In this document: piece after piece, positions 1 to 41,657 of the stretch
How the letters are laid out: every line of letters starts with the position of its first letter
Position numbering within the stretch: the stretch's first letter is position 1
Translations under genes and position numbers: made by a program
Source: Halocatena pleomorpha
Lineage (GTDB): Archaea; Halobacteriota; Halobacteria; Halobacteriales; Haloarculaceae
Direction of reading: 5' to 3'
Length of the DNA: 41,657 nucleotides
Assembly (NCBI RefSeq): GCF_003862495.1
Contig: NZ_RRCH01000037.1
Span: forward strand, 1 to 41,657
The notes under the pieces: generated by a model
The model's database searches: none
What the model was told of the DNA's origin: nothing
The model's input: the letters and a program-made list of their open reading frames with translations, nothing else

Positions 1-6
1 AACCAG

Positions 7-35
7 CGAGTCGCAGCGCGAACGAAGTGAGCGAC
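7..35 (+). repeat. 29-base repeat copy at left edge of window
   Basis: This stretch matches 41629-41657 at the other edge, in the same orientation, at 27 of 29 positions. It contains the word GTGAGCGA that is common in haloarchaeal intergenic DNA. It lies downstream of tbp and is probably a dispersed extragenic repeat. No coding function is seen. Confidence 0.6.
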
Positions 36-52
36 CGTCTCGCGCGGTGAGT

Positions 53-81
53 GGTGGCGCAGCCACCCGAACGCAAAAAAA
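53..81 (-). terminator. likely tbp terminator: T run and hairpin
   Basis: Read on the minus strand, the tbp stop codon is followed after 7 bases by seven T residues (81-75). A hairpin with 6-base arms (GGTGGC/GCCACC, 3-base loop, 53-67) comes next. T runs are the usual archaeal termination signal. The hairpin may simply belong to the nearby repeat DNA. Confidence 0.5.
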
Positions 82-88
82 GTGGGTG

Positions 89-649
89 TTAGTCCAACAG
101 TCCGAGTTCGGACAACCGGGAGACGATCTTGTCCACGGCCTCTTCGGCGTCTTGTGGCTGTTTGCCCCCCGTGATGACGAGCTTCCCCGAACCGAACAAC
201 AGCGCAACGACATCCGGATTGTCGAGCCGGTACACCAGCCCCGGGAACTGCTCGGGTTCGTACTCGATGTTCTCCAGTCCGAGACCGATCGCAATAGCAT
301 TGAGATTCAGCGTTCGACCGAGATCGGCACTAGTGACAATATTCTGAACAACGATCTCCGGATCCTCATCCACCTGAATGTTGAGATCACGAAGCTTATC
401 GAAAACGATACGGAGACTCTCGTGAACGTCGTCGGTCGATTTCGCGCCCGTGCAGACGATCTTTCCCGACCGGAAGATGAGTGCTGCCGACTTCGGACTC
501 TGTGTCCGGTACACCAGTCCCGGGAACTGCTCAGGATCGTAGTCCGCCCCCTCCAAATCCATGGCGACACTCTGCAGATCAAGCTCCTGGCCGATGCCCG
601 TCGACGCAACGACGTTCTCGATATTGATTGTTTCCTTTGGATCGGTCAT
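89..649 (-). CDS. tbp: TATA-box binding protein (TBP)
   Basis: This is the general transcription factor that binds the archaeal TATA box and recruits TFB and RNA polymerase. The 186-residue protein is two imperfect repeats of about 90 residues, the TBP saddle. Both repeats contain EQFPGLVYR, followed by the strand with GK(I/L)V and the G-K segment. The length and acidic composition fit haloarchaeal TBPs. The ATG at 649 is preferred because a TATA box lies 28-36 bases upstream, leaving essentially no leader. The gene is divergent from the tRNA methyltransferase gene. Haloarchaea often carry several TBPs, and the sequence alone does not show whether this is the main one. Confidence 0.96.
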   Translation of the reverse strand: MTDPKETINIENVVASTGIGQELDLQSVAMDLEGADYDPEQFPGLVYRTQSPKSAALIFRSGKIVCTGAKSTDDVHESLRIVFDKLRDLNIQVDEDPEIVVQNIVTSADLGRTLNLNAIAIGLGLENIEYEPEQFPGLVYRLDNPDVVALLFGSGKLVITGGKQPQDAEEAVDKIVSRLSELGLLD

Positions 650-676
650 CGTTCGACTTAAAGAACGTATTTAAGG

Positions 677-685
677 CTTATAAAG
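677..685 (-). promoter_or_regulatory. TATA box of tbp
   Basis: The minus strand reads CTTTATAAG here, 28-36 bases upstream of the tbp ATG. This is the expected position for a leaderless or near-leaderless haloarchaeal transcript. Confidence 0.6.
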
Positions 686-748
686 GTACGGGGGTTGTAC
701 TGATAGATCCAGTTGTCGAGAGATCGGTGTGCTCATGCGTTCGGAGCG

Positions 749-1756
749 GTGAGCATCCGTGTGTACGTCCTTGAGCTCGCCGGCGAAGACGACGCGTTAG
801 CCGCTTGTGAGGCGGCGAGTGGCTGCTCCGGCGTTGCTCGACTGGCACCCGGATTGGCGAGTGCGACCAACATCGATCGGATCGAGTCGTTGGCGTTCAC
901 CCGTCGCGCGAGTGTGTTGTTGGGTCACACGGACGCCGCTGTCGAAGCTGCGCGGACACGCTTGACGGAGGCCGCCATCGATCGGCGCGGGACGGTTGCT
1001 GTTCGTGCGCGGGACGTTCGCGGAACGGCCGGCGTCGACACCCAGCGCGCAGAGCGCGAGTTGGGCGCTGTGCTCACCCGACGCGGGTTCGATGTCGACC
1101 TCGACGATCCCGACCACGAACTTCGAGCACTGTTTTCGGACGACAGCTGTGCGTTGGGGTGGCTCGTCGCGCGCAGCGTCCGCGACTTCGGGGACCGGAT
1201 GCCGTCGAAGCGGCCGTTCTTCCAACCGGGCAGCATGGGACCGCTGCTCGCCCGTGCACTAGCTAACATTGCGGGAGCGCGTCCGGGTGCGCGGGTACTC
1301 GATCCGATGTGTGGCACCGGCGGGCTGCTCATCGAGTCCGGACTAGCCGGTGCGGACGTGATCGGACTCGACGCACAACCCAAGATGACGCAGGGAACTC
1401 GGGACAATCTCACAGAGTATCTCGGTCCCGACGCCGGAACGGTGCTCACCGGCACCGCGACGCGGTTGCCGTTCGAAGCTGATACGATCGACGGCGTCGT
1501 CTTCGACGCGCCGTACGGTCGCCAATCGAAGATCGTCGACGAACACTCCGACGGCAGTCTCTCCCGACTCGTCTCCGCCACGCTCGAAGAAGCCAATCGC
1601 GTCGCCCCCCGTGCGGTGCTCGTGGCCGATCGACCGTGGGAGGAGGCTGCCACGTCGGCGGGGTGGACTGTTGAAACCACGCTGACGCGGCGCGTTCACG
1701 CGTCGCTGACGCGCCGTATTCTCGTTCTTACAACAAACGATCGATCAGGCGAGTAA
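749..1756 (+). CDS. tRNA (guanine10-N2)-dimethyltransferase, Trm11/TrmG10 type
   Basis: This enzyme probably methylates N2 of G10 in tRNA using S-adenosylmethionine. The 335-residue protein has an N-terminal THUMP-like half (about residues 1-150) and a C-terminal Rossmann methyltransferase. Motif I is the LDPMCGTGG region (Asp185), and the catalytic motif is DAPYG at 253-257, a variant of the N/D-P-P-Y motif of base N-methyltransferases. The GTG at 749 is chosen because the protein then begins with the strand SIRVYVLEL. A TTG 36 bases upstream is possible but adds residues unlike the family. It is divergent from tbp. Assignment to G10 rests on the THUMP plus DPPY-type architecture. Confidence 0.85.
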   Translation: MSIRVYVLELAGEDDALAACEAASGCSGVARLAPGLASATNIDRIESLAFTRRASVLLGHTDAAVEAARTRLTEAAIDRRGTVAVRARDVRGTAGVDTQRAERELGAVLTRRGFDVDLDDPDHELRALFSDDSCALGWLVARSVRDFGDRMPSKRPFFQPGSMGPLLARALANIAGARPGARVLDPMCGTGGLLIESGLAGADVIGLDAQPKMTQGTRDNLTEYLGPDAGTVLTGTATRLPFEADTIDGVVFDAPYGRQSKIVDEHSDGSLSRLVSATLEEANRVAPRAVLVADRPWEEAATSAGWTVETTLTRRVHASLTRRILVLTTNDRSGE

Positions 1757-1766
1757 CGGTTATATA
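1757..1766 (+). promoter_or_regulatory. putative TATA box for the GGGP synthase transcript
   Basis: The AT-rich GGTTATATAC segment directly after the methyltransferase stop is the best TATA candidate before the lipid synthase gene. It predicts transcription from about 1785-1790 and an unusually long leader of about 125 bases. Confidence 0.4.
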
Positions 1767-1801
1767 CGTTGAATTCATAGTTCAATTATGGTGGGTGTTC
1801 T

Positions 1802-1828
1802 CGTCCCGCAAGACGGGACGACCGTCTT
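1802..1828 (+). promoter_or_regulatory. two overlapping, mutually exclusive hairpins in leader
   Basis: Hairpin A pairs CGTCCCG (1802-1808) with CGGGACG (1814-1820). Hairpin B pairs AAGACGG (1810-1816) with CCGTCTT (1822-1828). Each has a perfect 7-base stem and a 5-base loop, and they share 1810-1820, so only one can form at a time. They lie about 90 bases before the lipid synthase start. They could be a leader switch, or a terminator of the upstream gene. Confidence 0.45.
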
Positions 1829-1914
1829 GAGGCTAATTCGGTGATTTGGTAGTGTTTTCGTCGCTGTGCTCCCGTTTCGAAGCCGTTTTGTTCGGTGGTC
1901 GGGTGGAGGCAGAT

Positions 1915-2616
1915 ATGCAACCGTGGGAGGACTGGGATCACGTCGTCAAGATCGATCCCGACAAAACACTTCTCAATGATGAATCCGTTACGGATGTTGG
2001 CGAGACAGGGACTGACGCCATCATCGTCGGCGGGACGATGGGGATGACCGAAGAGAAGATGACTCGCGTCATCGAGGCGTGTCGCAACGTTTCCGTTCCG
2101 GTGTTCATCGAACCGAGCGGCACAGGTGTGGTCGTTCATTCGGACGCGCTCGATGGCTATCTCATTCCAGTGGTGATGAACGCCGGCGACATCTCCTGGT
2201 TAACTGGTATGCACAAAGAGTGGGTGCGCCTCGACGACAGCATCGACTGGACACACACGTTTCCGGAGGCGTACGTCGTGTTGAATCCCGACTCTTCAGT
2301 TGGAGAGTTGACAGCAGCCGACTGTGATCTCGATTCCGACGACATCGCTGCCTACGCAGAAGTCGCAGAGCAACTGTTCGGACAATCCATCATCTACCTT
2401 GAATATTCAGGAATGCTAGGCGAGCCATCGTTCGTGAAATCCACGGCTGACGCGCTCGATTCAGCGACCCTATTCTACGGCGGTGGGATCCACGATTACG
2501 ACTCGGCCTACGAGATGGGACAGTACGCCGACACGATCATCGTTGGCGATCTCGTCCACGACGAAGGGATCGAGGCGGTCCGTGAGACCGTCCGCGGCGT
2601 TCACGACGCGAAATGA
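1915..2616 (+). CDS. geranylgeranylglyceryl phosphate synthase (PcrB/GGGPS family)
   Basis: This enzyme joins geranylgeranyl diphosphate to sn-glycerol 1-phosphate, the first committed step of archaeal ether lipid synthesis. The 233-residue protein is a TIM barrel. It opens with [14 protein letters not shown] and carries a glycine-rich phosphate-binding end (FYGGGI and [11 protein letters not shown]). The ATG at 1915 gives the family N-terminus. The reading frame is open upstream to a GTG at 1846, but that extension is not family-like. The gene stands alone, 89 bases before aspS. Its leader holds the overlapping hairpins described separately. Confidence 0.9.
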
Positions 2617-2705
2617 CGAGTCCGTGATTCGTGGTTTTATCGTGGCCGTCGTTCCGGTGGATCGAAATTGACCGGGCTTAAGACGCCCGACCGCCAGATC
2701 CGGAT

Positions 2706-4010
2706 ATGGACGATCGAACGCACACAGCAGACGCCGAACCGGGCGAGCGCATCACGGTCGCCGGGTGGGTACACGAGGTCCGCGATCTCGGAGGGATCGC
2801 CTTTCTCATCGTCCGAGACCGGACTGGAAAGATTCAGGTAAAGTTTGCCACCGACGAGATGGACGAGTCGCTTGTCGAGACCGGAACGAACGTGAGTCGT
2901 GAGAGCGTCGTCAGCGTGACCGGCACCGTCGAGGAAGAGCCACGCGCACCGACTGGCGTTGAAATCGTGCCGGAATCGGTCGAGGTTCTGGCCCCGGCCG
3001 ATCCGGAGTTGCCGCTCGATCCGACGGGAAAGGTCGACGCCGATCTTTCGACACGGCTGGACAACCGAACGCTCGATCTCCGAAGCGGGGAGAGCAAGGC
3101 GATCTTCGAGATCCGGTCTACGGTGCTGAAAGCCGTTCGAGACTACTTCCGGTCGGTCGGTTGCACCGAAATCAACACCCCGAAGATCGTCGCTACCGGA
3201 ACAGAAGGCGGGACGGAGCTGTTCCCACTCACGTATTTCGGACAAGAGGCGTTCATGAACCAGTCGCCACAGCTATTCAAACAGCTGATGGTCGGCTCTG
3301 GACTCGAACGCGTCTTCGAGGTCGGCCCGATCTTCCGGGCTGAGGAGCACAACACCCCTCGGCACCTCAACGAGGCGACGATGATCGACTTCGAGAGCGC
3401 GTTCATCGACCATCACGAAGCGATGGACGTGTGTGAAGGAACGCTCCGGGCGGCGTATGAGGCCGTCGAAGCAAACTGTCACGAACAGCTCGAAACGCTT
3501 GATCTCACGGACGCGGTTACGGTCCCCCAACAGGAGTTTCCTCGGCTCACCTACGAGGAGGCGATCGAGCGCATCAACGCCACCGGCGAGCTCGACGAAC
3601 AGCTGGTTTGGGGCGACGATCTCTCGACTGAGGCCGAGAAAGCCCTCGGGGATGACGTTGGTGGACACTACTTCATCACTGACTGGCCCAGCGAGATCAA
3701 GCCGTTCTACATTCAGGATTACGACGACGATCCCGACCTCTCGAAAGGGTTCGATCTCATGCATCCCCGAATGGAACTCGTCTCAGGCGGACAGCGCGAG
3801 CACCGCTACGACGAGCTCGTCGCCGGGTTCGAACAGCAAGGGCTGGATCCGGAGGCGTTCGAGTACTACACGAAGATGTTCAGGTACGGGATGCCGCCAC
3901 ACGCCGGCTGGGCTTACGGCGTCGAGCGCCTCGTCATGACGATGCTCGGGCTTCCGAACATTCGTGAAGCCGTTCTCTTCCCGCGGGATCGCCAACGGCT
4001 CTCGCCGTAG
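2706..4010 (+). CDS. aspS: aspartyl-tRNA synthetase (archaeal, probably non-discriminating)
   Basis: This class II synthetase charges tRNA-Asp, and in many archaea also mischarges tRNA-Asn for later amidation. The 434-residue protein has an N-terminal OB-fold anticodon-binding domain (about 15-95). Class II motif 2 appears as [14 protein letters not shown], and motif 3 as [11 protein letters not shown] with LFPRD close to the C-terminus. The length is typical of the archaeal form and lacks the bacterial insertion domain. A TTAAG element about 25-30 bases upstream suits a leaderless start at ATG 2706. Whether it is non-discriminating cannot be decided here without knowing whether asnS and gatCAB are present elsewhere. 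Confidence 0.95.
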
Positions 4011-4022
4011 CGACAACAGGGG

Positions 4023-4676
4023 TTAGAAAAACGGCCGGGCGAGCCGACGAGCGGCACCCGTGACGATATTCCGAACGAACGCCACCAATCCCACATTCTC
4101 CTCTCGAAGCGCGTACCGATCGCCGTTGTGAGCGACGACGCCCGACCGTTCCATGTGATCGAGTGCCTCTTGGACGCGTGACTCCGTCAGATCACACTCG
4201 GTGGCGAGCTGTTCGACAGTGTGGGGTCCGTCTTCGAGCGCGGTCGCCACGAGGTGACTGTGGTTCGAAAGGAGCATCACGTCTGCTGAGGAGAGGTCCT
4301 CGGACTGCCCGGCGTTTACACCTTCGCCACGACGGAAATCGGCGTACACATCAGCGAGCAGCCACACGCCACCGATCCCCAGAAGCGCCGGAAACCACAT
4401 CGGCCCGGAACCGCCAGCCACGAGGGAGTAGGCCATGACGGCGCTGCCGCCCGTCACGCCCATCCCGATCGCACCTTTCACGTACCGCTGATCGATCTTG
4501 GGCGTGTTCTGAAACACGGTGACGCATTCGGCCACGGTGAGCGCAATGGCAACCCCGATCAGCGTCTCCCGGGACGCGTCGAGAATGAAGGCGAACACCC
4601 CGAACAAAACGGCGATACCGAGGAGGTGTCTGAGCGTGAACTGCTCACGTGCAGTTCGATAGAGGGCCAAACGCAT
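4023..4676 (-). CDS. membrane protein with C-terminal winged-helix domain
   Basis: I do not recognise a named family. The 217-residue protein starts with a basic segment and then has about four hydrophobic helices (roughly residues 20-35, 43-60, 75-93 and 100-122). The C-terminal 80 residues look like a winged helix-turn-helix (LVATALEDGPHTVEQLATECDLTESRVQEALDHM, then a short wing). That arrangement suggests a membrane-tethered transcription regulator. The ATG at 4676 is chosen because a TATA box lies 24-32 bases upstream; the frame is open 24 codons further but over the promoter. Its 3' end converges with aspS. The small membrane-protein ORF just upstream on the same strand may be its partner. 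Confidence 0.75.
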   Translation of the reverse strand: MRLALYRTAREQFTLRHLLGIAVLFGVFAFILDASRETLIGVAIALTVAECVTVFQNTPKIDQRYVKGAIGMGVTGGSAVMAYSLVAGGSGPMWFPALLGIGGVWLLADVYADFRRGEGVNAGQSEDLSSADVMLLSNHSHLVATALEDGPHTVEQLATECDLTESRVQEALDHMERSGVVAHNGDRYALREENVGLVAFVRNIVTGAARRLARPFF

Positions 4677-4699
4677 ACCAGTACGTTGTAGTTGATTGA

Positions 4700-4708
4700 C
4701 AATATATG
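4700..4708 (-). promoter_or_regulatory. TATA box of the membrane winged-helix gene
   Basis: The minus strand reads ACATATATT at this place, 24-32 bases before ATG 4676. This implies a leaderless transcript and decides the start codon. Confidence 0.5.
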
Positions 4709-4725
4709 TTACGTTGCTACAAGGA

Positions 4726-4863
4726 TTAGCCCCCGGATGAGTGTCCAAAATGGCATTCGTCTGCCCCGCCCTGTCCGGTCGTGTCGTCCGGTCGATGGGT
4801 CGTGCGATATTGTAATAGGATGTAGATGTGTGCGATCAGTATGAGAACGACAAATAATATCAC
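4726..4863 (-). CDS. probable 45-residue single-pass membrane protein
   Basis: This ORF is shorter than usual gene-finding cut-offs. From a GTG at 4863 it encodes one strong hydrophobic helix (ILFVVLILIAHIYILLQY) followed by a polar tail ending ADECHFGHSSGG. The frame also continues a few codons upstream with FPEIA before the GTG, without another start. An AT-rich TATA-like element (4892-4900) lies about 30 bases upstream, and an 8-base palindrome lies just beyond it. The tail has one Cys and two His and could bind metal. It sits upstream of, and in line with, the membrane winged-helix gene. No homologue is recognised, and it may be a chance ORF. Confidence 0.4.
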   Translation of the reverse strand: MILFVVLILIAHIYILLQYRTTHRPDDTTGQGGADECHFGHSSGG

Positions 4864-4891
4864 GGCTATCTCCGGAAAGTCTAGGGGTAAA

Positions 4892-4900
4892 CTATTTTAA
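4892..4900 (-). promoter_or_regulatory. TATA-like element before the 45-residue ORF
   Basis: The minus strand reads TTAAAATAG here, about 30 bases before GTG 4863. It directly abuts the palindrome at 4900-4923. Confidence 0.35.
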
Positions 4901-4923
4901 ATGATATGTAATATTATATCATT
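4900..4923. promoter_or_regulatory. AT-rich palindrome, candidate operator
   Basis: AATGATAT (4900-4907) is a perfect inverted repeat of ATATCATT (4916-4923), with 8 bases between. It lies at the BRE/TATA edge of the minus-strand small membrane ORF and about 125 bases before the plus-strand pantoate kinase gene. A dimeric winged-helix regulator would fit such a site. No other function is seen in this 184-base stretch (4864-5047). Confidence 0.4.
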
Positions 4924-5047
4924 GTTACAAAATTTTCTGTCACTGTCACCCGGCGGCGTAGTGGTACTACGATTGTTCGGGAACGGCGTTCGATGCATTC
5001 GCCACGAACTGTAACGTTCAAGGAAGTGACCCCCTGACTCAGGATCG

Positions 5048-5905
5048 ATGTCAAGGAGTCCGAGCGCGTTCGTCCCTGGTCATATAACCGGCTTTTTCAG
5101 CACCCATCCGCACAAGAACCCTGAAAAGGCAGGATCGCGGGGGGCGGGACTCGCGCTCTCGGATGGTGTTTCCGTCAGTATCGAACGTGCTGCGGAGTCC
5201 GCTGTGGTGTTAAACGACGAGCAGGTGTCGATGGCTGCAGTCGAGGGTGTGCTTGACCGATTGGGAGTGACTGCGCGGGTGACCATCCGCACCGAGCTGC
5301 CGGTGAGTGCCGGCTTTGGCGTCTCCGGGGCGAGCGCGCTCGGAACGGCCCTGACCGCCAACACCATCACCGAAGACGACCGAACCGAAAACGAACTGAT
5401 CGCGCTTGCTCACGCCGCAGAGGTCGAGGCCGGAACCGGTCTCGGCGACGTGGTCGGGCAGGCCCGTGGTGGCGTCCCGATCCGACGCGAACCCGGCGGA
5501 CCCCCCCACGGACAGATCGACGGGCTTTTCGTCCGCGATCGGATCGAATACGTCTCCTTCGGCGGCCTGGATACGGCCGCAATCCTCGGTGGAGACACTG
5601 CTGCGCTCTCACGAGCCGGGGAGGACGCGCTCACTGGCCTGCTCGAACAGCCCACACTCGAACAGTTCATGGCCGAATCCCGTCGGTTCGCCCGCGAGGC
5701 TGGTCTCCTCACCGAGCGCGTCGAAGAGACCATCGCAGCCGTTCAAAACGTCGGTGGCGAGGCGTCGATGGCGATGCTTGGAGAAACGGTGTTCGCACTC
5801 GGGGAGGGGCTAACGAAAGCGGGGTACGACCCGACTGTCTGTCACATTGACGGTGGTCCTCGAAACGAATGCAGACAACGCACGACTTTTTTGGACGCTC
5901 GGTAA
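5048..5905 (+). CDS. pantoate kinase (archaeal CoA pathway)
   Basis: This GHMP-superfamily kinase phosphorylates pantoate to 4-phosphopantoate, the archaeal replacement for the bacterial PanC/PanK order. The 285-residue protein begins with SAFVPGHITGFF, typical of archaeal pantoate kinase. The GHMP glycine-rich nucleotide loop is PVSAGFGVSGASALGTAL (about residues 83-100). The RGAGLALSDG segment near the N-terminus is also family-like. The next gene, 9 bases downstream on the same strand, encodes the enzyme for the next step, so the two form an operon. The ATG at 5048 sits right before the conserved N-terminus. Confidence 0.92.
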   Translation: MSRSPSAFVPGHITGFFSTHPHKNPEKAGSRGAGLALSDGVSVSIERAAESAVVLNDEQVSMAAVEGVLDRLGVTARVTIRTELPVSAGFGVSGASALGTALTANTITEDDRTENELIALAHAAEVEAGTGLGDVVGQARGGVPIRREPGGPPHGQIDGLFVRDRIEYVSFGGLDTAAILGGDTAALSRAGEDALTGLLEQPTLEQFMAESRRFAREAGLLTERVEETIAAVQNVGGEASMAMLGETVFALGEGLTKAGYDPTVCHIDGGPRNECRQRTTFLDAR

Positions 5906-5914
5906 ACCCGATTC

Positions 5915-6661
5915 ATGAGCGACATCGAGGTGCCCGAGAGCCACCCCCGGTACCAGTCACTTCTCACCCGACACCGAATCGAAGACGGGGTAGAAAAGGG
6001 AATCACCAGTCCACAGGGTCTCATCGCCCAAGGACGCGGCGAAGCGTTCGATTATCTGCTCGGTGAGCGGACGCTACCCAGCGTCGACCGGGCCGAACGC
6101 GTCGCTGCTGCCCATCTCCTGCGTGCCCGTCATCCTGTTCTTTCGGTCAACGGTAACGTCGCCGCGCTCGTTCCAGACGAACTCGTCGCGCTCGCAGAGG
6201 CGACCGGTGCGGAACTCGAAGTGAATCTCTTCAACCGGACCGACGAGCGGATTCGCGCCATTGTGGATCACCTCCAGGAGCACGGCGCGGGTGCGGTGAA
6301 AGGGACCACTGCTGACGAGCGCATCCCCGGTCTCGATCACGAGCGGGCAAAAGTCGACGCTGATGGCATCTATGACGCCGATGTCGTGCTCGTTCCACTC
6401 GAAGATGGCGACCGTGCCCAAGCGCTCGCGGAGATGGGCAAAACCGAACTCGTCATCGATCTCAATCCGCTGTCGCGCTCGCCCCAGACCGCAGCCGTGC
6501 CGATCATCGACAACGTCATCCGGGCGCTTCCGAACATCACGACTCACGCGCACGATCTCGCTGACACGTCCACCGAGGAACTAACCGCCATCATCGACGC
6601 GTTCGATCCGGAAACGGTGTTGACCGAAACCGAACGGGCCATTCGAACCGGCGGTGACTGA
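5915..6661 (+). CDS. 4-phosphopantoate--beta-alanine ligase (phosphopantothenate synthetase)
   Basis: This ATP-dependent ligase joins 4-phosphopantoate and beta-alanine to give 4-phosphopantothenate in archaeal CoA synthesis. The 248-residue protein has the family features IPESHPRYQSL-like N-terminus, GITSPQGLIAQGRGEAFDYLLGE, a central VNGNVAALVP strand-loop and NRTDERI. Near the C-terminus is DLNPLSRSPQTA and VPIIDNVIRA. Length matches the archaeal family. It follows the pantoate kinase gene by 9 bases, and the pair supplies two consecutive steps. The window holds no other CoA gene. Confidence 0.92.
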   Translation: MSDIEVPESHPRYQSLLTRHRIEDGVEKGITSPQGLIAQGRGEAFDYLLGERTLPSVDRAERVAAAHLLRARHPVLSVNGNVAALVPDELVALAEATGAELEVNLFNRTDERIRAIVDHLQEHGAGAVKGTTADERIPGLDHERAKVDADGIYDADVVLVPLEDGDRAQALAEMGKTELVIDLNPLSRSPQTAAVPIIDNVIRALPNITTHAHDLADTSTEELTAIIDAFDPETVLTETERAIRTGGD

Positions 6662-6777
6662 GAGCGGTGTTCGATCGACGATACCGGCACAAATCCCTAT
6701 CAAGCGGTGCTGTCCGTTCGGAACGGCGGTCGAACTCACGCTAAGGTTAACCAGCTGAACGCCGAAGTTCGAACGAT

Positions 6778-8991
6778 ATGGTTCCGACCGAGAACGACTC
6801 CAAACTCACACGTGAGCTCGGTCTCGCTGCGGTTTTTACCACTGCAGCGGGCACCATGATCGGGGCCGGGATCTTTGTCTTGCCGGGACCAGCTGCGGCA
6901 GAGGCGGGACCATCATCGGCGCTTGCGTTCGTGTTTGCAGGAATCATCGCTTTGGTCGCAACGATGTGCGCTGTCGAACTGGCGACAGCCATGCCGCGTG
7001 CCGGCGGCCCGTATTTCTTTGTGAGCCGTGCGATGGGTCCGCTGGTCGGAACCATCATCGGTCTAGGTGCCTGGCTCGCGCTCATTTTGAAAGGCTCGTT
7101 CGCCCTCGTCGGACTTGGCTGGTACATCACGTATTTCTCTTCCGTTTCCGTTCTCGCTGTCGCTGCCGTCGGTGGGATCTTCCTCATCATCGTCAACTGG
7201 CTCGGAGCCGAGCAAAGCGGCCGACTTCAGACGTTCGTGGTGTTGGGACTCCTTATGATCCTCGCGGTGTTCGTTGGTGGGGGAGTTCCCGTCATCGACA
7301 CCAGCAACTTCGACCCGCTGTTAGAACACGGCTGGAATGGCGTTATCACTGCGACCGGCCTGGTGTTCATCTCCTATCTGGGCGTCGTCAAAGCGACCGC
7401 CGTCGCAGGCGAAGTCGAAGATCCGGGAACGACGTTCCCGCGGGCATTGATCGCTGCCGTCGTGTTCGTGACGCTGCTGTATGCAGGGATCATGCTGATC
7501 ATCACCGGTGTGATGTCGCTCCCGGAAATCGAAGCGAGCACGGCACCGGTCGCTGATGCGGGCGAACTGTTTTTGGGTACCGTGGGTGGAGCCATCATAG
7601 CGCTTGCTGGCGTTTTTGCCACTGTCTCGACGGCGAACGCGGCGACGTTGTCGTCATCCCGGTTCCCGTTCGCCATGTCACAGGACGGACTCATGACCCC
7701 GAAACTCAGGAAATCTTCGACCCGGTTTGGAACACCGACCCGATCGATCTGGCTGACTGGGTTGATCATGATCGGCTTGGCGCTGCTGTTCGATGCCGAG
7801 GGACTGGCGAAACTCGGCGGAACGTTCGGCATTCTCGTGTTCGCGCTGTTGAACGTGACCGTCGTGTTGCTCCGCGGTGCACAGCCGGAGTGGTACGATC
7901 CGGACTTTCGGACGCCCTTCTCGCCGTGGCTTCCCCTTCTCGGAGCGACTGCCGCGTTGCTGTTGATTCCGTTCATGGGGTTGCTCTCGCAGGTGAGCGC
8001 CATCGTCCTGATCGTCCTCGGGATTGCGTGGTACTACGTCCAAACGCAGATCGGTGAGACGGTACAGCCGGACCACACCATCGGAGACCAACTCCAGCGG
8101 GTCCAGTACCGGCAAGCAATTGACGATAAAGCAGAACGTCTCGGCACCGAGGTCGACACCCACTCGAAGATCGTTGTCGAAGTTCTCCAAGAACGGCCAA
8201 ACAGGGATCTGTTGGCGATCGTCGCCGCGTTCGCCCGACGGTACGACGCCACACTCGACGTTGTCGTGATCTCCGAAGTCCCTGCACAGCTTCCCCTGTC
8301 GGAGTACGACCCGCGTCTCGACCGGGCGTGGGTCGATACGCTCGAACGCCGATTAGAATCGACTGATTGTGATGTCAACTTCGAGCACGTCCTCGCCCGC
8401 GACCGCACCGACGCGCTGTTCGATCAGATCGACGACCGGACAGAACTAGTGGTCATCGATTGGTACGCGCCGATCGAGAAACAGTACCTTCGGGGGAGCC
8501 ACGTCGATAAGATCCTCCATTCCGATATTCCCGTCCAGATCGCAGTGCTGAAACACCGGGGAATGGCGAAGTTGCAGGACATCGTTGTCGCCACCGAAGA
8601 GAAACCGTACGACCGTACCGAAGTCGAACTCGCTGATGCGATTGCTGCTTCAACGAATAGTTCGCTCACGCTGATGAAAGTCATCCCCGCGGACGCTTCC
8701 CAAGAGATGATCACCACGGCGAAGGAGTACTTAGACAATCTACAGGAGTTGGTGTCGAGTCCGACAGAAACCGAGATCGTCCTCGGAGACGATGTTCGAA
8801 CGGCGCTGATCGAACGCGGCGACGCCGCTGACCTGTTGATTCTCGGATCCTCGTCTCACCCCGTCCCCGGCTTTTTCGGCCCAACCACCGACATCGTCGC
8901 CGCCGAGACGGAGTCGTCCGTCCTCCTCGCAAAAGATCCCGAAACGATGATCCCGTGGTATCGCCGGATAAAGCGCCGACTCTTCGACTGA
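6778..8991 (+). CDS. APC-family amino acid permease fused to two UspA domains
   Basis: This is an integral membrane transporter, probably for an amino acid or amine, with cytoplasmic universal-stress-protein domains. Residues about 10-425 hold roughly 12 hydrophobic helices with the APC start GTMIGAGIFVLPG. The C-terminal 300 residues contain two UspA-like modules (about 455-590 and 595-720). Only the second has a nucleotide-loop-like LLILGSSSHPVPG. The 737-residue length equals permease plus two UspA domains, so it is one intact fusion. Such fusions are known in haloarchaea. The ATG at 6778 precedes the first helix. It is followed by thi4 after a promoter-containing gap. Confidence 0.88.
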   Translation: MVPTENDSKLTRELGLAAVFTTAAGTMIGAGIFVLPGPAAAEAGPSSALAFVFAGIIALVATMCAVELATAMPRAGGPYFFVSRAMGPLVGTIIGLGAWLALILKGSFALVGLGWYITYFSSVSVLAVAAVGGIFLIIVNWLGAEQSGRLQTFVVLGLLMILAVFVGGGVPVIDTSNFDPLLEHGWNGVITATGLVFISYLGVVKATAVAGEVEDPGTTFPRALIAAVVFVTLLYAGIMLIITGVMSLPEIEASTAPVADAGELFLGTVGGAIIALAGVFATVSTANAATLSSSRFPFAMSQDGLMTPKLRKSSTRFGTPTRSIWLTGLIMIGLALLFDAEGLAKLGGTFGILVFALLNVTVVLLRGAQPEWYDPDFRTPFSPWLPLLGATAALLLIPFMGLLSQVSAIVLIVLGIAWYYVQTQIGETVQPDHTIGDQLQRVQYRQAIDDKAERLGTEVDTHSKIVVEVLQERPNRDLLAIVAAFARRYDATLDVVVISEVPAQLPLSEYDPRLDRAWVDTLERRLESTDCDVNFEHVLARDRTDALFDQIDDRTELVVIDWYAPIEKQYLRGSHVDKILHSDIPVQIAVLKHRGMAKLQDIVVATEEKPYDRTEVELADAIAASTNSSLTLMKVIPADASQEMITTAKEYLDNLQELVSSPTETEIVLGDDVRTALIERGDAADLLILGSSSHPVPGFFGPTTDIVAAETESSVLLAKDPETMIPWYRRIKRRLFD

Positions 8992-9073
8992 ATCCGAATC
9001 CGAACCCGCCTGTCTCGAACCGTTATCCGGTCCCGTGCCTACGAACACACAGATTAACATAATGAAAAATATG

Positions 9074-9081
9074 ATTATATT
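9074..9081 (+). promoter_or_regulatory. TATA box of the thi4 operon
   Basis: ATTATATT lies in a very AT-rich stretch (9058-9088). It predicts transcription at about 9105. That is downstream of an in-frame ATG at 9088 and so supports the start at 9136. I see no TPP-riboswitch-like structure in the short leader. Confidence 0.45.
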
Positions 9082-9135
9082 CTATTTATGAACAACCGAA
9101 ACATCCATCACCACTCGGAAATACCACTGTGTTGT

Positions 9136-10068
9136 ATGTCCGAATCCGAGTTCGGCACGTTCAGTGAGGTTGGCGAGGCAGACGTGACGCGTGCGATCGG
9201 TCAGGAGTGGACCGACGAGTTCATGGATTTCTCCGACAGCGACGTGATCATCGTCGGTGGCGGTCCATCCGGCCTGATGGCGGCGACGGAGTTGGCGTCT
9301 CGCGGCGTGAAGACGATGATCGTCGAGAAGAACAACTATCTGGGTGGTGGCTTTTGGCTTGGCGGCTTCCTGATGAACAAGGTGACCGTCCGGTCGCCCG
9401 CCGAAGCGGTGTTCGACGAGTACGATGTCGATTACAAGCCAGCGGCCGACAGCGAGGGGTTGTACGTGGCAAACGGTCCACACGCCTGCTCCGCGATGAT
9501 CAAGGCGGCGTGTGATGCAGGGGCGAAGATACAGAACATGACTGAGTTCACGGACATCGTGATCCGCGAGGACCATCGCATCGGTGGGATCGTGATGAAC
9601 TGGACGCCGGTGCACGCGCTGCCCCGTGAACTGACGTGCGTGGATCCGATCGCTGTCGAATCGGATCTGGTGATTGACGCGACGGGCCACGACGCCATGG
9701 CAGTGAAAAAGCTCGATCAGCGTGGCGTATTGAACGCGCCCGGCATCGAGGACGCAAAGACGAACACAGGGATGGATCAAACCGAAGACGGACAGTACGG
9801 CGCGCCCGGACACGACTCGCCGGGACACGACTCGATGTGGGTCGGCAAGAGCGAGGACGCGGTTGTCGAACACACGGGACTGGTTCATGATGGACTCATC
9901 GCCACCGGGATGGCCGTCGCTACGACGTACGGCCTGCCGCGCATGGGTCCGACGTTCGGTGCCATGCTGCTCTCGGGCAAACGGGCGGCGCAGATCGCGC
10001 TCAAAGAGCTCGGCGTCGACGCCGAGCCGGTGGAACTGACCGCCAGAACGGCGTCTGCTGACGACTGA
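9136..10068 (+). CDS. thi4: thiamine thiazole synthase Thi4, cysteine (self-sacrificing) type
   Basis: Thi4 makes the thiazole half of thiamine from NAD and glycine. The 310-residue protein starts with a Rossmann FAD/NAD motif ([14 protein letters not shown]). It has the family segments [23 protein letters not shown] and ATGHDAM, and ends with [19 protein letters not shown]. The catalytic loop reads LTCVDP with Cys168. Family knowledge: a Cys here donates its own sulfur in a single turnover, as in yeast and Haloferax, while methanogen enzymes have His and use sulfide. ATG 9136 is preferred over ATG 9088 because the latter is too close to the TATA box. A putative metallopeptidase-like gene follows after 6 bases, so the two are co-transcribed. 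Confidence 0.93.
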
Positions 10069-10074
10069 GGCCGC

Positions 10075-10842
10075 ATGGTCGAGCAGATATCACTGTATCG
10101 CGCACCCACAACGGTCACAGACAGCGAGCGTCTCGCGGCGTGGCTCGATGAGCGCGTGGACGCCGACGTGACGGTTCGAGAGCGGTTTCTCGACCGGCAC
10201 GCCGATGAGGCACTGCCGTCAGCGTTTGCCCAGGCGCGGGTCCGATCGCCGTACGAACCCGAGACCGGCTCGGAGATGTTCGGTGTCGTTCGGTATGAGA
10301 AGCGGGCGCTGTCACACCCCGAACGAGCCGGTGGGGTGCTGTACGACGGCCGATCGTTGCAGGACGCGCTTCGGAAGCGATTGCCGACCGGATCGCTCGA
10401 TCACGCTCACGTCGTCCTGCTTGATCGGGTGCTCGGCACGTGGGGCGAGCACGACGGCCGCTGGCACAAGCGGGTGAGCGTGCTCGGACAGCCGGCGCTC
10501 ATCTCCGTGCCCGGTTTGTACGAAGCACCAGCGAAACCCGAGAGCTACTACGAGGCACAACACCGCCACGCGCTACTCTCCGGTGACACCCCACCGCGTG
10601 AGGTACTCGAAAACGAGGTTGATGGTGACTTCCTCGTCGAAGACGATCCTCGCACGACTGCGGCGCTACAGGGGTACGTGTTGAGTGCGATCCATTATCT
10701 TGCCACTGGTGAAGCGTTCTGTGACGACGAACGATGTCGGCTTTCGAATCCGCACCGACACCCCGGTGTCATCGCTGCCCAACTTCGTGCGCCAGCGTTC
10801 TGTCCCGATCACGACGCAATGTACGGGAATAGACGCGAGTGA
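10075..10842 (+). CDS. putative metallopeptidase-like protein (DUF6775-like), downstream of thi4
   Basis: The 255-residue protein resembles a haloarchaeal family described as putative metallopeptidase (I believe DUF6775, not certain). The centre has a conserved-looking LLDRVLGTWGEHDGRWHKR and LISVPGLYEAPAKPESYY. The C-terminus has FCDDERCRL and later FCPDHDAMYG, which recall the HC-x4-C and FCxxC zinc knuckle of archaemetzincins. The archaemetzincin HExxH is not present: the region reads SAIHYLATGEAF. It is therefore either an inactive relative or a differently ligated metal protein. It starts 6 bases after thi4 and probably belongs to that operon. Function is unknown. Confidence 0.7.
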   Translation: MVEQISLYRAPTTVTDSERLAAWLDERVDADVTVRERFLDRHADEALPSAFAQARVRSPYEPETGSEMFGVVRYEKRALSHPERAGGVLYDGRSLQDALRKRLPTGSLDHAHVVLLDRVLGTWGEHDGRWHKRVSVLGQPALISVPGLYEAPAKPESYYEAQHRHALLSGDTPPREVLENEVDGDFLVEDDPRTTAALQGYVLSAIHYLATGEAFCDDERCRLSNPHRHPGVIAAQLRAPAFCPDHDAMYGNRRE

Positions 10843-10915
10843 TCGTCAGTTCGTGACAGTCCCGTTCTCATTGAGTGTGATAGTAGTCACTCGAACGGAT
10901 CGAGATTAGAACAGT

Positions 10916-11236
10916 TCAGTGGTCGTCCTCTCGCCACCGGTGCTCGCATTCGGTGCAGATGAAAAACCGCGTTTCTGACTCGTCGGCCGATCTAATCTGT
11001 TGCATGTACCAGTACGCTCGATCGTTATCACAGTTCGGACAGATGACGGATGTCGTGGGAAGTCCTTTGTCCTCGGCGTCGCTCACGTCGACGATGCCAC
11101 CGTCCTCTTGGGCTTGCGTGGTCACCATCGCCTCCTCGGCTTCGGCATCGCCCCCTGTTTCATATCCACAGGAGCGACACACCCACGTATCGTCCTCCTT
11201 GTGCATGATCGAACCACACTCGTCGCAGAACTTCAT
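10916..11236 (-). CDS. tfs: transcription factor S (TFS/RpoM, TFIIS-like)
   Basis: TFS stimulates transcript cleavage by stalled archaeal RNA polymerase. The 106-residue protein has an N-terminal zinc ribbon (C4, C7, C20, C23), an acidic linker, and a C-terminal zinc ribbon (C66, C69, C94, C97). The C-terminal ribbon keeps the acidic hairpin RSADESETRF (Asp85-Glu86), which inserts in the polymerase active site, so it should be active. The ATG at 11236 is chosen because a TATA box lies 24-31 bases upstream and the protein then begins MKFCDECG. It converges with the putative metallopeptidase gene. Confidence 0.95.
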   Translation of the reverse strand: MKFCDECGSIMHKEDDTWVCRSCGYETGGDAEAEEAMVTTQAQEDGGIVDVSDAEDKGLPTTSVICPNCDNDRAYWYMQQIRSADESETRFFICTECEHRWREDDH

Positions 11237-11259
11237 ACATCCCCGGAATAGGTCAGACT

Positions 11260-11267
11260 GTATAAAC
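11260..11267 (-). promoter_or_regulatory. TATA box of TFS gene
   Basis: The minus strand reads GTTTATAC here, 24-31 bases before ATG 11236. This points to a leaderless transcript and fixes the start. Confidence 0.55.
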
Positions 11268-11458
11268 GCCGGGATTGAACGCAAAACATCACAAGTGATA
11301 TGGTCGTTACACAGCCAGCCTGCTGCCGCGTTATCCCGGGGTTTCTATGCTTCTTTTGTCGAGGATAGCTGTGACCACGATGAATATATAAAAAACAAAT
11401 CAGCAATCGTCAATCGGGTATTTATGGGCCAAGGCCCTACCCATGATGGGTGGTACCA

Positions 11459-11707
11459 ATGTCCGAGACGACAGACTTCGAATCGGAGTTAAGCCGGAGT
11501 GAGGTTGCAGAGTATCTCCACGAGCTCGCGAACGAGTTCGTTGATGAGGAGGCACCGATGACGGTGCCTGTCGGGAACAAGGAGGTAACGCTTCATCCGT
11601 CACCGACCGTTTCGTGTGAGACATCGGTGACCGAACGCTCACCAATGCTCGGAACCGACAAAGAGGAAGTGGTGGTGTCGTTGTCGTGGTCACCGTCCAA
11701 CGAGTGA
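11459..11707 (+). CDS. small amphi-Trp-domain-like protein
   Basis: This 82-residue acidic protein fits the small amphi-Trp family common in haloarchaea. The N-terminal half has FESELSRSEVAEYLHELANEF, then a short basic-hydrophobic patch (VPVGNKEVTLHPS), and the last strand is VVVSLSWSP with the family Trp. The role of the domain is not established. The ATG at 11459 is chosen over the GTG at 11450. A TATA-like TATTTATG (about 11419-11426) lies upstream. It is a single-gene unit before sppA. The family call is from pattern memory. Confidence 0.65.
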   Translation: MSETTDFESELSRSEVAEYLHELANEFVDEEAPMTVPVGNKEVTLHPSPTVSCETSVTERSPMLGTDKEEVVVSLSWSPSNE

Positions 11708-11771
11708 GCCACCCCGGTGTCGCTTCCGTTTTTCCTCCTGGTTTTTTATTATTCCGCTCATAGCCTGGTGT

Positions 11772-12788
11772 ATGCCAGATCGAGACGACATGATACGTCC
11801 GAACAGCACGGTGACCACCATCTGTCAGTTTGTGATTGGATCGGTTGGGACGCTTCTTGTGGCTGCTGGGGGGGTGTTCCTGTTCGTCTGGCTTCCATCG
11901 GGAACGAGCGTCTTCGGTGTGTTGCTGGCGGTCATCACGACGGTGCTTGGTGCTCGGATTGCTGGTAGACTCGCAACAACGGTGCTCCCCACCTACAACG
12001 TCGCGGAGGTTGCCGTCACGGGACCGATCGCTCGTGATGGCGATTTCGGCCCGGTTCCGGGTCGGGGTCAGTCGATCCCTGTTGATGACATCGTTGAGCA
12101 GATCGAACGAGCCGAGGACGATCGCAACGCGGACGCGCTCGTCATGAAACTCAACACGCCCGGCGGCGAGGTTGTCCCGAGTGACGACATCCGAAACGCC
12201 GTGCTAGCGTTCGAGGGACCGACGATCGCCTACGCGACGGATACGTGCGCAAGCGGTGGCTACTGGATCGCCAGCGCGTGTGATGAGATCTGGGCGCGGG
12301 AGACGAGCGTCATCGGGAGTATCGGCGTGATCGGCTCCCGACTCAACGCGAGTACGCTCGCTGAGGAACTTGGTCTGTCGTACGAACGGTTTGCTGCCGG
12401 GCGGTACAAGGACGCCGGCGCGGCGCTAAAGGAGATCGACGACGACGAACGGGCGTATCTTCAGGGGTTGATTGACGACTACTACGAACACTTCATTGAG
12501 CGAGTCGCGGCGGGTCGTGATCTCGATCCGGACGCGATCCGTGATACCGAAGCGCGCGTCTATCTGGGTGACGAAGCACAGGATCTCGATCTCATCGACA
12601 CGGTTGGCACCCATGAGGAGGTGCTTGATCACGTGACTGACCTGCTCGGCACCGAAGCGGTTCACACCGAATTCGAACCGAAACGGGGCTTCCGTCAACG
12701 CTTCCAACGCGGTGCGCACGGGCTTGCGTTCGCGTTCGGAGCTGGTGTACGGAGCCACGTGGACGAGCGATTCAACGTCCGACTATAG
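11772..12788 (+). CDS. sppA: signal peptide peptidase SppA (S49 family)
   Basis: SppA is a membrane-bound serine protease that degrades released signal peptides and other membrane fragments. The 338-residue protein has two N-terminal hydrophobic helices (about residues 12-60) and one S49 domain. The nucleophile is Ser161 in CASGGYW and the general base is Lys213 in GRYKDAG. The 52-residue spacing equals that known for the Bacillus enzyme. It also has LNTPGGEV and SVIGSIGVIG of the family. It is the short, single-domain form. The following DUF373 gene has its own promoter inside or just after the 3' end. Confidence 0.92.
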   Translation: MPDRDDMIRPNSTVTTICQFVIGSVGTLLVAAGGVFLFVWLPSGTSVFGVLLAVITTVLGARIAGRLATTVLPTYNVAEVAVTGPIARDGDFGPVPGRGQSIPVDDIVEQIERAEDDRNADALVMKLNTPGGEVVPSDDIRNAVLAFEGPTIAYATDTCASGGYWIASACDEIWARETSVIGSIGVIGSRLNASTLAEELGLSYERFAAGRYKDAGAALKEIDDDERAYLQGLIDDYYEHFIERVAAGRDLDPDAIRDTEARVYLGDEAQDLDLIDTVGTHEEVLDHVTDLLGTEAVHTEFEPKRGFRQRFQRGAHGLAFAFGAGVRSHVDERFNVRL

Positions 12789-12797
12789 ATTTTTATT
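12786..12797 (+). promoter_or_regulatory. TATA box for the DUF373 gene
   Basis: The AT-rich run AGATTTTTATTT overlaps the end of sppA and lies 23-34 bases before GTG 12820. This spacing indicates a leaderless transcript starting at the GTG. Confidence 0.5.
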
Positions 12798-12819
12798 TCG
12801 GTGGAACATCCGACCCACT

Positions 12820-13932
12820 GTGACCACGCTGGTACTGTGTGTCGATCGAGCCGGCGATTTCGACCACGGGACGCCAGTCGTCGGCGAAGCGGCGATCATC
12901 GATCTCATCACGTCGGCTGGCGTCACTGATCCCGAGGATAGCCGCGTTAACAGTCTCCTCGAAACGCTCCGGGTCGCGCGTAATCTCCGATCGGAGTGTA
13001 CGGACGCGATCTCGGTGGTCGTCTCTGGATCGGGAGACACCGTCGACATCGATCGGGATATCGCTGCGCAGATCGATACACTGGTCGACGAATACGAGCC
13101 CCAGTCGGCGGTCGTCGTCGTCGATAGCGTCGCTGACGAGCAGGCTGTTCCGATCATCGAAAGTCGCCTCCGGGTTGACGCCGTCGATCGCGTCATCGTC
13201 CAGCAGGCACGAGACATTGAGTCGACGTACTACCTCCTGAAACGCCTCCTCGTTGATGAGGAGCTTCGTCGCACACTGTTCATTCCGTTGGGAACCGCGC
13301 TGCTCGCTATTCCCGTGATCGTCTCGCTCACTGACAACGTGACGGCTGTGGTGGCCGTCATGACTGCCGGCGTCGGGGCGTTCTTGCTGTACAAAGGTCT
13401 CGGAATCGACGACGCCGTTGAACAGTTCCCAAGTATCGTTCGGTCGGCGTTTTACTCCGGCCAAGTGTCGCTCGTCACCTACGTCGTTGGTGCCGGACTG
13501 GCGCTCAGCGGCGTGTTCGCCGGGGCGATCGGTGTCTCCGGGATGCAGCCTGGCGTGTTGATGGGCATCAAGTTCGTCTTCGTCAGCGTTCCGTGGTTCG
13601 CGCTCGCCGCGCTCACGGCTAGTACTGGCCGCCTGTTTGACAGGCTCCTCGCCGATGACCGAGTGCCGACTGCGCTTTTCAACGCTCCGTTCGGTATCGT
13701 CGCTTTGGGGCTCGTCGTCAGGGGCTTTGGCGCGTTCGTGCTTGAAAACGCAGCGGTTATCGAACCGATCGAACTCCCAGCGATATCGGTCGGTCCGATC
13801 GCTACCGAGGGACTGGTGTTGCTCACCGGCACTCGACTCCTCGCGTTCGTGATTTCTGGCGTGCTCGTCAGCCTGCTCGGTGTGGCGGTTACCTCCCGTA
13901 TCCGAACGTCCACCGAGGACGCTTCGAATTAA
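12820..13932 (+). CDS. DUF373 family membrane protein
   Basis: The 370-residue protein has a soluble N-terminal domain that opens TTLVLCVDRAGDF and contains an ARNL...DAISVVVSGSGD segment, as in archaeal DUF373 proteins. From about residue 150 it has six hydrophobic helices. The function of the family is unknown. The GTG at 12820 gives the family N-terminus and suits the TATA box. A longer frame from 12712 lies inside sppA and is not family-like. It follows sppA directly, but its own promoter suggests independent expression. Confidence 0.82.
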   Translation: MTTLVLCVDRAGDFDHGTPVVGEAAIIDLITSAGVTDPEDSRVNSLLETLRVARNLRSECTDAISVVVSGSGDTVDIDRDIAAQIDTLVDEYEPQSAVVVVDSVADEQAVPIIESRLRVDAVDRVIVQQARDIESTYYLLKRLLVDEELRRTLFIPLGTALLAIPVIVSLTDNVTAVVAVMTAGVGAFLLYKGLGIDDAVEQFPSIVRSAFYSGQVSLVTYVVGAGLALSGVFAGAIGVSGMQPGVLMGIKFVFVSVPWFALAALTASTGRLFDRLLADDRVPTALFNAPFGIVALGLVVRGFGAFVLENAAVIEPIELPAISVGPIATEGLVLLTGTRLLAFVISGVLVSLLGVAVTSRIRTSTEDASN

Positions 13933-14051
13933 CAGTGAGCTGAGCACGGCGTGTGACCGTCGTGGCTGTACATCGATTGGCGTAATTAAAATCCCCCAAA
14001 GTCGCAGAATAGTGTAGAGGTACCGCATCGCTCCCTGCCGATCGAAGTATC
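13933..14051. other. intergenic, no gene seen
   Basis: This is the first part of a 387-base gap between two convergent membrane-protein genes. It holds an AT-rich element (about 13982-13992) that could be a TATA box for the small ORF at 14052. I see nothing else. Confidence 0.4.
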
Positions 14052-14216
14052 GTGGATTACCCATCACTGATATTAGACATACTCAGTGACAGATCGGCGT
14101 CTGTGTTGCTACAGCGAGATGAATCGATGGACGAGATTATCCAGTACGGTATGAAGGGTAATCTTGAGAAAAACGCAAAGATCCTTACGGAACGCTCACC
14201 CAGTACGGTGAGATAA
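14052..14216 (+). CDS. possible 54-residue small protein or gene remnant
   Basis: This short plus-strand frame from GTG 14052 encodes VDYPSLILDILSDRSAS, then DESMDEIIQYGMKGNLEKN and ILTERSPSTVR. The acidic, helical composition looks like a haloarchaeal protein rather than random translation. No family is recognised. It may be the tail of a decayed gene, since the frame is closed just upstream by a stop. A second short frame follows 3 bases later. The minus-strand frame across the same bases (14057-14323) is basic and Ser-rich and is likely a shadow. Confidence 0.28.
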   Translation: MDYPSLILDILSDRSASVLLQRDESMDEIIQYGMKGNLEKNAKILTERSPSTVR

Positions 14217-14219
14217 CGA

Positions 14220-14330
14220 ATGATCACTTCCTTGGTACGGGGATATGAGATGAAGGCAATTGACGACCGATTCATTATTTTCATATCTGTGACTGTTCGG
14301 ATCGTAATCACTATCGCATTCAATCGCTGA
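14220..14330 (+). CDS. possible 36-residue hydrophobic peptide
   Basis: From ATG 14220 this frame reads MITSLVRGYEMKAIDDRF followed by a hydrophobic run IIFISVTVRIVITIAF. It starts 3 bases after the stop of the 14052-14216 frame and its end overlaps the 3' end of the DUF4013 gene by 11 bases. It could be a tiny membrane peptide, a remnant, or chance. Confidence 0.18.
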   Translation: MITSLVRGYEMKAIDDRFIIFISVTVRIVITIAFNR

Positions 14331-15054
14331 CTTCTTCCCCTTCCACTTCACGGAGGTGTGGACCACAGCCCCGGCCGAGCAGCGAGAAAATCACTATCAG
14401 GAGATAGAACGAGACGACCGACGCAATCGCCAGATACAGGATATACGCACCGGGTCCCGACACAAACGCTTGGAAGAGCTGAATGAGCCGGTAGCAAAAC
14501 CACAGTGGTAGCGATAGGAGCACGGTCTTCACGTACGAGCGGGTCAACGCGGCTCCGACGATATCTCGAACGGCGAACGCTTCGCGCAGTTGGTTCGTGA
14601 GAGCGTAATTGGTCCACCCGACAGGAACGAAGAACACGATGACAAACGTGAGCAATCGAGCAACGATGTAGACGGTGGCTCCTGTTTCTGTCATCGTACC
14701 ACCATCACCCGTGAGAAAAATCACTTCAGTGAAGATCAAAACGATCGGAACGGACAGATACCCGATTGTGATAGCAAAGAATTTGACCCCATTGACGCCC
14801 AACTCTTTCCAGTCATCGAACACCGGGAGCGTTGTCTTCTCAGTCGCTGTGGTACGCAGAACCCGGAGATAATACCCCCAGAAGACAGCCGTCAGCGACA
14901 GCGAAATGAGTGCGACGAGGACAAAGACCCCGACACTGAACAACGCACCGACGGTGAGAATGATTCCTGCGCTGAACTGCAACGCGCCACCGATCCCAAT
15001 GGTTTTGAGCCGATGATCGGATTGCAACGGGTACGTCAGGGCTTCTCTCAACAT
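14320..15054 (-). CDS. DUF4013 family membrane protein
   Basis: The 244-residue protein begins MLREALTYPLQSDHRLKTIGIGGAL, then has about five to six hydrophobic helices. The cytoplasmic segment GYYLRVLRTTATEKTTLPVFDDWKELGVNGVKF is the mark of the DUF4013 family of haloarchaea and some bacteria. Function is unknown. ATG 15054 is chosen because family members start with that Leu-Arg-Glu-Ala-Tyr/Leu-Pro segment. The frame runs 8 codons further up. It is divergent from the glycosidase gene. Confidence 0.85.
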   Translation of the reverse strand: MLREALTYPLQSDHRLKTIGIGGALQFSAGIILTVGALFSVGVFVLVALISLSLTAVFWGYYLRVLRTTATEKTTLPVFDDWKELGVNGVKFFAITIGYLSVPIVLIFTEVIFLTGDGGTMTETGATVYIVARLLTFVIVFFVPVGWTNYALTNQLREAFAVRDIVGAALTRSYVKTVLLSLPLWFCYRLIQLFQAFVSGPGAYILYLAIASVVSFYLLIVIFSLLGRGCGPHLREVEGEEVSD

Positions 15055-15212
15055 ACACCACCTTCTGGGCACCGACACTTGTTATTTTTGAGTTGTTTCT
15101 GTGACAGAGTTCTATCAAACCAAACGGCTCGATAGAGCTACTGTGTGAGTGAAATTTAAACTAAGATATCGATATATCAGGCCCCGCTCTGCGACCCTCA
15201 TGTCACACAAGC

Positions 15213-15222
15213 TTATTGTATA
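15213..15222 (+). promoter_or_regulatory. TATA box of the glycosidase gene
   Basis: TTATTGTATA lies 19-28 bases before ATG 15241, close to the distance for a leaderless start. Confidence 0.4.
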
Positions 15223-15240
15223 CGGCTACTACCTTCCTCT

Positions 15241-17385
15241 ATGGATGACGGACCCACGCGCGATCGCAGCACGCAACTCGTCGAGGCGCTTACCGACGAG
15301 GAGCGCTATCAATTGCTCAGCGGCGATGCAGATCCAACTGGAACAGCGACGGGATATCTGCCGTCGATCGAGCGACTCGGCATCCCCGCCTTTCGTTTGG
15401 TTGATGGACCAGCCGGTGTACGGATTCCGGGTGAACCGGCAACGGCGTTTCCGGCCCCGATCGCACTGGCGGCCGCATGGGATCCATCGTTAGCCAACGA
15501 ACAGGGGGCTGCAATCGCTCGGGAAGCCCTCGCTTACGGACAGGATGCCGTGTTGGGACCTGGCTTGAATCTCATTCGGACACCTCACTGTGGGCGCAAC
15601 TTCGAGTACTACAGCGAAGATCCGTATCTCACGAGCCGTCTTGGCGTCGCCACTGTAGAGGGCATCCAGTCGGAGGGCGTGATCGCCACCGCGAAACACT
15701 ACGTCGCCAACAATCAGGAGACAGAACGGTATTCGATCAACGCTGACGTCAGCGAGCGCGCGCTCCGAGAGTGTTACCTTCCGGCATTCCGCGCTGTCGT
15801 CGAGGAGGCTGATGTCGGGTCTATTATGACTGCCTATAATCGCGTCAACGATTCACACATGAGCGAACACCGTCGGCTGTTGACGGATGTTCTGCGTGAT
15901 GAGTTCGGCTTTGAGGGGTACGTTGTCTCTGATTGGTTCGGAACCGAAAGCGCAGTCGACGCCGCTAACGCAGGTTTAGACGTTGAGATGCCCGGCGTGG
16001 ATCCGGAGCTGTTTCTCTCCGCCGTTGAGGATGATTCGGCGTTGGAGGCAAACGCAGACCTCGACGACGCACTATCGACTGCGGCTCTGCCCACTATTCC
16101 CTCCGAACCGTGGTTCGGGGAGCCACTGCGCACAGCAGTGGCTGACGGCCGGATTGATTCAACGACAATCGATACAAAACTCCAGCGGTTGCTCGGAACG
16201 ATGGAACGGTTCGGCGTGCTCGACGGAGACAGCGAGGGAGCACTCGACACCGCGGGCCACCGCGAGCTTGCTCGTCGTATCGCAACCGAGGGCTCGGTGT
16301 TGTTGAAAAACGAGGACGTGCTCCCGCTGTCGACTGCTTCGACGATTGCGCTCTGTGGTCCAAACGCCGACGAAACTAAGCGAGGTGGTGGGAGTTCGGA
16401 AGTCATTCCCACTGTCAAAACGTCCCCGCTTGATGGACTCAAAGCACGCGCACCGTCACTGACGTTTGAGCGTGGCGTTGATCCCGTGCCTGAAACCTCG
16501 TTGTTCGATGTCTTCAGCACTGCGGATTCTGCGGACACGACAGCACAAACGAGCATTCCAGCCGCAGTCGACGCCGCAACGGCGGCCGACTGTGCGGTCG
16601 TCGTCGTCCAAGACGACGCAACGGAAGGGCAAGACCGGGATGATCTCCGGTTGCCCGGCGACCAGAACGATCTCGTCGCGTCGGTGGCCGAGGCAGCGTC
16701 CCGGACGGTCGTCGTCGTGCGCGCGAGCGGGCCTGTGGAGTTGCCGTGGCTCGACACCGTCGACGCGGTGCTCGTGACGTGGTATCCCGGTCAAGCTGAC
16801 GGGACAGCGCTCGCTGACGTGCTGTATGGCGACGCCGATCCTGGCGGGCGGCTTCCGGTCACATTCGCTGAGCAGGCACAGTATCCGACAGCACCCACCG
16901 AGCGGTTCCCTGGCAAGGAGGGAACTGTCGCGTACGGAGAGGATGTCTTCGTTGGCTATCCCCACTTCGATTGTGAGTCGATCGAACCATTGTTCCCGTT
17001 TGGTCACGGGTTGAGTTACGCCCGGTTCGAGTACGGCGACGTCACTCTCGACTCCGACGAGCACGACGCCAGTGGACAAACCGTGAGCGTCAGCGTACCC
17101 GTCGAGAACGTTTCCGACCGCGCTGGCACAGAGGTCGTCCAAGCGTATCTGGGGGGTGACACCCTCGATTCTACCGTCACCCGTCCCGAGCGCGAACTCG
17201 CTGCCTTCGAGAAGCTCCATCTCAATCCCGGCGAGCGTCGGATCGTTTCACTGTCGCTCGAAGAACGGTCGTTCGCTCATTACGAGGAATCCGATGGTTG
17301 GACAGTCCCGGCTGGCTCGTATACGATCTCAGTCGGGAGATCGTCACGGGATCTGCGCGCTCAAACTTCAGTTACGATCTCCTGA
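15241..17385 (+). CDS. glycoside hydrolase family 3 beta-glucosidase
   Basis: This retaining glycosidase probably cleaves beta-linked glucosides or xylosides. The 714-residue protein has the GH3 N-terminal barrel (about 1-320) with GRNFEYYSEDPYL, the substrate motif KH (152-153) and the nucleophile Asp231 in VVSDWFG. The alpha/beta sandwich domain follows (about 340-560, with WYPGQADGTALADVLYGD), and a fibronectin III-like C-terminal domain (about 620-705). There is no signal peptide, so the enzyme is probably cytosolic. The order of domains and full length are normal. It stands between a membrane protein gene and ribosomal genes without sugar transporter genes nearby. Confidence 0.92.
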   Translation: MDDGPTRDRSTQLVEALTDEERYQLLSGDADPTGTATGYLPSIERLGIPAFRLVDGPAGVRIPGEPATAFPAPIALAAAWDPSLANEQGAAIAREALAYGQDAVLGPGLNLIRTPHCGRNFEYYSEDPYLTSRLGVATVEGIQSEGVIATAKHYVANNQETERYSINADVSERALRECYLPAFRAVVEEADVGSIMTAYNRVNDSHMSEHRRLLTDVLRDEFGFEGYVVSDWFGTESAVDAANAGLDVEMPGVDPELFLSAVEDDSALEANADLDDALSTAALPTIPSEPWFGEPLRTAVADGRIDSTTIDTKLQRLLGTMERFGVLDGDSEGALDTAGHRELARRIATEGSVLLKNEDVLPLSTASTIALCGPNADETKRGGGSSEVIPTVKTSPLDGLKARAPSLTFERGVDPVPETSLFDVFSTADSADTTAQTSIPAAVDAATAADCAVVVVQDDATEGQDRDDLRLPGDQNDLVASVAEAASRTVVVVRASGPVELPWLDTVDAVLVTWYPGQADGTALADVLYGDADPGGRLPVTFAEQAQYPTAPTERFPGKEGTVAYGEDVFVGYPHFDCESIEPLFPFGHGLSYARFEYGDVTLDSDEHDASGQTVSVSVPVENVSDRAGTEVVQAYLGGDTLDSTVTRPERELAAFEKLHLNPGERRIVSLSLEERSFAHYEESDGWTVPAGSYTISVGRSSRDLRAQTSVTIS

Positions 17386-17393
17386 CTGCGATG

Positions 17394-17663
17394 TCAACGG
17401 TTCATGGCTCGCACTTGAAACCGTTCGTAGCCGCCGTAGGCAATCGTGAGCGCGCCGATCCACCAGTTCCAGCGGTCAGCGAGCCGATCATCGGGAGCGT
17501 CCTGAAGGTTGTCGACGATCACATCGGCCGTGAGTTCGGTGCCCGCGTCTTTCTCGAACCGGTCCGAATCGTACAGGTCGATCGCCTGCCGGATGACGAC
17601 CCGTCGCTCGTCGGGCGTCGAATCGAACACGTCGAGAGCAGTGTCGAGCCGTTCACGGTCCAT
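17394..17663 (-). CDS. conserved small haloarchaeal protein of unknown function
   Basis: The 89-residue acidic protein is mostly helical ([31 protein letters not shown], then [12 protein letters not shown]). It ends with a Trp- and aromatic-rich segment ([19 protein letters not shown]). I do not recognise a named domain. The acidic surface, clean start at ATG 17663 and its own promoter space divergent from S6e argue that it is real. It converges with the glycosidase gene, with 8 bases between the stops. Confidence 0.65.
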
Positions 17664-17764
17664 ACGACAGCTTAGCGTCCGTTGGCTTGGTTCTGTCGGC
17701 AGGGGTGGAACGTCGAGTGGCTCGTTTCAGTACGCTTTTGCCTGCTGACCGACTGACGAAGGAT

Positions 17765-18148
17765 ATGGCCGAGTTTCAGGTTGACGTTGCCGATCCCGAG
17801 GACGGGACGACGCACCAGTTCGAAGTCGATGGACAGACAGCGAACCGATTCGTCGGACGCGAAATCGGAGCCGAGATCGACGCTGGGGCGTTGGGTCTTT
17901 CTGGATACACGATCGAAATCACCGGTGGAACCGACAACGCTGGCCGACCGATGCGGTCGGATGTCGCTGGTCAGGATCTGTCGTCGGTGCTTCTCACTGG
18001 CGGTGTGGGCTTTAACCCCACCGTTGACGGCGAGCGAAAGCGTGTGACCGTTCGTGGCCGAGAAGTCGGGAGCGACGCCCGGCAGATCAACGCGAAGATC
18101 GTCGGTCGTGGCTCCCAGTCGGTTGAGGAACTGATCGAGACGGAGTAA
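17765..18148 (+). CDS. rps6e: 30S ribosomal protein S6e
   Basis: This is a small-subunit ribosomal protein of archaea and eukaryotes. The 127-residue protein begins [14 protein letters not shown] and has [22 protein letters not shown] and [11 protein letters not shown], which are S6e landmarks. The C-terminal eukaryotic phosphorylated tail is absent, as expected for archaea. ATG 17765 is the family start; the frame is open 26 codons upstream, but without similarity. It is followed by two haloarchaeal conserved genes on the same strand. Confidence 0.95.
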
Positions 18149-18177
18149 CACCGTTCGGCATTCACTCTTTCAGATCT

Positions 18178-18618
18178 GTGTCTGACCGTATTCCTCACGA
18201 TCATCCGTCGATTGACACCGTCCGCGCAACGATCGATCGCGCGGGTTCGATGGCCCACCCAAAGCTCGTGCTCCCTGCGGAGCCGTCGCTGTTTCCTGCG
18301 GGTATCGTTCACATCACGTTAGACGGCCAGCAGTATCGCGCTCGCATCGAGCGGAGCTTCGATGACACGCCGGAGATCCGAAGCGTGTACGACAACGCTC
18401 GCCTCGTCCGTGATGGGGCGCGTGAACAGAGCGTGAACCGACTTCGGGAATGGTTCGACGAGGGCGATCTCGACTACGGTCGGTCGATTCACGTCGACAT
18501 CATCGAACCCGGTCACCAGTACGCCGTCAGGCGACCAGGCGCGACTGCAGTGTACGCGGTCGTCCCACAACCCGATCAGTCGCTGTCCGATATCGCTGAC
18601 AGCCTCGAAGATCACTGA
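18178..18618 (+). CDS. DUF7112-like conserved haloarchaeal protein
   Basis: The 146-residue protein starts at GTG 18178, 29 bases after S6e. It shows HPSIDTVRATIDRAGSMAHPKLVLPAE, a short beta-rich middle (GIVHITLDGQQYRARIERSFD) and GRSIHVDIIEPGHQYAVRRPG. I associate this pattern with a haloarchaea-only family (DUF7112, from memory). The function is unknown. Its place after S6e and before a DUF5807-like gene, all on one strand, suggests a conserved unit. Confidence 0.68.
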   Translation: MSDRIPHDHPSIDTVRATIDRAGSMAHPKLVLPAEPSLFPAGIVHITLDGQQYRARIERSFDDTPEIRSVYDNARLVRDGAREQSVNRLREWFDEGDLDYGRSIHVDIIEPGHQYAVRRPGATAVYAVVPQPDQSLSDIADSLEDH

Positions 18619-18672
18619 GGCGCCACAGTTAGGAGTAGGTCGACTTTTCCGTTCACGGTCGCTATCCGGCGT

Positions 18673-19110
18673 ATGGATCAACGACACCACGCGTTCCTTT
18701 CCGGAAAACGCCCGGACGACGTGCTCATCTACCTGAGCGACGCCGCCGTCTCTGACGGCGAGGCACTTGCCGAGCACGGCACTCGCGTTGACGGCGGTAC
18801 GGTGCTCGTGCTTCCCGGGGATCAAGGACGAAGCGTGTTCGAACAGGCCGTTGGTGTGCCTCCCATGACGTTCGCGGGCACAGCCATGGAGACCGACGGA
18901 ACCGTTCGCAACGACTGTACCGGTGGCGAGTGTCCCAACGCAGATCCGGAGACCGAGCACCGGGTGCGCGTGCTTCTCGCCTTCGCAGAGGAACAGAACG
19001 AGGACGCTGGCGGACTGTACGCCGAGGGCGACGTGATTCACGCTTACGCTGGCTGTACCTGTGACGCGACGTATTCCGACCGGTGGGTAGTCGAACAGTC
19101 GGAATCGTAG
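18673..19110 (+). CDS. DUF5807-like conserved haloarchaeal protein
   Basis: The 145-residue acidic protein contains FLSGKRPDDVLIYLSDAAV, a middle VLVLPGDQGRSVFEQAVG, and a cysteine-bearing stretch (NDCTGGECPNADPETEHRVRVLLAFAEEQNE) before CTCDATYSDRWV. The four cysteines could bind a metal. I associate it with DUF5807 of haloarchaea from memory. No biochemical function is known. It follows the DUF7112-like gene by 54 bases and converges on the phosphate permease. Confidence 0.65.
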   Translation: MDQRHHAFLSGKRPDDVLIYLSDAAVSDGEALAEHGTRVDGGTVLVLPGDQGRSVFEQAVGVPPMTFAGTAMETDGTVRNDCTGGECPNADPETEHRVRVLLAFAEEQNEDAGGLYAEGDVIHAYAGCTCDATYSDRWVVEQSES

Positions 19111-19156
19111 CGCCGCGTTCACCGAGCTACAGGCCACATTGCGCGCTGATCAGATC

Positions 19157-20344
19157 TCACAAGCCGACGAAGAACTCGAACAGCAGATACGCCGCGACTG
19201 CTGCAAACGAGGGCGTGAGCATCCAGAGAACGACCACCCGAGCGGTCGCTGACGGATCGAACAGCTCTCGGGCCGAAAACGTGTTCGGATCTTGCACGCC
19301 GATTTCGGGTACCCCGTCGCCGGTCTCTGCCTCTGCTGTCGACGCCGACGCTGATGGGTTCGAGCGATTCCTGCGGTCGGAACCGACGGCATCGACAGCC
19401 GCGTTTGCCAACGTCACGGACCGTGTCGCCCGTCCCCACCCAAGTCCGACGATACACATCGTCGCGCTGACCGCCAATGAGGCCGGGATCCCGAGCTGGG
19501 AGAGGAACGTGATGAGCGAGGCACTCACGATCTCGACGATCAAGGCGGCGAGAATCGGCAGATCAGTCAGGTCATTGCCGACCGTATCGAGCGTCCGACG
19601 GGCGATAGAGAACGCCCCGATTCCGATGGCGACGCTCGCCAATACGACTCCCGCGTTCATTCCGATGGCTTCGTTTCCAACGAGCGGCGCGACCGCATTC
19701 GCGGCGTTTGACGCCCCCGCCGCGAACGCCATATAGCACGCAACCACGATGACCAGCGCGCTCGCCAGTAGCTCTTTGGTCGTCGTTCCGTCTCCGATCG
19801 AGACGCGCGGATACGAACCGCTCCAGTCGATGTCGACCAACGATCCGTCGCTCTGATCGACCGGAAACCGAACGGCGAGGTGTGGATACAGATACCGACC
19901 GACGACGGCACAGATCCAGAAGGCGAGAATCGGAGCGATCAGCCACCAGACAACGATCCGGCCGAGGACATCCCATCGAAGTGTCCCCGACGCCACGCCC
20001 AATCCGGCGACGGCACCGACGGCCGTCATCGACGTTGAGGCCGGAACGCCCGACAGATTCGAGACGAGCAACGCCAACCCGACGAACAACAGAACGCCCG
20101 CTGCGGCTTCGAGGGTGTAAACGCTCTGTGGCACGACCTTGACGCTGATCGTTCTGATCACGTTTTTCCCCCACGTAAATCCGCCAGCGAACGCGAACAC
20201 TGTCATCAGGGCTGCGGCACCGAGTTTCGAGATGGATCTGCTTCCGACTGCGGGACCGAAGGCGACGCCGGTTGATGAGCCGCCGATGTTGATACCAACG
20301 AACACCGCTGTTCCCATTGCAAAGAGGAGCAGAACACTCTCCAT
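19157..20344 (-). CDS. pit: PiT-family inorganic phosphate permease
   Basis: This membrane protein imports phosphate, usually with H+ or Na+. The 395-residue protein has about ten hydrophobic helices. The two PiT signature repeats appear in modified form, GINIGGSSTGVAFGPAVG near the N-terminus and GASNAANAVAPLVGNEAI in the second half. A polar loop separates the halves, and an acidic low-complexity segment precedes the last helices. The GANDVANA motif is altered in the first repeat. It lies 20 bases downstream of the next gene on the minus strand, so the two are probably co-transcribed. Confidence 0.88.
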   Translation of the reverse strand: MESVLLLFAMGTAVFVGINIGGSSTGVAFGPAVGSRSISKLGAAALMTVFAFAGGFTWGKNVIRTISVKVVPQSVYTLEAAAGVLLFVGLALLVSNLSGVPASTSMTAVGAVAGLGVASGTLRWDVLGRIVVWWLIAPILAFWICAVVGRYLYPHLAVRFPVDQSDGSLVDIDWSGSYPRVSIGDGTTTKELLASALVIVVACYMAFAAGASNAANAVAPLVGNEAIGMNAGVVLASVAIGIGAFSIARRTLDTVGNDLTDLPILAALIVEIVSASLITFLSQLGIPASLAVSATMCIVGLGWGRATRSVTLANAAVDAVGSDRRNRSNPSASASTAEAETGDGVPEIGVQDPNTFSARELFDPSATARVVVLWMLTPSFAAVAAYLLFEFFVGL

Positions 20345-20364
20345 GTGATGACTACAGAACGCTA

Positions 20365-20955
20365 TTACTTCCGTCGTTTGATAACAGCGGCGGCTTCTTC
20401 TGCGGCCTGTCGCCAGCCGTACCCCCGGGTGTAGACGTGGCGCTTATTGTCGACGACCGCCTCGGGATCCGCTTCCTCGAATCCCCCTCGATTCCACGCT
20501 CCGGACTCACGGAGCCAGTCCGCGACATACTCGCGCGTTTCGTTCCATGAGAGACCGACCATCTCATAATACGCGATGAGCGCGAAGACAGCGTGATCGT
20601 GACAGCCCGGAACGCTCCCTTGCTCGTAGATGAGTCCCAGCGGCTCTTGAGAGGGAACGGCGATCTGCTCTTTGAACTCCGACGGCGTAAGCAACTCCAG
20701 CGCACCGCCGGGCGTTTCACGGACGCGCTGGTCGTGCCGGAGCCGACTGAGTATGGCGGAATGCAAGCGATCCCACCGACCGGGTGACTCCTCGCGGAGC
20801 CTGCCCTCGCGTTGTGCTCCCTGTGCGAGCGTGCTCAGAATATCGATGTACGCCGCCTCGATGTCGGTCCACGGTGTCCCATCGAACCGACAGTCGGGCG
20901 TGTGGAGGTTCGTCGTTGTTCGACACTCCGGACACGGATACTGAAACTGCGCCAC
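20365..20955 (-). CDS. conserved haloarchaeal protein with N-terminal zinc knuckle
   Basis: The 196-residue protein starts with MAQFQYPCPECRTTT (GTG 20955) and has another Cys in HTPDCRF, which suggests a small metal site at residues 7-20. The rest is helical, with RLHSAILSRLRHDQRVRETPGG and GLIYEQGSVPGCHDHAVFALIAYYEMVG. The C-terminus has a basic patch (RQAAEEAAAVIKRRK). I recognise no named function. The GTG is chosen since upstream codons lie in the promoter region shared with the divergent priL. It is followed by pit after 20 bases. Confidence 0.65.
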   Translation of the reverse strand: MAQFQYPCPECRTTTNLHTPDCRFDGTPWTDIEAAYIDILSTLAQGAQREGRLREESPGRWDRLHSAILSRLRHDQRVRETPGGALELLTPSEFKEQIAVPSQEPLGLIYEQGSVPGCHDHAVFALIAYYEMVGLSWNETREYVADWLRESGAWNRGGFEEADPEAVVDNKRHVYTRGYGWRQAAEEAAAVIKRRK

Positions 20956-21066
20956 GAACGCTGCGTTTGCTCTCGGAGTACAATACCGTTCGGATCCCGA
21001 CCGCCCAGACAGTGGTACCTTCTTGTCGACCGCCGTGTTTATTCGCTGGCACGGCGAAGCGGGGAC

Positions 21067-22083
21067 ATGGACGCCTACCACGCCCGCTACCCGTTTCTCG
21101 ACGCGGCCCGCGACGCCGTTGCCAACGCGGACGTGGACCTCAGTTCGCTCGTGAGAACCGACAACGCAGTGGTCGAACGAGGCCGAGAACGGGTGATACG
21201 CGCGCTCACCGAGGGCACCGTCGAATCCGAGCGTCGTGTTTCGTCCCGAACTGAGCTGTTGTCATACCCCGTCGCGCGGATGCTGGTCTCCGTACTGGAA
21301 ACCCCCGGTGCGGTGGAAAAATACGCGGCCATCGAGGCAGCGACCGCCCACACACGCATCAGCGAGGAGGTGACAACACGGACGGACCGGCGCACTGATC
21401 GGTCGTTCTCGCTTGAAACGGTGTTAGCGGAACTAGGATTGGACGACGATGTCCAGCAATTAGACCGTCGGAACCGCCGTGAGACGGCTGCGTATCGCAT
21501 TTCTGTCGATCGGTATCTCCAGTTCGTGCCCGAGGAAGACGGATGGTCACTCGTCCAACGCGAACTAGCTGATGGTTCCGTCTCCGTGAGCCAGTCGGAA
21601 CTCCTCGAACTTCTCCGGAAAGCCATTGAGGCGCGAGTGCTCGATGGACTCCCGTTCGATGTCCCCCCAGAAATCGCAGAACCGCTCCGCCCAGCCGTTC
21701 GGGAGATCCGAACTCAACTCGTCGGCGTCGAACATCCCGACGCAATCGATCGCTTCGAACCAGACGCGTTCCCCGACTGCATCGCCACGCTCCTCCGACG
21801 GGCCGGTGAGGAACCCCTCGATCAGGTAGAGCGGTTCACGCTCATCACATTCCTCTCCGGCGTCGGCCAGTCGCCCGAGACGATCCCCGAGATCTGTGGT
21901 ATCGACGACGAACAGTTCCTTTACGCCTCACAACGGTTGGCAGGCCAAGCGATCCCCTTCTCGCCACCGAGCTTCGACACGATGCGCGCGCACGGCGTCT
22001 GTGAGGGCGACCACCCTGACTACGATCATCCACTCGAAGCCTACGTCGCAGCACTCCCGGCCGTCTCCGAAGACACCGAGTGA
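21067..22083 (+). CDS. priL: DNA primase large subunit PriL (Fe-S ligands incomplete)
   Basis: PriL partners PriS to start DNA and RNA primers in archaeal replication. The 338-residue protein has the family N-terminus (YHARYPFLDAARDAV), RVSSRTELLSYPVARMLVSVLE, and the C-terminal RFTLITFLSGVG. Archaeal PriL normally has four C-terminal cysteines that bind a 4Fe-4S cluster. Here Cys238 (FPDC) and Cys312 (GVC) remain. The second position is Phe303 (PPSF), and the fourth position is absent in the DHPDYDHPLEAY segment. An extra Cys lies in EICGIDD. ATG 21067 starts the family N-terminus. It is divergent from the pit pair and followed by a SWIM gene. Confidence 0.9.
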   Translation: MDAYHARYPFLDAARDAVANADVDLSSLVRTDNAVVERGRERVIRALTEGTVESERRVSSRTELLSYPVARMLVSVLETPGAVEKYAAIEAATAHTRISEEVTTRTDRRTDRSFSLETVLAELGLDDDVQQLDRRNRRETAAYRISVDRYLQFVPEEDGWSLVQRELADGSVSVSQSELLELLRKAIEARVLDGLPFDVPPEIAEPLRPAVREIRTQLVGVEHPDAIDRFEPDAFPDCIATLLRRAGEEPLDQVERFTLITFLSGVGQSPETIPEICGIDDEQFLYASQRLAGQAIPFSPPSFDTMRAHGVCEGDHPDYDHPLEAYVAALPAVSEDTE

Positions 22084-22161
22084 TCCACCAGCGGGAACGG
22101 GCGTATGGTTCATACTGTTCCAACACCTACGTTTCGTGTGGAACTCAGTTCACGAAACATC

Positions 22162-22827
22162 ATGACGCATCCAGAACACCCACCAGCGTCATCGGCGGTC
22201 GCTCTCGCTCCGGACACCCGTCGCCTCCCGCCGCGGGCGGCGCGGGCATGGACGGAAAAAATGCGCGTTAGAGCGCTTGGAGACGGAAGATACGTCGTCG
22301 TTGGTCAGAGTGATTCGGCGTACGAAGTCGATCTTCAGTCGGGGTGGTGTACGTGTCCCGACCACCAGTATCGAGGCGAGAGATGTAAGCATCTCCGACG
22401 GGTTGCACTCGAAATAACAGGGGGTCGTCTCCCAGATCCTGACCGCCGGGCCACCACCTGTATGGCCTGTGGCCGACGGGCGTTCGTCCGGTCTGAGGAG
22501 CCAGCAGTTTGTGAGTCGTGTCGGTTCACACCGGGAACGACCGTTCGTGATCGAGAAACCGACGACCTACTCGTCGTGGTCGAACAGACCGGGGACCGAA
22601 CGGATTGCGTACTGATCGATGAAGGAACCGTTGCCGACTACCCGACAAACGTCGGGTATCCCCACGGAGATCCGGTCGTTATGTGTGTCTATCCCTTCTC
22701 CGGGCCCGCAGACGAACCGTTCGAACAGCAACAGCAGTACGCGTTTCCACACTCACGGCTCAAACGAGAATGGCGGCCCCAGCGGGACGAACGTGATTTT
22801 CCGGTAGTGCCCGCTAGTAGTCCGTAA
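22162..22827 (+). CDS. SWIM zinc-finger protein
   Basis: The 221-residue protein has a SWIM motif ([15 protein letters not shown], about residues 68-82) typical of proteins that bind DNA or partner proteins. A small zinc ribbon (CMACGRR...CESC) follows, and the C-terminal part is beta-rich with [22 protein letters not shown]. The start is uncertain: ATG 22162 is chosen, and ATG 22105 is 19 codons upstream in frame. It follows priL by 78 bases and overlaps the hjc 3' end tail-to-tail by 14 bases. A link to DNA replication or repair is suggested by its neighbours only. Confidence 0.8.
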
Positions 22828-23233
22828 TCGTCGTTTTCGTGGATTCGCCCGTGAGTTCGGTGAGATCCGTCCCCGAAGAGAGTGCTGTCTCGCGTTTCAC
22901 GCGGTAGTTTCCTCCGTCGGTGACGTGGAGATCCCCCGGATGAAAGAAGTACCAGTCTTCCCGGTCGAACCGCACGCCGATACGGGGTTTTGCACCAAAA
23001 TTCTGCGCGAAGAAAACGAGGCTTTCCACTTCTTCTCCAGAAAGATAGATCGGATTGCCGGCACTCGATTTCGCCTCGATCGCGTAAAACGCCGATCCGT
23101 TGCCTGCGAGCACGTCCGGTAGCTCCCGCTCGGTCGCGCTCCCACTCGCGGGCGCGCGCATCACCGCGAATCCGCGCTCGTCGAGTCGGTTGACAAGCTC
23201 TCGTTCTCGCCGCTCACCCTTGCGATTCGCCAT
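22814..23233 (-). CDS. hjc: Holliday junction resolvase Hjc
   Basis: Hjc cleaves four-way DNA junctions during recombination. The 139-residue protein has the archaeal nuclease core: a basic N-terminus with [18 protein letters not shown] (catalytic Glu), [12 protein letters not shown] (catalytic Asp) and YAIEAKSS (Glu-x-Lys). The C-terminal tail (from about residue 110) has no clear motif and is longer than in some archaea. ATG 23233 or 23236 both serve; the shorter is given. The 3' end overlaps the SWIM gene on the opposite strand. Confidence 0.92.
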
Positions 23234-23257
23234 CATATCCGTCTCTTGGGGGGACAC

Positions 23258-23622
23258 CTAAAGGGGTAGCGGTCGCTTCGAACTCCTTTCGCCCATCAAC
23301 TCCGTTCCCGTTTCCTGATGATCCTTTAGGAACCTAAGCGAATTTAGTATTATTAATAATTATGTTTATAGTGAAGGGCGTCGTTGTACCGATACGCGCC
23401 ACACGGTGCAGATCGATCATGACACGCTACACTGACATCGAGAACACAGGAACGCCGACGGTCCCGCTCCTCTACAGCAACGACAGCGCCGAAACGATGC
23501 AGGAGTTGGTTTGGAGCCACCGGTTGGAGTGAGTGTCTCCAGTCTGCGTTTCTATCCGCCACAACACAAAGGGCTTGAGCGTTGCGCTGCCAGTTCGGAT
23601 ATGGTATCGAAAGGGAGTGTGT
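23258..23622. other. 365-base gap with a strong AT-rich promoter and one small ORF
   Basis: The stretch 23341-23369 is very AT-rich (TATTATTAATAATTATG) and is a good promoter candidate. The only ORF worth noting is the 37-residue frame at 23419. Nothing else is seen. Confidence 0.4.
23419..23532 (+). CDS. possible 37-residue small protein
   Basis: From ATG 23419 the frame reads MTRYTDIENTGTPTVPLLYS, then NDSAETMQELVWSHRLE. In-frame starts also exist upstream at GTG 23371 and ATG 23362, but these sit on the AT-rich promoter. Composition is plausible for a small haloarchaeal protein. No family is recognised. It could be a remnant. Confidence 0.28.
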   Translation: MTRYTDIENTGTPTVPLLYSNDSAETMQELVWSHRLE

Positions 23623-23862
23623 ATGCCTAATCCGTTCTCACAATCCCCAGAGTTCCGGAAGTTCGCGTTGTATCGCCACGAAGACGCCTCGGGTGTGTCC
23701 GGCACCGGAATCGTCGCTTACGGTGTGCAGTTTCCGCCACCCAACGGGAAATGTGTCGTCGCGTGGATCACTGATGTCGGCAGCGTCAGCGTCTACGACA
23801 ATATGAATGACGTACAAGCTGTCCACGGCCACGAGGGCGATACCGACGTTATCTGGGAGTGA
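23623..23862 (+). CDS. small conserved protein with HEDASGVSGTG motif
   Basis: The 79-residue protein starts at ATG 23623 and contains FALYRHEDASGVSGTGIVAYGVQF, then CVVAWITDVGSVSVYDNMNDVQAVHGHEG. This layout occurs in many small haloarchaeal and some phage-linked proteins of unknown role, and looks like an SH3-like beta barrel. ATG 23623 is the family start. The frame is open 30 codons upstream without similarity. Confidence 0.7.
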   Translation: MPNPFSQSPEFRKFALYRHEDASGVSGTGIVAYGVQFPPPNGKCVVAWITDVGSVSVYDNMNDVQAVHGHEGDTDVIWE

Positions 23863-23992
23863 TATTGCTGCCGTTTTAGTTGTGGCGCGCTTCTGGCCGG
23901 TCACGACCAGCTGACAGCCGATCGTTGAGTCTCACGCCGTAAACGACGTAGAGGAGCCAATGGTCGTTCACACTCGCTGTTTCTGGTGTGAC

Positions 23993-25615
23993 TCAGTCGT
24001 CAGTTGCCATTCCCGAGTCCGAATCTGACCGCCGCTTGTGGGGCACGGTGGTAGTTGACTCGGCGTCGTCATCCTCATCCACATGCTGTTTGGCGATGCG
24101 GTAGCTGCCATAGAGGATCACGAGCAAGAACAGCGAGAACGGGAGCGCCATCGTCACGGACAGCGATTCGATGGCACTGAACTCTTCGAATTGGAGCGAT
24201 ATCATACCGAAGACCGCCAGCAGTGCGCCCCACCACGCGCGGTTTCGTGGGTTGGGGTTTTCGGTGCCGAGCGTGATTGCCGATAGCATGTACACGGCCG
24301 AATCGAGCGAGGTGATGATGTACCCCGCGATGACGAAGCAGAACAACACCGCCAACACCGTTCCGTACGGTGTGATGTTGAGTGCTGTAGCGATCGCGGC
24401 CGGCTCGCCGGCTTCTATTGCTTGCGCGATCGGTTGCTGGTTACCAGGTGCGAGCACCCACCCACCGATGAGCGAGTGCTGGATCCACGTGAACACTGTG
24501 GGGACGATCACGAGCACGGCGAACATCTCTCGGAGTGTTCGGCCTTTCGAGACGCGCGCGACGAAGCTCCCGACGAAGATGCTCCATGCAGCCCACCAAG
24601 CCCACCAGAATCCAGTCAGCCCGGCCGCGCCGTTGCCGCCGCCGTTCGGTGCGGTGTACAGCGTCAGCCGGAACATCTCGCTGAGCCAAACCCCTGTCGC
24701 GTCCAAGCCCAACTCGAACATGTAGAGGGTTGGTCCTACCACGACGAGCATCGCCATCGCAAGCGTGATGCACACGACAGTTGCGCGGGCAGCGTTGCGG
24801 ATCCCTGAACGGAGTCCGAGCCAGACGTCTAGGAGGAAAATGACGCCGATGAGTCCGAAGACCGCGTAGGTCAGGATCGCCGCTTCGAACCCGAAGACGC
24901 GCCCGATGATGGCGGACATCGTCTGTGCGCTGAACCCGAGCGTCGTTGCGATCCCACCAATAATGGCGATGAGCGCCGCTGCGTCAACGATCCAGTAGAG
25001 AAGGGATTTCGATCCCTCCGCGTCAGCGAGCCAATCGGGCAGCCACTTCCAGCCACGAATGCCGGTGAGCATTGAGCTGATCTTGTACTCATCAACACCC
25101 CACGTGTAGATGGTGATCCCGAACGCCATCGCAACGGGAAGATACCACATCGCTAGCCCGGGAAACACCTCGTGGATGAACATGAACGCCAGCGCCATTG
25201 CTTCGGTAGACGCGCCTGAAACCGGTGCGGGTGAGGGTGGCGATTTGACGATCTGGATCGGCTCAGCAACACCCCAGATGAGAATCGACGCACCGAAACC
25301 CACCGTAAATACCATCGAAACCCACGAAAACAGCCCGAATTCCGGCTCAGTGTCCGGTCCACCGATCCGGATCTGGCCGTATTTCGAGACCATAAACAGC
25401 ACTGTGCCGATCAGTAGCACGAATCCGAGCAGAATGAACCACCACTCGAAATACGTGAGTATCCAGCTCTGGGTAGCGGTGAGTGCGCTGCTCAGAAACG
25501 CCGGAGCCACAAGCCCAACCCCACCCAACGCGAGCATTATGGTCATCGTGACACCGAACAGTACGCGTTCAGATCTTGAGGTCCCTTCTAGACCCAAAAT
25601 GTACCACGAGCCCAT
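23993..25615 (-). CDS. BCCT-family betaine/choline/carnitine transporter
   Basis: This secondary transporter probably imports a quaternary amine such as glycine betaine as a compatible solute. The 540-residue protein has about 12 hydrophobic helices. The Trp-rich family signature is present (GFWWAWWAAWSIFVGSFVARVSKGRTLREM). It also has the gate-like SPPSPAPVSGAS loop and the GAAEP-like WGVAEPIQ motif. The short acidic C-terminal tail (about 35 residues) may sense osmotic state, as in BetP, but the charge pattern differs. The ATG at 25615 precedes the first helix. The genes on either side are not related to transport. Confidence 0.9.
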   Translation of the reverse strand: MGSWYILGLEGTSRSERVLFGVTMTIMLALGGVGLVAPAFLSSALTATQSWILTYFEWWFILLGFVLLIGTVLFMVSKYGQIRIGGPDTEPEFGLFSWVSMVFTVGFGASILIWGVAEPIQIVKSPPSPAPVSGASTEAMALAFMFIHEVFPGLAMWYLPVAMAFGITIYTWGVDEYKISSMLTGIRGWKWLPDWLADAEGSKSLLYWIVDAAALIAIIGGIATTLGFSAQTMSAIIGRVFGFEAAILTYAVFGLIGVIFLLDVWLGLRSGIRNAARATVVCITLAMAMLVVVGPTLYMFELGLDATGVWLSEMFRLTLYTAPNGGGNGAAGLTGFWWAWWAAWSIFVGSFVARVSKGRTLREMFAVLVIVPTVFTWIQHSLIGGWVLAPGNQQPIAQAIEAGEPAAIATALNITPYGTVLAVLFCFVIAGYIITSLDSAVYMLSAITLGTENPNPRNRAWWGALLAVFGMISLQFEEFSAIESLSVTMALPFSLFLLVILYGSYRIAKQHVDEDDDAESTTTVPHKRRSDSDSGMATDD

Positions 25616-26162
25616 TATCGGTTATTCGTCGAAACCGCTCGCTCGCTGCTTCTTGAACGATCACGAACACTGCTGTCGCTACTGCTATCGGTGTTTCGGT
25701 TCATACACCAACGTACACCCAACCCAATCGATTGTCACTGAAAAGTTCGTTGCTCCCGTGATCCGAAGCAAGAGCTTTTCTCTCGACGGATGTCAACGTG
25801 TCACCAGATCGGTTCGATACGTGTGCGCTTACAGGCAAAGCGTCTCCTTCTTCACCGGATCGGAGCTGTGTCCTCCTCACCGATCAGATCAATGTTTGTC
25901 CCTTCGATGCGTTTTATACCCTCCTCGATGATGTACTCGATACTGGGGTATCGAACGATACGTCATTGAAACATACTAGTAGCTATGAAGTGTGTTGGTT
26001 CAGTGGATGGGGCACTACGGTGTGAAAACAGCGATACGGGCGTATGCATGCCTGTAAATAAGAAAAAGTGCCTCAGACAAATGTTGATTTGCTTGGTATA
26101 ACACAATACTATGATATGGCGTATACGTTATTAAATTGATTATACTCCAGTAAAGACCAATC
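25616..26162. other. 547-base gap, one decayed ORF and a promoter
   Basis: This stretch separates the BCCT gene from the small secreted-protein gene, with which it is divergent. It contains a decayed minus-strand ORF (25852-25974) and an AT-rich promoter (about 26125-26145) for the secreted protein. The remainder shows no coding bias that I can support. Confidence 0.4.
25852..25974 (-). pseudogene. decayed 40-codon ORF with stop at codon 4
   Basis: On the minus strand, ATG 25974 is followed by TTT CAA TGA, and the same frame then reads RIVRYPSIEYIIEEG, IKRIEGTNIDLIGEEDTAPIR and a stop. The peptide has the acidic, helical look of a haloarchaeal C-terminus. An in-frame TGA at 25963-25965 would block translation. 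It is probably a gene remnant. A chance frame or a sequencing error is possible. Confidence 0.25.
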
Positions 26163-26393
26163 ATGACATCGAAACTTAAAGCAGCATTGACCGCTGTCCT
26201 GTTGTTGAGTCTCGTCGCCGGTGGAATGGGTACCGCTGTGGCTGAAACGACCGATATCGACAGTGGGGAGACCACGATCGTCAACGACGACGATGCCGTC
26301 GACGCCGACGAGCTCCTCGACGACGTCAACCTGAACGTTCTGGGCGGTCTGACTGACGGTGACAGCGCAGTTCTCCTCCCCGCCCTCGCTTAA
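26163..26393 (+). CDS. small secreted acidic protein
   Basis: The 76-residue protein has a clear Sec-type signal peptide: basic start (MTSKLK), hydrophobic core (AALTAVLLLSLVAGG) and AVA before Glu28. The mature 49 residues are very acidic (DIDSGETTIVNDDDAVDADELLDD) and end with a weakly hydrophobic tail (VNLNVLGGLTDGDSAVLLPALA). No domain is recognised. A strong AT-rich promoter precedes ATG 26163. It could be an exported peptide, bacteriocin-like, or a surface component; none of these is shown. Confidence 0.6.
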   Translation: MTSKLKAALTAVLLLSLVAGGMGTAVAETTDIDSGETTIVNDDDAVDADELLDDVNLNVLGGLTDGDSAVLLPALA

Positions 26394-26417
26394 TAGCGGC
26401 GCGAGCGTACCCATTTT

Positions 26418-27650
26418 TTATACGACGATCCGGTCGTTTAGCGCCGGTGCCCTCGCGGTATAGCCATCGGACTGGAGTTCGGTTGCAAACGAGACGCAGT
26501 CATCGCCGTGATTGACCAAGATCGCCGCGTCTCGATACGATTCGAGGAATTCGAACAGGCCGTTTCGATCCGCGTGGGCTGAGAAATCGAATGATTCGAC
26601 GCGGGCGCTCACGGGCAGTACGCGCCCATCGATTTCCGCTCGTCCGGTTTCGAGTAGCTCTCGGCCCGGCGTTCCTTCGACTTGGTAACCGGTGAGCGCA
26701 ACCGCGTTCGTGGGGTTCGATCGAATCGCGGGGAGGTACGTCATCACCGGGCCGCCGGTCACCATGCCAGCGGTCGTAAGTATTGTCGTGTTCGTGTCTG
26801 CGACGCGTCTGCGTCGTTCATCACCACCTGAGACGGTTCTGACGGCGGATTTTGCGCGTCGAAACGCGTCTGGATCACGGAGATAGCTCGGATACTGGCT
26901 GAGCAGTTCCGTCACGCGCGTGCCCATACCATCCACGTGGCAGTCGATGTCGTTAGCCGTACAGATCATGCTCAACTCCTGTGTCCGGCCAATCGCGAAC
27001 ACCGGAACGACAACCGTGCCACCGTTCCAGACGGTCGTTCGGACGGTTTCGACGAACTGGCGCTCCAGTTCGGAACGGTCGGTGTGTGCTACGTCGGCGT
27101 ACGTGCTCTCACAGATCACCACGTCCGCCTCCGGCCGGGCGGTCGTGCCAGCAATAAGTCGTTGGTCGTCGGTGTGAAAATCGCCGGTGTACAGCAGGCG
27201 CGTCTCCCCGTCGTCGACCAGCACGTGGGCGCTGCCGGGGATGTGGCCCGCGTCGTACAGCGTGATCTCGTGGCCGGCTGCCTCGAACGGCTCCCCATAC
27301 GCATGGGCGGTTGAGACCTCTCGCATCCGCCGGACCTCCTCTGCGGTGAATGGGCAGTCGTACGTCCCGCCGTGGAGTTTCAGCGTGTCTCGGGCGAGCA
27401 GGTGGGTCAGCTCGCGGGTGGGGGGCGTCCAGTGGATCGCAGGGCGGTCGGTGCCCGACAGCAGCGACGGCAGCGCCCCCACGTGGTCAAGGTGGCCGTG
27501 GGAGAGCACCACCGCCTCGGGTGTGACCGACCCGACTGGAAAGCGTGGCGGCGTGTCGTTCATCATTCCATAATCGAGCAACAGCGTGTCGTTGACGAGC
27601 ACTGCGCTCCGTCCCACCTCACGAGCACCGCCCAGAAACCGGAGTTCCAT
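26418..27650 (-). CDS. beta-CASP family metallo-beta-lactamase ribonuclease
   Basis: This is a zinc-dependent hydrolase that acts on RNA, as in archaeal CPSF-like/RNase J-like enzymes. The 410-residue protein has the MBL motif HGHLDH (51-56) and TGDFHTDDQ. The beta-CASP part carries the CESTYAD motif and GGTVVVPVFAIGRTQEL, and the C-terminus has FDFSAHAD and ILVNHGDD. It lacks KH domains at its N-terminus, so it is not aCPSF1 but the shorter form. ATG 27650 gives the usual MELRFLGGAREVGRS start; the longer frame is not family-like. Confidence 0.88.
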   Translation of the reverse strand: MELRFLGGAREVGRSAVLVNDTLLLDYGMMNDTPPRFPVGSVTPEAVVLSHGHLDHVGALPSLLSGTDRPAIHWTPPTRELTHLLARDTLKLHGGTYDCPFTAEEVRRMREVSTAHAYGEPFEAAGHEITLYDAGHIPGSAHVLVDDGETRLLYTGDFHTDDQRLIAGTTARPEADVVICESTYADVAHTDRSELERQFVETVRTTVWNGGTVVVPVFAIGRTQELSMICTANDIDCHVDGMGTRVTELLSQYPSYLRDPDAFRRAKSAVRTVSGGDERRRRVADTNTTILTTAGMVTGGPVMTYLPAIRSNPTNAVALTGYQVEGTPGRELLETGRAEIDGRVLPVSARVESFDFSAHADRNGLFEFLESYRDAAILVNHGDDCVSFATELQSDGYTARAPALNDRIVV

Positions 27651-27761
27651 CGTGCGGTGTATCGCGCTACAGCCGTTTGCCTCCACCGGCTCACGGTGCT
27701 CAATCGGTGACGCCGACGTAGTACCGCAGCCTATATCATGATCGCTCGAAACAGGTCGGAT

Positions 27762-27881
27762 ATGACTCTCTCATTGGATGAACTTGAATCTCATCTGTTC
27801 AAGTGTGCCGACATCATCCGGGACGCTGTCGATCCGACGGACTACAAGGAGTACATTCTGCCGCTGGTTTACTACAAGTAG
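27762..27881 (+). pseudogene. hsdM: HsdM N-terminal remnant (type I restriction-modification)
   Basis: This frame encodes 39 residues beginning MTLSLDELESHLFKCADIIR and ending with YILPLVYYK then TAG. That is the normal start of the HsdM N-terminal helical domain, whose family continues with a K-x-I/L-S-D segment. Only about 8 percent of a normal HsdM (about 500 residues) is left. The TAG arises at the junction with the metallopeptidase remnant, where the frame changes. The rest of the methylase, and HsdS and HsdR, are not in the window. The start is intact, so a short peptide could still be made. Confidence 0.7.
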
Positions 27882-28039
27882 ATTATCTTGTCGTTCACGA
27901 ACTCGCGCATCTAACTGAGCAGCATCACGGACGGGCGTTTTGGCAGCTCGTTGGGGAGTACGTTCCGGACTACAAAGCCACGGCCCACTGGCTCGAAGTG
28001 AACAGTGTACAGTTGATTTTTAGCGATGATGATCTATGA
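27878..28039 (+). pseudogene. C-terminal remnant of YgjP-like (DUF45) metallopeptidase
   Basis: This frame reads VDYLVVHELAHLTEQHHGRAFW and then a WLEVN segment, ending IFSDDDL. The HELAH with a downstream HHGRAFW is the zinc site of the YgjP-like/WLM metal-dependent hydrolases that often sit beside type I restriction-modification genes. The N-terminal two thirds are missing. It begins inside the last codons of the HsdM remnant, in a different frame. The frame is open upstream to 27803 only because it passes through HsdM sequence in the wrong phase. It has no plausible start of its own. Confidence 0.7.
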
Positions 28040-28181
28040 AAATCATTGTCAAACTACAGATAACGATCATCAAGGTAAGCGATTGAACGCAGACCTTGCA
28101 GGGTATATCGATTAGCGACTAGCTCAAGGGACTTCAGAGTAGTGTTTAACCTTGACTACCTCCTATAGAGATGAAACAACA

Positions 28182-28424
28182 ATGGATGACAACAAAGAGA
28201 CTGCTGACAAATCGACGGTAACAGTAAAACCGACAGGTTCCGCTGGAGCGTGGGATGCCTATCTCCGTAGAGATGAAACAGAAGCAATGGATGATATTGA
28301 GGCCGAACAACGTGATGATGGGCAGTGGCGTGGTCTTCTCGATGGCGAAGTTGTCACAGTTCAATCATCACGAGGAAAAGCCCTCGATATGACCCGAGTA
28401 ACGAAAGAAGAAGGGAGTGAATAG
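28182..28424 (+). CDS. small orphan protein in the eroded island
   Basis: The 80-residue protein (ATG 28182) is polar and acidic: MDDNKETADKSTVTVKPTGS, then AWDAYLRRDETEAMDDIEAEQ, and it ends VVTVQSSRGKALDMTRVTKEE. Its size and composition would fit an antitoxin or an accessory factor, but there is no recognised motif. A TATA-like GTTTAACC at about 28144-28151 lies 31-38 bases upstream. Codon use is less G/C-rich at third positions than neighbouring core genes, in keeping with a transferred origin. An internal partial repeat is noted separately. It has no partner gene beside it. Confidence 0.5.
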   Translation: MDDNKETADKSTVTVKPTGSAGAWDAYLRRDETEAMDDIEAEQRDDGQWRGLLDGEVVTVQSSRGKALDMTRVTKEEGSE

Positions 28425-28430
28425 CATCGG

Positions 28431-28592
28431 TTGGCTGTTGAATCGCCCAGCGTACAGACAGGTCGCTAAAGTTGCGGATTTTCCCGCCTGTTATCGTATA
28501 ATAGTCACGATATCGCCAGTATCGCAACAATATTCTGTCAGATTGGTCTGCTCCTGATGACTCCAGTGGCTTAAAGAGCATTCAACAAGGAA
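28431..28592. mobile_element. candidate MITE-like element
   Basis: The segment is bounded by inverted TGTTGAAT (28436-28443) and ATTCAACA (28580-28587), with partial extension (TTGGC... and ...AAGGAA). It is about 160 bases long, non-coding and AT-richer than neighbours. This resembles a non-autonomous element derived from a haloarchaeal insertion sequence. I see no clear target duplication and cannot match a parent element. Confidence 0.3.
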
Positions 28593-28665
28593 CTTTATTC
28601 ATCTCTCATTGCAGGAATTCGGAGGGGTTGGGTCCCATGCTACATCTACTGCGAATAAAACATAG

Positions 28666-28689
28666 TGCCGCCTCCCGGATTTGAACCGG
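28666..28689. repeat. partial copy of tRNA-Phe 3' end, candidate att site
   Basis: These 24 bases are identical to 28803-28826, which is the 3' end (discriminator, acceptor arm and T arm) of the tRNA-Phe gene, in the same orientation. Such repeats are left by integrases that use a tRNA 3' end as attachment site. The two copies are 137 bases apart and flank non-coding DNA with hairpins. Confidence 0.65.
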
Positions 28690-28690
28690 A

Positions 28691-28739
28691 GGAAGACGGT
28701 CTGGCTCGCTCACTCCGTTCGCTCGTCAGACCGTCTTCC
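28691..28739. repeat. 13-base perfect inverted repeat
   Basis: GGAAGACGGTCTG (28691-28703) pairs perfectly with CAGACCGTCTTCC (28727-28739) around a 23-base loop that contains the haloarchaeal repeat word CACTCCGTTC. It lies directly after the partial tRNA copy. A second, shorter hairpin with the same repeat word follows near 28772-28794. Confidence 0.55.
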
Positions 28740-28802
28740 AGGGTTCAGAATCCGCTCGGCGTCGTTTCTTCAGCTGTTCACTCCGTTCACAGCTTCAGAA
28801 TA

Positions 28803-28876
28803 TGCCGCCTCCCGGATTTGAACCGGGGACAGCTCGATCTTCAGTCGAGTGCTCTCCCAGTCTGAGCTAAGGCGGC
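28803..28876 (-). tRNA. trnF: tRNA-Phe (GAA)
   Basis: The minus strand folds as a 74-base cloverleaf: acceptor GCCGCCT paired with AGGCGGC, D arm with AGCTCAGA, anticodon stem CTCGA/TCGAG with loop CTGAAGA (anticodon GAA, at 28842-28840), and a T arm with GGTTCAAATCC. The discriminator is A; CCA is not encoded. No intron is seen. Its 3' end is repeated at 28666-28689, marking an integration site. It follows tRNA-Val by 91 bases. Confidence 0.95.
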
Positions 28877-28967
28877 TCATGCTGAGCAACGACGAGGAGT
28901 TGAAAAAGCGTTTCGAAACGCTCGGCCGAATCACGGGCGTGGACGGCGCTTCCTCCCTCGATGCTCA

Positions 28968-29041
28968 TGGGTCCGGGCGGAGTCGAACCACCGATCTCGT
29001 CCTTGTAAGGGACGCGTCATAAACCACTAGACCACGGACCC
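28968..29041 (-). tRNA. trnV: tRNA-Val (TAC)
   Basis: The minus strand folds as a 74-base cloverleaf: acceptor GGGTCCG paired with CGGACCC, D arm with GGTCTAGTGG, anticodon stem GTCCC... with loop CTTACAA (anticodon TAC at 29007-29005), and T arm with GGTTCGACTCC. Discriminator A, no encoded CCA, no intron. It lies upstream of tRNA-Phe and divergent from the DUF192 gene. Confidence 0.95.
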
Positions 29042-29156
29042 ACACCCGAACACACACCCCCGATCCGAATAACACTTTCCGTTCGTCGGTCGCTCGTTGT
29101 CCGCTACTGGCTCCCTGTCGGGACTGTTTAGTTCTCTCCCTTCTAACCGCAGACGA

Positions 29157-29666
29157 ATGGTCTCCAAATGGGTTCGGACCTCTCTTGGCGTGGTTATCGC
29201 GTGGCTCATCCTCGTGCTCGTCCTCGTAGGCACGGGCGTGATCTCGCTTCCGATTCCGGCACCGTCGCCGGACAGCTACGATCACGCCACGGTGACGATC
29301 CACGACGAGAACGGGACCCGCCTCGGCAGCGTTGACGCCCGCGTTGCCGACACCACCCACAAACAGTACACCGGACTGAGCGACACGGAGCACCTTCCGA
29401 AAAACGACGGAATGCTGTTCACCTACGACACTGCCCAGAACCACACCTACGTGATGCGGGAGATGGATTTCGGTATCGACATCGTCTATATCGGACCGAA
29501 CGAACGGATCACGTCGATCCACCACGCACCGAAACCCCCCGAGGGAACCGATGGGACCGACTACCGCTACCCTGGATACGGCCAGTACGTGCTGGAGGTG
29601 AACCACCACTGGACGACCGAACGGGGTATCGACGTCGGTGATCGTGTCCAGATCGAGAACGAATAG
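29157..29666 (+). CDS. DUF192 family membrane-anchored or exported protein
   Basis: The 169-residue protein has one N-terminal hydrophobic helix (residues about 10-28) and a DUF192 domain (about 40-165). Domain landmarks are ARVADTTHKQYTGLSDTEHLP, GMLFTYD, FGIDIVYIG and YVLEVNHHWTTERGIDVGDRV. The family is often exported and its function is unknown. It faces outside if the helix is an anchor. ATG 29157 begins just before the helix; the frame is open 20 codons upstream. Confidence 0.88.
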   Translation: MVSKWVRTSLGVVIAWLILVLVLVGTGVISLPIPAPSPDSYDHATVTIHDENGTRLGSVDARVADTTHKQYTGLSDTEHLPKNDGMLFTYDTAQNHTYVMREMDFGIDIVYIGPNERITSIHHAPKPPEGTDGTDYRYPGYGQYVLEVNHHWTTERGIDVGDRVQIENE

Positions 29667-29765
29667 AACGGATCCACTACTCGCTGTGCATCGCGATCAC
29701 GGTCAGACGTGATATGTTGACAGTTTCCACGAAGCCTTTTGCAGAATCCGATTGTATCGTAATGA

Positions 29766-31694
29766 ATGGAACGTACCGTCGACGAAGATGACCCGTTTGA
29801 AGAGCAACGGGAGAACGCGACGAGTCCGATGCGGCGGTTGTTCTCGGAGTATGGCCGCAAGAACCCGGTCGCGTTCGTGAGTGGCGTGAGCGCGAGCATC
29901 GTTGCACGGATTCTCGATCTACTTCCGCCGTTGCTGCTCGGTCTCGCGGTCGATGCGATCTTCTACGGCGAGAAGGCGTTTTCCCTCTGGATCGTGCCCC
30001 AAGCGTGGTTGCCGACGAACGAATCCGATCAGCTCGTCCTGTTGGCGTCTCTCATCGCTGTCTCCTTTTTCGGGGGCGCGGCGTTTCACTGGACGCGCAA
30101 CTGGGGATGGAACGTGTTCGCCCAGAACATCCAACACGATGTCCGGACGGACACTTACGACAACATGCAGCGGCTGAACATGGACTTTTTCGCGGACAAA
30201 CAGACTGGCGAACTGATGTCCGTGCTCTCGAACGACGTAAACCGTCTTGAGAAGTTCCTCAACGACGGCATGAACTCCGTGTTTCGGCTGTCGGTGATGG
30301 TCGTTGGGATCGGCGTGATCCTCCTCGCCAGCAACTGGCAGCTCGCGCTGATTGCGCTGCTTCCGGTGCCCCTCATCGCCATCTTCACCTACAAGTTCGT
30401 GCAGACGATCCAACCAAAATACGCCGAGGTCCGTTCTTCGGTCGGGCAGGTCAACTCCCGACTCGAAAACAACCTCGGTGGCATTCAGGTGATCAAGACC
30501 GCCAACACGGAGGGGTATGAGTCCGATCGGGTTGATGACGTTTCACGGGACTACTTCGATGCGAACTGGGACGCCATCGAAACCCGAATCAAGTTCTTCC
30601 CCGGACTGCGGGTGATTGCCGGTATCGGGTTCGTGCTCACGTTCGCCATCGGGGGGTACTGGGTGTTCACGTACCAGACGATGGGGACTGCTCCCGGTCC
30701 CTTCACCGGTGAACTTCTGGCCGGCGAATTCGTCGTGTTCATCCTCTACACCCAGCGCTTTATCTGGCCGATGGCCCAGTTCGGACAGATAATCAACATG
30801 TACCAGCGCGCGTACGCCTCCGCGGCCCGGATCTTCGGGTTGATGGACGAGCCGAGCCGGATCGCTGAGAATCCCGATGCCGAGGAACTCGCCGTTTCTG
30901 ACGGTGCTGTCGAATATGAGGATGTGACGTTCGGCTACGACGAGGAGACGATCGTCGAAGATGTTTCGTTCACGGTTGACGGTGGGGAGACGGTCGCGCT
31001 TGTCGGACCGACGGGTGCAGGGAAGTCAACCGTGTTGAAGCTCCTGCTCCGGATGTACGACGTGAACGAGGGTGCGATCCGGATCGACGGCGAGGACATT
31101 CGGAACGTAACCATCCCGAGTCTCCGCCGACACGTGGGCTATGTGAGTCAGGACACGTTCCTGTTCTACGGCTCAGTGGGAGAGAACATCGCGTATGGGG
31201 CGTTCGACGCCGACGAAGAAGAGATCGAGGCGGCCGCAAAGGCCGCGGAAGCCCATGAATTCATCACGAACCTTCCAGAGGGCTACGACACCATGGTCGG
31301 TGAACGCGGCGTGAAACTCTCGGGTGGCCAGCGCCAGCGCATCTCCATCGCACGGGCGATCCTCAAGGATCCGGAGATCCTCGTGCTTGATGAGGCGACG
31401 AGTGACGTTGACACCGAAACCGAGATGCTCATCCAGCGCAGCCTCGACCGACTCACAGCTGACCGAACCACGTTCGCCATCGCACACCGGCTCTCGACGA
31501 TCAAAGACGCGGACGGCATTCTCGTCCTTGAAGACGGACAGATCGCTGAACGAGGCACACACGAGGACCTGATCGACACTGAGGGGCTGTACGCGCATCT
31601 CTGGGGCGTTCAAGCGGGCGAGATCGACGACCTCCCACAGGAATTTATCGATCGGGCCGCGGAGCGACAGGCCCAAACCGGAGCCGACGACTGA
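29766..31694 (+). CDS. ABC exporter, fused membrane and ATPase domains
   Basis: This half-transporter of the multidrug/lipid exporter type has six hydrophobic helices (about residues 35-325) and a C-terminal ATPase. The ATPase has Walker A GPTGAGKST (414-422), the signature LSGGQ (518-522), Walker B ILVLDE with Asp542-Glu543, and the H-loop AHRLST. All catalytic residues are present. The 642-residue length is normal; the first 25 residues are an acidic tail. It likely works as a homodimer. The substrate is unknown. It converges on the GNAT gene with 7 bases between. Confidence 0.93.
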   Translation: MERTVDEDDPFEEQRENATSPMRRLFSEYGRKNPVAFVSGVSASIVARILDLLPPLLLGLAVDAIFYGEKAFSLWIVPQAWLPTNESDQLVLLASLIAVSFFGGAAFHWTRNWGWNVFAQNIQHDVRTDTYDNMQRLNMDFFADKQTGELMSVLSNDVNRLEKFLNDGMNSVFRLSVMVVGIGVILLASNWQLALIALLPVPLIAIFTYKFVQTIQPKYAEVRSSVGQVNSRLENNLGGIQVIKTANTEGYESDRVDDVSRDYFDANWDAIETRIKFFPGLRVIAGIGFVLTFAIGGYWVFTYQTMGTAPGPFTGELLAGEFVVFILYTQRFIWPMAQFGQIINMYQRAYASAARIFGLMDEPSRIAENPDAEELAVSDGAVEYEDVTFGYDEETIVEDVSFTVDGGETVALVGPTGAGKSTVLKLLLRMYDVNEGAIRIDGEDIRNVTIPSLRRHVGYVSQDTFLFYGSVGENIAYGAFDADEEEIEAAAKAAEAHEFITNLPEGYDTMVGERGVKLSGGQRQRISIARAILKDPEILVLDEATSDVDTETEMLIQRSLDRLTADRTTFAIAHRLSTIKDADGILVLEDGQIAERGTHEDLIDTEGLYAHLWGVQAGEIDDLPQEFIDRAAERQAQTGADD

Positions 31695-31701
31695 GTTGCC
31701 T

Positions 31702-32136
31702 TCACTGCAACGGCTGTTTGTACACGTAGCTCGCCCGCTCCATGTCAGCGCGTTCTTCGTAAAACCGATGGGCGTCCGTCCTCTGCACTCCCGAGGAGAG
31801 CGCAACGAGTTCACACCCCTGCTCGTCGGCCCACTCCGCAATGAACGTCAACAGCGCCAGTCCGTGTCCCGATGACCGACGCTCGGCGTCAGTAACCAAC
31901 TCACACACCCATACGTGACGGCCATAATACATGTTTATTTGAATCTGAACCCCTGCGAGCGCGGCGATCTCGCCGTCTACTAGGCGGGCGAACAGCCGGT
32001 AGCCGTCCGCCGTCATCTGTCGCACGTAATCGAGATACGTCTCTTCATCGAGATGGGTCCGTAGTTGGCTCATGACCGGGAACGCCGATCGCCACTCCGC
32101 TTCGGTCACCAGCTCCTGAATGTCCGTTTCGGCCAT
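31702..32136 (-). CDS. GNAT-family N-acetyltransferase
   Basis: This is an acetyl-CoA-dependent acetyltransferase of unknown substrate. The 144-residue protein has the acetyl-CoA loop as [19 protein letters not shown] (about residues 94-112), preceded by the strand VWVCELVT and followed by [21 protein letters not shown]. The last motif is usual for small-molecule or protein N-acetyltransferases. ATG 32136 is the family start; the frame is open 15 codons upstream. Confidence 0.87.
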
Positions 32137-32326
32137 CCGTTGTGCGGAGGAGGGATTGTCACTAACCGGTATCGATCCCAATAGCGACCGGCGAACAGTT
32201 TGACGCAGGCGAACAATCGATGCGTCACCACTCGTAGCAGATAACCGAAAGCTACTGTCGAAGAATGATCACTCTGAGAGACGGCCGTCCCATCTGCTTA
32301 AATCTATCGTGCCCCCTTGGGGTGAT

Positions 32327-33055
32327 ATGCAGCTTTCGGAGAGCACCTGGACAGATGTCGAGAACGCCGACACAGATCTCGCATTGCTTCCCGTCGGCTC
32401 GACGGAACAACACGGTCCACACGCCCCGCTCGGGACGGACACCGTGATCGCGTCTGCCGTCGCTGAGACCGCGGATGAGCGGTACGACGGTGATGTCGTC
32501 GTGGGACCGACGGTTCCGGTCGGGATAGCGGAGGAACACCGGCATTTCACCGGCACGCTGTGGGTTACCGAGGAGACGTTCCGGCGATACGTTCGAGAGA
32601 CGATCGAGAGCCTCATCCATCACGGGTTCAACCGCGTCATCGTCGTCAACGGCCACGGGGGCAACGTAGACGCGCTTCGGGAGTGTTGTGCCACAATCTC
32701 ACGACACGAAGCCGCGTATGCAGTGCCGTTCACGTGGTTCGAGGCCGTCTCCGGCCGAATGGGTCATGGTGGCACGCTCGAAACCTCGCTCATTAGTCAC
32801 CTGCGCTCGGAACTCATACGCGATGACCGACTTGCGGAAGCAACGGAGAACGGGACCGACCACTGGGGCGAGTGGCAGTCCGGAACGAACCTCGCGTACG
32901 ATTCTGCGGAGTTCACCGAGAACGGCGTCGTGGGCGATCCCTCACGAGGCGATGGCACGCTCGGCGCGGAGCTGCTGGACGAAGCTGCAGCCGCTCTCGT
33001 TGAGCTGATCGAAACGGTTTCGGCGCGAGGGCTGACGCCCCCCGAACGCTGGTGA
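32327..33055 (+). CDS. creatininase-family metal amidohydrolase (ArfB-like)
   Basis: The 242-residue protein has the creatininase metal site: Glu27 and His29 in GSTEQHGPHAPLGTDT with Asp38, then VNGHGGN, and a Glu in GHGGTLETSLI. In archaea members of this family include ArfB, a formamide hydrolase of riboflavin and F420 synthesis, which is a reasonable guess. Creatinine amidohydrolase itself is less likely. ATG 32327 gives the family start MQLSESTW. It is followed at 33120 by a convergent gene. Confidence 0.8.
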   Translation: MQLSESTWTDVENADTDLALLPVGSTEQHGPHAPLGTDTVIASAVAETADERYDGDVVVGPTVPVGIAEEHRHFTGTLWVTEETFRRYVRETIESLIHHGFNRVIVVNGHGGNVDALRECCATISRHEAAYAVPFTWFEAVSGRMGHGGTLETSLISHLRSELIRDDRLAEATENGTDHWGEWQSGTNLAYDSAEFTENGVVGDPSRGDGTLGAELLDEAAAALVELIETVSARGLTPPERW

Positions 33056-33119
33056 TGGATCGATCCACTCTGATCGGGTCTGTTGCCGTCGGATGCGGAT
33101 CGAACACCGGACGCCTCTT

Positions 33120-33536
33120 CTAGTCCGACTCGTCGCGTTCCTCGGTGGTGTCGACTTCATCGAGCATGCTCCGTAGTTCCGGAACTGTGCGTGTGAGATC
33201 ACCTACCTGCTCGTGTGCGGTTTCGAGATCTTCAACGATGGTTTCGAGCCGTTCGATCTCTGCATCAAGATCCTCGGCGTCATCGAACGCGTCTGCCCGT
33301 TTGCCCATCGTATACCACTTCTTGGCGTCCCGGAGGTGCGTCGCAGCGTCTCCCGTTTCAAGCGCCGAGTGGAGGGCGTTGAGCACTCCAAGGCTGTTGT
33401 CGGCCTCGACGGTCCAAATCGTCTCGGTGTCGGGGAGCGCCGCCCGGGTCGTCTCCAAACTCGATTCTACGTCGGTCCGGATCTCGTTCGCTGCCTCCCC
33501 AAACAGTTCGTCGTCGTCGAGGGTCGTTTGGCTCAT
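33120..33536 (-). CDS. DUF5790-like haloarchaeal protein
   Basis: The 138-residue acidic protein opens MSQTTLDDDELFGEAANEIRTDVE, then has ALPDTETIWTVEADNSLGVLNALHSAL, and a C-terminal coiled-coil-like helix (EIERLETIVEDLETAHEQVG). I associate it with DUF5790, a haloarchaea-only family, from memory. Function unknown. It is downstream of the archaeal dihydroneopterin aldolase gene on the same strand with 109 bases between. Confidence 0.7.
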   Translation of the reverse strand: MSQTTLDDDELFGEAANEIRTDVESSLETTRAALPDTETIWTVEADNSLGVLNALHSALETGDAATHLRDAKKWYTMGKRADAFDDAEDLDAEIERLETIVEDLETAHEQVGDLTRTVPELRSMLDEVDTTEERDESD

Positions 33537-33645
33537 GGTAGGCGGTTTATCCCGGGTGAGTATAAACGCCCGCCCGAGACCGAAAGTGAAATAAAGGGTT
33601 GTTCTATCCCTGTCGTTGGAGTAGTTTCGTGGCCGTGGCGACCAG

Positions 33646-33981
33646 CTACTCCTCAACAACGTCGACGACGCGCATGAGCGGATAGCCGTCTTCCATCCCC
33701 ATCTCGGCGTGGACGATGCAGTCGGCGTACTCGATACGGAGCGTAACGTCCATGTACTCCCCCGTAAGTTCCGTGTACCCACGAGTGGTTTCGAGTTCGT
33801 CAGTGTGGATATCGACCGATACGTCGGTACAGCCGGGTTGGTTTTCGATGCTTTCCTCAATCGCGGCTTCGAGACTGTCCGCGTTATCGGCACTAACCGG
33901 GGTACCAGCAAACTGGTGATAGAGCGCCCCGAATTTCACGCCTGCCTCGAAACAGGCCGTTTCGCGGTCCGTCGGGTCCAT
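33646..33981 (-). CDS. mptD: archaeal dihydroneopterin aldolase MptD
   Basis: MptD converts 7,8-dihydroneopterin to 6-hydroxymethyl-dihydropterin on the way to archaeal folate-like or pterin cofactors. The 111-residue protein carries the archaeal family pattern ACFEAGVKFGALYHQFAGTPV near the N-terminus and IEYADCIVHAEMGMEDGYPLMRV at the end. It is unrelated in sequence to bacterial FolB. ATG 33981 gives the family start. The divergent gene is the TRAM/zinc protein. Confidence 0.85.
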   Translation of the reverse strand: MDPTDRETACFEAGVKFGALYHQFAGTPVSADNADSLEAAIEESIENQPGCTDVSVDIHTDELETTRGYTELTGEYMDVTLRIEYADCIVHAEMGMEDGYPLMRVVDVVEE

Positions 33982-34114
33982 AGGGGGGGTCGTATTCCCG
34001 TCACTAAATGCCGCCCGATTTTGATCCACCGGACACGCGCTTGATTCGAATCACGTCTCCCATGTGGCGGTGTATCTCGCAACGGGTTTACGGCTCAAGG
34101 TCCTTCTATCATGT

Positions 34115-34732
34115 ATGGATTACGAATCGAGCCTCGACAGAGCCATGGATGCGGTTCCGGACATCCAATCGGAGGGTGAACGGCTTTCGGTACCCAATGC
34201 CAACGCACAGAAAGACGGTGCGTTCACCCGGTTGACGAACCTTGAAGACATCGCTGAGACGGTGTCTCGGTCGCCGGACCACCTCCACCGGTTCATCCAG
34301 CGCGATCTCGGGACGAACGGTAAGCTCGACGACGGTGTGGGTCGATACAACGGCACCTTCTCGGGGTCCGATTTCGATTCGGCTGTCGACTCCTACGTTG
34401 ATGTGTACGTCCTCTGTGCGGAGTGTGGGCTGCCTGACACCCGTCTCGTGACTGAGGACGGCACGCCGATGCTCAGATGTGACGCCTGTGGCGCATTCCG
34501 TCCGGTTTCGAAACGCCGTCGGAGCACCACTCAAACCCAACAACGCGACGCGATCGAAGAGGGCAACACGTACACGCTTGAGATCGTCAGTACTGGCCGA
34601 AAGGGCGATGGGGTCGCTGAGCGCGGGGAGTATACGGTGTTCGTACCAGGGGCTAGCGAAGGTGATGTTGTTGATGCCTACATCGAGAACATCTCCGGCT
34701 CGCTCGCGTTCGCACGATTGGTATCGAACTGA
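34115..34732 (+). CDS. aIF2-beta-like zinc protein with C-terminal TRAM domain
   Basis: The 205-residue protein resembles initiation factor aIF2-beta: residues 1-98 fit its helical and alpha-beta part (DHLHRFIQRDLGTNGKLD), and a zinc ribbon follows (C101, C104, C122, C125). A C-terminal TRAM domain (about 145-203, RKGDGVAERGEYTVFVPGA) adds an RNA-binding module. Fusion with TRAM is known for haloarchaeal members. It may act in translation initiation or as an RNA chaperone. ATG 34115 is the family start. It is divergent from mptD. Confidence 0.88.
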   Translation: MDYESSLDRAMDAVPDIQSEGERLSVPNANAQKDGAFTRLTNLEDIAETVSRSPDHLHRFIQRDLGTNGKLDDGVGRYNGTFSGSDFDSAVDSYVDVYVLCAECGLPDTRLVTEDGTPMLRCDACGAFRPVSKRRRSTTQTQQRDAIEEGNTYTLEIVSTGRKGDGVAERGEYTVFVPGASEGDVVDAYIENISGSLAFARLVSN

Positions 34733-34833
34733 TACAGCTCGATTCGTTGCTCCCCGCTCGTGAATGTTTCACGTTCTATCGCGGTCATTCGAACCGCACG
34801 ATTCTTACTGGTAACCCTCGTTTTGTCGTATGA

Positions 34834-35625
34834 ATGGCTACGTCGGTGTTGCTCACGGGGGCCGCGGGGCGGGTCGGGGGTGCCATCCTCGGTGGTCTCG
34901 GACAGAAGTACGATTGGCGATTGCTCGATCGGGAGCCACCCCCAACAGAGACGGGCACAAGCTCGGATCTAGAGTACAACGTCACGAATCACGAGTATAT
35001 CGCGGCCGATCTCTCCGATACCAGTCGTGTCCGTGAGTCGATGTCCGGTATCGATGTCGTGGTCCATCTCGCCGGTGATCCCCGTCCGGAAGCCGGGTGG
35101 GACAGCGTGTTGACGAACAATATCGATGGCACACACACCGTTTTCGAGGCTGCGCTTGACGCCGGCGTCGAGAAGGTCGTGTTCGCCTCGTCGAATCACG
35201 TCGTTGGACATTACGAAACCGAGCGCAAGCCCGATATATATCGGAGCAGTGATGATTATCGGCTCGATGGCACGGAGCTTCCACGGCCCTCGAACCGGTA
35301 CGGCGTGAGCAAAGCCACAGGCGAGATCATCGGGCGGTATTTCCACGACGAGCACGATCTGAGCGTTATCTGTGTCCGTATCGGTAATCTCACCAAGGAT
35401 CATCCTCCTATCGACTACGAGCGCGGACAGGCAATGTGGCTCTCTTACCGGGACTGCGCCCACCTCTTTGATTGTTGCATCACTGCTGATGTCGATTACG
35501 AGATCGTGTATGGCATTTCCGATAATGACCGCAAATACTACTCGATCGATCGCGCCCGCGAACGACTCGGCTACAATCCACAAGATAACTCCGCTGACTA
35601 CGCCGAACTCGAACCTCGGAGCTGA
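34834..35625 (+). CDS. azf: NAD-dependent glucose-6-phosphate dehydrogenase Azf (SDR family)
   Basis: The 263-residue extended-SDR protein closely follows the haloarchaeal Azf pattern known from Haloferax volcanii, which oxidises glucose 6-phosphate with NAD in a pentose-phosphate shunt. Visible features are the Rossmann loop GAAGRVGG, HLAGDPRPEAGWDSVL, FASSNHVVGHYE, the catalytic YGVSK and VRIGNLTKDHPP. The C-terminus has IVYGISDNDRKYYSID. The assignment comes from this overall match. ATG 34834 is chosen. Confidence 0.88.
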   Translation: MATSVLLTGAAGRVGGAILGGLGQKYDWRLLDREPPPTETGTSSDLEYNVTNHEYIAADLSDTSRVRESMSGIDVVVHLAGDPRPEAGWDSVLTNNIDGTHTVFEAALDAGVEKVVFASSNHVVGHYETERKPDIYRSSDDYRLDGTELPRPSNRYGVSKATGEIIGRYFHDEHDLSVICVRIGNLTKDHPPIDYERGQAMWLSYRDCAHLFDCCITADVDYEIVYGISDNDRKYYSIDRARERLGYNPQDNSADYAELEPRS

Positions 35626-35636
35626 GTCTCACCTGA

Positions 35637-36323
35637 TCACTCGAACAGGCCTTTCACATCCGATTCTTGGGTTGTTCGTCGACGAACGTGGTCGGAAAGC
35701 CGTTGCCGTGCGGTGTCGCGTTCGACGCCATCACTCCGGAAGATATCGACGAGCAGCGTGACGAACGGACTCGTCGCCTGCCCTGCTTCGAGATCGGCAC
35801 GGCCGTACTCGATTGCGCGATCGATGAGTGCCCGATCACCGCCGTGTTCTTCCGTGAGTACGCGGGCCGCGATGGCGATTGCTCCGAACGGGAGTTCCCC
35901 AAGGCGCACTCGTTCACCAGCCACGACGATCCCGACTGGCGGCTCGCGCTCGATGCGTGCCGGATCCCGTTCCAACGCTGTGAGATACCCGCGAAGCGGA
36001 TCGAGAGACACCGCGCGGTGGGTCGAACCCAACCCGGAGAGATACTCCTGCCCGCTCCGTGCAAGCCCCGTTGTACCCGCCCAGTTGCGCTGGTCGGCGT
36101 GGTACACCGCTGCGGTGAACTGGATCAGTCCGTTGAGTAGCTCTCGGTCAGGTCCGTCCTTCAAGTCGAGCCACACCGATTCCCACGCGTCGTGGGCCGC
36201 GTGGAATTCGCCCGCATTATAGATTGCCGCACCGGCACGGAGATGTGCGCCGAAATCCTCCGCGAGTTCCGATTCCCTCTCCGTCTGTCCGTGCTCGTCG
36301 TCCACAGTTGAGTTGGAGTCCAT
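35637..36323 (-). CDS. DUF309 family protein
   Basis: The 228-residue protein has a DUF309 helical domain at residues about 20-115, with the motif FHAAHDAWESVWL and LLNGLIQFTAAVYHADQRNW. The C-terminal half has GIVVAGERVRLGELPFG and a helical tail (RALIDRAIEYGRADLEAG). Function is unknown. Start choice: ATG 36323; an in-frame ATG at 36356 adds 11 residues. It is divergent from the MaoC gene and converges on azf with 11 bases between. Confidence 0.8.
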   Translation of the reverse strand: MDSNSTVDDEHGQTERESELAEDFGAHLRAGAAIYNAGEFHAAHDAWESVWLDLKDGPDRELLNGLIQFTAAVYHADQRNWAGTTGLARSGQEYLSGLGSTHRAVSLDPLRGYLTALERDPARIEREPPVGIVVAGERVRLGELPFGAIAIAARVLTEEHGGDRALIDRAIEYGRADLEAGQATSPFVTLLVDIFRSDGVERDTARQRLSDHVRRRTTQESDVKGLFE

Positions 36324-36413
36324 ACGATCGAGTTGTTTCTGTGTCCGCAAAACCATCTCGTCGAGGCGAGAGCAGTACGGCAGCGTTATCCTTCTCCTCA
36401 CCGCAGACCCGGT

Positions 36414-36854
36414 ATGCTGTCCGGTTATTATGAGGACATCGAGATCGGTACAACCCAGGAGTTCGGCAGCTACACCGTCGAGAAAGAGGAACTCGTCTCG
36501 TTTGCCGAGCAGTACGATCCCCAACCCTTCCATGTTGACGAATCGGCCGCCGAGGAATCGCTCTTTGGTGAACTCGTCGCCAGCGGGTGGCACACTGCAG
36601 CGATGACGATGCGGATGCTCGTCGACAACAGTTCAGCCGATTCGCGCGCGATGGGCGCTGTCGGCGTCGATGAACTGCGATGGAAAGAACCTGTTCGCCC
36701 AGGAGACACGCTTTCGGTACGGACCGAAGTCATAGACAAAGAGCCGTGGGATGATGCTCTCGGACTCATCTCCTCGCGTACGACTGTCTTCGCGGGAGAT
36801 ACCGAGGTCATGGCGATGACCGGACGCGTGCTCTATCAGAGGCGGGCGGAGTAG
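36414..36854 (+). CDS. MaoC-like dehydratase (hot-dog fold)
   Basis: The 146-residue protein has the hydratase 2 motif in EQYDPQPFHVDESAAEESLFG, with Asp and His catalytic candidates, followed by ASGWHTAAMTMRML. Later motifs are GVDELRWKEPVRPGDTLSVRTEV. It probably hydrates an enoyl-CoA such as crotonyl- or mesaconyl-CoA. The start ATG 36414 gives MLSGYYEDIEIG, the family N-terminus. The upstream gene is divergent. Confidence 0.88.
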   Translation: MLSGYYEDIEIGTTQEFGSYTVEKEELVSFAEQYDPQPFHVDESAAEESLFGELVASGWHTAAMTMRMLVDNSSADSRAMGAVGVDELRWKEPVRPGDTLSVRTEVIDKEPWDDALGLISSRTTVFAGDTEVMAMTGRVLYQRRAE

Positions 36855-36870
36855 CGCTAGCACCGTAGCG

Positions 36871-36877
36871 TTAAAGA
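36871..36877 (+). promoter_or_regulatory. TATA-like element before the CAU tRNA
   Basis: TTAAAGA lies 27-33 bases upstream of the tRNA 5' end, right for a TATA box. Confidence 0.35.
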
Positions 36878-36903
36878 CATCAGCCCGAAAAGAACTATCC
36901 AGC

Positions 36904-36978
36904 GGGCCCTTAGCTTAGTCTGGTCAAAGCGATCCGCTCATAACGGATTGATCGCTGGTTCGAATCCGGCAGGGCCCA
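36904..36978 (+). tRNA. tRNA with CAT anticodon (Ile2 or elongator Met)
   Basis: The 75-base cloverleaf has acceptor GGGCCCT paired with AGGGCCC, D arm TTAGCTTAGTC, anticodon stem TCCG/CGGA with loop CTCATAA (anticodon CAT at 36939-36941), and T arm with GGTTCGAATCC. The discriminator is A and CCA is not encoded. The acceptor stem is not that of an initiator tRNA. It resembles tRNA-Ile2, where C34 is agmatidine-modified, but elongator tRNA-Met cannot be excluded. No intron is seen. Confidence 0.9.
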
Positions 36979-37193
36979 TCGACACTGACCACGGCCTACT
37001 ATCAGAACTTATAAACGTACCGGCGAGTACGGTGGTGAACCGTATCTATTATGTTATCGGTTCAGGCGATAATCGGGGACACCGAATCGATACGTAGTGT
37101 AGTTTTCTATAAGGTTCTTTCAGCGTTCTCGCCCCGTTTTTGACTGGCAAAGCAACGATGCGCTGATACGGGATGAGTCCAAAAGGGAACCGA

Positions 37194-37943
37194 ATGAGTC
37201 GACGACGAGGTCCACGGGGAAGAGAAAGAGACACCACGAGCAACCAGAGCCAACAGATATTACAAGTTGTGCTCATCGGTGCAGGGGTTCTGTTTCTGTT
37301 GATCGGGGCTGTCATCGCGGCAGGGATCAACCTCCCCGGCACTGGCGCGCTATCGAACACCGGTGACGACAGCAGCAGTGCATCCACTCCTGACCCGGAA
37401 CAGACACCGACGGCGACCAGCGAGATGTCTTCTGACACCACGACGGAAGAGTCGACAGAGACAACCACAACGACAGAAGAGCCAACAGAGACAACCACGA
37501 CGACGGAAGAGCCAACAGAGACAACCACAACGACAGAAGAGCCGACACAAACGTCGTCCCCCACGCAAACGACAACCGAAGCGACCCGAACGGCCACTTC
37601 CGGCGGATTGAGCATCGTGGACACCACTGATCAGAACGGCAACGGTTACGTTTCTGATTTCGACATCACGGTCAGGGCAGACACACGGCTGGCGGGCATG
37701 GATTCGGGGAAAAACGGCGATCCGTATCTTGCCGTCCAAATTAACGGCCAGCAGTTCGGACGGACGGATATACTGAAGCAACGAACTGCAGACGGCGTAT
37801 TCTCGATCGATGTCAAGCCGTCGGACCTCGCGCGGTACGATCGGGGACAGTTACAGATAACCGTTCAACTGATGGACAGAGATCCCGGACAGGACGAACA
37901 GGTTGATTCGTGGACCCAGACTGTGAATTACGAACCAGAGTGA
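37194..37943 (+). CDS. membrane-anchored surface protein with Thr/Glu repeat linker
   Basis: The 249-residue protein (from ATG 37194; an ATG at 37173 is also in frame) has a basic cytoplasmic start, one hydrophobic helix (ILQVVLIGAGVLFLLIGAVIAAG), and a Ser/Thr-rich extracellular linker. The linker contains the 10-residue repeat TTEEPTETTT encoded by 30-base repeats. A globular beta domain follows (DTTDQNGNGYVSDFDITVRADT... to VNYEPE). The N-terminal basic stretch and the helix fit a type II anchor. The linker may be O-glycosylated. The C-terminal domain is not recognised. Its 3' end overlaps rfcC by 16 bases tail to tail. Confidence 0.75.
   Translation: MSRRRGPRGRERDTTSNQSQQILQVVLIGAGVLFLLIGAVIAAGINLPGTGALSNTGDDSSSASTPDPEQTPTATSEMSSDTTTEESTETTTTTEEPTETTTTTEEPTETTTTTEEPTQTSSPTQTTTEATRTATSGGLSIVDTTDQNGNGYVSDFDITVRADTRLAGMDSGKNGDPYLAVQINGQQFGRTDILKQRTADGVFSIDVKPSDLARYDRGQLQITVQLMDRDPGQDEQVDSWTQTVNYEPE
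37441..37550 (+). repeat. tandem 30-base coding repeats
   Basis: Three complete units (37441, 37471, 37501) and a partial fourth (37531) of a 30-base repeat encode TTEEPTE-type decapeptides in frame. Units differ at a few positions, so the array is prone to expand or contract by slippage without breaking the frame. It forms the linker of the surface protein. Confidence 0.85.
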
Positions 37944-38953
37944 ACGCGGGTTTCATTCCGTCCGAGTTCCGCCAGCAGTCGCGAGAGATGGAGTCGGTCG
38001 TTCGTTCCTTCAGTAAGCTCTGCGTCTACTTCCCCAGCGAGCCGGTGAATCTCGGCTCTCTTTTGTCCCGAGTACCGGGAGCGCGCGACCGATAGCACGT
38101 CCGACAGCACCTCACTGCCGCTGTAGCCGTCCTCAATGAGGAGATCGTCGAGCGTGTTTCGTGCGTCGGTGAACTGCCCGTCTTCGGCGTCACTGAGCAT
38201 TTCTTCGACGGTGTCTGTGAGTAAGACGTCCCCGAGTGCTTCATAAGCAGCTGACATGGTTACTTCGCCGTGTTCCTCGAAGGTGGTTTGGGCACCGAGG
38301 ATTGCCCGGCGGAGATCACCGCTGGCGTAGCCAGCGACGTACTCGACGCCGTCACTGTCGTATTCGACACCTTCGGCGTCGAGTATTTCGGACAGAACCG
38401 TCACGGTCTCGCCGTGTGTTGGCGCACGCACGGGGACGGTGAAACACCGCGATCGCAGCGGCCCGATCAGCGTTGCGGGTTGACGAGTGGTGATGACGAA
38501 CTGGGTGGTGCGGTGGTGCTGTTCCATGATCCGGCGTAACGCCTGTTGGAAATCCTCGCGGATCGATTCGGCGTTGTCGAGGAGGATCGTCTTGTAGGTT
38601 CCCGTGACAGGGGCATACCCCGCCGATTCCTTGAGTACATGATTGATCATCTCCCGTTTCGAGAGCCGGCTCCGGCCCGTGAGAAACGGCGCGAACCGCG
38701 GATCGTTTTTGATCTCTGTTTTCGTCCGGGAGAACACGTCGTCGACGTTGATCTCGATCAAATCGTTGTCGGGATCCTCGTGAGTTTCGGTAGCGAGCGC
38801 CCGAACAGCAGCGGTCTTCCCGACTCCCTTTGGTCCAGCGAGAATGAGGTTCATCGGTTCGTCGACGGCACGAGTGAGTTCCTCGCGCACTCCCTGCTGT
38901 GGAAGCGATTCGATGGTGGGTTGGTGGGTCTCGATCCACAGCGGTGCGTCCAT
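37928..38953 (-). CDS. rfcC: replication factor C small subunit paralogue, RfcC-type
   Basis: RFC loads the PCNA clamp. The 341-residue AAA+ protein has Walker A GPKGVGKT (40-47), a sensor 1 region QFVITTRQPA and the Arg-finger SRC (168-170, LRSRC). Where a normal clamp-loader subunit has LLDEAD, this protein has LLDNAE (125-129 region: Asp126, Asn127, Ala128, Glu129). The C-terminal collar helices are present. ATG 38953 gives the family start MDAPLWIE. Several haloarchaea encode a second small subunit called RfcC, and this looks like it. It is divergent from rnz. Confidence 0.82.
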   Translation of the reverse strand: MDAPLWIETHQPTIESLPQQGVREELTRAVDEPMNLILAGPKGVGKTAAVRALATETHEDPDNDLIEINVDDVFSRTKTEIKNDPRFAPFLTGRSRLSKREMINHVLKESAGYAPVTGTYKTILLDNAESIREDFQQALRRIMEQHHRTTQFVITTRQPATLIGPLRSRCFTVPVRAPTHGETVTVLSEILDAEGVEYDSDGVEYVAGYASGDLRRAILGAQTTFEEHGEVTMSAAYEALGDVLLTDTVEEMLSDAEDGQFTDARNTLDDLLIEDGYSGSEVLSDVLSVARSRYSGQKRAEIHRLAGEVDAELTEGTNDRLHLSRLLAELGRNETRVHSGS

Positions 38954-39053
38954 ACCACTGTCTTGCTCCAAGTGGGTAAGAATCGGTCGATTCCTCGATC
39001 GGGCTGCTTTCGACTTTCGAAGCGGCTATCCGGCGGGCATGGCCAATAGATGT

Positions 39054-39974
39054 ATGCACGTGACGTTTCTCGGGACGAGCGGGGCGATCCCGTCGGTCGA
39101 GCGCAACACCAGCGCGGTGCTGGTCCGACGCTCGGGCGAGCGGTTTCTCTTTGACTGTGGCGAGGGGACCCAGCGCCAGATGATGCGGTATGAAACCGGG
39201 TTCGACGTGTCCCATGTGTTTCTCACACACCTGCACGGCGACCATGTGCTCGGTCTTCCGGGGCTGTGTCAGACGTGGGATTTCAACGATCGAGAATCAC
39301 CGCTCGCGATCCACACGCCGCCCGGAACGAAACCCGCTATCGAGTCGTTGCTCGGGGTTGCTGGCACGGATCCCGACTATCCGGTGTCCGTTCATGAATC
39401 TCGTCCGGGATCCGTCGCCGTACGTGGTGAGGAGTATGAGATCCGCGCGTTCAGAACGAATCATCACACCCAGTCGGTCGGCTACGCGCTCATCGAAGAC
39501 GAGCGCAAGGGACGGTTTGACCGCGAAACTGCAGAAGCGCTCGGTGTCCCCGTCGGTCCGAAGTTCAGTGCCCTCCACCGTGGGGAATCGGTTGAACTGG
39601 AGGACGGAACGGTCGTTCATCCTGAACAGGTTGTTGGTCCGTCTCGGCCCGGCCGTCGGCTCGTCTACACGGGCGACACCCGACCGACTAATGTGACGGT
39701 CTCGGAGGCCAGAGACGCTGATCTGCTGATTCACGACGCGACGTTTGCTGACGACAACGCTGGCCGTGCGCGACAGACCGATCACGCCACTGCCCGAGAG
39801 GCAGCAGACATAGCTAACCGAGCTGGCGCGAAGCGGCTCGCACTCGTTCATGTCTCGACTCGCTATGGCGGGGCTGTCGATCGACTCGAACGCGAGGCCC
39901 GCGAGGCGTTCGACGGCACGGTGTTCGTTCCAGACGACGGCCAAGCGATCGATGTTCCGTTTCCCGAGGAGTGA
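39054..39974 (+). CDS. rnz: ribonuclease Z
   Basis: RNase Z cuts the 3' trailer of tRNA precursors. This matters here because the tRNAs in the window carry no encoded CCA. The 306-residue protein has the MBL motif HLHGDH (59-64), NHHTQSVGY, the GDTRPT Asp motif and VHVSTRYG. The insertion arm for the tRNA elbow (KPAIESLLGVAG region to GVPVGPKFSALHRGE) is present. ATG 39054 gives MHVTFLGTSGAIP; the frame is open 70 codons upstream inside rfcC and is a shadow. Confidence 0.95.
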   Translation: MHVTFLGTSGAIPSVERNTSAVLVRRSGERFLFDCGEGTQRQMMRYETGFDVSHVFLTHLHGDHVLGLPGLCQTWDFNDRESPLAIHTPPGTKPAIESLLGVAGTDPDYPVSVHESRPGSVAVRGEEYEIRAFRTNHHTQSVGYALIEDERKGRFDRETAEALGVPVGPKFSALHRGESVELEDGTVVHPEQVVGPSRPGRRLVYTGDTRPTNVTVSEARDADLLIHDATFADDNAGRARQTDHATAREAADIANRAGAKRLALVHVSTRYGGAVDRLEREAREAFDGTVFVPDDGQAIDVPFPEE

Positions 39975-40052
39975 CGTCTGTCCGGTCGTGTGTCTCGACA
40001 CCGTTCATCACCGGCCATCAATGCTTTTCGTGATCCGACGAGCAGCTTTCGT

Positions 40053-40901
40053 ATGCGCTTTCATATCGTGGACGTGTTCACCCAGCGCCGATACGCCGGC
40101 AACCAACTCGCTGTCGTCGAAAGCCGTGGTGAGCTGTCCGATGACGAGATGCAACGGATTGCTGCGGAGATGGACTATTCGGAGACGACGTTCATCGAGT
40201 CGTTCGATCCCAGCGGTGGATACGACGTGCGCATTTTCACCCCTTCCGAGGAGATCCCCTTTGCCGGACACCCGACACTGGGCACGGCGGCTGTCCTCCG
40301 GGAGCGAACAGGTGCTGATGAGATCGATTTGGAGCTGCCGGTCGGAACGATCCCGGTTCGGACCGAGGGCGACGGTGAACAGGAGACGCTCTGGATGACG
40401 CAACGACAGCCCGAGTTCGGTGAGCGGTTGGAGCGGGAGCCGGTTGCGAGGGCGCTCTCGTTGTCGCCGGACGATCTGTCTGGGGACCATCCCGTTCAGA
40501 TCGTCTCGACGGGGCTTCCGACGATCATTGTGCCGCTCACTGGTCGTGTTGCGCTTGAACGAGCAAGCATCGACCGAGCGGCCTACGACGCACTCGTCGA
40601 ATCGAGAGACGCAAAGAACGTGTTTATCTTCTGTGCTGAACCGCGCAGCGACGACAACGACCTCGCGGCGCGGATGTTCGCGCCGTACCTCGGCGTGCCT
40701 GAAGATCCCGCTACAGGTAGTGCAAACGGCTGTCTCGCGGGTTATCTGGTCGAGCAGAGGGGCGACGACGTGGCGCTCCGGGTCGAACAGGGCTATGAGA
40801 TGGGTCGTCCGTCGGTGCTCCATCTGCGCGCGGACGAACACAGTAACAGTATCGACGTCGGCGGCTCGGTCGTTCGGGTCGCCACCGGTGAGTTGCTCTA
40901 A
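40053..40901 (+). CDS. PhzF family epimerase/isomerase
   Basis: PhzF-fold enzymes include phenazine isomerase and diaminopimelate epimerase-like proteins; the substrate here is unknown. The 282-residue protein has the active-site Glu44 (MDYSETTFI), the AGHPTLGTAAVL motif and EDPATGSANGCLAGYL in the second half. Length and the doubled dapF-like fold are normal. There are no phenazine genes nearby. ATG 40053 precedes the family start MRFHIVDVFT. Confidence 0.9.
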   Translation: MRFHIVDVFTQRRYAGNQLAVVESRGELSDDEMQRIAAEMDYSETTFIESFDPSGGYDVRIFTPSEEIPFAGHPTLGTAAVLRERTGADEIDLELPVGTIPVRTEGDGEQETLWMTQRQPEFGERLEREPVARALSLSPDDLSGDHPVQIVSTGLPTIIVPLTGRVALERASIDRAAYDALVESRDAKNVFIFCAEPRSDDNDLAARMFAPYLGVPEDPATGSANGCLAGYLVEQRGDDVALRVEQGYEMGRPSVLHLRADEHSNSIDVGGSVVRVATGELL

Positions 40902-40908
40902 ACCCACC

Positions 40909-40914
40909 TTTTTT
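40909..40914 (+). terminator. T-run terminator after the PhzF gene
   Basis: Six T residues follow 8 bases after the PhzF stop. This is the usual archaeal intrinsic signal. Confidence 0.45.
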
Positions 40915-40920
40915 CCGCTC

Positions 40921-40939
40921 GGGTACGCTCCGCGTACCC
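40921..40939. repeat. 7-base hairpin in the intergenic repeat area
   Basis: GGGTACG (40921-40927) pairs with CGTACCC (40933-40939) around CTCCG. It lies in a 124-base non-coding stretch with A and T runs and GCTCGC words, typical of haloarchaeal dispersed repeats. Confidence 0.45.
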
Positions 40940-41025
40940 TCACGCAAAAAATCTGGACCAAAAAAGGCCGCTCGCTGACGCTCGCGGTGCTGCGTCTTAC
41001 CCGACCCGCTACCGCCTTTGTGTTC

Positions 41026-41577
41026 TCAATCGTCGGCGTGGACGACGGGAGCCTCGCTCACGACACGCGCCACCTCTGGATACTGCTGGCGCAACCCATC
41101 GAGATCGCCACGCTGGCGATAGTGGCAGTACTCCGCCAGCGTTGCGACCAGTGCAGCTGGGGCACTCATCGCCTCGGGCTGTTCGGTTATCTCGGTCGGG
41201 TCCTGACCGTCTTCCGGCGTGTACACTGACTGCACGACGGTGCCGTCACGCTGTTCGTGGTATCGCACCCGGCCGCCGTTCTCGAACCAGCCCGTGACGA
41301 CCATTTCGCCCGTCGCTTCATAGCGCGTGATGTTCGCAATGCCGGGTAAATCGTCGTAGTTCACCTGTGATCGGCCGAGTCCGGCGGTTGCTAGAATCTC
41401 CTCGATCTGGGTGGCGTGGGCGCAGCCTGTACTCCGACACGGCTTGCACCACACTCCTGTGCCTACGTCCATCACGTAATACAGCTCCGCCTTCGAGATC
41501 TTTGATCGATCATCAAGAGTCGAGATGTTCACCGACTCACCAAGCCGATCCCAGAACTGAAACACTGGCAGCGTCAT
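41026..41577 (-). CDS. unrecognised protein with N-terminal Cys motif
   Basis: The 183-residue protein starts MTLPVFQFWDRLGESVNIST and has a short cysteine motif (C44, C47, C52; VWCKPCRSTGCAH) that may bind metal. The centre is beta-rich (GMANITRY-like GIANITRYEATGEMVVTGWFENGGRVRYHE), and the C-terminus is helical with a basic HYRQRGDLDGLRQQYPEV. No family is recognised. ATG 41577 is preferred to the longer frame from 41628, which would translate the repeat DNA. It has no close neighbour on its strand. Confidence 0.55.
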   Translation of the reverse strand: MTLPVFQFWDRLGESVNISTLDDRSKISKAELYYVMDVGTGVWCKPCRSTGCAHATQIEEILATAGLGRSQVNYDDLPGIANITRYEATGEMVVTGWFENGGRVRYHEQRDGTVVQSVYTPEDGQDPTEITEQPEAMSAPAALVATLAEYCHYRQRGDLDGLRQQYPEVARVVSEAPVVHADD

Positions 41578-41628
41578 CTCCTTCCCCCCGCGAACGAAGT
41601 TCCCGTGAGCGCAGCGAGCGGGAGCCAA

Positions 41629-41657
41629 CGAGTCGCAGCGCGAGCGGAGTGAGCGAC
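41629..41657 (+). repeat. 29-base repeat copy at right edge of window
   Basis: This stretch matches 7-35 at 27 of 29 positions in the same orientation. The two differences lie next to each other in the middle part. The window ends inside or directly after it. Confidence 0.6.

Follow-up and report, generated by a model that had tools for sequence, protein, structure and literature searches.

Type I restriction–modification systems are distributed patchily among close relatives within the Halobacteria, by transfer and by loss (PMC6471742), and the restriction–modification systems of archaea have been surveyed (PMC10609329); a text search for pseudogenes and for the peptidase treated below gave no result in either paper. 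In bacteria, the RRDM defence island of E. coli E2348/69 (EPEC) holds type I hsd genes together with a gene for an M48-family zinc metallopeptidase (PMC12255303). Our literature search for DUF45/YgjP in connection with type I restriction found this island and otherwise nothing specific. Near Halocatena stand YIM A00010 and YIM A00013, morphologically differentiating haloarchaea of the hyphae-/spore-forming group that were studied with Actinoarchaeum (PMC10067837).

Here we examine a short stretch of the Halocatena pleomorpha genome in which fragments of hsdM and of a ygjP-like metallopeptidase gene adjoin. The window, i.e. the whole stretch of 41,657 nucleotides that was analysed, is contig C31 of a 3.65-Mb draft assembly (61 contigs, 96.6% complete). 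Our results indicate that the stretch is almost certainly a non-functional scar of a type I restriction–modification operon that served in phage defence (hsdM, hsdS, hsdR and ygjP), left by one ∼6.2 kb deletion.

Two gene remnants and their genomic setting

The features of the locus and those of the intact operon in the closest congener (G042) are listed in Table 1.

Table 1. Features of the scar and its surroundings (window coordinates) and of the intact operon in G042 (coordinates of locus L047)
Feature	Position	Strand	Evidence
TATATC box of the former hsdM promoter (retained), 25–30 nt 5' of the ATG	27732..27737	+	
hsdM remnant: first 39 codons, then TAG at 27879–27881	27762..27878	+	PF12161; identity to G042
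Deletion junction with GT(C)GAT microhomology, here GTAGAT	27878..27883	+	alignment to intact arms
ygjP remnant: last 53 codons, stop TGA at 28037–28039	27878..28039	+	PF01863
Left neighbour, syntenic anchor: beta-CASP metallo-beta-lactamase nuclease (RNase J/CPSF-like)	26418..27686	-	PF10996, PF07521, PF00753
Right anchor: tRNA-Phe (gaa)	28803..28876	-	ARAGORN
tRNA-Val (tac), beyond tRNA-Phe	28967–29042		ARAGORN
G042 hsdM	L047:4864–6360		Pfam N6_Mtase 3e-82, HsdM_N 5e-25
G042 hsdS	L047:6353–7660		Pfam Methylase_S 6e-33
G042 hsdR	L047:7653–10622		Pfam HSDR_N 2e-41, with SWI2/SNF2
G042 ygjP	L047:10615–11337		Pfam YgjP 3e-57

That the first 39 codons of hsdM begin at position 27762, as originally predicted, is confirmed by a match to PF12161 (HsdM_N; E=2e-9, 38.6 bits, cut-off 24.5) and by identity to the intact HsdM of G042 at 39/39 residues, with only synonymous differences at the DNA level. 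The PF12161 match spans residues 8–39, i.e. profile positions 1–32 of 135. The second remnant matches PF01863 (YgjP-like) in the frame at 27803–28036 (E=4.7e-15, 56.6 bits, cut-off 26), covers only positions 166–205 of the 207-position profile and shares ∼80% residue identity with its relatives. It retains HELAH and the following HH and has lost the RWGSC region, and hence does not hold the full YgjP-like domain (RWGSC region plus HExxH). Given these E-values and bit scores, neither piece is a chance match. The original prediction had described the C-terminal half of a YgjP-like metallopeptidase, out of frame with hsdM and with HELAH preserved: the change of frame holds and the motif is borne out by the translated frame, but the remnant comprises the 53 C-terminal residues of a 240-residue protein, roughly one fifth and not half.

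The TATATC box lies at an equal distance from the hsdM start in G042, G043, G044 and G039, a placement that would correspond to the layout of a leaderless haloarchaeal transcript. On the left, the region of the beta-CASP nuclease gene is collinear with G042 as far as the junction; on the right, tRNA-Phe likewise follows ygjP in G042, G043, G039 and G044. The interval between the ygjP stop and tRNA-Phe (28040–28800) has no counterpart in G042, where 1.2 kb of other DNA with a 273-aa ORF occupies this place; neither that ORF nor a 90-aa ORF of the window (28152–28424) belongs to a known Pfam family. Between the scar and the tRNA, positions 28666–28689 duplicate the last 24 bases of tRNA-Phe (28803–28826) at a distance of 137 bp. 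The same copy occurs in G043 (L048:5956) and a similar one in G044 (L050:12885), with none in G042 or G039, which suggests that an attachment site was duplicated at this tRNA some time ago. Elsewhere in the window, an ARAGORN tmRNA call at 36653–36978 ends on top of tRNA-Met (36904–36978) and is probably false, the host being an archaeon.

The scar locus lacks an N6 adenine methylase domain, HsdS and HsdR. Domain searches of the remaining genome found (i) no second YgjP domain; (ii) no second HsdM_N domain; (iii) no HsdS (Methylase_S); and (iv) no full-length HsdR, the sole HSDR_N match being weak and lying in a 421-aa frame that has a G042 counterpart distinct from the true hsdR of G042. Matches to N6_Mtase in this genome were rejected as HsdM; they lie in open frames of 1364–1433 codons, a length that fits type IIG or BREX-type methylases. 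The searches of this assembly thus recovered none of the four genes in intact form, in line with the proposed deletion. Since the methylase domain, HsdS and HsdR are missing at the locus and were not found elsewhere in the genome, there is no functional system, and the stretch 27762–28039 is best read as a non-functional relic.

Few changes have accumulated in the remnants, so the event looks recent. On the branch leading to the window, the ygjP remnant has undergone five synonymous and three non-synonymous changes, two of which (K to T and E to V) fall at positions mostly conserved in relatives; these counts, though small, would agree with a young scar on which constraint has been relaxed. 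It is most unlikely that the remnant has instead been kept for a function, with the hsdM promoter driving a small protein, either the HsdM peptide of 39–47 aa or a 78-aa GTG-start frame that includes HELAH. Such retention might be read from the conserved TATA box, from an HsdM peptide without amino-acid change against G042, and from the presence of HELAH with both frames open. However, the first 25 residues of the 78-aa frame are hsdM read out of frame, YgjP residues 1–187 and the RWGSCS region are missing from it, the HsdM piece is a fraction of the N-terminal domain (32/135 profile positions), and the two substitutions at mostly conserved positions of the YgjP remnant also speak against it. 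The unchanged HsdM piece fits a young event equally well.

The intact operon and the deletion that would have removed it

We compared the scar DNA with 146 genomes of the family and found matches in 18. G042 carries an intact hsdM-hsdS-hsdR-ygjP operon at the equivalent chromosomal place, between the beta-CASP nuclease gene and tRNA-Phe, and PADLOC calls its three hsd genes a type I MTase, specificity subunit and REase. The two remnants correspond to the two ends of this operon (94% identity on the left and 88% on the right), which is also intact, in the equivalent place, in G039 and G044. In 13 of the 18 matching genomes, the hsdM and ygjP matches share a contig and a strand and are separated by 5.7–7.5 kb. 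The two pieces thus derive from neighbouring genes, and not from genes that are never adjacent in a relative. ygjP stands directly 3' of hsdR in nearly all related haloarchaeal loci long enough to judge, and the intact order also occurs in Halostella pelagica DL-M4, Natrinema gari JCM 14663, Halopiger djelfimassiliensis IIH2 and Halorientalis pallida F13-25. Among bacteria, hsd genes stand directly 5' of ygjP in two loci (a Methylococcales MAG and Azoarcus sp. TTM-91), and most bacterial ygjP loci show no relative of these hsd genes.

Two further observations concern variation of the operon itself. In G026 (L012 and L053) it is split, with hsdM residues 1–477 on contig C7 and the last 25 codons, hsdS, hsdR and ygjP within contig C1, which reflects either a rearrangement or an assembly break. 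Among the congeners compared (L047, L049 and L050), HsdM is 91% and HsdR 84% identical, and HsdS only about 30%; HsdS would appear to have been swapped or to diverge fast while the other subunits stayed.

Aligning the ends of the scar with the intact locus of G042 shows that one deletion fits. Window positions 23995–27883 align with L047:1097–4985 and 27881–28039 with L047:11179–11337, so that the left arm in G042 ends at L047:4985 and the right arm starts at L047:11179, with no inserted or missing base at the join. Collinearity of the flanks extends over 4–5 kb to the left of the join and 6 kb to its right. Intact order in a relative, collinear flanks and arms that meet at one point, the marks of a single-deletion scar, are all found here. 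The offset between G042 and the window corresponds to a 6,196-bp deletion, and removing this length from within hsdM to within ygjP, the single internal event that had been proposed, converts the G042 layout into that of the window. Because 6,196 is of the form 3n+1 and the two genes share one frame in G042, the frame changes in the window; the hsdM frame accordingly meets a stop just past the join and yields no fusion protein. The comparison supports one deletion as the probable origin of both remnants; several nested deletions would look alike.

To characterize the junction, we aligned it against both arms of G042, G039, G044, G026, G063 and G045. The left arm in these relatives reads AAGTCGATC, the right arm (A/G)TCGATTAT and the window, across the join, AAGTAGATTAT. 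An original estimate of about 27870–27882 overlaps with the join, which the alignment to relatives' arms confines to 27878–27883. The arms share 5–6 bp of microhomology, imperfect in that GTCGAT in the relatives' arms stands against GTAGAT in the window. The C-to-A difference either also creates the TAG or goes back to a synonymous valine codon in the arm that was lost. When breakpoints in the G042 hsdM and ygjP genes are paired at random, microhomology of at least 5 bp occurs in 0.75% of the pairs and of at least 6 bp in 0.27%. This is suggestive, though not proof, that the ends were joined at GTCGAT, a match short enough for coincidence.

A plausible sequence of events can be drawn from these data. 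The ancestor would have carried an operon whose four genes overlap or adjoin (hsdM, hsdS, hsdR and the ygjP-like metallopeptidase gene) between the beta-CASP nuclease gene and tRNA-Phe. A deletion of ∼6.2 kb, from hsdM codon 39/40 to 53 codons before the ygjP end, would then have taken all three subunits, for methylation, specificity and cleavage, in one step, its ends probably joining at the 5–6 bp GTCGAT microhomology. Shedding a restriction–modification system is generally regarded as difficult, since the nuclease persists longer than the methylase. By the known logic of such systems, a cell that lost only the methylase would leave its chromosome open to cleavage, so that joint loss of M, S and R would be advantageous in bypassing this lethal stage.

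A second loss of the operon and a possible third

In the congener G043, hsdM codons 1–18 are fused in frame, at the same place, to the last 89 YgjP residues (L048:5556–5879), giving a fusion ORF of 107 residues that keeps both RWGSCS and HELAH. G043 lacks hsdM codons 19–39, which the window has, and the window lacks YgjP residues that G043 has; neither scar can therefore derive from the other. Flank identity to the window is 90% for G042, 84% for G043, and 77% for G039 and G044, so that G043 is bracketed by intact operons (in G042 on one side and G039/G044 on the other) and two losses are required. G043 lost the operon in a separate event with its own breakpoints. Elsewhere in its genome we found no HsdM_N and no HsdS domain, and HSDR_N only as a weak match in a 191-aa frame.

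G009, which belongs to another genus, contains a decayed hsdM stub of ∼25 recognizable residues (L024:1539–1613, G009:C15:88221–88337). The stub stops (PLVYF) a few codons short of the end point in the window (PLVYYK) and gives way to unrelated DNA; the G009 genome yielded no true YgjP. This is possibly a third loss of the operon. A C-terminal YgjP match in G082 was rejected as a scar of this operon, being diverged in sequence and without DNA match to the locus.

The G043 scar bears on two other explanations of the join in the window. One is homologous recombination through the shared flanks, by which the scar allele would have arisen elsewhere and then come in; haloarchaea recombine freely between related species. 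We consider this very unlikely, as divergence from G042 is even along the flanks (86–88% over several kb on both sides), with no tract of other ancestry seen, and the breakpoints differ from those of the sole other scar in the genus. The other is an assembly artefact, with the operon present in the organism and collapsed or mis-joined in what is, after all, a draft of 61 contigs. A chance mis-join at two points within one operon is implausible, however, and an assembly of this completeness nowhere shows hsdS, a full-length hsdR or another hsdM or ygjP; in addition, the similar scar of G043, with other breakpoints, lies on a 2.86-Mb contig. An artefact is extremely unlikely, and a deletion within this lineage is the preferred reading.

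In separate species the deletions begin shortly after the promoter and first codons of hsdM and have their other end within ygjP, which raises the prospect of a repeated, patterned loss. The in-frame, promoter-captured mini-YgjP of G043, with its whole zinc-site region, may still be made, and the peptidase could have been selectively kept while restriction was discarded. We regard such a pattern as very unlikely.

Comparison with known systems

The finding is ordinary in kind, yet it is an unusually clean scar of restriction-system loss, to which the second independent scar in the genus adds a little interest. That Halobacteria lose restriction systems in a patchy manner is already in the literature, and the scar is a clean example of this known kind. 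Its value lies in (i) two (possibly three) independent scars with exact breakpoints, which would display the physical step, i.e. one deletion removing M, S and R jointly; (ii) the conversion of a published presence/absence pattern in Halobacteria into datable events; and (iii) the observation that hsdR and ygjP are regularly paired in the type I operons of haloarchaea.

The locus resembles the haloarchaeal type I operon with downstream ygjP (G042, G039 and G044) in that its remnants are the two ends of that operon, and differs from the intact form in missing ∼6.2 kb, all of hsdS and hsdR included. The EPEC RRDM island is like the haloarchaeal operon in bringing type I genes and a metallopeptidase gene together, a comparison made from the published M48 description. 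Unlike the scar, that island is bacterial and intact, and carries DarTG and a repressor. The survey of Halobacteria (PMC6471742) infers loss from presence and absence, whereas the window shows a physical scar together with its breakpoints.
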